Positions 1 to 38,458 of a stretch of DNA of 38,458 nucleotides are shown here, one piece after another. Position numbers and translations under genes: made by a program. Source of the stretch: Clostridia bacterium (lineage in GTDB: Bacteria > Bacillota > Clostridia > Oscillospirales > Acutalibacteraceae); assembly GCA_017407645.1 (NCBI GenBank), contig JAFQWE010000037.1, positions 1 to 38,458 on the forward strand. The letters run 5' to 3'. Under the pieces are notes generated by a model. That model saw nothing but the letters and a program-made list of their open reading frames with translations. It did not search any database and was not told the DNA's origin. Numbering within the stretch: position 1 is the first letter of the stretch; every line of letters begins with the position of its first letter.

Positions 1-785
1 AACTTACGCCAAGCGCGGTCATAGATCTCTTCTGAACGAAGGGTGTTAAATCCAAAGCGCTCGGCAAACCAAGTTACACTGATACCGTCATCACGAATTG
101 TAACGCCATTATCAATGATATAGTTAAGAATTTCTGCCAGATCTTCGCGGGTGCCTGTTTCACGACTGCCAACAACATCGTCACTGATAACAAGTTGTGT
201 ATGCTTATAGTTATTTACGTGAATGTCAATGTGCTTTTTGATTACCTCAACAGGCCAATCACGCCTTGATGATGAGCAACAATGTGCCTCGCCAAAGTCA
301 CCATAACTGCCGATGTCAATATATACGACCTCTTCGCGATTATCATAACGCTCTGCAAAGGCACGGTGGAAGTTATTAAGCTTTTCAAGGAAGATAGGAT
401 CGCCGTAGTCAGGCTCTACCATTCCTTTGAAAACATTATACTTTGCACCTGCATCAAACACCCACTTGGGAGTAGCATATCCGTCAAGTTGCATATGAGG
501 CTCTTTACAAGATATGCGGAATGATACTCTCTTACCTGCGGCAACCCAAGGGTTAATGATACGATCTATAATTTCCCAATTAAACTTGCCCTCTTCAGGC
601 TCAAGATAGCCCCAAGCCAAGCGAAGATAAGCGTGGTCCATCATTGGAAAATCTTCAAGGGTATCGTTGTGGTCATAATGAGCACAATACTTCACAATAT
701 CGTTATCATAATAATGAGCATACCAGCCTTTATCAGGATTGTTGCACAGTTTTTCGTCATCATAGCGATTTTTAAGTTTTAACAT
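1..785 (-). CDS. DUF4832-type putative glycoside hydrolase, third tandem copy (3' end beyond window)
   Basis: This minus-strand frame starts at the ATG at 785 (AAAGGG ribosome site) and runs open to base 1, so the C-terminal part is outside the window. The first residues (MLKLKNRYDDEKLCNNPDKG) match the two copies upstream, and the protein follows them closely along its length, including the G-S-Y-G-D-x-G-E motif. Here that motif reads DFGEAH where the other copies have DWGEFH. The family is a TIM-barrel, GH42-like group of putative glycosidases. The conserved glutamate in GxYGxxGE is a likely catalytic carboxylate by analogy only. It starts 11 bases after the preceding copy stops, so it is the last visible gene of the nahK-like operon. 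The substrate is unknown. Confidence 0.85.
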   Translation of the reverse strand, partial: MLKLKNRYDDEKLCNNPDKGWYAHYYDNDIVKYCAHYDHNDTLEDFPMMDHAYLRLAWGYLEPEEGKFNWEIIDRIINPWVAAGKRVSFRISCKEPHMQLDGYATPKWVFDAGAKYNVFKGMVEPDYGDPIFLEKLNNFHRAFAERYDNREEVVYIDIGSYGDFGEAHCCSSSRRDWPVEVIKKHIDIHVNNYKHTQLVISDDVVGSRETGTREDLAEILNYIIDNGVTIRDDGISVTWFAERFGFNTLRSEEIYDRAWRK

Positions 786-796
786 AAAAACACCCT

Positions 797-2128
797 TTAA
801 ATTACTTCAATATCAGTTACATAGTAACTGCCGTCGGCATTACGATACTCATCCTGCATACCAAGTTCAATGGTACGGTCTTTGTCGTTATGCATACGGA
901 CTGACAGTTTGTATTTGCCCTTGGGTGCGTCGGTTTTAAGATCAAAATCGCGCACTGTAATGGTGTGGGGCATCATTTCGTTGCTGTCAAAGTTTTCAAC
1001 GGGTATTGTATACGTGCCGTTATCACCTGCAAGTATTACGTCAAGCTTGTAACCCTTGTATGAGGGTGCGGCACCCTTATTCTCCCAATAGAATTTGATG
1101 TTGAACTCATTGCTGATTTTGTCAGCAATATCAACACCATAAAGGAAGTACCAATATCCAAGATGATTTGCCATCATAATTGCGAGATCAGGATTTTCTG
1201 CAAGCCATTTGCGAGGCTCACCGTGGAAGCCCGCATAGGTAGCGTGACTGCCCTGCACTGATGCAAGGAAAGGCCATCCCTCAAGATACCAACCTGACTT
1301 AATGGTAGTATCGTAGTGTTCAAGTTCAAGAATTGTGGGGAACTTACGCCAAGCGCGGTCATAGATCTCTTCTGAACGAAGGGTGTTAAAACCAAACCGT
1401 TCTGCAAACCAGGTTACACTGATACCGTCATCACGAATTGTAATGCCGTTATCAATGATATAGTTAAGGATTTCTTCCTTTTCTTCGCGAGTTCCTGTAT
1501 CACGGCTGCCAACAACATCGTCACTGATAACAAGTTGTGTATGCTTATAGTTATTTACGTGAATATCAATATGCTTCTTGATTACCTCAACAGGCCAATC
1601 CTTTCTGGATGAAGAACAGCAATGGAATTCGCCCCAGTCACCGTAACTGCCAAGGTCAATATAAACAACCTCTTCACGACCGTCGTAACGCTCCGCGAAT
1701 GCACGATGGAAATTATTAAGCTTTTCAAGGAAAATAGGGTCGCCGTATTCAGGTTCAATGGTGCCGTTTGCCATAACGGTATTCTTTGCGCCTGCATCAA
1801 ACACCCACTTAGGAGTAGCATAGCCGTCAAGCTGCATACTTGTTTCTTTGCAAGATACACGGAATGATACACGCTTGCCTGCGGCAACCCACGGGTCAAC
1901 AATCCGGTCAAGAAGTTGCCAGTTAAACTCCCCTTCTTTAGGTTCAAGATAGCCCCAAGCCACGCGCAAATAGGCGTGGTCCATCATTGGAAAATCTTCA
2001 AGGGTATCATCGTGGTCATAGTGAGCGCAATATTTGGTTATGTTGTTATCGTAATAATGTGCATACCAGCCTTTATCGGGGTTGTTGCAAAGCTTTTCGT
2101 CATCATAGCGATTTTTAAGTTTTAACAT
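797..2128 (-). CDS. DUF4832-type putative glycoside hydrolase, second tandem copy
   Basis: The product has 443 residues and no signal peptide, so it is probably cytoplasmic. An N-terminal NPDKGW segment and an AWGYLEP strand (about 57-63) are followed by a TIM-barrel-like region with the GSYGDWGE motif (E167) and a second conserved Glu near residue 268. A beta-sandwich-like domain makes up roughly the last 105 residues. That C-terminal domain differs from the copy upstream at only two residues (Ala/Val and Val/Ile), while residues 270-335 differ widely. A TAGGAG site precedes the ATG. The neighbouring NahK-like kinase suggests breakdown of an N-acetylhexosamine-containing or galactosyl glycan taken up as an oligosaccharide. 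Family assignment is by motif memory; activity is inferred. Confidence 0.85.
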   Translation of the reverse strand: MLKLKNRYDDEKLCNNPDKGWYAHYYDNNITKYCAHYDHDDTLEDFPMMDHAYLRVAWGYLEPKEGEFNWQLLDRIVDPWVAAGKRVSFRVSCKETSMQLDGYATPKWVFDAGAKNTVMANGTIEPEYGDPIFLEKLNNFHRAFAERYDGREEVVYIDLGSYGDWGEFHCCSSSRKDWPVEVIKKHIDIHVNNYKHTQLVISDDVVGSRDTGTREEKEEILNYIIDNGITIRDDGISVTWFAERFGFNTLRSEEIYDRAWRKFPTILELEHYDTTIKSGWYLEGWPFLASVQGSHATYAGFHGEPRKWLAENPDLAIMMANHLGYWYFLYGVDIADKISNEFNIKFYWENKGAAPSYKGYKLDVILAGDNGTYTIPVENFDSNEMMPHTITVRDFDLKTDAPKGKYKLSVRMHNDKDRTIELGMQDEYRNADGSYYVTDIEVI

Positions 2129-2156
2129 TTTGAAAACTCCTAATGTGTAATATTGT

Positions 2157-3488
2157 TTAGATAATCTCTATATCTGTTACATAGTAACTGCCGTCGGCAT
2201 TGCGATACTCATCCTGCATACCGAGTTCAATGGTACGGTCTTTGTCGTTATGCATACGGACTGACAGTTTGTATTTGCCCTTGGGTGCATCGGTTTTAAG
2301 GTCAAAATCGCGCACTGTAATGGTGTGGGGCATCATTTCATTACTGTCAAAATTTTCAACAGGGATTGTATAGGTACCATTATCACCGACAAGTATTACG
2401 TCAAGTTTGTAACCCTTATATGAGGGGGCGGCACCCTTGTTTTCCCAATAGAATTTAATATTGAACTCATTACTGATTTTGTCAGCAACGTCAACGCCGT
2501 AAAGGAAATACCAGTAGCCAAGACGGTTACCCATCATTATAACCATTTCAGGATGGTCGTTGAACCATTCGCGAGGCTCACCGTGGAAGCCTGCATAGGT
2601 AGCGTGACTACCCTCAACAGATGCGAGGAAGGGCCATCCGCCCGGGTTGTTGTTATACATTTTGTTATGATAATAATGGGCATTTTCCAATATAGTGGGG
2701 AATTTACGCCAAGCGCGGTCAAAAATCGGTTCTGAACGAAGAGTATTATATCCGAAACGCTCAACAAACCACTGCACACATACACTGTCATCGCGGATGG
2801 TGATGCCGTTATCAATTATGTAGTTCAGCAATTCTTGCTTTTCTTCGCGGGTACCGGTCTCACGGCTACCAACAGCATCGTCGCTAATTACCAGTTGAGT
2901 GTGCTTGTAGTTGTTTACATGAATATCAATATGCTTTTTGACCACATCAATAGGCCAATCCTTTCTGGATGAAGCACAGCAATGGAATTCACCCCAGTCG
3001 CCGTAGCTGCCAATATCAACATAGATAACCTCTTCACGAGCATCATATCTCTCGGCAAAGGCACGGTGGAAATTGTTAAGCTTTTCAAGGAATATGGGGT
3101 CTCCGTATTCGGGTTCAACAGAACCGTCAGGCATAACAGTGTATTTTGCGCCTGCATCAAACACCCATTTTGGAGTAGCATAGCCATCAAGCTGTGTACT
3201 GGTTTCTTTGCAAGAAACGCGGAAGGATACATTTTTGCCTGCTGCAATCCAAGGATCAACTATATTATCGAGAAGTTGCCAATTAAACTTGCCCTCTTCA
3301 GGTTCAAGATAGCCCCAAGCGACACGAAGATAAGCGTGATCCATCAACGGAAAATCATCAAGGGTATCGTTAGGATCATAATGAGCGCAGTATTTTGTAA
3401 TACCGTTGTCATAATAGTGAGCATACCAGCCTTTGTCGGGATTGTTGCACAGTTTTTCATCATCATAGCGATTTTTAAGTTTAAGCAT
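2157..3488 (-). CDS. DUF4832-type putative glycoside hydrolase, first tandem copy
   Basis: The product has 443 residues, the same length as the following copy, with the same order of parts: NPDKGW N-terminus, AWGYLEPEEG strand, GSYGDWGEFHCC motif with the putative catalytic Glu167, and a C-terminal beta domain nearly identical to that of its neighbour. The segment around 270-285 (YYHNKMYNNNPGG) is unlike the equivalent part of the second copy, which suggests a different substrate pocket. It begins 6 bases after the kinase gene stops, with an AAGGGG site before the ATG, so it is cotranscribed with the kinase. A cytoplasmic glycosidase or phosphorylase-like role in glycan degradation is inferred. 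Confidence 0.85.
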   Translation of the reverse strand: MLKLKNRYDDEKLCNNPDKGWYAHYYDNGITKYCAHYDPNDTLDDFPLMDHAYLRVAWGYLEPEEGKFNWQLLDNIVDPWIAAGKNVSFRVSCKETSTQLDGYATPKWVFDAGAKYTVMPDGSVEPEYGDPIFLEKLNNFHRAFAERYDAREEVIYVDIGSYGDWGEFHCCASSRKDWPIDVVKKHIDIHVNNYKHTQLVISDDAVGSRETGTREEKQELLNYIIDNGITIRDDSVCVQWFVERFGYNTLRSEPIFDRAWRKFPTILENAHYYHNKMYNNNPGGWPFLASVEGSHATYAGFHGEPREWFNDHPEMVIMMGNRLGYWYFLYGVDVADKISNEFNIKFYWENKGAAPSYKGYKLDVILVGDNGTYTIPVENFDSNEMMPHTITVRDFDLKTDAPKGKYKLSVRMHNDKDRTIELGMQDEYRNADGSYYVTDIEII

Positions 3489-3493
3489 TTTGA

Positions 3494-4597
3494 TTACCCC
3501 TTAAAATAAATTTTTTTATATTTTTCGACGATTGCCGTCATTTCGTACCAGTTATTTTCCATATCTGCCACAAGTGCAAACTGACTGCGAGCACGAGACA
3601 AATTGTGACCGTTTCGGGTGGTCTTGAAGTAGACGTCACCCTCGAGATAGTCGGTCAAAAAGCGGATGCCGCACTCAAGGGTCATAAGCTTAGAGCCCCA
3701 AACAAGAGAATCAATCTCGTTTTCGGTAAGACAGTCACCGCACCCCTCTAAGAATCCTTTCGTAAAGGCTTCAAAAAGCTCCAAATCAATTCTTGTTTCG
3801 TATGGGGTAAGAGTATCTTCATTCAAAGTGGGGGCACCCGAGCGAATAGCATCACCAAAGTCATATGCAACCGCGCCCGGCATAACGGTGTCAAGGTCAA
3901 CAACACAAAGGGCTTTGTTTGTTTCTTTATCAAACAAAATATTATTCAGTTTAGTATCATTATGAGTAATGCGTAAAGGCAAGCTTCTGTTGCAAAGTCG
4001 GTCAACAAAATAAGACAACTCGCCTGCTCTTGCAGTAACAAAAGCAATTTCGTCGCGCACACCTTCAAGCCTGTTACAAAAATCATTTCTGACGGCACGC
4101 ATCAATTTGGCACATCGATCAGGGGTGTTGTGAAAATCAGGAATTGTTTCGTAAAGCTTATCGGCAGGAAATCCGTCAAGTTGACGTTGAAATTCACTGA
4201 ATGCCAAAGCACAGCTGTAAAAATCATCAGGACATTCAACAGCGTTATAAACGACGGTATCTGAGATGAACTCATAACAGCGCCAATAATATCCGTTTTT
4301 ACACCTAAAATAAGGAAAACCGTTTTTGGTGTTTATAACGTTAAGGGTTTCTCGGTTGGGGTCACCGCCTGCAGATATTATCTTATCTCTTAAATAAGAG
4401 GTGACACCACAGATGTTTTCCATAAGTGCATCAACGTCACGAAAAACCTTGTTGTTAATTTTTTGGATTATGTAGGCACGGCTACCGGTATCTGCCCTGA
4501 ACGTGCTGTTAATAAGACCGTTACCAACAGGACCACAGGATACTATCTCGCCATCAAATTCAAAGGCTTCAAGTATTTCTTTATCAACTGTAAACAT
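3494..4597 (-). CDS. nahK: Phosphotransferase-family kinase, N-acetylhexosamine 1-kinase-like
   Basis: The 367-residue protein has the aminoglycoside phosphotransferase/choline kinase fold. The Brenner motif is HNDTKLNN (residues 212-219, catalytic Asp214) and the metal-binding DLDT motif lies at 234-237. The HNDTK...DLDTVMPG combination and the opening GLINSTFRA are typical of NahK, which phosphorylates N-acetylgalactosamine or N-acetylglucosamine at C1 in the lacto-N-biose/galacto-N-biose pathway. A strong GGAGGGG site lies 6 bases or so before the ATG. It heads an operon with three putative glycoside hydrolases, which fits release of amino sugars followed by phosphorylation. No lacto-N-biose phosphorylase, epimerase or transporter is visible, so the exact substrate is open. 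Homoserine-kinase-like or other sugar kinases are less likely alternatives. Confidence 0.75.
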   Translation of the reverse strand: MFTVDKEILEAFEFDGEIVSCGPVGNGLINSTFRADTGSRAYIIQKINNKVFRDVDALMENICGVTSYLRDKIISAGGDPNRETLNVINTKNGFPYFRCKNGYYWRCYEFISDTVVYNAVECPDDFYSCALAFSEFQRQLDGFPADKLYETIPDFHNTPDRCAKLMRAVRNDFCNRLEGVRDEIAFVTARAGELSYFVDRLCNRSLPLRITHNDTKLNNILFDKETNKALCVVDLDTVMPGAVAYDFGDAIRSGAPTLNEDTLTPYETRIDLELFEAFTKGFLEGCGDCLTENEIDSLVWGSKLMTLECGIRFLTDYLEGDVYFKTTRNGHNLSRARSQFALVADMENNWYEMTAIVEKYKKIYFKG

Positions 4598-4683
4598 AGC
4601 CCCTCCAAATAATGCAATAGTAACTTTATACAGTCTTATTTATAGTACCATATATACTTGTTTTTTTCAAGGCTTTATTGCCG

Positions 4684-4712
4684 TTGACAGCAACAATTTT
4701 ACAAGGTATAAT
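4684..4712 (+). promoter_or_regulatory. Sigma-A promoter for the LUD-domain gene
   Basis: TTGACA at 4684-4689 and TATAAT at 4707-4712, separated by 17 bases, form a perfect consensus promoter 36 bases before the LUD-domain start codon. Strong constitutive expression is expected. The divergent kinase gene at 4597 has no equally clear promoter in this 151-base gap; a TTGAAA box with a poor TACTAT -10 is the best candidate there. Confidence 0.9.
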
Positions 4713-4748
4713 ATAGTAAAAAGTTACAAATAAAAGAGGTTTTTAACA

Positions 4749-5381
4749 ATGATTGATTATTCAAAGGCAGTAATGAAAAAGAAAATAGATAACGTTATTA
4801 AAGCACTTGAAGAAAACAACATTAAAGGTTATCGCATTTCATCAAGAGAAGAAATGTTTGAAGTGCTTGAAACTCTTGTTCCTGACGGCGCAACTGTCGG
4901 TTACGGTGGCTCTATGACCTTGACAGATGCAGGCGTTATTGATTGGCTTAGGTGGAAAAAGAATATTGAGCTTTTTGACCGCGCAAGAGTTGACGACCCC
5001 GACGAATGTATGCGCAAAAGTTTAGTAAGTGACGTTTTCTTCACATCTACCAACGCTATAACCGAGGACGGTTGGCTTTATAACGTTGACGGCCGAGGCA
5101 ATCGCGTATCCGCTATGATTTTTGGGCCAAAAAGCGTTGTTGTTATTGCAGGCTGGAACAAAATTGTTGCCGACCTTGCCGCCGCACAAACAAGAGTAAG
5201 AAAGATAGCCGCCCCCGCTAACTGTATGCGACTTGACAAGCAGACTCCTTGCGTTAAAACAACAAGCTGTGCCAATTGCAAATCACCCGACAGAATTTGC
5301 CGTTCTTTTGTTGCAATGGGTCCACAGGGCGAAAAAAATCGCATTAAAGTGCTTATTCTTGAAGAGAATTTAGGATATTAA
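4749..5381 (+). CDS. LUD-domain (LutC/DUF162-like) protein
   Basis: The product has 210 residues and belongs to the lactate-utilisation LUD family. The VGYGGSMTL motif (about 50-58), FFTSTNAITEDGWLYNVDG stretch and the IFGPKSVVVIAGWNKIV stretch are typical. Near the C-terminus it has a cysteine cluster (C-V-K-T-T-S-C-A-N-C and a later C) that could bind metal or an Fe-S centre; this is inference. In LutABC systems LUD proteins accompany Fe-S oxidoreductases, but no lutA or lutB is nearby, and stand-alone copies of this kind are common in clostridia with unknown function. It is a single-gene transcript with its own consensus promoter and a terminator directly after the stop codon. Confidence 0.85.
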   Translation: MIDYSKAVMKKKIDNVIKALEENNIKGYRISSREEMFEVLETLVPDGATVGYGGSMTLTDAGVIDWLRWKKNIELFDRARVDDPDECMRKSLVSDVFFTSTNAITEDGWLYNVDGRGNRVSAMIFGPKSVVVIAGWNKIVADLAAAQTRVRKIAAPANCMRLDKQTPCVKTTSCANCKSPDRICRSFVAMGPQGEKNRIKVLILEENLGY

Positions 5382-5387
5382 AGCAAG

Positions 5388-5409
5388 AGCCACCTTAAAA
5401 AAGGTGGCT
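5388..5409. terminator. Bidirectional intrinsic terminator between LUD gene and trmO
   Basis: A perfect 9-bp stem AGCCACCTT/AAGGTGGCT with an AAAA loop lies between two convergent stop codons (5381 and 5414). It is followed by TTTGTTT on the plus strand and preceded by an A-rich flank that gives a weaker T-tract on the minus strand. Confidence 0.85.
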
Positions 5410-5413
5410 TTGT

Positions 5414-6091
5414 TTAAAGTATATCCTTAACTGTAAGTATACCGTCTGATACTGTGAATTTTATCTCGTTTTCACCAAACTCAAATCCGTAAACACGGGT
5501 TTCGTCATTTTGGTAAGAGGGACGAGGGTCTTGCGACAAAACACCTATAAGCCCTTCCCTTTTATCATAAGGAACACGGGATAACAGGTCATCAGATATT
5601 TCTACCTTAAGTGAATAATCAAACTTTTCATCGGCGTAACCACCGATTGCATCGGTATGGCAGTCGGTAAAGGGCAGATATGGCTTTATATCAAGGATGG
5701 GTGTACCGTTTATCAAATCGGCACCCGAAACGAGCAGGACTGGTCCCTCTGCAGTATGCTCTATCCCTTCAAGTTTAACGGAGGACAAACCGATTGCATT
5801 TGGCCTGAAGGGTGAACGGGTTGCAAAAACCCCCATTCTTTTGTTACCGCCAAGGCGCGGCGGTCTGACAGTAGCAGACCAATTCTCCCGAACTGCTTCG
5901 GAAAACTGCCATATAATCCACAAATGGCTGAACTGCTCAATTCCACGCAAAGCGGTGCTGTCACGGAATTCGGGCTCAAAAACTATTGTAGACACAAGCT
6001 CATTAACCAATCCGCTTTGACGGGGCACGCCGAATTTGGATTTGAAGTCGTTATGTATATGGGCTATAATTTTAGTTTGGTAAGTTTTCAT
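5414..6091 (-). CDS. trmO: tRNA (N6-threonylcarbamoyladenosine-37-N6)-methyltransferase TrmO
   Basis: The 225-residue protein carries the TsaA/TrmO signature RSPFRPNAIG (residues 92-100) and the RPPRLGGNKRMGVFA segment just before it. It also has the GTPILDIKPYLPFTD segment of the family's beta-barrel. TrmO uses S-adenosylmethionine to methylate t6A37 in certain tRNAs, tuning anticodon decoding. The C-terminal extension after about residue 150 is the usual TrmO tail. A GGGGGTGG site precedes the ATG, and a near-consensus promoter lies upstream. It is transcribed alone, convergent with the LUD gene and divergent from rmuC. Confidence 0.9.
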   Translation of the reverse strand: MKTYQTKIIAHIHNDFKSKFGVPRQSGLVNELVSTIVFEPEFRDSTALRGIEQFSHLWIIWQFSEAVRENWSATVRPPRLGGNKRMGVFATRSPFRPNAIGLSSVKLEGIEHTAEGPVLLVSGADLINGTPILDIKPYLPFTDCHTDAIGGYADEKFDYSLKVEISDDLLSRVPYDKREGLIGVLSQDPRPSYQNDETRVYGFEFGENEIKFTVSDGILTVKDIL

Positions 6092-6115
6092 TCAGCCACC
6101 CCCTTTTTCACAAGG

Positions 6116-6144
6116 AGTATAGCATATTATCCCCGACTTGTCAA
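6116..6144 (-). promoter_or_regulatory. Sigma-A promoter for trmO
   Basis: On the minus strand, TTGACA (6144-6139) and TATACT (6121-6116) are separated by 17 bases, and a TG dinucleotide one base before the -10 makes it also an extended -10 promoter. It lies 25 bases before the trmO start. Confidence 0.9.
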
Positions 6145-6198
6145 AGGTGGGTTATTATTGGCACCTTAGCTATGCTATTATGTTATTGAGGTGATTTT

Positions 6199-7377
6199 AT
6201 GACTGATTATATTATTATTGGACTTGGCGCAATTATCATTGCCCTGCTTATTGCTTTGCTTTTCAAAAAGCAAGGCAAAGGGCTTGCAGAAAGAAAAGAT
6301 ATTGACCGCGCTAAGTTAGAACTGACTCAGCAGATTGACGGCGTTAAATCTTCCGTTTACGAGCAACGCGCCGCCATATTAAAAGAGCAGCTTGAACTGC
6401 AGGAAAGGGTTAACAAAACCTTGTCAGAAAGTGTTGCCAAGTTGCAACAAAGCAACGAACAAAAGTTGGAGCAAATGCGACTTACCGTTGACGAGAAGTT
6501 AACCGATACCCTTTCAAAACGATTAGACAGCAGCTTTAAGGCTGTCGGTGAGCAGCTTAACAAGGTGTACGAATCCCTGGGCAAAATGCAGGAATTATCG
6601 GGCGGCGTTACCGATTTGCAAAGACTGCTTACTAACGTTAAGGCTCGCGGTACTTGGGCTGAAGTAAGGCTTGGCGAAATCCTTGAACAGATATTGACCA
6701 ATGACCAATACGAACAAAACGTATCGGTAAGAGGCAACCTTGAAAGAGTTGAATATGCAATAAAAATTCCATCTAAAGACAAAGAGGGAGATTTTATTTA
6801 TCTGCCTATTGACTCCAAATTTCCTCAGGAAGATTATCTAAGGCTTTCTGCCGCTGCCGAATCTGCCGACAAAGAGGCGGTTGAGCAATGCGCAAAGGCT
6901 CTTGAAAGAGTTATTAAAAACGAAGCCGCTACCATAAGCAAGCTATATATCGACGTACCCAAAACCACCGATTTTGCAATAATGTTTTTGCCCACAGAGG
7001 GTCTTTATGCCGAGGTTTTGCGACGTCAGGGATTGGTTGAAGAAATTCAAAACAAATACCGTGTAATGATATGCGGACCAACAACAATTACCGCATTTTT
7101 AAACACTCTGAGAATGGGATTTCGCACTATTGCGCTTGACCGCAGAGCTGCAGAAGTCTGGGCAGTGCTTGGTGCCGCAAAGCAACAGTACGAGCGATTT
7201 GACCTTGTGCTTGAAAAGGCTCGCAAAAAGCTTGACGAGGCTACAAACGCTCTTGACGATGCGCAAAAGCGTAACGTTATAATTCGCAAAAAGTTAAAAG
7301 GCGTTGAAGAATTGCCTGCAGAAGATGCTATGCTTTTATTAAACGTGGCAGACTCCACCCTTATTGACGAAGATTAA
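6199..7377 (+). CDS. rmuC: DNA recombination protein RmuC
   Basis: The 392-residue protein has one N-terminal membrane segment (about residues 3-22, IIIGLGAIIIALLIALLF). A long coiled coil follows (about 30-140, rich in Q/E/L heptads), and then the RmuC nuclease-like domain with the VKARGTWAEVRLGEILEQ and PIDSKFPQEDY motifs. RmuC is a membrane-tethered protein that limits inversion and rearrangement at short inverted repeats, a role established in E. coli. That may matter here, given the palindromic repeats elsewhere in the window, but the link is speculation. A GAGGTG site precedes the ATG. Its stop codon overlaps the stop codon of the convergent small gene. Confidence 0.92.
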   Translation: MTDYIIIGLGAIIIALLIALLFKKQGKGLAERKDIDRAKLELTQQIDGVKSSVYEQRAAILKEQLELQERVNKTLSESVAKLQQSNEQKLEQMRLTVDEKLTDTLSKRLDSSFKAVGEQLNKVYESLGKMQELSGGVTDLQRLLTNVKARGTWAEVRLGEILEQILTNDQYEQNVSVRGNLERVEYAIKIPSKDKEGDFIYLPIDSKFPQEDYLRLSAAAESADKEAVEQCAKALERVIKNEAATISKLYIDVPKTTDFAIMFLPTEGLYAEVLRRQGLVEEIQNKYRVMICGPTTITAFLNTLRMGFRTIALDRRAAEVWAVLGAAKQQYERFDLVLEKARKKLDEATNALDDAQKRNVIIRKKLKGVEELPAEDAMLLLNVADSTLIDED

Positions 7378-7658
7378 AGCATTATATATAGCAGTGCCAT
7401 TATAAGCAAATCATCTGTTTCCTCTGCCTTTCCTGAAAGAAGGGCTAACATCATTAAGATAACCGAACGGTCAGAGTCCATTGCCATATTTTTGAAATCA
7501 AGCAGACCTAAAATTCCGTTGTTGCGCTTTTGCGGAACAGTTGGAGGGGGTATTGGCTTGGCTTCTGTCTTTTTCGGATTCTCTTGCCTGCCTTTCGGCA
7601 TTACAAAGTCAGGAGCGTTTAATGGTTTTGAGTTTTTTATGCGCTCAAAATTATTCAT
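7374..7658 (-). CDS. Small uncharacterised protein (94 aa), third of a three-gene operon
   Basis: I do not recognise this protein. It has a basic, proline-rich N-terminal half (PKKTEAKPIPPPTVPQKR). The C-terminal half is leucine/methionine-rich and hydrophobic (SVILMMLALLSGKAEETDDLLIMALLYIML), and could be an amphipathic or membrane-associated helix pair. It starts 9 bases after the preceding gene stops, with a GAGGTG site. Its TAA shares bases with the rmuC TAA on the other strand. Gene order and spacing show that it belongs with the two genes upstream; the role is unknown. Confidence 0.65.
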   Translation of the reverse strand: MNNFERIKNSKPLNAPDFVMPKGRQENPKKTEAKPIPPPTVPQKRNNGILGLLDFKNMAMDSDRSVILMMLALLSGKAEETDDLLIMALLYIML

Positions 7659-7667
7659 TTTTACACC

Positions 7668-8027
7668 TCACAGATTAAATATTCCGCTTTCGGTGACTAA
7701 TGGCATAACTGAGGCTATTTTAAGCAGTTTTACCGCCTTGTCTACCCTTTCGCGACGAGGCTCTGACAAATGAGGTTTAAGTGCCAAAAGCAGAGCCGTG
7801 CGATTATCGTTGTCTTTTGAATTAAGGGCACTCATTACCCTCATAATACCACCCATTTGGTCGGGTGTAACTGAGCCAAACAGTTGGGATAAATCAGGAG
7901 AATTATCCTGTGTTTTTGGTGCATTTGACCCTCCGTCACCCATTAAACTGTCGGCAATAGACTTGATGGTTTCAAGGCTATCGGGGTCATTTAAAATAGA
8001 GGTGATTTTTTGAGTTAAATCATCCAA
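7668..8027 (-). CDS. Small uncharacterised protein (119 aa) with TTG start
   Basis: Function is not recognised. The sequence has a helical N-terminal part (MDDLTQKITSILNDPDSLET), a polar linker, and a conserved-looking C-terminal motif (LLALKPHLSEPRRERVDKAV) that I associate with a widespread clostridial family of unknown function. The start is TTG at 8027, directly after the TAA of the gene upstream (no spacer). It is supported by a GGAGGG site 7 bases before it; the ATG four bases further in is out of frame. Translation is probably coupled to the upstream gene. Confidence 0.65.
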   Translation of the reverse strand: MDDLTQKITSILNDPDSLETIKSIADSLMGDGGSNAPKTQDNSPDLSQLFGSVTPDQMGGIMRVMSALNSKDNDNRTALLLALKPHLSEPRRERVDKAVKLLKIASVMPLVTESGIFNL

Positions 8028-8261
8028 TTACTTACCCTCCGATAACTTTTTAATCAGTTTTTGCACCTGTTCAGATTGCATCAGTTTTTGTGTTGCAGCT
8101 TTGTCTGATAACAGGCTTTTAAGTTTCATTGCATCTTGCGGACTAAGGGCAGAAAGCAGTTTTTCAGTTGAGCCACTGCTCATTGCATCGGTGATAGCCG
8201 ACTCATCCACACCAAGCTTATTTGACAGTGCGCCCACCATATTTTTCATATTGTTGTTCAT
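8028..8261 (-). CDS. Small uncharacterised protein (77 aa), first of a three-gene operon
   Basis: This is a 77-residue, mostly helical protein with several Ser/Leu/Lys-rich repeats of helix-turn character (DAMSSGSTEKLLSAL, DAMKLKSLLSDKAATQKL). No enzyme motif is visible. An AAGGAG site precedes the ATG. Only 32 bases separate its start from the divergent phosphoesterase gene, too few for two promoters, so at least one promoter must lie inside coding sequence. It heads the tight operon with the 119-aa and 94-aa proteins. Confidence 0.65.
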   Translation of the reverse strand: MNNNMKNMVGALSNKLGVDESAITDAMSSGSTEKLLSALSPQDAMKLKSLLSDKAATQKLMQSEQVQKLIKKLSEGK

Positions 8262-8293
8262 ATCAATTACTCCTTACAAATTAGGTGATATTT

Positions 8294-8764
8294 ATGAAGA
8301 TTTTAGTTATATCCGACTCCCACCGTCGTGCATCAAGCATTTTTGACGCGGTTGAGGCACACCCTGAAATTGACCACATTATATTTTTAGGTGACGGTGT
8401 TGATGATTTTGAAGAGGTTGGTTTTGTATACCCTAATAAAAATTACTATGCCGTTTGCGGAAACTGCGATTTTACTTCCACCCTGCCAACAAGCAAGATT
8501 ATCAAACTTAACGGCAAGGTGATTTATGCCTGTCACGGTCATTTGCACCGAGTAAAAGATGGCTATGAAAGCGCAATTTCTGCCGCAAAAAGTGTTGGCG
8601 CCGACATACTTCTATTCGGGCACACCCACTCTCCCCTTTCCACCTATTACGATGGGGTGCACATCCTTAATCCAGGCTCAATAGGTAAACCGCGGAACTC
8701 AAAATCAAGCTACGGAATTATTGAAATCACCGACAAAGGAATTGTGACAAACATAGTCTATTAA
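8294..8764 (+). CDS. YfcE/MJ0936-family metallophosphoesterase
   Basis: This 156-residue calcineurin-like phosphoesterase has all five metal-binding motifs: DSH (D8, H10), GDGVDD (D34), GNCD (N57), CHGH (H81) and FGHTH (H110, H112). Members of the YfcE family hydrolyse phosphodiester model substrates with manganese; the physiological substrate is not established. A GTG at 8285 is in frame, but the ATG at 8294 is preferred because AGGTG lies 6 bases before it and homologues begin with MKILVISDSH. It is a single gene, ended by a bidirectional terminator and divergent from three small genes. Confidence 0.9.
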   Translation: MKILVISDSHRRASSIFDAVEAHPEIDHIIFLGDGVDDFEEVGFVYPNKNYYAVCGNCDFTSTLPTSKIIKLNGKVIYACHGHLHRVKDGYESAISAAKSVGADILLFGHTHSPLSTYYDGVHILNPGSIGKPRNSKSSYGIIEITDKGIVTNIVY

Positions 8765-8795
8765 CATTATATGCATCTAATAATTACAAAGTACC

Positions 8796-8837
8796 AAAAA
8801 ACACTATGCAAACCAAAAGTCTGCATAGTGTTTTTTT
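8796..8837. terminator. Bidirectional intrinsic terminator between yfcE-like gene and prfB
   Basis: The inverted repeat AAAACACTATGCA / TGCATAGTGTTTT with an 11-base loop is flanked by A-runs on the left and T-runs on the right. It works as a terminator in both directions, between the convergent stops at 8764 and 8843. Confidence 0.92.
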
Positions 8838-8842
8838 AGTTA

Positions 8843-9970
8843 TCAGTCGTTATATTCACCTAATTTACCTTGGCTTTCTGCCTTAAGGTAAGCGTTTATA
8901 AAGCCGTCAATATCGCCATCCATAACGGCATTGATATTACCGTTTTCAAAGCCTGTGCGATGGTCTTTTGCCAAAGTGTAGGGCATAAATACGTAAGAAC
9001 GGATTTGTGAGCCCCAGGCAATTTCCTTTTGAACACCCTTAATGTCTTCAATCTTATCAAGGTGCTCACGCTCTTTGATTTCGATAAGTTTGGATTTGAG
9101 CATTTTCATTGCCATATCTTTGTTTTGGAATTGGCTACGCTCATTCTGACAGGCTACAACAATACCTGTTGGAATATGGGTAAGACGAACGGCAGATGAC
9201 GTTTTGTTGATGTGCTGACCGCCTGCACCGCTTGCACGGAAAACGTCCATCTTAATGTCTTCAGGACGGATATCAACCTCTATATCGTCACCAATTTCAG
9301 GCATAACCTCAAGAGAAGCAAATGAAGTATGTCGTCTGCCTGATGAGTCAAAGGGGGAAACACGGACAAGACGGTGAACTCCCTTTTCACTTTTTAGATA
9401 ACCGTAGGCATTTTCGCCCTCTATCATAACAACGGCACTTTTTAGACCTGCTTCATCACCGTCAAGGAAGTCTACTGTCTGAGCCTTAAAGCCGTGACGC
9501 TCTGCCCAACGCAAATACATTCTGTGAAGCATCTGTGCCCAGTCCTGAGCCTCGGTACCGCCTGCACCGGCATGGAAGGTAAGAATAACGTTGTTTTTGT
9601 CATACTCACCTGTAAGCAGGGTTGCAAGGCGCATTTCTTCAAAGGTATTGATTATGCGGTCAACACCCTCTACAATTTCGTCAATAAGAGAGGTATCCCC
9701 CTCTTCATCAGCTAACTCAATGAGGGTAAGGGTGTCATCATAATCGGTGCAAAGGGTTTCATATTTCTGAACGGTTGCCTTGCACTGTGCCACCTTGCGA
9801 AGCACGTTTTGAGAATTTTCAACGTCATCCCAAAATCCAGGCTCGGCAGTTTGTGCCTCTAACCTTTCAATTTCGGATTTGAGCACCTTTACGCCGATTG
9901 CATCGGCAAGTTCTTTGATTGGTGCATCAAATGCGGTTAATCTTAACCTCTGTTCTTCAAATTCAAGCAT
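8843..9970 (-). CDS. prfB: Peptide chain release factor 2
   Basis: The 375-residue protein recognises UGA and UAA stop codons and releases the finished peptide. The GGQ catalytic motif is at 250-252 (ASGAGGQHINKT) and the stop-codon reading motif SPF is at 205-207, which marks RF2 rather than RF1. The start is the ATG at 9970, 6 bases after GGGGAG; the TTG one codon earlier is not needed. The reading frame is uninterrupted through the position (about codons 24-28) where most bacterial prfB genes carry an in-frame TGA and a +1 frameshift site, so that autoregulation is missing. It overlaps the end of prmA by 8 bases (ATGCTTGA), implying translational coupling. Confidence 0.97.
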   Translation of the reverse strand: MLEFEEQRLRLTAFDAPIKELADAIGVKVLKSEIERLEAQTAEPGFWDDVENSQNVLRKVAQCKATVQKYETLCTDYDDTLTLIELADEEGDTSLIDEIVEGVDRIINTFEEMRLATLLTGEYDKNNVILTFHAGAGGTEAQDWAQMLHRMYLRWAERHGFKAQTVDFLDGDEAGLKSAVVMIEGENAYGYLKSEKGVHRLVRVSPFDSSGRRHTSFASLEVMPEIGDDIEVDIRPEDIKMDVFRASGAGGQHINKTSSAVRLTHIPTGIVVACQNERSQFQNKDMAMKMLKSKLIEIKEREHLDKIEDIKGVQKEIAWGSQIRSYVFMPYTLAKDHRTGFENGNINAVMDGDIDGFINAYLKAESQGKLGEYND

Positions 9971-10895
9971 CAATTTCTCCCCTTTTACATACGAGGGCTA
10001 CCCAGCCACCGCTTTCAAAACGCTCAACTACACTAAGACCTGTTTTGGATAGTTTTTCAAGCACATCTGCCTCGCGGGTATCAATAATTCCCGAGCAAAT
10101 AAACAAACCGTTATCAGCCATAAAATCGCACACATTATCGCAAAGCGATATAATAATATCAGCAACGATATTTGCACAAACAATATCGTATTTGCCGCTT
10201 ATTTTTTCTACCAAATCACCGCAAACATATTCTACACGGGACTGCACGTTGTTAAGTACAGCATTTTCTTCTGCGACTTTAACTGCCATCGGGTCAATGT
10301 CAACACCAACTGCTGTACTGCAACCAAGAAGCAGTGCAGAAATAGACAAAATCCCACTGCCACTGCCAACGTCAAGAATGGTCTTGTTATCACCGCAGTA
10401 GCGGTCAAGAACGCCAAGACAAAGACGTGTAGTATCGTGTGCGCCTGTGCCGAATGCGGCGCCAGGGTCGATATTAAGCACTACTCTGCCCTGAGGATTG
10501 TCATACTGCTCCCAAGAAGGACAGATTGCAAGGCGATTGCCGATTTCAATAGGTTTAAAATATTTTTTCCAATTATCCGCCCACTCACTCTCGTTAACAC
10601 TGACCGTTTCAATTTGATTGTCAATGCCAACCGCACTGTAACGCTCACTAAGATAAGCCACCGCTTCAAACGGATTTTCTTCGGGGCTTACATAAATGTG
10701 GATGTATGCAACTGAGCGGTCACGACTTTTTAATTCTTCATCAATAAGGTCAATATGAGCAATCTCTAAAGACATTTCTTCAAGGTCGGTATAATCCTCA
10801 ATATAAATTCCATAAGGTACAACCATATTAGCAATGTCTGATGCATGCTCGGTATCTGCACTGTTTATGCGGATTTTAATTTCAGTCCAATCCAT
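9963..10895 (-). CDS. prmA: Ribosomal protein L11 methyltransferase
   Basis: PrmA uses S-adenosylmethionine to trimethylate ribosomal protein L11. The family motif DPGAAFGTGAHDTT and the SAM-binding loop LDVGSGSGILSI are present, as is the CANIVADII motif IV. The preferred start is the ATG at 10895 (MDWTEIKI), with AGGAG 4-5 bases upstream. The longer frame adds seven residues (MLCYRRN) without a ribosome site and would run into a hairpin. The gene sits between ftsZ and prfB and overlaps prfB by 8 bases, so both are probably translated from one message. Confidence 0.94.
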   Translation of the reverse strand: MDWTEIKIRINSADTEHASDIANMVVPYGIYIEDYTDLEEMSLEIAHIDLIDEELKSRDRSVAYIHIYVSPEENPFEAVAYLSERYSAVGIDNQIETVSVNESEWADNWKKYFKPIEIGNRLAICPSWEQYDNPQGRVVLNIDPGAAFGTGAHDTTRLCLGVLDRYCGDNKTILDVGSGSGILSISALLLGCSTAVGVDIDPMAVKVAEENAVLNNVQSRVEYVCGDLVEKISGKYDIVCANIVADIIISLCDNVCDFMADNGLFICSGIIDTREADVLEKLSKTGLSVVERFESGGWVALVCKRGEIDA

Positions 10896-10912
10896 ATTTC
10901 TCCTATAACACA

Positions 10913-10949
10913 ACATAAAGGCCGCAACTTATAATTGTGGCCTTTATGT
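10913..10949 (-). terminator. Hairpin between ftsZ and prmA, possible partial terminator
   Basis: ACATAAAGGCC and GGCCTTTATGT are perfect inverted repeats, extended by three more pairs (CAA/TTG) after one mismatch, with a short loop. It lies 22 bases after the ftsZ stop. The minus-strand tail is only loosely T-rich (TTTATGTTGTGTT), so termination may be partial, leaving read-through into prmA. Confidence 0.6.
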
Positions 10950-10970
10950 ATAATTCATTCTTTTAAATTA

Positions 10971-12035
10971 TCAGTTGTTGCCGAAAATTGTCATAATATC
11001 GCCAAGACCGTCGTCAGCTTCGTTAGATGCAGCCTGGAAGCTATCAATGATAGCGGTTGCATCGGTGCTGCTGCGCTTGCCGCCACCAAAACCGGTTGCG
11101 ATAACAGTCATACGGATTGCATCATCAAGATTTTCGTCAAGAGATACACCCCAAATGATGTTTGCATCCTCGTGTGCAGTTTCCTGAACGATAGTAGAAG
11201 CGATTTCAACCTCTTCCAAACCGATGTCAACAGAACCGGTGATGTTGATGATAACACCCTTAGCACCCTTCATATCGGTTTCGATAAGAGGACTGGTGAT
11301 AGCAGACTTAGCAGCAATTTCTGCCTTGTCGCGACCGGTTGCAAAGCCAACACCCATATGTGCATAACCGCTGTCTTTAACAATTGCAGTAACGTCTGCA
11401 AAGTCAAGGTTAACCATCTGGGGGAACTTGATAAGGTCAGAAATACTCTGAACGCCCTGACGAAGAACATCATCAGCAATGATGAATGCGTTTTTAAGAG
11501 TAATCTTTTCCTCAGAAACGTGCTTAAGACGCTCGTTAGGAATTACGATAAGGCTGTCAACATGCTCGCTAAGTGCGGCAATACCCTTTTCAGCCTGATT
11601 CATACGAAGCTTGCCTTCAAATGCGAAAGGCTTGGTTACGATACCAACGGTAAGAATGCCAAGTTCCTTTGCGATTTCTGCAACGATAGGTGCTGCACCG
11701 GTACCGGTACCGCCGCCCATACCTGCGGTGATAAACACCATATCGGTACCGCGAAGGATAGCAGCGATCTCGTCACGTGATTCTTCTGCGGCGCTATGAC
11801 CAACCTCGGGCTTTGCACCTGCACCCTGACCGTTTGTAGACTTTTCACCAATTTGGAGTTTGTGGTCTGCCTTAGAAAGAAGAAGAGCAGAAGCATCGGT
11901 ATTGATAGCGATAAACTCAACACTGTTTACACCTGCGTCAACCATGCGATTAACAGCGTTGCCGCCGCCACCACCGACACCTACAACCTTTATTTGAACT
12001 ACCTTGTCAAGCTCATTTGCTACTTCAAATGCCAT
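10971..12035 (-). CDS. ftsZ: Cell division GTPase FtsZ
   Basis: The 354-residue tubulin homologue forms the Z-ring. The nucleotide-binding [10 protein letters not shown] (21-30), the tubulin signature GGGTGTG (107-113) and the T7-loop region (VNLDFADV) are intact. The start is the ATG at 12035, 7 bases after AGGAGG. After the globular core ends near residue 318, the linker is very short. The extreme C-terminus reads [12 protein letters not shown] rather than the usual DIPxFLR-type peptide that binds FtsA, SepF, ZapA-type and EzrA-type partners. The basic residues of that peptide are missing. It has its own strong promoter in the 165-base gap after divIB and is followed by prmA. Confidence 0.98.
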
Positions 12036-12120
12036 GATTATTATCCTCCTTATATTAAATCCTTTTAATTATTTACAAGATTTTGGAATCGATATGGATA
12101 TAACACCCCATATATTCGGT

Positions 12121-12149
12121 ATTTTAACACGAAATAAAATAAATTTCAA
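12121..12149 (-). promoter_or_regulatory. Sigma-A promoter for ftsZ
   Basis: On the minus strand, TTGAAA (12149-12144) and TAAAAT (12126-12121) are 17 bases apart, in an AT-rich gap between divIB and ftsZ. A leader of about 75-80 bases would precede the ftsZ ATG. This allows ftsZ to be made independently of the MraZ-controlled promoter. Confidence 0.8.
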
Positions 12150-12200
12150 TATAATATATAGATTTTTTTTGCTATTTTGCAACTTTTTTTAGAAAAAAGG

Positions 12201-13022
12201 TCATTTTTTCTGTGTATCGGCTATTTTATCACTGCCGTGAATATCTTTTCTTGTAAAATAGCTCTTATTTGAGTCGCCTGTTAAGTATTTAAGATTGGCG
12301 TATCCTTCCACCTCGTCACCGTATTTTTTGCGCTCGGTTTCGATTAGTTTAACGGCGTTTTTGCACTTTTTCTCCATATTTTCAACAGAGCCAAACTGCA
12401 AGACAATCAAATCGTCGACCGTAACTTCTATTTCAGACATATTTTTAACGTTAATACCCGTTATGTTCTTAATACCAACCTTATCAACCGCCTCTTTGAC
12501 AGTTCTTATTGCATCGGTCATTCCCTCTTTAAGAACTATTTCATTTCCGATGCTGTAACGCTCAATTTCGGCTATAACAACGGGCAGTTTTTCAGGCTTT
12601 ACCGTCACCTCGTCAAGCACCTTTTCACCATAGGCAGTTACATATCCCTTTGAGGTTTTGTATGCTCTGTTTGCCTTGCAAGGCTTTACTGTGATTGAAA
12701 TTGTATCGGGATATTTGCGTTTTATTTTTGCTTCGCCAATGTAGGGCAGTTTAGAGCAAATTGAGGCTTCAACCAAGTCGTCATCAAGCAAATTCATATT
12801 TGAACCGACAATAATACCTGAGGCTTCAACAATATCTTTTTTTGTGTACTGAGTATTTCCCTTTACAGTTACCTCGGCAATGTTAAAAAAGACTGTTACA
12901 GACAGTGTATAGCCCACTGCCCCAAGTATTGTAATAATCATAAGTGCAATTAGCAGTTTAACGAATCCGCTTTGGCGACGTCTTTTTCTTTTTTTAGTTT
13001 TCGGTGCTGTTTTTTGAGCCAA
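12201..13022 (-). CDS. ftsQ: Cell division protein FtsQ/DivIB
   Basis: This 273-residue bitopic membrane protein has a basic cytoplasmic tail (KTKKRKRRRQ), one membrane segment (about residues 24-46), a POTRA domain (FNIAEVTVKGNTQYTKKDIV, about 50-120) and a beta domain. DivIB joins FtsL and DivIC in the septal complex that activates FtsW and the class B PBP. The start codon is TTG at 13022, 2 bases after the murA stop, with GGGAGAG in front. Length and layout are normal for clostridial DivIB. Confidence 0.9.
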   Translation of the reverse strand: MAQKTAPKTKKRKRRRQSGFVKLLIALMIITILGAVGYTLSVTVFFNIAEVTVKGNTQYTKKDIVEASGIIVGSNMNLLDDDLVEASICSKLPYIGEAKIKRKYPDTISITVKPCKANRAYKTSKGYVTAYGEKVLDEVTVKPEKLPVVIAEIERYSIGNEIVLKEGMTDAIRTVKEAVDKVGIKNITGINVKNMSEIEVTVDDLIVLQFGSVENMEKKCKNAVKLIETERKKYGDEVEGYANLKYLTGDSNKSYFTRKDIHGSDKIADTQKK

Positions 13023-13024
13023 AT

Positions 13025-14281
13025 TTATCTCTCCCTTACAATATCTGCTCCTATTTTAGTTAATACGCCTTCTATATTTTCGTAACCTCGGTCAATATGC
13101 TCAACCGAAGTGATTCTCGACCGACCCTTTGCCGCAAGGGCGCAAATCGCCATTGCTGCACCGCCACGCAAATCAGTAGCATCAAGGGTTGCGCAGTTAA
13201 GGGAGTCAACCCCTCTGACTACTGCAACGCGGTCGTAAACTTCAACTGATGCGCCCATTTTATTAAGACCTGCAACATATCTGTATCGGTTAGAAAATAT
13301 ATTTTCCACAAAAACCGCTGTACCTCTGCTAAGAGTTGCAGTTGCAAGCATTATAGGTTGTGCATCGGTTGGGAAGCCTGGGTATTCAGTAGTATGCACG
13401 CGAATATTACCCTGTAACTTTTTATTTGATATTACGTTAATTTCATCCGACTTGCAATCAATATTACAACCAAGTTGTTCAAAGTATGGAATAACGGCGT
13501 GCAAGTGAGAAGGGCAAGCCTTTTTTATGGTTACATTACCGCCGCATACCGCAACTGCACCAATATAGGTTGCAGCAACAATGCGGTCAGGAATTACAGT
13601 GTGATTGCAACCGTAAAGTCGGTCAACACCCTCAATTTGAACGACTGTTTCTCCGTCACCCTTTATTCTTGCGCCGCAAGACCTTAAGAAGTTTGCCAAG
13701 TCGGTTATTTCAGGCTCTTTAGCCGCGTTGCGCAAGGTAGTTGTTCCCTTTGCCGTAGACGCCGCAATCATAATGTTTTCAGTTGCGCCAACGCTTGCAA
13801 CAGGTAAATCTATGTTGCACCCTTTTAATCCGTCAGGGCAACTGCAAACAAGCTTGCCGCACACCTCTTTTATGGTAGCACCCATCTTTTTGAAGGCATC
13901 TATATGCAAATTTATTGGTCTTAGCCCCAACTCACATCCTCCCGGTGGAGAAAGTTCGGCCTCACCTGTTTTTGCAAGCATTGCGCCCAAGAATATTACA
14001 GACGAACGCATCTCACACATAAGGTCATCACTAATCGAACAACCCTTTGCATTGAAAGCATCGACTTTTACAGTATTTTCATTCGTTTGGCAAATACAAC
14101 CAAGAGATTCCAGTATTCGCACCGACACCTCAACGTCGCTGATTTTAGGGCAATTATGTATTTCACAAGGGGTACTGCACAGCAGTGATGCCGACAGAAT
14201 TGGCAATGCACTGTTTTTCGCACCCTGCAATTCTATTATTCCGTTAAGCTGATTTCCGCCTTTAATAAGCAATCCCGACAC
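13025..14281 (-). CDS. murA: UDP-N-acetylglucosamine 1-carboxyvinyltransferase
   Basis: MurA adds enolpyruvate to UDP-GlcNAc, the first committed step of peptidoglycan synthesis. The catalytic cysteine lies in PPGGCELG (Cys116 from the start used here, matching Cys115 of E. coli), so fosfomycin binding should be possible. QGAKNSALP (substrate loop) and the VEHIDRGYENI C-terminal segment are present. The start is a non-ATG codon. GTG at 14281 is preferred because AAGGTG lies 8 bases upstream and the protein then begins four residues before the conserved LIKGGN; TTG at 14287 and GTG at 14290 sit too close to that site. divIB follows after 2 bases. Confidence 0.95.
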   Translation of the reverse strand: MSGLLIKGGNQLNGIIELQGAKNSALPILSASLLCSTPCEIHNCPKISDVEVSVRILESLGCICQTNENTVKVDAFNAKGCSISDDLMCEMRSSVIFLGAMLAKTGEAELSPPGGCELGLRPINLHIDAFKKMGATIKEVCGKLVCSCPDGLKGCNIDLPVASVGATENIMIAASTAKGTTTLRNAAKEPEITDLANFLRSCGARIKGDGETVVQIEGVDRLYGCNHTVIPDRIVAATYIGAVAVCGGNVTIKKACPSHLHAVIPYFEQLGCNIDCKSDEINVISNKKLQGNIRVHTTEYPGFPTDAQPIMLATATLSRGTAVFVENIFSNRYRYVAGLNKMGASVEVYDRVAVVRGVDSLNCATLDATDLRGGAAMAICALAAKGRSRITSVEHIDRGYENIEGVLTKIGADIVRER

Positions 14282-14341
14282 TGTCAACACACCTTTTAAT
14301 CAGATATACGACAGTCTATGCAAAGATTGCTCGGTTTGTTA

Positions 14342-15463
14342 TTACTGGGTTAAAAGTCCCATAATCACTTGGTATATACGCTCATTCGTATCTAAAATAG
14401 CGCTTTGTTTTGATGCCTTTGACATTTTTTCAAGGTTTTCAGGGTTATCAATAAGTTTGCTTACTGCATCGACTATGCTGTCACGGGTTAAATCTTTTTC
14501 CTCAACCAGTTTTGCCGCTGATTTTCTAACAAGCGTCATTGCATTGTAATACTGATGATTTTCAGCAACGTTTGGTGACGGAATAAGCACGGCAGGCTTG
14601 CCTTGGGCTTGCAATTCACTAACTGTGATTGCTCCTGCACGGCAAATAACCAAATCTGCCGCCGACATAAGCACATCCATATTGTTAATATACTCCGTAA
14701 TGTGCAAATAGGGTGAATTTATATCTACTCCCCTATCCTTTAACAGTTGAGGCATCAATTCAACACCGTATTTGCCTGTGGCGTGGAAATGATGAACTTT
14801 GCCGTCTGCTTTATGCCACTGCATTATATCTGCGGCGGCTTCGTTTATTTTTCGTGCTCCAAGTGAGCCGCCGAAAGACAAAATCATAGGTTTATCGTCA
14901 AGACCTAAAATTGCTCTTGCCTTTTGCTTATCGGCATTTATAACCGACTCGCGAACAGGGTTGCCTGTAATTATAGCCTTTTTACCCTTAAGATTAAAAT
15001 AGGGCTCTGCTTCGGGCATTGCAAGCATAACGGCATCCATATCAGGTGCAAGCATCTTGTTAGCCTTGCCTGCAAATGCATTTTGCTCGTGGATACAACA
15101 TTTTATACCGAGCTTGTGAGCCTCGCGCAAAACGGGGCCGCTTACATATCCGCCAGTGCCCATTACAACGTCAGGTTTTAATTCCAAAAGCAGTTTTCTT
15201 GCCTGACTTGATGCGGTGATAAGAAGTTTTGCAGCAGATATATTATGTTTAATATTTGATAGGCTTATTTTTCTTTGAAAGCCTTTAACGTCGATGGTGT
15301 AAAAATCAATATTTGCTTCGGGCACAAGTTTGGATTCAAGTCCTTTTTTTGTGCCGATGTAAGAAAGTTGTGCTTCGGGATGGCGACTGCGGATATAACC
15401 TGCAACCGCCAAAGCAGGATTGATATGACCCGCGGTACCGCCGCCTGCAAAAAGTATTTTCAC
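14342..15463 (-). CDS. murG: Undecaprenyldiphospho-muramoylpentapeptide beta-N-acetylglucosaminyltransferase
   Basis: This 373-residue GT28 enzyme turns lipid I into lipid II on the inner membrane face. The GGGTAGHINPALAVA N-terminal loop, VMGTGGYVSGPV and the C-domain FGGSLGARKINEA and CRAGAITVSEL UDP-sugar motifs are all visible. The start is GTG at 15463, after a GGGGGGCGG ribosome site. It lies 18 bases after ftsW and 51-60 bases before murA, in the same orientation. Confidence 0.97.
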   Translation of the reverse strand: MKILFAGGGTAGHINPALAVAGYIRSRHPEAQLSYIGTKKGLESKLVPEANIDFYTIDVKGFQRKISLSNIKHNISAAKLLITASSQARKLLLELKPDVVMGTGGYVSGPVLREAHKLGIKCCIHEQNAFAGKANKMLAPDMDAVMLAMPEAEPYFNLKGKKAIITGNPVRESVINADKQKARAILGLDDKPMILSFGGSLGARKINEAAADIMQWHKADGKVHHFHATGKYGVELMPQLLKDRGVDINSPYLHITEYINNMDVLMSAADLVICRAGAITVSELQAQGKPAVLIPSPNVAENHQYYNAMTLVRKSAAKLVEEKDLTRDSIVDAVSKLIDNPENLEKMSKASKQSAILDTNERIYQVIMGLLTQ

Positions 15464-15481
15464 TTAAGCCGCCCCCCAAAT

Positions 15482-16672
15482 TTATTTAGACATATTATTA
15501 TCACGTGAGATTGCAAGGATAATACCCATCTGCGCCATAAGCATTATAAGTGCCGTACCGCCATAACTGAAGAAGGGCAAGCTTATGCCTGTGTTGGGTA
15601 TTGTGTTGGTAACAACCATTATATTAAGCGCGGCTTGAATTCCAACCTGAATGGTAAGACCAAAGGTCATAAGTGCGCCAAATTTGTCTTTTGCACGGGT
15701 TGCAAGAGTAAATCCGCGCCAAATAAGAAGTCCAAACAGAACTATGATTGCCAGTGCGCCCACAAAACCAAGTTCTTCACAAACGATGGCGAATATAAAG
15801 TCGTTGTGAGGCTCGGGCACCCAAAGATATTTTTGCTTTGAGCCGCCAAGTCCTGCACCGAACACACCGCCTGAGCCGATTGCAAGCAAAGACTGAATGG
15901 TCTGCCAGCCTGCGCCTGTGGGGTCGCTCCAAGGGTCAAGCCAGGACTGAATTCGGCTTGAGCCGTAGTCAACAACGCCTGTTAAAATTGCGCCTGCACC
16001 CAATGCAACGCCTGCACCCAATCCGCCAAAAACATAGCGAAGCTTTATGCCGCCAACCACCATAAGCGATGCGCCGATAGCAAATATCAGAAGAGTTGCA
16101 GAAAGGTGGGTTTCAACAACAACAAGAGCGCACACAAGTGCAAGCAAAAGTCCAAACGCCATTATGCCGAAACGGAAGCGTTTCATATGCTTCATATTGT
16201 CACATATAAGGTGAGAGAAAAGAAGAACTATAGCAAATTTTGCAACCTCACTTGGTTGAAAGTTGAAACTACCTATAACAAGCCAACGCTTGTAATCAAA
16301 GCCTTCTTGAAGTGGGGGTAACATAAGAACAACGGCAAGCATTATTACCGATACTATATAGATAAACCAAGCAAATTTACGGTAAAAATGATAGTTAACT
16401 CTTGATACTATCAGCATTATCACAACACCGGCAACGGCAAATTTTATCTGTTTGCCAATAAAGTGATAACTGCTTCCGTAGTTTTGCAAAGCGTAGGCAT
16501 AGCTTGAAGAAAAAAGGCAGATAAGACCAACCACCAAAAGCAACATAACCAATCCAAAAAAGGTCATATCCATTTTGCCCGGTTGATACAAGCTTCGAAG
16601 TAATCTTTGGAGCAAACCGACTTTCTTTTTAGTCGGTTTTTCAGTGCTTTGAGTGGTTTCTGTGCGACTCAT
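15482..16672 (-). CDS. ftsW: SEDS-family septal peptidoglycan glycosyltransferase FtsW
   Basis: The 396-residue protein has about ten membrane segments and the SEDS signatures: FQPSEVAKFAIVLLFSHL, ETHLSATLLIFAIG, and GISLPFFSYGGTALI near the C-terminus. FtsW polymerises lipid II at the septum together with its class B PBP, which is encoded upstream in the same cluster. A basic cytoplasmic tail of about 35 residues precedes the first membrane helix. The start is the ATG at 16672 with AGGAGG in front. SpoVE, a sporulation paralogue, cannot be excluded from sequence alone, but the dcw position supports FtsW. Confidence 0.93.
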   Translation of the reverse strand: MSRTETTQSTEKPTKKKVGLLQRLLRSLYQPGKMDMTFFGLVMLLLVVGLICLFSSSYAYALQNYGSSYHFIGKQIKFAVAGVVIMLIVSRVNYHFYRKFAWFIYIVSVIMLAVVLMLPPLQEGFDYKRWLVIGSFNFQPSEVAKFAIVLLFSHLICDNMKHMKRFRFGIMAFGLLLALVCALVVVETHLSATLLIFAIGASLMVVGGIKLRYVFGGLGAGVALGAGAILTGVVDYGSSRIQSWLDPWSDPTGAGWQTIQSLLAIGSGGVFGAGLGGSKQKYLWVPEPHNDFIFAIVCEELGFVGALAIIVLFGLLIWRGFTLATRAKDKFGALMTFGLTIQVGIQAALNIMVVTNTIPNTGISLPFFSYGGTALIMLMAQMGIILAISRDNNMSK

Positions 16673-16696
16673 AGTCGGTCCTCCTGTGAAATCAAG

Positions 16697-17725
16697 TTAA
16701 ATCAAATATAGCGCAGTTGCAATCGAGCAACCGATAAAGGTTATCAGAGAAAAGACAAGGCAAATCTTGTTTTCTGACCAACCCGACATTTCGTAGTGAT
16801 GATGTATGGGAGTCATTTTAAATATACGCTTTTTGGTCTTTTTGTAGTAGGTTACCTGAATTACTACCGATATAGCCTCCCAAAAATAAACGATGCCTGC
16901 AAAGAAAAGTAAAATAGGCATATCAATCATAAAGCTAAGTGCAACTGCCATACCGCCAAGGAACATTGAGCCTGTATCCCCCATAAACACTTTAGCGGGA
17001 TGTCTGTTCCAAAGCAGGAAGCCTAAAAGTCCGCCTAAAAATACGGCAGAAACAAGGCAAGCAAGAGGGTAACGGCTCATAATAGCGGCAACTACGGCAA
17101 AGAAAATTGCCACAACCGACGTTACCGACGTTGCAAGTCCGTCAACACCGTCGGTCAGATTAACCGCGTTGGTAAATCCGTAGATGAAAATCAAAGCGAT
17201 GGGCCAAAAAATCAGTCCAAATCCCTTTGAAATGTCAACGTAACCAAAGAAAGGCAAACGAGTTTGGGTCATTCCGCCAAGATAAAGGGTATAAAGATAG
17301 GCGGCTGCAAGAAGCAGTTGCAACAAGGTCTTCTGCTTAGCGGTAAGACCAAGATTACGTTTTTTAACCACCTTAATGTAGTCGTCAATAAAGCCAACAA
17401 ATGCCATTCCGATTGCCAAAGCAATGCCTGCAATCATAGGTACAATACGAGTTTCTTCACCGAAAGCGTCAATTATTCCGCCCTCTTCCAAAACTTTCAA
17501 TATTTTGCCTATTGAAAGCGCAGTTGGTATTGCTAAAACAACGCCGATTATAAACATTACACCGCCCATTGTTGGGGTGCCCTGCTTATTTTTGTGCCAC
17601 ACGGGTCCTATATCAAGAATAGTTTGCCCAAATTTTAGCTTGTGCAAGTATGGAATTACCGTATAACCTAAAAGACCTGTAATTGCAAACGCTAAAACCA
17701 TACCTATAACTGCAGTTATTATCAT
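16697..17725 (-). CDS. mraY: Phospho-N-acetylmuramoyl-pentapeptide transferase
   Basis: This 342-residue integral membrane enzyme transfers phospho-MurNAc-pentapeptide to undecaprenyl phosphate, giving lipid I. GTPTMGG, the NAVNLTDGVDGLATS aspartate motif, FMGDTGSMFLGG and the TPIHHHYEMSGWSE histidine loop are all intact. It follows murE by 18 bases and precedes ftsW by 24. In many clostridia murF and murD flank this gene; here neither is present. Confidence 0.97.
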   Translation of the reverse strand: MIITAVIGMVLAFAITGLLGYTVIPYLHKLKFGQTILDIGPVWHKNKQGTPTMGGVMFIIGVVLAIPTALSIGKILKVLEEGGIIDAFGEETRIVPMIAGIALAIGMAFVGFIDDYIKVVKKRNLGLTAKQKTLLQLLLAAAYLYTLYLGGMTQTRLPFFGYVDISKGFGLIFWPIALIFIYGFTNAVNLTDGVDGLATSVTSVVAIFFAVVAAIMSRYPLACLVSAVFLGGLLGFLLWNRHPAKVFMGDTGSMFLGGMAVALSFMIDMPILLFFAGIVYFWEAISVVIQVTYYKKTKKRIFKMTPIHHHYEMSGWSENKICLVFSLITFIGCSIATALYLI

Positions 17726-17743
17726 AATTATAACCCGTCCTTT

Positions 17744-19171
17744 TTAATTCTTTAACTCGTTAAGTGCCTCTAAAACGACCTCGCGCTCATCAAAGTGGCG
17801 TTTTTCTGTGCCAATAATCTGATAGGTTTCGTGACCTTTGCCTGCAAGAACGATAACGTCGTCTTTTTCAGCATTTTGAATGGCATAACGTATTGCTTCG
17901 GCACGGTTTTCAATAACAACGTAGGGTGTTGTTTTATCCTTAACACCTTGCATAATATCTTCAATTATTGCAGAGGGTTCCTCAGTACGAGGATTGTCGC
18001 TTGTTACGATAACAAAATCAGATAATTTTGAAGCAATTTCACCCATTATAGGGCGTTTTGTTCTGTCTCGGTCTCCGCCACAGCCAAACAAGGTTACAAG
18101 TCTGCCTTTTTTAATCTCGTTAACTGCAGAGAGAATGTTTTCCACTCCGTCGGGGGTGTGAGCGTAATCTATAAGCACGGTAAAATCTCTGCCTGTAGGG
18201 ACTACCTCTGCTCTGCCCTTTACTCCACTGGCTACCGACAAAGCCTCGCAAACCTTATCAAAGTCAAATCCTAAAGCAATCAAGGTGCAAGCACTACTCA
18301 TTGCATTATAAACGGAAAATTTGCCCGGGGTTTGAGTGGTGATTTTGCCCTGTGCCTTGCCTGTTAATGTGAAGCGGGTGCCCGAGGGGTTGTATTCTAT
18401 ATCTTTTGCAACGTAATCGGTATTAGAATTTACACCAAAAGTTACGATGGGGCATTTAATGCCATTTTGCATCTTTTCAAAATATACATCGTCGCCGTTA
18501 AGAATTGCCACCTTACAGTTTTCAAACAGTTTGCGCTTTGCGGCAATATAATTATCCATCGTAATGTGATAATCAAGGTGGTCCTGTGTCAAATTGGTAA
18601 ACACGCCTGCCGCAAATTCGAGTCCGTACACTCTTTCTTGGTCAAGTGCGTGAGAGGATACCTCCATAACGGCGTACTCACACCCCTCTTTGACCATAAG
18701 GTCAAACAAACTGTGCAGTTTAAATGCATCGGGAGTTGTATTTTCTGCGGGTATAATCTTATCCCCTGCCATATTGTGAATGGTACCGATAAGGCCTGTT
18801 TTGTGACCCATATTTTCAAGCATTGATTTTATTAAAAATGCTGTTGTGGTTTTTCCGTTTGTACCCGTAATACCGATGATTTTCAGTTTATCTTTAGGGT
18901 TGCCGAAAAACTCTGAACAAGCCTTTGCATATGCAATACGGGTATCAGGTACAATCACCTGACAGTCGATACCGACGTTATGGTCCACAACCACTGCCGC
19001 AGCACCTGAATGGGCAGCCGCTTGAGCAAATTTATGGCCGTCAACGTTAGTACCGCGAATGCAGAAAAAGAGTGTACCCTTATCTGCTTTGCGGGAATCA
19101 TTTGTAATTGAGGTTATTTCAACATCGTGATTGCCATATGGCAATCCGCCCAGCAATTTACTGAGTTTCAC
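17744..19171 (-). CDS. murE: UDP-MurNAc-tripeptide ligase MurE, meso-diaminopimelate type
   Basis: The 475-residue cytoplasmic Mur ligase has the ATP-binding GITGTNGKTTT (100-110), the central-domain lysine region and a C-terminal DNPR motif (392-395). DNPR marks addition of meso-diaminopimelate rather than L-lysine, which predicts a DAP-type wall. The start is GTG at 19171 with AAAGG in front, 20 bases after the PBP gene. It supplies the tripeptide precursor used downstream by MurF (encoded elsewhere) and then MraY. Confidence 0.96.
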   Translation of the reverse strand: MKLSKLLGGLPYGNHDVEITSITNDSRKADKGTLFFCIRGTNVDGHKFAQAAAHSGAAAVVVDHNVGIDCQVIVPDTRIAYAKACSEFFGNPKDKLKIIGITGTNGKTTTAFLIKSMLENMGHKTGLIGTIHNMAGDKIIPAENTTPDAFKLHSLFDLMVKEGCEYAVMEVSSHALDQERVYGLEFAAGVFTNLTQDHLDYHITMDNYIAAKRKLFENCKVAILNGDDVYFEKMQNGIKCPIVTFGVNSNTDYVAKDIEYNPSGTRFTLTGKAQGKITTQTPGKFSVYNAMSSACTLIALGFDFDKVCEALSVASGVKGRAEVVPTGRDFTVLIDYAHTPDGVENILSAVNEIKKGRLVTLFGCGGDRDRTKRPIMGEIASKLSDFVIVTSDNPRTEEPSAIIEDIMQGVKDKTTPYVVIENRAEAIRYAIQNAEKDDVIVLAGKGHETYQIIGTEKRHFDEREVVLEALNELKN

Positions 19172-19191
19172 GTTATCATACCTTTCGTCAA

Positions 19192-21411
19192 TTAGTCGCT
19201 TGAGTCACTTGAACGGAAGCTTACCGTTATAACCGAACCTATTTCTACCGATTCGCCAACGGATATACTTTGAGAATACGCCACAACATTGCTTGCGCTT
19301 AACGAATATCCTGAGAATTTGATATTCAGCTTATATTCTGCCGCAAGAGAATTGGCTTGAGACACGGTTAGTCCTGCAAAATCGGGCACTTCTACCATTA
19401 CCGCTTGGTCGGCACCTGTATAAAGCACTACTGTGCCCTGCTTTGAAATAGGTTGACCTACGCTTGGCACCTGTCTTTCAACAGTATCACCGTTACCTAC
19501 AACTCTTACAGTAAGTCCTGCATCTGTAATAGCCTTCTTGGCTTGTTCAAGCGATTTACCCGTTACATCGGGTGTGCTTACACTGAGGGAAGACATTTCT
19601 TCCTCGTTATATGCAGGCTCAACACCCATATATGGCAGTACGTCAGATAAAATGCTTCCTGCAACGGGAGCGGCTATCGTACCGCCGTAAATAACGGGTG
19701 CGTGAGGCTCATCAAGAACAACAAGCACCACGATTTGCGGATTATCGGTTGGTGCAAAGCCGCAGAAAGAGGCTATACGGGCAGTTTCATCTTCCGATGA
19801 CAATTTCTGAGACGTACCTGTTTTACCGCCAACGCTATATCCGGGAACGTAGGCGTTTTTACCTGAGCCCTGCGATACAACGCTTTCAAGCAATTGACAA
19901 ATAAGTTCTGAAGTTTCGGTAGATATTACCTGTCTTTTTTGCTTAGTTTCGTAGTTTTTAACCGTATTATTGTCAACGTCAACGATTTTGCTTACAACGT
20001 GAGGCTGAACAAGATAACCACCGTTAACTGCAGCGCTGATTGCCGTTATAAGCTGAATAGGAGTTACGTTAAAGCCTTGACCGAAGGATTCACTTGCCAA
20101 GTCGATATTGGTCATCGTAGAGCCGTCATGATAGGTTACGCCTGCTATTGGAGCAGTTTCACCCGGCAGGTCAATACCTGTTTTTTCAGTTAAACCGTAG
20201 GACTGAAAATATTTGAAGAAGGATTTAACGCCCAAAGTTTGACCGATTTGAATAAATGCAGGATTGCAAGAGTTTGCAAATGCGCCGCCAAGGCTTTGAG
20301 TGCCGTGACCTGCGTGCTTATGGCAATGATAACGGGTGCCTGCAATAACTATATAACCGGGGCAACTGAACGAGTTGGTAAGGAATACCACTCCTTCTTC
20401 AAGAGCCGCAGAGCCTGTAACAACCTTAAATACTGAGCCGGGTTCGTATGTATCCGATATTGCCTTGTTGCGCCACTGTTCCTTTTGAGCCTTATTAAAA
20501 GCATCATTATACTCTTCGGTATCCTTTAATTCTTCAAGGGCGGCAAGAGTTTTTTCATCAGTGATTGAAAAGGGTGTGTTGGGATCAAAGTCAGGCTTGG
20601 TCGCCATTGCAAGTATACCGCCTGTATTGGGGTCCATTGCAATAACGCAACCACGGTTGGTAACGTTATTTTCTTCCACCGCTTTTTCAAGATACTTTTC
20701 GGCAACATACTGAATGTATTTGTCGATAGTAAGCACTAAAGAGTTACCTGTTTGTGCCTCAACGATTTTTTCATAGCTAAAGGGCATATCGGCGCCGCGA
20801 GCGTTCTTTGCCGCTCTTACTCTGCCGTCAGTGCCTGACAAGTTCTCGTCATAGTATGACTCAAGTCCGCTAAGCCCCTGATTATCGGTACCAACAAAGC
20901 CAAGCACGGTTGATGCTAATGAATTGTTGGGGTAGTAACGCTTTGTAGTTTCGTCAAGTCCCACAATTGAGCCTAATTTGTGCTCACTTATAAAGGCACG
21001 CACCTTGTCGGCAGTGGTTTTTTCGATTCTTGACTTGATTTTTTCATAATAGGTCTTTTTTTGAGTTTGTTTTAAGACGGTTTCGTAGTCAAGTTCCAAT
21101 ATTTCGCTAAGACCTGATGCAATTGTTTTGCGCTCTTCCTCTGTCTTGATGTCTTGCGGTGTTATGTAAACCGTCCAAGCGGTTGCACTTGTTGCAAGCA
21201 CTTCGTTGTTTCGGTCGAAAATATCCCCTCTTTTTGCCGAAAGGGTGGTATCGCTAAGCTGCTGTGCGGCGGCTTTTGTTTTGTACTCTTCACCGTCAAT
21301 TATCATTATTTTTACAAGATTAACTGATGCTGCACCAAAAAAGAGCAACACTATAACACATATAATAGCAAACATACGAATTATCATTGATTTGTTGCTT
21401 CCGTCAGCCAT
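19192..21411 (-). CDS. ftsI: Class B penicillin-binding protein with two PASTA domains (FtsI/SpoVD type)
   Basis: This 739-residue D,D-transpeptidase has an N-terminal membrane anchor (about 10-36), the PBP dimerisation domain, and the transpeptidase domain with SVFK (Ser326, Lys329), SCN (381-383) and KTG (530-532). Two C-terminal PASTA repeats follow (about 612-670 and 673-735). It cross-links septal peptidoglycan with FtsW. B. subtilis has two genes at this spot (pbpB with two PASTA domains, spoVD with one); here there is only one, with two PASTA domains, so it is more like Pbp2B. A 129-base gap with a hairpin separates it from ftsL. The ATG at 21411 is preceded by AGGGAATGGTGA. Confidence 0.94.
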   Translation of the reverse strand: MADGSNKSMIIRMFAIICVIVLLFFGAASVNLVKIMIIDGEEYKTKAAAQQLSDTTLSAKRGDIFDRNNEVLATSATAWTVYITPQDIKTEEERKTIASGLSEILELDYETVLKQTQKKTYYEKIKSRIEKTTADKVRAFISEHKLGSIVGLDETTKRYYPNNSLASTVLGFVGTDNQGLSGLESYYDENLSGTDGRVRAAKNARGADMPFSYEKIVEAQTGNSLVLTIDKYIQYVAEKYLEKAVEENNVTNRGCVIAMDPNTGGILAMATKPDFDPNTPFSITDEKTLAALEELKDTEEYNDAFNKAQKEQWRNKAISDTYEPGSVFKVVTGSAALEEGVVFLTNSFSCPGYIVIAGTRYHCHKHAGHGTQSLGGAFANSCNPAFIQIGQTLGVKSFFKYFQSYGLTEKTGIDLPGETAPIAGVTYHDGSTMTNIDLASESFGQGFNVTPIQLITAISAAVNGGYLVQPHVVSKIVDVDNNTVKNYETKQKRQVISTETSELICQLLESVVSQGSGKNAYVPGYSVGGKTGTSQKLSSEDETARIASFCGFAPTDNPQIVVLVVLDEPHAPVIYGGTIAAPVAGSILSDVLPYMGVEPAYNEEEMSSLSVSTPDVTGKSLEQAKKAITDAGLTVRVVGNGDTVERQVPSVGQPISKQGTVVLYTGADQAVMVEVPDFAGLTVSQANSLAAEYKLNIKFSGYSLSASNVVAYSQSISVGESVEIGSVITVSFRSSDSSD

Positions 21412-21471
21412 TATTCACCATTCCCTTTCGCTGTTTTTGATGCATTTTTTACTGTCAATAAAATCACGAAA

Positions 21472-21502
21472 TGAGAGTTAAAACATTACGCTCCAACTCT
21501 CA
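21472..21502 (-). other. Hairpin in the 129-base ftsL-PBP gap
   Basis: TGAGAGTT and AACTCTCA form an 8-bp stem with a 15-base loop on the minus strand, 39 bases after the ftsL stop. A TTGACA box follows at about 21466-21461 but has no good -10. It could be an attenuator or processing site within the cluster; it lacks the T-tract of a strong terminator. Confidence 0.4.
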
Positions 21503-21540
21503 CAACTTTACGATTAAATTATACTGTAAATTTTCTCATT

Positions 21541-22011
21541 CTATTCCACACCCGTCTGTGCAGTCACCAATCCGTTGCCCTCTTTTACCTCGACAACGTC
21601 TACGTCTGCAGAGCAAATGTAATTCATCTGATAAGGCTCTGCTTTTTGCATTCCCAGTGCTTTTGCAGACTCTTCAAGATTTTTGTATGCAATATCGTTC
21701 TCAAGTTTCATTTCAAGACTGATTTGCTCGCTTAAAAGCTTATCGTTTTCAATCTGTGCCTTATTGATTTTTGAGGTTACCTCGGTAACCTGAACTCGTA
21801 AATATATATTTCCAACAATAAGAGCAAGCATAATTGCAGTAAATACCACAGGTAACAAGCGCTTGCTTTTTGCTTTAGCACGAGTTTTTTTGCCGGTTGA
21901 CTTTACGGTAGTTTTCTTGCGGTCAAGCTCTATTATGTTGTCCTGTCTTTTTTCACGGGGCATAAACATATCAAAATCATATGCAAAGCTATCTACATAA
22001 TACTTGCTCAC
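21541..22011 (-). CDS. ftsL: FtsL-like septum protein
   Basis: The 156-residue bitopic protein has a basic cytoplasmic part (about residues 1-50, with KKTRAKAKSKR), one membrane helix (about 51-70, LLPVVFTAIMLALIVGNIYL) and a leucine-zipper-like coiled coil (VTEVTSKINKAQIENDKLLS). This is the standard FtsL architecture, in the standard position between rsmH and the PBP gene. The start codon is GTG at 22011, with AAGGAGG in front. The acidic tail (DVDVVEVKEGNG) is longer than in B. subtilis FtsL. Confidence 0.85.
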   Translation of the reverse strand: MSKYYVDSFAYDFDMFMPREKRQDNIIELDRKKTTVKSTGKKTRAKAKSKRLLPVVFTAIMLALIVGNIYLRVQVTEVTSKINKAQIENDKLLSEQISLEMKLENDIAYKNLEESAKALGMQKAEPYQMNYICSADVDVVEVKEGNGLVTAQTGVE

Positions 22012-22025
22012 CGTAAAGTTCCTCC

Positions 22026-22949
22026 TTATAATTTTTTAACTGCCCGTAGTTTTGCACTTCTTACGCGGTAGTTATCGTCAATTTGTGTATCCGTAGGCTC
22101 GATTGCCTTGCGGGTAATAAGTTTTGCCTTGGGAGTTTTGCCGCACACACAGACCGGTAGGTCAGGCGGACAGGTACATCCTTTGCACCACTCTTGGAAA
22201 CGGTGCTTAACCATTCTGTCTTCAAGGGAATGGAAGGATATAATTGACACCACGCCGTCTTTATTAAGCCTGTCAAGCGCTTTGTCAAGGAATAGGGACA
22301 GGTGATCAAGTTCACCGTTAACCGCTATTCTTAAGGCTTGGAAGGTACGCCTTGCAGGGTGTCCGTCACGTCTTGCCGCCGCAGGCACTGCTGATGAGAT
22401 AATCTCAGCAAGCTGCGATGTGGTTTCAATAGGCGATTTTTGTCGGTTTTCAACGATTGCATTAGCGATGCGCCATGCAAAACGCTCGTCAGAATATTCT
22501 CTGATTATACGAGCCAGTGAGTCGGCGTCGTATGAATTTACCAAATCTTTAGCCGATGCTCCGCTTTGGCTCATTCGCATATCAAGAGGGGCATCCTTAT
22601 GGTAAGAAAAGCCGCGCTCTGCCCTGTCAAGCTGAGGTGATGATACGCCAAGGTCAAGCAACAAGCCGTCAACCCTATTTATTCCCAGATTATCAAGCAC
22701 TGCATCAAAATCGCTGAAATCAGAGCGCACAACCTGTGCGTTTGGATATGGACTCAGCCTTTTTGTTGCTGCTTCAATAGCATCGGGGTCTTTGTCGATA
22801 GAAATAAGTCTGCCCGTTGTAAGCTTGCTTGCAATCAGTGAGGAGTGTCCTCCACCGCCTGCAGTGCCGTCAACATATATTCCGTCAGGCTTAATATTCA
22901 TAACGTCTACCGCTTCGTTAAGCAGTACCGTATTGTGCACAAATTCCAT
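22026..22949 (-). CDS. rsmH: 16S rRNA m4C1402 methyltransferase RsmH (MraW)
   Basis: The 307-residue SAM-dependent methyltransferase has the DGTAGGGGHSSLIAS SAM loop, LLLDLGVSSPQLD, the RRTFQALRIAVN motif and the FHSLEDRMVK motif. It methylates C1402 of 16S rRNA. The cysteine-rich stretch (CKGCTCPPDLPVCVC) near residue 260 is typical of Firmicute homologues. The ATG lies 2 bases after the mraZ stop with no clear ribosome site, so translation is probably coupled to mraZ. Confidence 0.97.
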   Translation of the reverse strand: MEFVHNTVLLNEAVDVMNIKPDGIYVDGTAGGGGHSSLIASKLTTGRLISIDKDPDAIEAATKRLSPYPNAQVVRSDFSDFDAVLDNLGINRVDGLLLDLGVSSPQLDRAERGFSYHKDAPLDMRMSQSGASAKDLVNSYDADSLARIIREYSDERFAWRIANAIVENRQKSPIETTSQLAEIISSAVPAAARRDGHPARRTFQALRIAVNGELDHLSLFLDKALDRLNKDGVVSIISFHSLEDRMVKHRFQEWCKGCTCPPDLPVCVCGKTPKAKLITRKAIEPTDTQIDDNYRVRSAKLRAVKKL

Positions 22950-22951
22950 AG

Positions 22952-23380
22952 TTAAAAATCAATATCTGCCATTATTGCAGATATGTCCTCTGCCTCAAGC
23001 TGTTCGTATGCTTTGCTCCACTTATCCTCATCCCATATTTCTATGGTGCTGCCGCTACCGATTATGCATACGTTTTCGGTGATGCCAGCATAGTTGCGAA
23101 GCTCTTGAGGAATATTTACACGGCCCTGCGCGTCACAATCGGCACGGCAGGCACGACCGTTAACAATACGGTGAACGCGAAGCTTCTGAGCGGATGAAAG
23201 CATTTCAATCTTTTCTTGCAATGCATCCCAATTTTGTGCAGGATACACCGAAAGACAAGGCTGACCGTCAAGAGGCACAGAAACAACAAAGTTTTCGCCA
23301 AGTTCTTCGCGAAGCTTTGAAGGGATAAACACGCGGCCTTTTTTGTCAACCGTATGCCTAAAAGTATTCATAAATGACAT
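22952..23380 (-). CDS. mraZ: Transcriptional regulator MraZ
   Basis: This 142-residue AbrB-like double-repeat regulator carries KGRVFIPSKLREELG near residue 15 and QGRVNIPQELRNYAG near residue 87, the two swapped-hairpin repeats. MraZ is known to repress its own dcw operon by binding short tandem repeats upstream of itself. A matching set of repeats lies 28-57 bases before this gene. The start is the ATG at 23380, preceded by AAGGGGGC. It is the first gene of the division cluster. Confidence 0.97.
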   Translation of the reverse strand: MSFMNTFRHTVDKKGRVFIPSKLREELGENFVVSVPLDGQPCLSVYPAQNWDALQEKIEMLSSAQKLRVHRIVNGRACRADCDAQGRVNIPQELRNYAGITENVCIIGSGSTIEIWDEDKWSKAYEQLEAEDISAIMADIDF

Positions 23381-23407
23381 TTGACCGCCCCCTTTTCGTT
23401 AGTTTTG

Positions 23408-23437
23408 CACCACTTTACACCACAATTCAACACAATT
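23408..23437 (-). promoter_or_regulatory. MraZ operator: three 10-bp direct repeats
   Basis: Read on the minus strand, three contiguous 10-mers are AATTGTGTTG, AATTGTGGTG and TAAAGTGGTG. The last contains AAAGTGG, matching the AAAGTG-G/T repeat described for MraZ of Mollicutes. The repeats lie just downstream of the predicted transcription start, suited to blocking polymerase. Confidence 0.8.
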
Positions 23438-23453
23438 GTGGGATTGCAATGTT

Positions 23454-23482
23454 ATTATAGTATAATCCTATCGAAAATTCAA
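23454..23482 (-). promoter_or_regulatory. Sigma-A promoter of the mraZ/dcw operon
   Basis: TTGAAT (23482-23477) and a perfect TATAAT (23459-23454) are 17 bases apart on the minus strand. The predicted start of transcription near 23447 gives a leader of about 67 bases holding the MraZ repeats. Confidence 0.85.
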
Positions 23483-23540
23483 GGGTTAACATAAAAAAAG
23501 TTGTTGAAATATTAACCAAAATTGTACGCATTGCAAAAAG

Positions 23541-23554
23541 CACAATATATTGTG
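23541..23554. other. Perfect 14-bp palindrome upstream of the dcw promoter
   Basis: CACAATATATTGTG is a perfect palindrome 59 bases upstream of the dcw -35 box, in the 333-base gap between mraZ and the DUF1828-like gene. It could be a regulator site; nothing else in the sequence supports that. Confidence 0.3.
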
Positions 23555-23606
23555 GTTTGCGCTTATCAGGTCAACAATATGAGTTTTTTCGACGCGAAAA
23601 TACATA

Positions 23607-23644
23607 AAAATGCACATAAGAACATATGTTCTTATGTGCATTTT
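23607..23644 (-). terminator. 38-bp perfect palindrome: terminator with an SOS-box-like core
   Basis: A perfect 19+19 palindrome is centred at 23625/23626. On the minus strand it is followed by TTTTTATGTATTTT and lies 70 bases after the stop at 23714, so it fits an intrinsic terminator. Its core GAACATATGTTC (23620-23631) matches the GAAC-N4-GTTC LexA/DinR box of Firmicutes. Confidence 0.75.
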
Positions 23645-23713
23645 GACCAAAAATTATTATTACACTATATACATTGCCCAACAACCGTTTGATTTTAGTT
23701 TACATAACTTTGG

Positions 23714-25066
23714 TTACGACAACAATCCACCCAATTCGCTTAAAACCGATGCTAAATACACGTATTCAAACACTGCAATGGGCACAGAGAAGAAATCCTC
23801 CAACTTAAACTTCATTTTAACCGCTCCGGTGGCTGCACTGAAATTAAAATGCTTTTGCATTTCTTCAATATACGCCTTCACCCTGTTTTTATCACTATTC
23901 AAATAGGTTATTCTGCTATACAATCTGCCGCCATCAAAATCACCAAACTCGGTTATTGTTCCTTCGTCATCGGATGTTTTAGTCAATTTAAACGACATCG
24001 GGCACGGCTCATCGTTAAAGTAATACCTGATACCTAACAGTGTGCCATTATTTTTATCATAACTTACCTTAACGGATTCGGTTATAATTTTCTCCAAATT
24101 TTCGGGACATATTGACTGCCCAAAATACTCGTCTGTAGTTGCGTAGCGCAAATATCGTTCCGCCTCATCGACATCAACTGTAAAAACATCAAGAAAAGAT
24201 GCTATGCACACCGTTCGCACAAATCGGTTAAAATCACTCATATCCTTTACAGCGCACCTTAATTCCCCATCTTCACGCGGAATATACTCGTGTTGCAAAA
24301 CAGACAGCAGTTTTAACTGCTCAACATTGTCTTCCCCACCTAACGAACACATTGACTTATATGCATTACCGTTGTCCGACAGGATAATGCGTCCGTCTAT
24401 TTCAAAGGCAGAAAGCGTTAACGCTTCCTCAGTTCCTCTTAAGAAAATAGGCAGTGTTATATTGAGTCTGTCGGTCAGATGACAAAACTGCATTGAAGTT
24501 ATAACCTGTTTTCGCAAGGCATCCTCGTCACAAAAAGGCGGAACGGGATAGACCCCAATTTGCATCATACGAAGACGTTGCAAGGGATATGATCTTGGTT
24601 CCGCATCCTGAGTGTTATCGTATTCGCTGATTTTATCCTTAACTATTGTGCAGGCGTCCTTAACGAAGCCAACCCTAAATTCATCTGCAAGCTGCGACAA
24701 AGTTGACATAAGCATTATATCTGCCGATATACGCCGTTGGTCACGTTTTTGGCAAATTTCGGTTGCATCCTTAATAATCAAATCATAACGATTTCCGTCA
24801 GAGGCATCACTTGATTTAATAAGCTTTTCATATTCTGCAAGATATTTTGTGTAGGATTTTACGTTGACGATATTCTGCAACAAGCATAACAGCCGTTCTT
24901 TTTCGCAAGGAATATCAATATACCACCTGTTAGGGTGGTATTCATTAAGCATTTCTTTAAGCATAGCCAGACAAAAACACTCTGCCCATCTGTCAGGTCT
25001 ACCTAACTCTGAACACAACATATTCGCATCTGAAATGAGCATTTCAACATATTTGCTTGTTTCCAT
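23714..25066 (-). CDS. Uncharacterised protein with a DUF1828-like segment
   Basis: The 450-residue soluble protein has no signal or membrane segment. The first 170 residues look all-helical. The middle (about 215-250, LTLSAFEIDGRIILSDNGNA...) resembles the DUF1828 family, small domains found in mobile and defence-type genes, but the match is from memory and weak. No catalytic motif is recognised. An AGAGGTG site precedes the ATG. A terminator stands directly upstream and another downstream, so it is a single-gene unit between the coaD operon and the dcw cluster. The promoter is not evident; it may lie inside the upstream gene. Confidence 0.75.
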   Translation of the reverse strand: METSKYVEMLISDANMLCSELGRPDRWAECFCLAMLKEMLNEYHPNRWYIDIPCEKERLLCLLQNIVNVKSYTKYLAEYEKLIKSSDASDGNRYDLIIKDATEICQKRDQRRISADIMLMSTLSQLADEFRVGFVKDACTIVKDKISEYDNTQDAEPRSYPLQRLRMMQIGVYPVPPFCDEDALRKQVITSMQFCHLTDRLNITLPIFLRGTEEALTLSAFEIDGRIILSDNGNAYKSMCSLGGEDNVEQLKLLSVLQHEYIPREDGELRCAVKDMSDFNRFVRTVCIASFLDVFTVDVDEAERYLRYATTDEYFGQSICPENLEKIITESVKVSYDKNNGTLLGIRYYFNDEPCPMSFKLTKTSDDEGTITEFGDFDGGRLYSRITYLNSDKNRVKAYIEEMQKHFNFSAATGAVKMKFKLEDFFSVPIAVFEYVYLASVLSELGGLLS

Positions 25067-25086
25067 ATAATCACCTCTTTACGAAA

Positions 25087-25117
25087 TAAAAAGAAAAGCC
25101 CCTGCAAAAGCAGAGGC
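25087..25117 (-). terminator. Intrinsic terminator of the rsmD-coaD operon
   Basis: On the minus strand, GCCTCTGC-TTTT-GCAGGGGC is an 8-bp stem with one G-U pair, followed by TTTTCTTTTT. It begins 9 bases after the stop at 25126. Confidence 0.92.
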
Positions 25118-25125
25118 GTACTTTC

Positions 25126-25587
25126 TTATTCAGCGGGAGCCTGAGGAATCTGAGGCTTAAGAGCTGCACGGGTCTTACGAAGCTCTGCCAAATCGGCGCT
25201 AAGCTCTTCATCTGCGCGGCGCATAAGCTCTTCAACGAAGTCTTGTGCTGCCTTACGCATATCACGGCTTTTTGCCTGAGCGTTAGCAATAATCTCGTTA
25301 GCGCGCTGTTGTGCAAGCTTGGTAATCTCTTCCTGAGCAACCATAGCCTTTGCACGCTCTTCAGCATCGCGCAAGGTTGCCTCTGCATCGCTCTTTGCCT
25401 GCTCACGAATGCTTACGCAATCGGCAACGATACCTCTTGCCTGCTTAACCTCTTGAGGCATATTAAGGCTAAGGTCATCAATAACTGCGCGAACTCTTTC
25501 AACGTCAACGATTACTCTGCCGCCGGGCAAACGCATACCTTTGTCGAGCAATTCAGCCAACTTATCAATCAATTCTTCCATATTCAT
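25126..25587 (-). CDS. Clostridial coiled-coil protein linked to coaD (ATP synthase b-like)
   Basis: The 153-residue protein is almost entirely helical and charged, with long A/E/K/R heptads (about residues 55-135). This explains why such proteins are often labelled ATPase or V-type subunit by similarity. The N-terminus (EELIDKLAELLDKGMRLPGGRVIVDVERV) is a conserved small domain found in clostridial proteins encoded beside coaD. It is not a true ATP synthase subunit: no membrane segment and no atp genes nearby. It starts 7 bases after coaD ends, with AAAGGATG in front. A scaffold or DivIVA-like role is possible but unsupported. Confidence 0.8.
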   Translation of the reverse strand: MNMEELIDKLAELLDKGMRLPGGRVIVDVERVRAVIDDLSLNMPQEVKQARGIVADCVSIREQAKSDAEATLRDAEERAKAMVAQEEITKLAQQRANEIIANAQAKSRDMRKAAQDFVEELMRRADEELSADLAELRKTRAALKPQIPQAPAE

Positions 25588-25594
25588 TTTATTT

Positions 25595-26092
25595 TCATCC
25601 TTTCTTACTGAGTCTGTTTATAATATCGCTGTGTACTGCCGGAGGAACAAAAGAACTTATATCACCGCCGCGTGATGCTATCATTTTAACAAGGCTTGAA
25701 CTTAAGTACAAATTTTCAGCCGAGGTAGTTAAAAAGACGGTTTCTGCATCGGGATATAGTTTTTTATTGGTAAGTGCCATCTGAAATTCATATTCAAAAT
25801 CAGTAACGGCACGCAAACCCTTAACAATTACTGTTGCGCCAACCGATCGGGTATAATCTGCAAGCAACAAATCGGATGAGTCAACCTGCACGTTAGTAAG
25901 CCCTTCTGCTTTTATACACTTTTCAATAAGAGCCTTGCGCTCATCAAGTGAAAAAACAGGGTGCTTGGCATCGTTTGACATAGCAACAACAATAACCTTT
26001 GAAAACTGATGTGCTGCACGGGAAATAATATCAAGATGACCCACTGTAATGGGGTCAAAGCTACCCGGACAAACTGCTATAACTTCTTTCAT
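25595..26092 (-). CDS. coaD: Phosphopantetheine adenylyltransferase
   Basis: This 165-residue enzyme makes dephospho-CoA from ATP and 4'-phosphopantetheine, the rate-influencing step of CoA synthesis. GSFDPITVGHLDII contains the nucleotidyltransferase TxGH motif. KGLRAVTDFEYEFQMALTNKKL and the ENLYLSSSLVKMIASRGGD segment (where many homologues have ISSTLVR) are present. A GGAGCAG site precedes the ATG. It lies 15 bases after rsmD, the usual Firmicute pairing. Confidence 0.97.
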   Translation of the reverse strand: MKEVIAVCPGSFDPITVGHLDIISRAAHQFSKVIVVAMSNDAKHPVFSLDERKALIEKCIKAEGLTNVQVDSSDLLLADYTRSVGATVIVKGLRAVTDFEYEFQMALTNKKLYPDAETVFLTTSAENLYLSSSLVKMIASRGGDISSFVPPAVHSDIINRLSKKG

Positions 26093-26107
26093 ATTATCAC
26101 TGCTCCA

Positions 26108-26647
26108 TTATTCTGCAGGACGGTAAATGGTAAATGCCAATTTGCCGAAACGGTAAACCTTGTGAGCAATAAAGTTTTCCACCTGTTCGGGCAGTTTTTC
26201 TTCAATTGGATGCTCACATATAATTATGGCGTACTCACTTAGCACACGGGTAACCGACTGCAAAGCCGATTCAAGCATACCTGTGCTGTAAGGAGGGTCC
26301 ATAAACACAATATCAAAACGGTCGGGAGTCATTGACAAATAAGACGTATAATCGGTGCCTATAACCTTTGCCTTGTCGGCAAGCTTGGTTGCAGACAAAT
26401 TGCTTTTAACAACATCCAAAGACTTTTTGGCATTGTCAATAAACACAGCACTTTCGGCACCTCTGCTAAGCGCCTCAATGCCAAGCTGACCTGAACCTGC
26501 AAACAAATCAAGCACTCGTCTGCCCTCAATATCAAACTGAATAGCGCTGAACATAGCCTCTTTTACCCTTTCGGTTGTAGGACGAACGTCGTTTCCCTCA
26601 AGGGTTTGCAAACGGCAGCCACGTGCCGTGCCAGTAATAACTCTCAT
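26108..26647 (-). CDS. rsmD: 16S rRNA (guanine966-N2)-methyltransferase RsmD
   Basis: The 179-residue SAM methyltransferase modifies G966 of 16S rRNA. It begins with the family's RVITGTARGCRL, followed by RPTTERVKEAMF, the SAM loop DLFAGSGQLGIEALSRGA and the catalytic DPPY motif (VFMDPPYS). An AGGCGG site precedes the ATG. It is the first gene of the operon rsmD-coaD-coiled-coil protein and has a strong promoter. Confidence 0.96.
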   Translation of the reverse strand: MRVITGTARGCRLQTLEGNDVRPTTERVKEAMFSAIQFDIEGRRVLDLFAGSGQLGIEALSRGAESAVFIDNAKKSLDVVKSNLSATKLADKAKVIGTDYTSYLSMTPDRFDIVFMDPPYSTGMLESALQSVTRVLSEYAIIICEHPIEEKLPEQVENFIAHKVYRFGKLAFTIYRPAE

Positions 26648-26665
26648 AAAATACCGCCTCTATTT

Positions 26666-26695
26666 ATTATCACACCACACACCGCATATTGTCAA
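26666..26695 (-). promoter_or_regulatory. Sigma-A promoter for the rsmD operon
   Basis: On the minus strand, TTGACA (26695-26690) and GATAAT (26671-26666) are 18 bases apart, with an extended -10 TG. The -10 box lies 18 bases before the rsmD ATG. Confidence 0.88.
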
Positions 26696-26789
26696 CACAA
26701 AATTTTAAAAAGTGACAATTTTTTTATTTTACAAAAAATGGGGCTAAAATTTGGTTGTATATTTTCTTGTTGCGGTGGCACAATATTAT

Positions 26790-26833
26790 CAGAACGAACA
26801 GACAAGTTTAATGCGTTTGCACCGTTCGTTCTG
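26790..26833. other. 10-bp inverted repeat hairpin, 24-base loop
   Basis: CAGAACGAAC (26790-26799) pairs perfectly with GTTCGTTCTG (26824-26833). It directly abuts the terminator-like hairpin at 26833-26865, in the gap between the parC-like gene and rsmD. It may be the body of a small plus-strand RNA; no convincing plus-strand promoter was found. Confidence 0.45.
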
Positions 26834-26865
26834 CGGAGTTAACCAATAGGTTAGCTCCGCTTTTT
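26833..26865 (+). terminator. Terminator-like hairpin pointing against the parC-like gene
   Basis: GCGGAGTTAACC and GGTTAGCTCCGC form a 12-bp stem on the plus strand (one G-U pair) with an AATA loop, followed by TTTTT. On the minus strand the same stem has a mismatch and no T-tract. It lies 3 bases beyond the parC-like stop codon. Confidence 0.65.
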
Positions 26866-26868
26866 GCA

Positions 26869-29112
26869 TTATTCAAATTTAAGCTGTTCGCCACGTTCCT
26901 CTGCCGATAACAGCTGACCTGCGCCGGGCAAAGTGCGAGGACGATAACGGTGAGGCTTATCAAGTAAGCCTTCCACATATTTTGATGCTTCGCACAGACG
27001 TTGACCTCGTTTTTGAGTCATAACCATTACGCCCTGTGTATCCTTTGCGCCCTTTGACATAAGCACTGCCGAGGATAAAAGCAACATTCTGCCGTTAGTG
27101 GAACGAAGCAGATACTCCCCTTCTTCGTGGGCATAGGCAAAGGATGTAATCGGGAACTTGTCACAATATGCCTTGATAAGCTTTTTGCGGTTGGTTTTGG
27201 TCTGATAGGCAGACATTTCAACCTTACTTACTCTACCGTTTTCAAAGAAGAATAGCATATTACCAGCATAGTCATCGGTAACAACCATATAAACGGGCAG
27301 CTCGTCCTTTTCCATTTCAAGCTTGCCTGCAACAAAGTCACCCATTACGCTGACCTTTGTATCGTCAAAATCAAATCCGCGCGCCTTATAAACCTGATGC
27401 TTATTGGTAAAGAAAAGCAGGTGTGAACGGTTAGATGCCTCAACCGTAAGCATAACTTCGTCGTTTTCTTTAAGTTTATGCTCGCCGCTCATACGCAAAG
27501 ACTGAGGTGTAACCTTTTTAAAGTATCCCTCACGGGTAAAGAAGAAGGTAACGGGATAATCGGGAGCTTCTTCAATTTCACTCTCTTCCTCTGCAGTTGG
27601 AGCAGAGATAATCTTGGTCTTTCTGTCTTGACCGTACTTTTTAATTATTGCTTCAAGCTCTTTTACAATAATAGTCTTGATTCTGCGACGGCTGTTAAGA
27701 ATATCCTCTAATTCGGCAATTTCTTCCTCAAGGCTCTTTATGTCTTCAAGGCGCTTAACAATATACTCACGGTTAAGGTGGCGCAACTTAATTTCGGCAA
27801 CGTATTCAGCCTGAATTTCATCAATACCGAAACCAATCATCAAGTTGGGCACAACTTCTTTTTCTTCTTCGGTTTCTCGAACAATTTTGACCGCCTTATC
27901 AATATCAAGAAGTATTGCCTCAAGACCTTTAAGGCGATGAAAAATCTCTTTATCCTTTGCCAAGGTGAAATAAACGCGGCGGCGGACACATTCGGCACGG
28001 AATGCAGTCCACTCGCTGAGGATTTCTTTAATGCCCATAACCTTTGGTGAGCCACCGATAAGAATGTTGAAGTTGGCAGAAAAACTGTCTTGCAATGGGG
28101 TGAGCTTAAAGAGTTTCTGCATCAGTTTTTCGGGGTCAGTGCCTCGTTTAAGGTCGATGGTGATTTTCAGACCGTTCATATCGGTCTCGTCACGGATATC
28201 GTTAATTTCGGTTATCTTTTTAAGCTTGGCAAGGTCAAGAATTTTTTCAATAATTGCCTCTACCGTTGCGGTGGGTGGAATTTCGGTAATATCAATACAG
28301 TTTGCCGATTTATCGTAGTTATAAACCGAACGCACCTTAACACTTCCGCGACCTGTGTTATAAATATTTTCTAACTGCTCACGGTCATAAAGCAACTCAC
28401 CGCCCCCTGAAAAATCAGGAGCAAGAATATAATCGGCAACGTTTATGCTTTCGTCCTTTATATATTCAATGGTTGCCTGACAAACTTCCGCAAGATTAAA
28501 CGAGCATATTGAACTTGCCATACCAACTGCAATACCTGTGTTGCTGTTAACAAGGATTGAGGGGAAGGTTACAGGGAAAAGAGTAGGCTCTTTCATTGTG
28601 GCGTCATAGTTGTCAACCATATCGACGGTATCCTTGTCAATATCTTTAAACAACTCTTCTGCAATGCCTGCAAGCTTGGCTTCGGTATAACGGGCTGCGG
28701 CATAAGCCATATCGCGAGAATAGGCTTTACCCATATTACCCTTTGACTCAACGTAAGGGTGAAGCAGCGCCTCGTTACCCTCGGTAAGACGGACCATCGT
28801 TTCGTATATAGCCGCATCACCGTGGGGGTTAAGACGCATAGTCTGACCCACAATGTTTGCGGACTTGGTTTTGGCGTTTTTAAGAAGCCCCATCAGATGC
28901 ATTGTATAAAGCAACTTTCTGTGTGAGGGCTTAAATCCGTCTATTTCAGGCAATGCACGTGACATTATAACGCTCATTGCATAAGGCATATAGTTAGTCT
29001 CAAGGGTATCGGTTATCTGTTGTTCAACAACTGCGCCTGCACCCGCTATATATGCATTTGTATTGGCAGGTTTAATCTCTGCCGTTTGTTTTTTGCTTTT
29101 TCTTGGAGGCAT
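26869..29112 (-). CDS. parC: Type IIA topoisomerase A subunit, divergent ParC/GyrA-like
   Basis: The 747-residue protein is the DNA-cleaving subunit. The catalytic tyrosine is Tyr142 in AARYTEAKLA. The winged-helix segment DGFKPSHRKLLYTM differs from the usual DGLKPVHRR. At the quinolone-determining positions it has Ala100 (Ser83 in E. coli GyrA) and Glu104 (Asp87) within NPHGDAAIYET. The C-terminal beta-pinwheel is short (about residues 510-720) and no GyrA box (QRRGGKG) is seen, so decatenation rather than supercoiling is likely. AAGGAG precedes the ATG. It follows the B subunit by 24 bases. It matches the second clostridial topoisomerase pair, distinct from standard gyrase. Confidence 0.88.
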   Translation of the reverse strand: MPPRKSKKQTAEIKPANTNAYIAGAGAVVEQQITDTLETNYMPYAMSVIMSRALPEIDGFKPSHRKLLYTMHLMGLLKNAKTKSANIVGQTMRLNPHGDAAIYETMVRLTEGNEALLHPYVESKGNMGKAYSRDMAYAAARYTEAKLAGIAEELFKDIDKDTVDMVDNYDATMKEPTLFPVTFPSILVNSNTGIAVGMASSICSFNLAEVCQATIEYIKDESINVADYILAPDFSGGGELLYDREQLENIYNTGRGSVKVRSVYNYDKSANCIDITEIPPTATVEAIIEKILDLAKLKKITEINDIRDETDMNGLKITIDLKRGTDPEKLMQKLFKLTPLQDSFSANFNILIGGSPKVMGIKEILSEWTAFRAECVRRRVYFTLAKDKEIFHRLKGLEAILLDIDKAVKIVRETEEEKEVVPNLMIGFGIDEIQAEYVAEIKLRHLNREYIVKRLEDIKSLEEEIAELEDILNSRRRIKTIIVKELEAIIKKYGQDRKTKIISAPTAEEESEIEEAPDYPVTFFFTREGYFKKVTPQSLRMSGEHKLKENDEVMLTVEASNRSHLLFFTNKHQVYKARGFDFDDTKVSVMGDFVAGKLEMEKDELPVYMVVTDDYAGNMLFFFENGRVSKVEMSAYQTKTNRKKLIKAYCDKFPITSFAYAHEEGEYLLRSTNGRMLLLSSAVLMSKGAKDTQGVMVMTQKRGQRLCEASKYVEGLLDKPHRYRPRTLPGAGQLLSAEERGEQLKFE

Positions 29113-29136
29113 AAACTAAATCTCCTTATAAATTTA

Positions 29137-31125
29137 TCAGCTTACATCTGCATCGGCAATATAAAGGTGGCCTTTTTCGGTGATGATGTTCTTTCTGCCT
29201 TCAATATCGTCACCAAGCAGAATATCAAACATATAGGCAGTAGCCTCTGCCTCGGCGGTGGTTACCTTTATAAGTCGGCGTGTTGCAGGATTCATTGTTG
29301 TAAGATTCATCATATCAGGTTGGTTTTCACCAAGACCTTTTGAACGCTGAATGGTGTATTTAGCGTCACCAACCATATTGGTCAGTATATCAGCCTTTTC
29401 ACGCTCATCATAGGCAAAGTAGGTCTTTTCTTTTGTAGTAATCTCGTAAAGAGGTGTTTCGGCAATGAAAACCTTGCCCTCTGCAATTAGTGTAGGAATA
29501 AGGCGGTAAAACATTGTAAGAATAAGGGTTCTTATCTGGAAGCCGTCTTCGTCAGCATCGGTACAGATAATAATTTTGCTCCAACGAAGTTGATCAAGGT
29601 TAAAGGTGGACAGGTCTTTGTTAGCCTTGCTTGTAACCTCAACACCGCAACCCAACACCTTAATAAGATTGGTAATAATCTCGCTTTTGAATATTCTTAA
29701 ATAATCCGCCTTTAAGCAGTTAAGAATTTTACCTCTTACAGGAATAACAGCCTGAAATTCTGCCGAGCGCGCCATTTTAACCGAGCCCAAAGCCGAGTCA
29801 CCCTCAACTATAAACAACTCTCTTACAGAGGTGTCGCGGCTGCGGCAATCAACAAACTTGTCAATTCGACTGAGCATATCGTTCTTAGTTTGCAGGGTGT
29901 TTTTAATGTTAAGGCGCTCTTTTTCGGAACGTTCACGGGAGCGCTTATTTATAAGCACCTGCTCTGCAATCTTCTCTGCCTCTGCCTTGTTTTCGATGAA
30001 ATAAATTTCAAGGTTGTGGCGAAGCATCTCGGTCATTGCTTCCTGTATGAACTTGTTGGTTATAGCCTTTTTGGTCTGATTTTCGTAAGACGTTTCGGTA
30101 GAGAAGGAAGAAATTACAACAACCAGACATTCCTCAATATCTGCAAAAGAAATTTTGCTTTCATTCTTTGTATATTTATTGTTTTGCTTTAAGTAGGCAT
30201 CTATCTGATTCAAAAAGGCGCTTCTTACTGCCTTTTCAGGTGAGCCGCCATGCTCAAGAAAACTGGAATTGTGATAATACTCCTTAAGCTGCACCTTGTT
30301 GGAGAAGCAGCACACTGCATCCATTTTAACCTTGTAGTCAGGTTGGTCGGCACGATCGCGTCCCATACGCTCTGCAGACCAATTTTGCACAGAGGTGAGC
30401 GCGTTATCCCCTACTTTTTCTCTGATATAATCATTTATACCGTTTTCGTAGTGATATTCGGTGGTGTTAAAGCTGTGACCCACCTGCTCGCGCACAATAA
30501 AGGTAACGCCTGAGTTAACCACCGACTGACGGTGAACAACATCGTGGAAATATGAAATAGGAATATTTATGTCGGTAAAAACCTTAATATCAGGGCGCCA
30601 TTTAATTTTGGAGCCGGTCTGTCTGCCTGTGTAGGCTTCTTTTTGCATATCGCCAACAAGATAGCCCTTTTCAAAATGCAGGTTGTATTTGAAGCCGTCG
30701 CGCTTAATTTCTACGTCCATATACTCGGATGCAAACTGTGTAGCGCAAAGACCAAGTCCGTTAAGACCCAGTGAGTATTCATAGTTGCCGCTTGTGTTGT
30801 TATTATTATATTTGCCGCCTGCGTACATTTCGCAAAAAAGCAATTCCCAGTTATATTTATTCTGCTTGGGATTGAAATCAACAGGTATACCACGACCGAA
30901 ATCTTCAATTTCAATAGACATATCGGAATAACGTGTTATAATAATCTTACTGCCGTAGCCTTCACGGGCTTCGTCAATAGAGTTAGATATAATTTCAAAC
31001 ACCGAATGCTCGCATCCGTCAATGTCGTTTGAGCCGAAGATAACGGCAGGACGCTTGCGAACTCGGTCAGGTCCCTCTAATACTTCTATACTTTCGTTAC
31101 CGTATTCTGTCACTTTTTTAGCCAT
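29137..31125 (-). CDS. parE: Type IIA topoisomerase B subunit, divergent ParE/GyrB-like
   Basis: This 662-residue ATPase subunit has the GHKL motifs EIISNSIDEA (Glu44, Asn48) and EDFGRGIP (76-81). An unusual ATP lid reads NGLGLCATQF (122-131), where GyrB/ParE have GGLHGVGASVV. The QTK loop (350-352) is retained. The TOPRIM domain has EGDSALGSVKMAR (Glu441), instead of the common EGDSAGGSAKQGR, and DADEDG (523-528). All catalytic acidic residues are therefore present but the surroundings are divergent. It has its own TTGACA promoter and heads the operon with the A subunit. Confidence 0.9.
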   Translation of the reverse strand: MAKKVTEYGNESIEVLEGPDRVRKRPAVIFGSNDIDGCEHSVFEIISNSIDEAREGYGSKIIITRYSDMSIEIEDFGRGIPVDFNPKQNKYNWELLFCEMYAGGKYNNNNTSGNYEYSLGLNGLGLCATQFASEYMDVEIKRDGFKYNLHFEKGYLVGDMQKEAYTGRQTGSKIKWRPDIKVFTDINIPISYFHDVVHRQSVVNSGVTFIVREQVGHSFNTTEYHYENGINDYIREKVGDNALTSVQNWSAERMGRDRADQPDYKVKMDAVCCFSNKVQLKEYYHNSSFLEHGGSPEKAVRSAFLNQIDAYLKQNNKYTKNESKISFADIEECLVVVISSFSTETSYENQTKKAITNKFIQEAMTEMLRHNLEIYFIENKAEAEKIAEQVLINKRSRERSEKERLNIKNTLQTKNDMLSRIDKFVDCRSRDTSVRELFIVEGDSALGSVKMARSAEFQAVIPVRGKILNCLKADYLRIFKSEIITNLIKVLGCGVEVTSKANKDLSTFNLDQLRWSKIIICTDADEDGFQIRTLILTMFYRLIPTLIAEGKVFIAETPLYEITTKEKTYFAYDEREKADILTNMVGDAKYTIQRSKGLGENQPDMMNLTTMNPATRRLIKVTTAEAEATAYMFDILLGDDIEGRKNIITEKGHLYIADADVS

Positions 31126-31167
31126 AACTGACCTCTCTTTGAAATAATTGGTATATACATACAGTCT

Positions 31168-31197
31168 ATTTTACACCATATATAGCGTATCTGTCAA
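31168..31197 (-). promoter_or_regulatory. Sigma-A promoter for the parE-parC operon
   Basis: On the minus strand, TTGACA (31197-31192) and TAAAAT (31173-31168) are 18 bases apart, about 42 bases before the parE-like ATG. Confidence 0.85.
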
Positions 31198-31317
31198 GTG
31201 ATGACAACTTTTTATGCGATTTTTTGATGTTTTTGGAAGCAAATACACAATTAACCTTTTTAATATATCCTTTTACGTGGAACAATAATTATGCAAAAAA
31301 CAAAAAGGGGAAGAAAA

Positions 31318-32241
31318 ATGAAAAGATTTCTTATTTCAATATTACTGCTTGGATTATTGTGCGGTTGCAACTCTACTCCCAAAAACCTAAACGACGGAGC
31401 CAGTGTTGAACAGGTGGATAACAACAATATTTCAACTGAGGATGAAAGCAAGGTGTCCTCTGCTCCCTCAAGCGAGGCTTCAACCCCGCAGTCAAGTGTT
31501 AATGTAAGCAGCGCCATATCAAGCACACAGCCAACCAACCAAGCAACTTGGAGCAACTTGTCATCTAAAAAATTGGGTTGGGGGCAAGGCTATGCCGTTA
31601 ATGATAAAAATCAACCTACAGGGTGTATTCAGTATCAGCAGAAGTATGGGCATCTTGGCGGTGTGTTTATAGGCAGTGATGAAAAGAATATCTGTCTCAC
31701 CTTTGACGAGGGGTATGAAAACGGATACACGGCGCAAATTCTTGACGTATTAAAGGAAAAGGGCGTTAAGTCAGTTTTCTTTATCACATACGACTATGCC
31801 AAGCGCAACGCAGATTTGGTGAAGCGGATGATTAACGAGGGTCACGTTGTAGGTAACCACACCTATAACCATCCATCTTTACCCACTGTATCTGACGAGC
31901 GTGTTATAAGTGAAATCAAGCGGTTGCACGATTATATTAAAGAGCAGTTTGGATATGAAATGACACTATTTCGCGCGCCTATGGGTGAGTTTTCAGAGAA
32001 AACCTTGGCAATCACTCAAAGTCTTGGGTACAAATCTATCTTTTGGAGTTTCGCTTACAAGGATTACGACACCAACGCACAACCCGAAAAGCAGGCGGCA
32101 TTTGAGCGCATAACAAAAGCCGCTCACAACGGCGGCATATTCCTTTTACACGCCGTAAGTAAAACTAACACCGAAATATTGGGAGACGTTATTGATAATT
32201 TTAAAGGACAAGGATATACACTTGAAATAAAAGGGCTTTAA
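31318..32241 (+). CDS. pdaA: PdaA-type polysaccharide deacetylase lipoprotein
   Basis: This is a 307-residue carbohydrate esterase family 4 protein. A lipoprotein signal (residues 1-16, lipobox LCGC, lipidated Cys17) leads into a Ser/Asn-rich linker (20-80) and the NodB domain. Metal and catalytic motifs are TFDEG (128-132) and HTYNH (His181, His185). TFDEG in place of TFDDG, with GYENGYT, is the PdaA signature. In B. subtilis, PdaA deacetylates MurNAc during muramic-lactam formation in the spore cortex. The ATG at 31318 is chosen over 31291 because AAGGGGAAG precedes it and the signal peptide then starts properly. No clear sigma-A promoter is visible upstream, compatible with a sporulation sigma factor. 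Confidence 0.88.
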   Translation: MKRFLISILLLGLLCGCNSTPKNLNDGASVEQVDNNNISTEDESKVSSAPSSEASTPQSSVNVSSAISSTQPTNQATWSNLSSKKLGWGQGYAVNDKNQPTGCIQYQQKYGHLGGVFIGSDEKNICLTFDEGYENGYTAQILDVLKEKGVKSVFFITYDYAKRNADLVKRMINEGHVVGNHTYNHPSLPTVSDERVISEIKRLHDYIKEQFGYEMTLFRAPMGEFSEKTLAITQSLGYKSIFWSFAYKDYDTNAQPEKQAAFERITKAAHNGGIFLLHAVSKTNTEILGDVIDNFKGQGYTLEIKGL

Positions 32242-32248
32242 GCAAGCA

Positions 32249-32554
32249 AAAAGCCAACCTTGAGGCACACTCTGTAAGGAAGTGTGCCTCAGTTATATTC
32301 GCCTAACAGCGAGTGATATTGCTTCGCAGTGATATTAGCTGATGCTAGTGTTATTGTCCTTTGGACAGTTTATATGGCGAATGTAATATCACAAAAACCA
32401 AAAGTTTTTATAACACTTTTGACGTTTGGCAAAAATACCACTGCAAACGATAGTTTGCAATATCACTATGACACTTTCACCAACCGAAAGTGTCACTTTT
32501 CTATACAAAAAGGAGACTCTTCTTTACGAAGTGTCTCCCTTTCGGTTGGCTTTT
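32249..32554. repeat. Palindromic modular repeat element 1 (306 bp)
   Basis: The terminal inverted repeats are AAAAGCCAACC (32249-32259) and GGTTGGCTTTT (32544-32554). Inside are GAGGCACAC/GTGTGCCTC (32262-32290), then short hairpins CGCctaacaGCG, GCttcGC, AGCtgatGCT and GTCCtttGGAC. These are separated by the 9-base spacers AGTTATATT, AGTGATATT (twice) and AGTGTTATT. The right half has inverted spacers (AATATCAC, ATAACACT, ATACCACT, AATATCACT) around AAAAAC/GTTTTT and GCAAACgataGTTTGC (32443-32458). It ends with GACACTTTC/GAAAGTGTC (32470-32494) and GGAGAC/GTCTCC (32512-32538). The element fills the gap between the pdaA stop (7 bases away) and the spo0A stop (4 bases away), and contains no gene. 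It may double as the terminator for both. Confidence 0.85.
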
Positions 32555-32558
32555 GAAT

Positions 32559-33323
32559 TTACGATACCTTCTTTTGCAGGCGGAGTTTGTCGGCAATCAT
32601 TGCAACGAACTCGCTATTGGTGGGCTTGCCTCTTTCGTTATGTATGGTGTAGCCGAAATAGGAGTTGAGCACGTCAATATCTCCCCTATCCCACGCTACC
32701 TCAATGGCGTGGCGGATGGCACGCTCTACTCTTGAGGAGGTTGTAGAGAATATTTTTGCAACGGTGGGATAAAGCTGTTTGGTTATGGAATTGATGATTT
32801 CGGGCTGCTCTACCGACAGAATAATAGATTCACGCAAATAGTGATAACCTTTGATATGGGCAGGCACACCAATTTGATGCATAATTTCGGTAATCTGTAA
32901 TTCAAGCTCACTGCGCTCATCCTGCAATGGATTGGCAACCTCGCTTGACCAACCCACAAGACTGCGGATGCAATCTGCCAAGCCGTCAACGTTAAAGGGC
33001 TTAAGCAGATAATATGCCGCGCCGTGAGATAGTGCCGCGTGCTCAAACCTTGGGTCGTCATAGCCTGACATTACGATAACGTCGGGTTTACGTTCAAGAT
33101 TCAATCCGTCAATGCGATCAAGGACGCCCACCGCATCAAGCACCGGCATAAACATATCCATAAGCACTGCATCGGGTTTATTTGCTCCAATACCGTCAAG
33201 GACTGATTGCCCGTCCTTTGCGGTGAACACTACATCCATTCCGTCTTCACGTAGCACGTCGGCGCAAGCCTTTGCCAACTCGGTTTTGTCGTCTGCGATA
33301 ATTACTTTTAACTGTTTTTCCAT
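32559..33323 (-). CDS. spo0A: Sporulation master regulator Spo0A
   Basis: The 254-residue response regulator has a receiver domain (acidic Asp11/Asp12, phosphoacceptor Asp56 in LMDMFMP, Lys108 in LLKPF). Its C-terminal Spo0A effector domain carries the recognition helix [15 protein letters not shown] (197-211), near-identical across endospore formers. Spo0A-P binds 0A boxes and starts sporulation. The ATG at 33323 is chosen (GGAGGC 7 bases upstream); the longer frame from 33359 adds 12 residues without a ribosome site. It usually lies beside spoIVB, which is absent here. Instead it is convergent with pdaA and has a palindromic repeat element on each side. Confidence 0.96.
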
Positions 33324-33359
33324 TATGATTGCCTCCGTTAATTTATTTAGTGCAACCAT

Positions 33360-33388
33360 AAATTACCATATTCTTCCATTTTTGTCAA
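33360..33388 (-). promoter_or_regulatory. Probable sigma-A promoter for spo0A
   Basis: On the minus strand, a perfect TTGACA (33388-33383) is 17 bases from TAATTT (33365-33360), with an extended -10 TG. The -10 is weak, as expected for a regulated promoter. A short inverted repeat (AAATGTAAA/TTTACATTT) lies just upstream at about 33406-33426. Confidence 0.6.
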
Positions 33389-33460
33389 TAGTTTTCCTTA
33401 AAATAAATGTAAAATTTTTACATTTTCTTTGCAGAGCAAAAGATTACGACAGCATATGAC

Positions 33461-33814
33461 AAAAACCGCCTTAAGAGGCACACGACCTAAGGATGTGTGC
33501 CTCAGTTATATTCGCCTGACGGCGAGTTGTATTGCTTTGCAGTTATATTTGGATTTCATCCAAGTTATATTCGCTTCGCGAGTTATGGCGAATATAATAC
33601 AACTAAAACCATAGGTTTTCATATCACTTTGCCTTAAGGCAAAATATCACTGTGAGACCTATCTCACAATAAAACTCATTATGTTTATTCTTGTAGGTTG
33701 TTTTTTAAGTATGCAATAAACTATGACACTTTCAAACCGAAAGTGTTAATTTTATTGTAAAAAAGAAATAGGGAGAAACTTCTTTACGAAGCATCTCCCT
33801 TAAAAGCGGTTTTT
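33461..33814. repeat. Palindromic modular repeat element 2 (354 bp)
   Basis: The terminal inverted repeats are AAAAACCGC (33461-33469) and GCGGTTTTT (33806-33814). Inside are GAGGCACAC/GTGTGCCTC (33475-33503), CGCCtgacGGCG, GCtttGC, TGGATttcATCCA and CGCttcGCG. Their spacers are AGTTATATT (33504, 33541, 33563) and AGTTGTATT (33525). The right half has AAAACCataGGTTTT, TTGCCttaaGGCAA and GTGAGAcctaTCTCAC, with the inverted spacers AATACAACT, CATATCACT and AATATCACT. The ends are ACACTTTC/GAAAGTGT (33726-33746) and GGGAGA/TCTCCC enclosing CTTCtttacGAAG (33771-33799). The order of parts matches element 1 but most stems differ in sequence. It ends 2 bases before the stop codon of the GH39-like gene. 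Confidence 0.85.
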
Positions 33815-33816
33815 TC

Positions 33817-35145
33817 TTATATTTCTCTTATTAGAAGCATTGTCCAAGGTGACAAGGTGAAATTCAAATCATCGGTGGTTTTTACCAATTCGCCGTCGTG
33901 AGTTTCATCAACAAGACAAACCTCGTACTGCCCTGTCTTGCCAAATTCAAGCTTTATATCCTTGCTTTCGGCGTTATCGTCATCGGTGTAGTAGGTAAGC
34001 ATTGTTAGAGTTTTGCCATTCTCATCCACACCGCAAAGTGCATATATGTTTTCGGGTAATGAATCGCAAGGAATCTCCCACTTCATATCATAAAACATTC
34101 CGTACCAATATAGCGGATAATAGCCTTTCAAGGTTTTTAACGTGTAAAAGTCAAACGCTCCATTGAATCCGCTTGGGCGTGTGTCATAATACATCAGCAT
34201 ATCAATAGATGAAGCTTGTGCCTTACAAATTACAGAGGCAACAAAAGAGGCGCCCTTAATACCGCGCATAACCTCTAAAGAATAAATGTACCGATTTACT
34301 CCCTGTTCATCAATACCCCAGCCCTTAATGTAGTTCCACTCGTTAAGGATGCTCTCTGCATCGCCGTAGCCATACTTATCAAGCAATTCTCTTACTTTAT
34401 TGGCTCTTAACTCAACCCTTTCGGGTGTGACGGCATAAATATGCCAAGAGAAAAAGTCAAGAGGTACCTTTCGCTTTTGCATCTCACAAAGGAAATCCTC
34501 TGCCCATTCTGTATTACCTGCGATTGCAGGGCCGCCTATTTTAAGGTGTGGGAAGCAAGATTTAAGATGTTTTGCGGCAATTTCGTAAAAATCAAAGAAC
34601 TGGGCTTTGGTGCCGCCCCAAGTACGCTTGTTAGGACTGTCGTCGCCGTCAAGGTCAGGCTCATTCCAAATTTCCCAATAGGGCATATCGTGATAAAAGC
34701 CGTCTGCCCATCCTTCAGTATAATGGCGGATAATATGTTCACATATTACTGCCCACTTTTGAAAATCTTTAGGAGGTAAGGTATTGTGTTTTACAATTTG
34801 ATGCTCAATGGTTTGGCCAAGTCTGAAAAAGGTTTTGGTACCTGCAGCAAGACCCTTAAGAATCTCTTCATCGGTACAAGCAAAATCATAAGATGCGGGA
34901 TCGGTGGGATCGGCATAAAAATTGGGGAAAATGCAGGATATATCGTGGCTGTAAGGACCGCCATAGCAGTTGTTTACCGCAGAATCGTGGTTACGAGTAT
35001 AAGGAATGCGAGCGGCTTTATAATCATCAAAATTGCTTCTTGCTTGGTCGGTGGCGTGGCGTTTACATATAGGGCCGCCGTTGGTGGCGTTAAGCAACTT
35101 AAACTTGCCACCGTGTTTTGTTAAATCAAACTTTAAAACATCCAC
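33817..35145 (-). CDS. GH39-like glycoside hydrolase
   Basis: This protein resembles family 39 (clan GH-A) enzymes such as beta-xylosidase and alpha-L-iduronidase. It has the acid/base motif WEIWNEPD, the nucleophile motif ILNEWNY, and the FFSWHIYA barrel strand. A small C-terminal beta domain ends at SPWTMLLIREI. No signal peptide is present, so it is probably cytoplasmic. The longest frame starts with an ATG at 35178, but that ATG is part of a consensus -10 box (TATAATG) and has no ribosome site. The GTG at 35145 lies about 11 bases after AAAGG and gives 442 residues, with the catalytic glutamates at 162 and 269. The neighbouring AraC-type regulator is a likely controller. The substrate is unknown. 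Confidence 0.85.
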   Translation of the reverse strand: MDVLKFDLTKHGGKFKLLNATNGGPICKRHATDQARSNFDDYKAARIPYTRNHDSAVNNCYGGPYSHDISCIFPNFYADPTDPASYDFACTDEEILKGLAAGTKTFFRLGQTIEHQIVKHNTLPPKDFQKWAVICEHIIRHYTEGWADGFYHDMPYWEIWNEPDLDGDDSPNKRTWGGTKAQFFDFYEIAAKHLKSCFPHLKIGGPAIAGNTEWAEDFLCEMQKRKVPLDFFSWHIYAVTPERVELRANKVRELLDKYGYGDAESILNEWNYIKGWGIDEQGVNRYIYSLEVMRGIKGASFVASVICKAQASSIDMLMYYDTRPSGFNGAFDFYTLKTLKGYYPLYWYGMFYDMKWEIPCDSLPENIYALCGVDENGKTLTMLTYYTDDDNAESKDIKLEFGKTGQYEVCLVDETHDGELVKTTDDLNFTLSPWTMLLIREI

Positions 35146-35154
35146 AAAAAACAC

Positions 35155-35204
35155 ATCCTTTACAGAATTTGCTTTCATTATACAATTCTGTAAAGGATTG
35201 TCAA
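35155..35204 (-). promoter_or_regulatory. Consensus promoter overlapped by a perfect 15-bp inverted repeat (operator) for the GH39-like gene
   Basis: On the minus strand, TTGACA (35204-35199) and TATAAT (35182-35177) are 16 bases apart. ATCCTTTACAGAATT (35198-35184, filling the spacer) and AATTCTGTAAAGGAT (35169-35155, at the transcription start) are perfect inverted repeats 14 bases apart, bracketing the -10 box. This is the geometry of a repressor site. The right arm also holds the AAAGG ribosome site. Confidence 0.85.
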
Positions 35205-35211
35205 TACCTTT

Positions 35212-36027
35212 TTAGTTATTTCTTTTACGAAACAACGTAGGAGTTAATCCCGTTGCCCTTTTAAACACACGGTTAAAATAGGTAACGTTATTATACCCTG
35301 TTCGAAAAGCTATTTCGGTCACTGTAAAATTTGAATTATCAAGCAGATCTTGCGCCTTTTTCAATCGCGCTTTATTTATATATTCTTTAAAGCTTTGCCC
35401 CATTTCCTTCTTAAACAATCTGCCTAAATACTTTTCGTTATAATGAAAAAGCAGTGCGACCTGAGATAATTCCACATTATATTCAAGATTATCGTCGACA
35501 TATTTTTTTACGTTTTCAATAAGCAGATTTTTGCTTTGTTGGACTTTAGGCGTTTTTGATAAAATCACCCTTACGTATCCTTCAATAAGCATTGCTACCT
35601 TTTGGCAATTGCCTTCTGAAAAGTTATGCTCCATTGTGCCGTAAAGATTAAGATTGTTTTTAAGTCTTCTGTCTATTCTGTGATGATTTTGAGGCAAAAT
35701 ATTCCCTATAAATATAATGCAAATCACTTCGCCGTCGTCATCAACTACAGGATGAGTATATTCAAAAACCCCGTTAATACATTGACCGAAAAATGCTTTT
35801 TTGGTATCAAGAGCTTTGCTTATAGCCAAATTTCTACATTTGAAGCAACGGTCAAACTGCTTGGGAAAACTTTTGAAATAATTGCAGACCTCACCTGTAT
35901 GAATGGTGCTGTTTCTGGGCAAGTCAAGCAAGGGACTGCCGTAACATCCAAAAAACAACACACCTATATGCAAATTTGTTCCATATTCAAGATAGGTTAT
36001 TAAATCATACAAACTACCCAACTGCAT
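35212..36027 (-). CDS. AraC-family regulator with PocR sensory domain
   Basis: The N-terminal about 150 residues resemble the PocR domain (PAS-like, binds small hydrocarbon-type ligands), including the CFKCRNLAISKAL cysteine motif. The C-terminal about 100 residues form the AraC double helix-turn-helix (VALLFHYNEKYLGRLFKKEMGQSFKEY and VTEIAFRTGYNNVTYFNRVFKRATGLTP). It probably controls the GH39-like gene downstream and/or the divergent oxidoreductase. The ATG at 36027 (271 residues) is preferred: TGGAAG lies 7 bases before it. The ATG at 36045 has no ribosome site and would sit about 5 bases after the predicted transcription start. Confidence 0.87.
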   Translation of the reverse strand: MQLGSLYDLITYLEYGTNLHIGVLFFGCYGSPLLDLPRNSTIHTGEVCNYFKSFPKQFDRCFKCRNLAISKALDTKKAFFGQCINGVFEYTHPVVDDDGEVICIIFIGNILPQNHHRIDRRLKNNLNLYGTMEHNFSEGNCQKVAMLIEGYVRVILSKTPKVQQSKNLLIENVKKYVDDNLEYNVELSQVALLFHYNEKYLGRLFKKEMGQSFKEYINKARLKKAQDLLDNSNFTVTEIAFRTGYNNVTYFNRVFKRATGLTPTLFRKRNN

Positions 36028-36056
36028 TTTAGCACTTCCAAACATATTTTTTGTTT

Positions 36057-36085
36057 ATTTTAGCATATTTGTATCTTTTGTTCAA
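36057..36085 (-). promoter_or_regulatory. Sigma-A promoter for the PocR/AraC regulator
   Basis: On the minus strand, TTGAAC (36085-36080) and TAAAAT (36062-36057) are 17 bases apart, with an extended -10 TG. Transcription would start near 36050, which supports the downstream ATG at 36027. Confidence 0.78.
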
Positions 36086-36123
36086 TGTTAACGTTACATT
36101 TTTTTAGGATTTATTGCCTTTGC

Positions 36124-36132
36124 TGTGATAAT
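36124..36132 (+). promoter_or_regulatory. Extended -10 promoter for the FAD oxidoreductase gene
   Basis: TGTGATAAT is an extended -10 element 24 bases before the ATG at 36156; no good -35 box stands 17 bases upstream (TTAGGA). Such promoters often need an activator, and the divergent AraC-type regulator is a candidate. Confidence 0.55.
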
Positions 36133-36155
36133 ATAAGCAAAAAGGAGGTTATCTT

Positions 36156-37418
36156 ATGAAAAAATATGACCTTATAGTCGTAGGCGGCGGATTTGCAGGA
36201 GTGACTGCCGCATTAGAGGCTGCACGCCACGGTGTTGACGTTTTGCTTGTTGAAAAATACAACTGTCTTGGCGGTGCCACTGCAAACTGTCTTATATCAC
36301 CATTTATGCCCTATTGGTCAAACGATCCCGAAACCGATGAAAAAATGTATCTTACAGGCGATATGTTTATGAATATCGTTGAAGAAATGATTAAAATCGG
36401 CGGTATGAATGATAAAGGCTTATATTTTGATGAAGAAATATTAAAATTAGTGCTTAACAGAATGTGTGCAGAGTATGGCGTTGAGTTGCTTTACAACACT
36501 GTTGTTACCGATGCAAAGGTTGAAAACGGTAAAATCATTTCTTTAAAAGCACTTGGCAAATCGCAAACGTTAGAACTGATTGCCGATAATTATATTGATG
36601 CAACCGGCGACGGTGAGCTTGCCTATCTTGCGGGATGCGAATATATGCTTGGCAGAGAAAAGGATAATCTTTGCCAGCCTATGACACTTTGTTTCAGAAT
36701 GAGTGGTGTTGACAAGGAGAAATACCTCAAAAACCACGCAAAAATGAGCGAGGTTTATAGAGAATTTAAGGCAAAAGGTCTTATCAAAAATCCCCGCGAG
36801 GATATATTGACCTTTGGCAACTTTAACGATGGCGTTATTCACTTTAATACCACTCGTATTGTTAAAATGAACCCCACCGACCCATTTCAAGTAACCAAAG
36901 CAGAGATTGAGGCAAGAGAACAGGTTTTTGAGATGCTCGATTTTCTTAAAAACAACATTGAAGGCTTTGAAAATGCACGAATTCAGTCAACCGCTTTGCA
37001 GATTGGCATAAGAGAAAGCCGTAAAATTGTGGGCGAACATATTCTTAATGTTGACGAGTTAAAATCCCTTGCACGCTTTGATGATGCCGTTGCCGTTGCC
37101 AATTATGACATTGACATTCATAATCCCGAGGGGGCAGGCACAAGTCACTATTACTTCGGCAAGGGCGAATGGTACGAAATCCCCTACCGCTCACTGATTC
37201 CAAAGGGCAAGGATAATCTGCTTATTGCAGGCAGATGCATATCCTCCACCCACGAGGCGCAGGCTTCATACCGCATTATGCCCTATTGCGCTCAGTTGGG
37301 TCAGGCAGCAGGCGCCGCTATGAGCCTTGCCAAAAGTCAGGGTGTGAACCCAAGAGATATTGACGTTAAGGCTTTGCAGGAAATTTTAAAAAGCGAAGGT
37401 TTTTATATTAACAGATAA
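36156..37418 (+). CDS. FAD-dependent oxidoreductase (FAD_oxidored family)
   Basis: This 420-residue flavoprotein has an N-terminal Rossmann dinucleotide-binding motif (VVGGGFAGVTAALEAARHG, ending in the acidic Glu of LLVEK) and the family motif CLGGATANCLISPFMPYW (about 41-58). A second FAD-contact motif follows (IDATGDGELAYLAG), then a C-terminal LLIAGRCISSTHEAQASYRIMP segment. The PF12831 family includes many proteins in carbohydrate and xenobiotic loci with undetermined reactions. AAAGGAGG lies before the ATG. It is a single gene, divergent from the PocR/AraC regulator and closed by a bidirectional terminator. The substrate is unknown. Confidence 0.88.
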   Translation: MKKYDLIVVGGGFAGVTAALEAARHGVDVLLVEKYNCLGGATANCLISPFMPYWSNDPETDEKMYLTGDMFMNIVEEMIKIGGMNDKGLYFDEEILKLVLNRMCAEYGVELLYNTVVTDAKVENGKIISLKALGKSQTLELIADNYIDATGDGELAYLAGCEYMLGREKDNLCQPMTLCFRMSGVDKEKYLKNHAKMSEVYREFKAKGLIKNPREDILTFGNFNDGVIHFNTTRIVKMNPTDPFQVTKAEIEAREQVFEMLDFLKNNIEGFENARIQSTALQIGIRESRKIVGEHILNVDELKSLARFDDAVAVANYDIDIHNPEGAGTSHYYFGKGEWYEIPYRSLIPKGKDNLLIAGRCISSTHEAQASYRIMPYCAQLGQAAGAAMSLAKSQGVNPRDIDVKALQEILKSEGFYINR

Positions 37419-37421
37419 AGT

Positions 37422-37450
37422 AAAAAGCACCGATTAAATCGGTGCTTTTT
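37422..37450. terminator. Bidirectional intrinsic terminator
   Basis: AAAAAGCACCGAT and ATCGGTGCTTTTT form a perfect 13-bp stem with a 3-base loop between convergent stops (37418 and 37456), with A and T runs on both sides. Confidence 0.94.
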
Positions 37451-37455
37451 GATTG

Positions 37456-38394
37456 TTACACTCCGCTTAAAATATTCATATTACGGATGCCATTATTGCT
37501 TATCATATCATTGACGGCATAGGCTTGAGATTCCATTTCGGACGTAGGCAGTTTAGTTATTCCCTGAGCGTTAATTTCATCTGCTATAAATCGGCATATG
37601 CCCTCTATCGTTTCTTGCTTTTGCTTGGGATTTGAGTTATCGGTTGAAATAAGCACTTCAAGAGATTTTGCCAAGTCGCAATATTGAGGCGAGATTTCTC
37701 TGAGTGCTCTGAAACTCCATTTGTAATAAGGCATATACTTTTTGTTAAGTAAAAAAGCCACGTTTATTGCGCTTTTAGCAAACTCAAAAAGGGCAAGTTG
37801 AGCCGATGCCGTTTCACCACGCAAAACACACCGATTGTAATTATACTGCCCCGACTGACCCATAATAAGCAAATTGCCTGCCAACCTTTTAAGGCGGATG
37901 TCTTCGGGGAAATAGCCGATTGCCTCTCGAATTTGAGAAAATTCGCCGTAGTTATCGCAAAAAACGGCGCCGTTTATTGCCTCTAAAAGAGCATATTCGG
38001 GGATAGACAACCACTGACCGATTGTAAGTTCACCCTTGGGACTGCCTGTTTTTGCCTCAAAAAACTCACTCATTCGGATTACGCCGTGACGGTTACCGCC
38101 AACTGCACTTACAGGGCTTCGCTTAAAACCCATAAATTCCTTTGGCAGTTTAGCATACATACGCTCAAGCTCAAATGCACTTTTGCGGTCAAGAACGTCC
38201 TCATCGGGAATGAATATGCAAAAGCCCGGCTCAAAATCGTGGTCGTGTGATAATTCATCATCATAACCGAAGCATTCCGACCCGCTACCCGCCATACCTA
38301 CGGCAACAAAAGGAAGAATGTGGGAGAAGTCTTTTTGAAGCATAGGTAAGCCGTGCTGAAGATAAAATTGATAAGACAATTCAAGACCCTTCAT
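37456..38394 (-). CDS. DUF4037-domain protein (nucleotidyltransferase-like)
   Basis: The 312-residue protein has an N-terminal region like the minimal nucleotidyltransferase fold: AVGMAGSGSECFGYDDELSH (from about residue 31) followed by DHDFEPGFCIF (51-61), giving a GS...G...D.D pattern. The C-terminal helical part corresponds to DUF4037. Homologues are cytoplasmic and uncharacterised; an adenylyl- or nucleotidyl-transfer activity is inference. AAGGAGG precedes the ATG at 38394. Its start overlaps the end of an upstream gene by 14 bases, so the two are cotranslated. Confidence 0.82.
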   Translation of the reverse strand: MKGLELSYQFYLQHGLPMLQKDFSHILPFVAVGMAGSGSECFGYDDELSHDHDFEPGFCIFIPDEDVLDRKSAFELERMYAKLPKEFMGFKRSPVSAVGGNRHGVIRMSEFFEAKTGSPKGELTIGQWLSIPEYALLEAINGAVFCDNYGEFSQIREAIGYFPEDIRLKRLAGNLLIMGQSGQYNYNRCVLRGETASAQLALFEFAKSAINVAFLLNKKYMPYYKWSFRALREISPQYCDLAKSLEVLISTDNSNPKQKQETIEGICRFIADEINAQGITKLPTSEMESQAYAVNDMISNNGIRNMNILSGV

Positions 38395-38458
38395 AAATCC
38401 TCCTTGAACGTTGGGCTAATTCCTCGGAATAACCGAATCTGCCGTAATATAAAAAAGT
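38381..38458 (-). CDS. 3' end of an upstream gene (25 codons), possibly DUF4125-type
   Basis: An open frame enters from the right edge and ends with TGA at 38383-38381, inside the DUF4037 gene. The last residues (FGYSEELAQRSRRIYEGS) look like real protein, with good codon use. I associate DUF4125 proteins with DUF4037 neighbours and with tails of this kind, but 25 residues are too few to name it. The 14-base overlap with the next start indicates an operon. Confidence 0.5.
   Translation of the reverse strand, partial: TFLYYGRFGYSEELAQRSRRIYEGS

What the first reader, a model, noticed from the sequence alone, without database searches (positions are those of the whole stretch)
32249..33814. 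Two related multi-hairpin repeat elements framing spo0A
Both gaps beside spo0A are filled by elements with the same grammar: a GAGGCACAC/GTGTGCCTC hairpin, then short hairpins separated by AGTKATATT, then a second half with the reverse-complement spacer AATATMACT, then ACACTTTC/GAAAGTGT and a GGAGA..CTTC/GAAG..TCTCC hairpin. The 9-base spacers are conserved while the stems between them differ between copies, the reverse of ordinary REP or MITE families. No coding sequence is inside. I know of no described family with this layout, though I cannot search. Possible roles: non-autonomous mobile element, RNA or cruciform structure, or a terminator/mRNA-stability module.
Basis: seen in the sequence. 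Interest (0 to 1): 0.87.

Follow-up and report, generated by a model that had tools for sequence, protein, structure and literature searches.

The report
Seven-letter-word mobile elements flanking spo0A
The two hairpin-rich stretches beside spo0A look like gene-less copies of a mobile element whose repeated seven-letter words seem to be read by a small ring-shaped protein of unknown function, which may tie three old puzzles (the gut RNA motif Gut-1, ribosomal RNA intervening sequences and cyanobacterial heptamer repeats) into one testable system.

Summary
Both elements share one grammar: a terminal hairpin, four words with hairpins between them, a centre, then four inverted words with hairpins. 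The "9-base spacer" is a 7-nt word (GTGATAT) plus a stem base on each side. The genome holds about 17 such places. One half is the Rfam motif Gut-1; the window copies score below its threshold, sister copies above it.

New is the partner. Some copies lie directly upstream of a gene for the 23S-rRNA-intervening-sequence protein (IVP, PF05635). IVP genes in Clostridia, Cyanobacteria and one Bacteroidota are flanked by arrays of 7-nt words (53 of 132 flanks, controls 19 of 1198). The word differs between lineages and tracks the IVP sequence: the nearest IVP has the same word in 35 of 35 cases. In three cyanobacterial plasmid cases an IVP element stands where relatives have 64 to 328 bp of other sequence.

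Best reading: non-autonomous copies of an IVP-dependent mobile element, many inside terminator hairpins. Word reading is inferred from co-segregation; catalysis and the pentamer-on-single-strand model are hypotheses. The link to spo0A is incidental.

The parts
32248..32259 (.). copy A, left outer arm AAAAAGCCAACC (5' arm of a terminator-like hairpin)
   Evidence: pairs with 32544-32554
32262..32290 (+). copy A, terminal hairpin H1
32291..32384 (+). copy A, left half: words S1-S4 with hairpins H2-H5 and centre GGCGAATGT
   Evidence: sequence; Gut-1 match 32290-32359, 44.3 bits, below gathering
32385..32467 (+). copy A, right half: inverted words S5'-S8' with hairpins H6-H8
32469..32495 (+). copy A, tail hairpin H9 (TGACACTTTC/GAAAGTGTCA)
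32512..32538 (+). copy A, hairpin H10, inverted relative of H1 (clearest in L104)
32544..32554 (.). copy A, right outer arm GGTTGGCTTTT
33461..33470 (.). copy B, left outer arm AAAAACCGCC
   Evidence: 9 nt pair exactly with the right arm
33475..33503 (+). copy B, terminal hairpin H1
33504..33595 (+). copy B, left half: words S1-S4, hairpins H2-H5, centre GGCGAATAT
   Evidence: Gut-1 match 33503-33575, 36.6 bits, below gathering
33596..33676 (+). copy B, right half: inverted words S5'-S8' with hairpins H6-H8
   Evidence: weak Gut-1 match on the minus strand
33725..33746 (+). copy B, tail hairpin H9
33771..33799 (+). copy B, hairpin H10
33806..33815 (.). copy B, right outer arm GCGGTTTTTT

Best explanation
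The two elements are non-autonomous copies of a mobile element whose full form carries two inverted arrays of a 7-nt word and a gene for the four-helix-bundle protein IVP/S23p. SHOWN by comparison: many copies, patchy spread, no conserved tie to spo0A; arrays and IVP genes go together; word and IVP sequence co-segregate; many copies lie between the two arms of a terminator-like hairpin; in three plasmid cases an IVP element stands where relatives have a 64-328 bp stretch. INFERRED: IVP, a ring of five subunits in solved relatives, reads the words, probably one per subunit on a single strand; the interposed hairpins (GNA/GNNA loops) fold out so that the words become contiguous. The element is then copied into exposed single-stranded target, such as a hairpin loop, replacing a short patch. 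Copies without the gene use an IVP of the same word made elsewhere. The enzyme that cuts or joins is unknown and may belong to the host.
For: About 17 places in the own genome. Core and IVP co-occur: IVP in 16 of 17 core-bearing and 11 of 43 other genomes, Fisher p 1e-6. IVP gene on the same strand 26-58 nt after the core in four cores and 488 nt after a fifth, of 76. Hairpin arrays before 17 of 30 and 10 of 28 IVP genes by eye, the majority with other words. Inverted 7-mers before 13 of 30 IVP genes against 3 of 66 other genes. Period-7 words: 31 of 37 significant windows, both sides of 11 of 11 plasmid IVPs fetched (of 26 records), 53 of 132 flanks against 19 of 1198 controls. Word tracks protein: 35 of 35, identity 0.77 within and 0.50 between words, 0 of 2000 label shuffles. 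Outer arms: 17 of 43 against 3.4%. S1 and centre covary in 32 of 32. Replacement sites: 197-198 bp in 4 of 4 plasmids fetched, 328 bp in 2 of 2, 64 bp in 1. Ring of five: PMC4990558 introduction.
Against: Only 5 of 76 cores have an IVP close by. 26 of 43 H1-type copies show no arm match in the near range, and 10 of 11 tRNA-type copies none. No empty site was found for the window copies: the one congener held has no orthologous stretch. The L254 site is not clean. The fourth plasmid site was too diverged to judge. No movement was observed, IVP has no known catalytic motif, and the replaced patches could be later deletions. G020 has the core but no IVP found (59% complete). Word classes were named by eye for 38 of 70 IVP loci. 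Left-right word pairing is hardly supported apart from S1 with the centre.
Confidence: 0.6

Rival explanations
1. The array works as RNA: a structured noncoding RNA (Gut-1) with IVP as its RNA-binding partner, not a mobile device.
For: Rfam lists Gut-1 as an RNA; compensated stems; IVP family resembles Avd of diversity-generating retroelements (passages of PMC10053308).
Against: The two halves are inverted, so one transcript carries opposite strands; stable G..A loops sit on opposite strands in the two halves and at least 16 of 44 right-half G..A tetraloops are not GNRA; high copy number; hairpin-less arrays flank IVP genes as plain inverted repeats.
Confidence: 0.15
2. A retroelement without its own reverse transcriptase: the transcript is copied back by a reverse transcriptase in trans, with IVP acting like Avd.
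For: IVP resembles Avd; many gene-less copies; patch replacement is compatible with copying in.
Against: No reverse transcriptase was looked for; loop types fit DNA better; arrays differ on the two strands.
Confidence: 0.12
3. Structured 3' modules (terminators or mRNA stabilisers) kept for their use to the host, in the manner of REP elements.
For: Many copies lie in terminator-like hairpins or after tRNA terminators.
Against: 0 of 29 relatives keep it at spo0A; one word per element and its tie to IVP are not explained. Host use of single copies is not excluded.
Confidence: 0.08
4. Ordinary MITEs of a conventional transposase that is not in the sequences seen.
For: Inverted terminal hairpins H1/H10, high copy number, gene-less copies; other open frames occur between the arms.
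Against: No target duplication seen by eye at plasmid sites 1 and 2; IVP is the only gene in two minimal elements; the word follows IVP. No dedicated transposase search was made.
Confidence: 0.05

Closest known systems
Rfam Gut-1 RNA (RF01706; PMC2864571)
   Same: Covers one half of the core; sister copies in 6 of 20 loci pass its threshold
   Different: Described as a noncoding RNA of 77 nt; the second half, the terminator arms, mobility and IVP are not in the passages seen. Arrays with other words (L212, L250) do not match it
rRNA intervening sequences with S23p/IVP (PMC4990558)
   Same: S23p gene in full copies; replaces a hairpin loop; bordered by complementary sequence; thought selfish, mobility unexplained
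   Different: Not in rRNA; heptamer arrays; many copies; whether rRNA intervening sequences carry such words was not tested
Cyanobacterial STRR heptamer repeats (PMC2670836 passage; Mazel 1990 recalled)
   Different: The window version has hairpins between words; STRRs have not been tied to IVP in the papers found
Avd of diversity-generating retroelements (PMC10053308 passages)
   Same: Protein family resemblance
   Different: No template/variable repeat pair or reverse transcriptase seen; neither was searched for
REP/BIME and MITE repeats (recalled)
   Same: Short, palindromic, dispersed, extragenic, gene-less
   Different: Conserved words with variable stems, lineage-specific word that tracks IVP, patch replacement without seen target duplication

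Membership tests
Rfam Gut-1 (RF01706) | Covariance-model score at or above 50 bits | tested here: not met
   Window copies 44.3 and 36.6 bits; sister copies in 6 of 20 loci 51-59 bits. So the window copies are not filed as Gut-1; the element family includes it
Rfam Gut-1 (RF01706) | Expressed as RNA | not testable with these tools
   No RNA-seq
rRNA intervening sequence (IVS) | Inserted in 16S or 23S rRNA | tested here: not met
   Copies A and B are intergenic beside spo0A
rRNA intervening sequence (IVS) | S23p/IVP reading frame | tested here: not met
   None in A or B; present after 5 of 76 sister cores
rRNA intervening sequence (IVS) | Complementary borders in place of a hairpin loop | tested here: met
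   Copies A and B; 17 of 43 sister copies
rRNA intervening sequence (IVS) | Cut out by RNase III | not testable with these tools
   Needs experiment
STRR heptamer repeats | Contiguous tandem 7-nt words | tested here: not met
   In A and B hairpins stand between the words; contiguous at plasmid IVPs
MITE | Terminal inverted repeats | tested here: met
   H1/H10 are inverted relatives, clear in L104, diverged in A and B
MITE | Target-site duplication | tested here: inconclusive
   No empty site for A or B; none seen at plasmid sites 1 and 2 of the wider class
MITE | Transposase with matching ends | not tested
   No dedicated search
REP/BIME | Partner TnpA-REP (Y1) transposase | not tested
   No Y1 search was run

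The most novel reading that the evidence does not exclude
A cross-phylum class of mobile elements without a known recombinase: a toroidal four-helix-bundle pentamer reads an inverted pair of heptamer arrays, about five words each, on single-stranded DNA, each lineage with its own word, and drives short-patch replacement at hairpin loops. Gut-1 'RNA', rRNA intervening sequences and cyanobacterial STRR heptamers would be three faces of it.
Probability: 0.4. Interest if true: 0.96.

Novelty: categorically new. Interest (0 to 1): 0.88.

Why it matters
IVP/S23p, rRNA intervening sequences, Gut-1 and STRR heptamers have each been on record for 16 years or more; the papers seen here call the function of intervening sequences and of STRRs unclear or unknown and list Gut-1 without a role. 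A protein whose sequence predicts a 7-letter word, and a word that predicts the protein, turns them into one question for a gel shift. If IVP alone moves such elements, it is a mobility mechanism of a kind not found in the searches made here. The novelty label is for this system; the window copies themselves are gene-less members, and half of each is a near match to a catalogued motif. Searches behind 'not in print': in the open PMC library only; most subscription papers and all preprints were out of reach.

Tried and rejected
Rejected: a role tied to spo0A (0 of 29 other loci). Rejected: a coding function; only short mechanical ORFs overlap the elements. Rejected as main idea: pairing of every left word with a right word; only S1 with the centre covaries clearly, S4 with S5' weakly (z 2.9). 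Rejected: other RNA families; the remaining sub-threshold hits are at E 0.34-0.77. A five-word count is only suggestive: the automatic count over flanks has its mode at 5 (17 of 46 arrays) but is noisy, and some plasmid arrays are much longer.

Led nowhere: empty-site search around G047 (one genome held); IVP in viral contigs (none); congener G001; the L254 site in genus g114 (left flank 82-86% in four of four congeners, element absent there, right flank not syntenic); the fourth plasmid site, L328 against L343 (about 76% identity); paper searches on literal words and on patch recombination (nothing used).

Not done: reverse-transcriptase, Y1 and transposase co-occurrence; structure prediction; covariance-model build; word arrays inside a true rRNA intervening sequence.

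Rows dropped: the word-protein test used 38 of 70 IVP loci, those whose word I could name by eye (three single-word ones then drop, leaving 35); the period-7 test used 66 of 70; the core parser kept 76 distinct cores of 99 parsed and missed copy A and broken copies. Of the plasmid records, 11 of 26 with IVP were fetched; unfilled sites fetched were four, two, one and one.

Full report
OBSERVATION. The window holds two elements at 32248-32554 and 33461-33815. They align with each other in blocks and both fold about ten standard deviations better than shuffles. The order is: outer arm, terminal hairpin H1, word S1, hairpin H2, S2, H3, S3, H4, S4, H5, centre, then inverted words S5'-S8' with H6-H8, then H9, H10 and the second outer arm.

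COPIES. In the same genome (1.36 Mb, 71% complete) the two-word pattern occurs 32 times against 1 for the reversed control and blastn gives 18 stretches; I merge to about 17 places. Of 60 genomes, the own one included, 22 match at E <= 0.001; I count 17 as holding the core and five as tail-only.

GRAMMAR. A parser found 76 distinct cores, 32 of them complete as four plus four. In those 32, base 5 of S1 and the last base of the centre form a Watson-Crick pair in each copy, with three pair types (15 A:T, 9 T:A, 8 C:G). H4, H6, H7 and H8 change sequence but stay self-complementary; H2 and H3 hardly change. The outer T and A of neighbouring 9-mers pair across the hairpin between them, so the word is GTGATAT. 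H3 on the minus strand is GCGAAGC or GCGTAGC in 51 of 66 cases. G..A loops sit on the strand that reads ATATCAC in both halves: right half 22 of 43 triloops and 44 of 70 tetraloops, with T..C in 1 and 0; left half the mirror, 19 of 31 and 19 of 34. Very stable DNA mini-hairpins with a 2-bp stem are described in PMC10527192 (passages; that GCGAAGC is the type case and that GNA/GNNA is the rule is recalled). Weinberg et al. used the same kind of loop argument, in the other direction, for another motif (passage of PMC2864571).

KNOWN MOTIF. With permissive thresholds Rfam Gut-1 matches the left half of both copies below its curated score and, weakly, the right half of copy B on the other strand; at the gathering score the window has no match. 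Sister copies in 6 of 20 loci pass: L080 with both halves on opposite strands, L029, L034, L002, L097 and L010. Gut-1 is listed as a human-gut noncoding RNA; a full-text search finds that paper only.

PROTEIN PARTNER. In L008, L022, L034 and L036 the core is followed after 26-58 nt by an IVP gene; L030 has one 488 nt away. Pfam names two of these directly as PF05635, and the family search places the others. That is 5 of 76 cores. Across 60 genomes IVP is present in 16 of 17 core-bearing and 11 of 43 others; 14 named control genomes have none. Seen from the IVP side, 17 of 30 loci and 10 of 28 show, by eye, hairpin arrays of this kind; nine of these 27 have the GTGATAT-like word, the others have words such as GCTAAAT, GTGATGT, AATGAAG or GTTATGA. 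An automatic test for inverted 7-mers found 13 of 30 IVP upstreams against 3 of 66 other genes and missed four of the six GTGATAT arrays. Many distant IVPs have no hairpins: their flanks are tandem words, with period 7 in 31 of 37 significant windows. In plasmids of Cyanobacteria, one Bacteroidota and one Clostridia, 11 of 11 IVPs fetched (of 26 records) have period-7 arrays on both sides. Over 66 IVP loci 53 of 132 flanks pass, in 34 loci, against 19 of 1198 control flanks, themselves from array-bearing MAG loci. Some IVP loci, for example L242, L243 and L245, show no array to the eye.

WORD AND PROTEIN GO TOGETHER. For 38 IVPs whose word I could name, identity is 0.77 within and 0.50 between words, none of 2000 label shuffles reached this, and the nearest IVP has the same word in 35 of 35. 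Species kinship alone does not give this: two IVPs of one genome with different words are 0.53 identical (two such cases), while IVPs of different families with one word are 0.75-0.80 (three pairs). Two congeners carry, before one gene, the same architecture with the words changed together (GCTAAAT in G119, GCGATAT in G204), while the stretches printed from three others lack it; this may be a word change in place or two insertions at one spot.

INSERTION SITES. The 18 nt left of H1 find an exact complement of at least 9 nt 60-280 nt downstream in 17 of 43 H1-type copies (swapped control 3.4%). L169 and L187 have a 12-nt and L008 a 10-nt match farther off, with open frames between the arms. So many copies lie in the loop of a terminator-like hairpin. 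Another class, 13 copies by eye, follows a complete terminator, often of a tRNA gene, in the place of H1. In Nostoc C052 an IVP element of 431 bp stands where four of four homologous plasmids fetched have 197-198 bp; in Nostoc ATCC 53789 466 bp stand for 328 bp of a methyltransferase gene (two of two); in Anabaena cylindrica one stands between cas2 and cas1 in place of 64 bp (one record). A fourth site is too diverged to judge. I see no target duplication at the first two. The two minimal elements have inverted repeats of 34 and 39 nt with five AATT boxes, and IVP as their only gene.

MECHANISM. S23p is described as a toroidal homopentamer, and rRNA intervening sequences as replacing small hairpin loops, with function and origin unclear (introduction and passages of PMC4990558); the closest solved relative of our IVP is 2rld (E 1e-29, five chains). 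Cyanobacterial STRRs are usually 7-bp repeats of unknown function (passage of PMC2670836). I therefore propose that IVP binds one word per subunit on a single strand, the hairpins folding out, and that the element replaces a short patch at exposed single strands. Binding, strand form and stoichiometry are inferred; the cutting and joining steps are unknown. The window copies would be mobilised in trans, for example by the IVP at G000:C29:35916, which has the same word.

VERDICT. The finding is real and leads to a larger one. The most secure part is the tie between IVP and heptamer arrays; mobility is supported by comparison, not observed; the mechanism is a hypothesis.

Noticed in passing
L333 (Anabaena cylindrica plasmid), L329 (Planktothrix plasmid), L330 (Monoglobus): IVP genes with heptamer arrays stand between operon genes: cas2 and cas1, drmD and an MmeI-like gene, hsdS and hsdR.
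   Followed up: partly
L329, 5' of the IVP gene: Array CCCCAAT x6, the STRR1 heptamer as I recall it, next to a second word CGTAAAT.
   Followed up: partly
L335 (gut phage contig MT835815): tRNA, terminator, GTGATAT hairpin array and an IVP 73% identical to that of L008 on a contig labelled phage, a possible vehicle.
   Followed up: no
L008, L187, L190, L135, L155: Other open frames (small membrane protein, kinase-like, DUF559-like by recall) lie between core and presumed right arm, as if cargo.
   Followed up: no
L202, L204, L206, L214, L251, L259: Between the two word arrays lies a second copy of the 3' arm of the upstream tRNA terminator, like the centre of the GTGATAT family.
   Followed up: no
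L298 (G206:C20): Two arrays side by side, words GCTAAAT and TTTCATA.
   Followed up: no
L153 (Planktothricoides), L173 (Methanosarcina): Tandem repeats of 14 and 15 nt that contain ATATCAC, without the hairpin layout.
   Followed up: no
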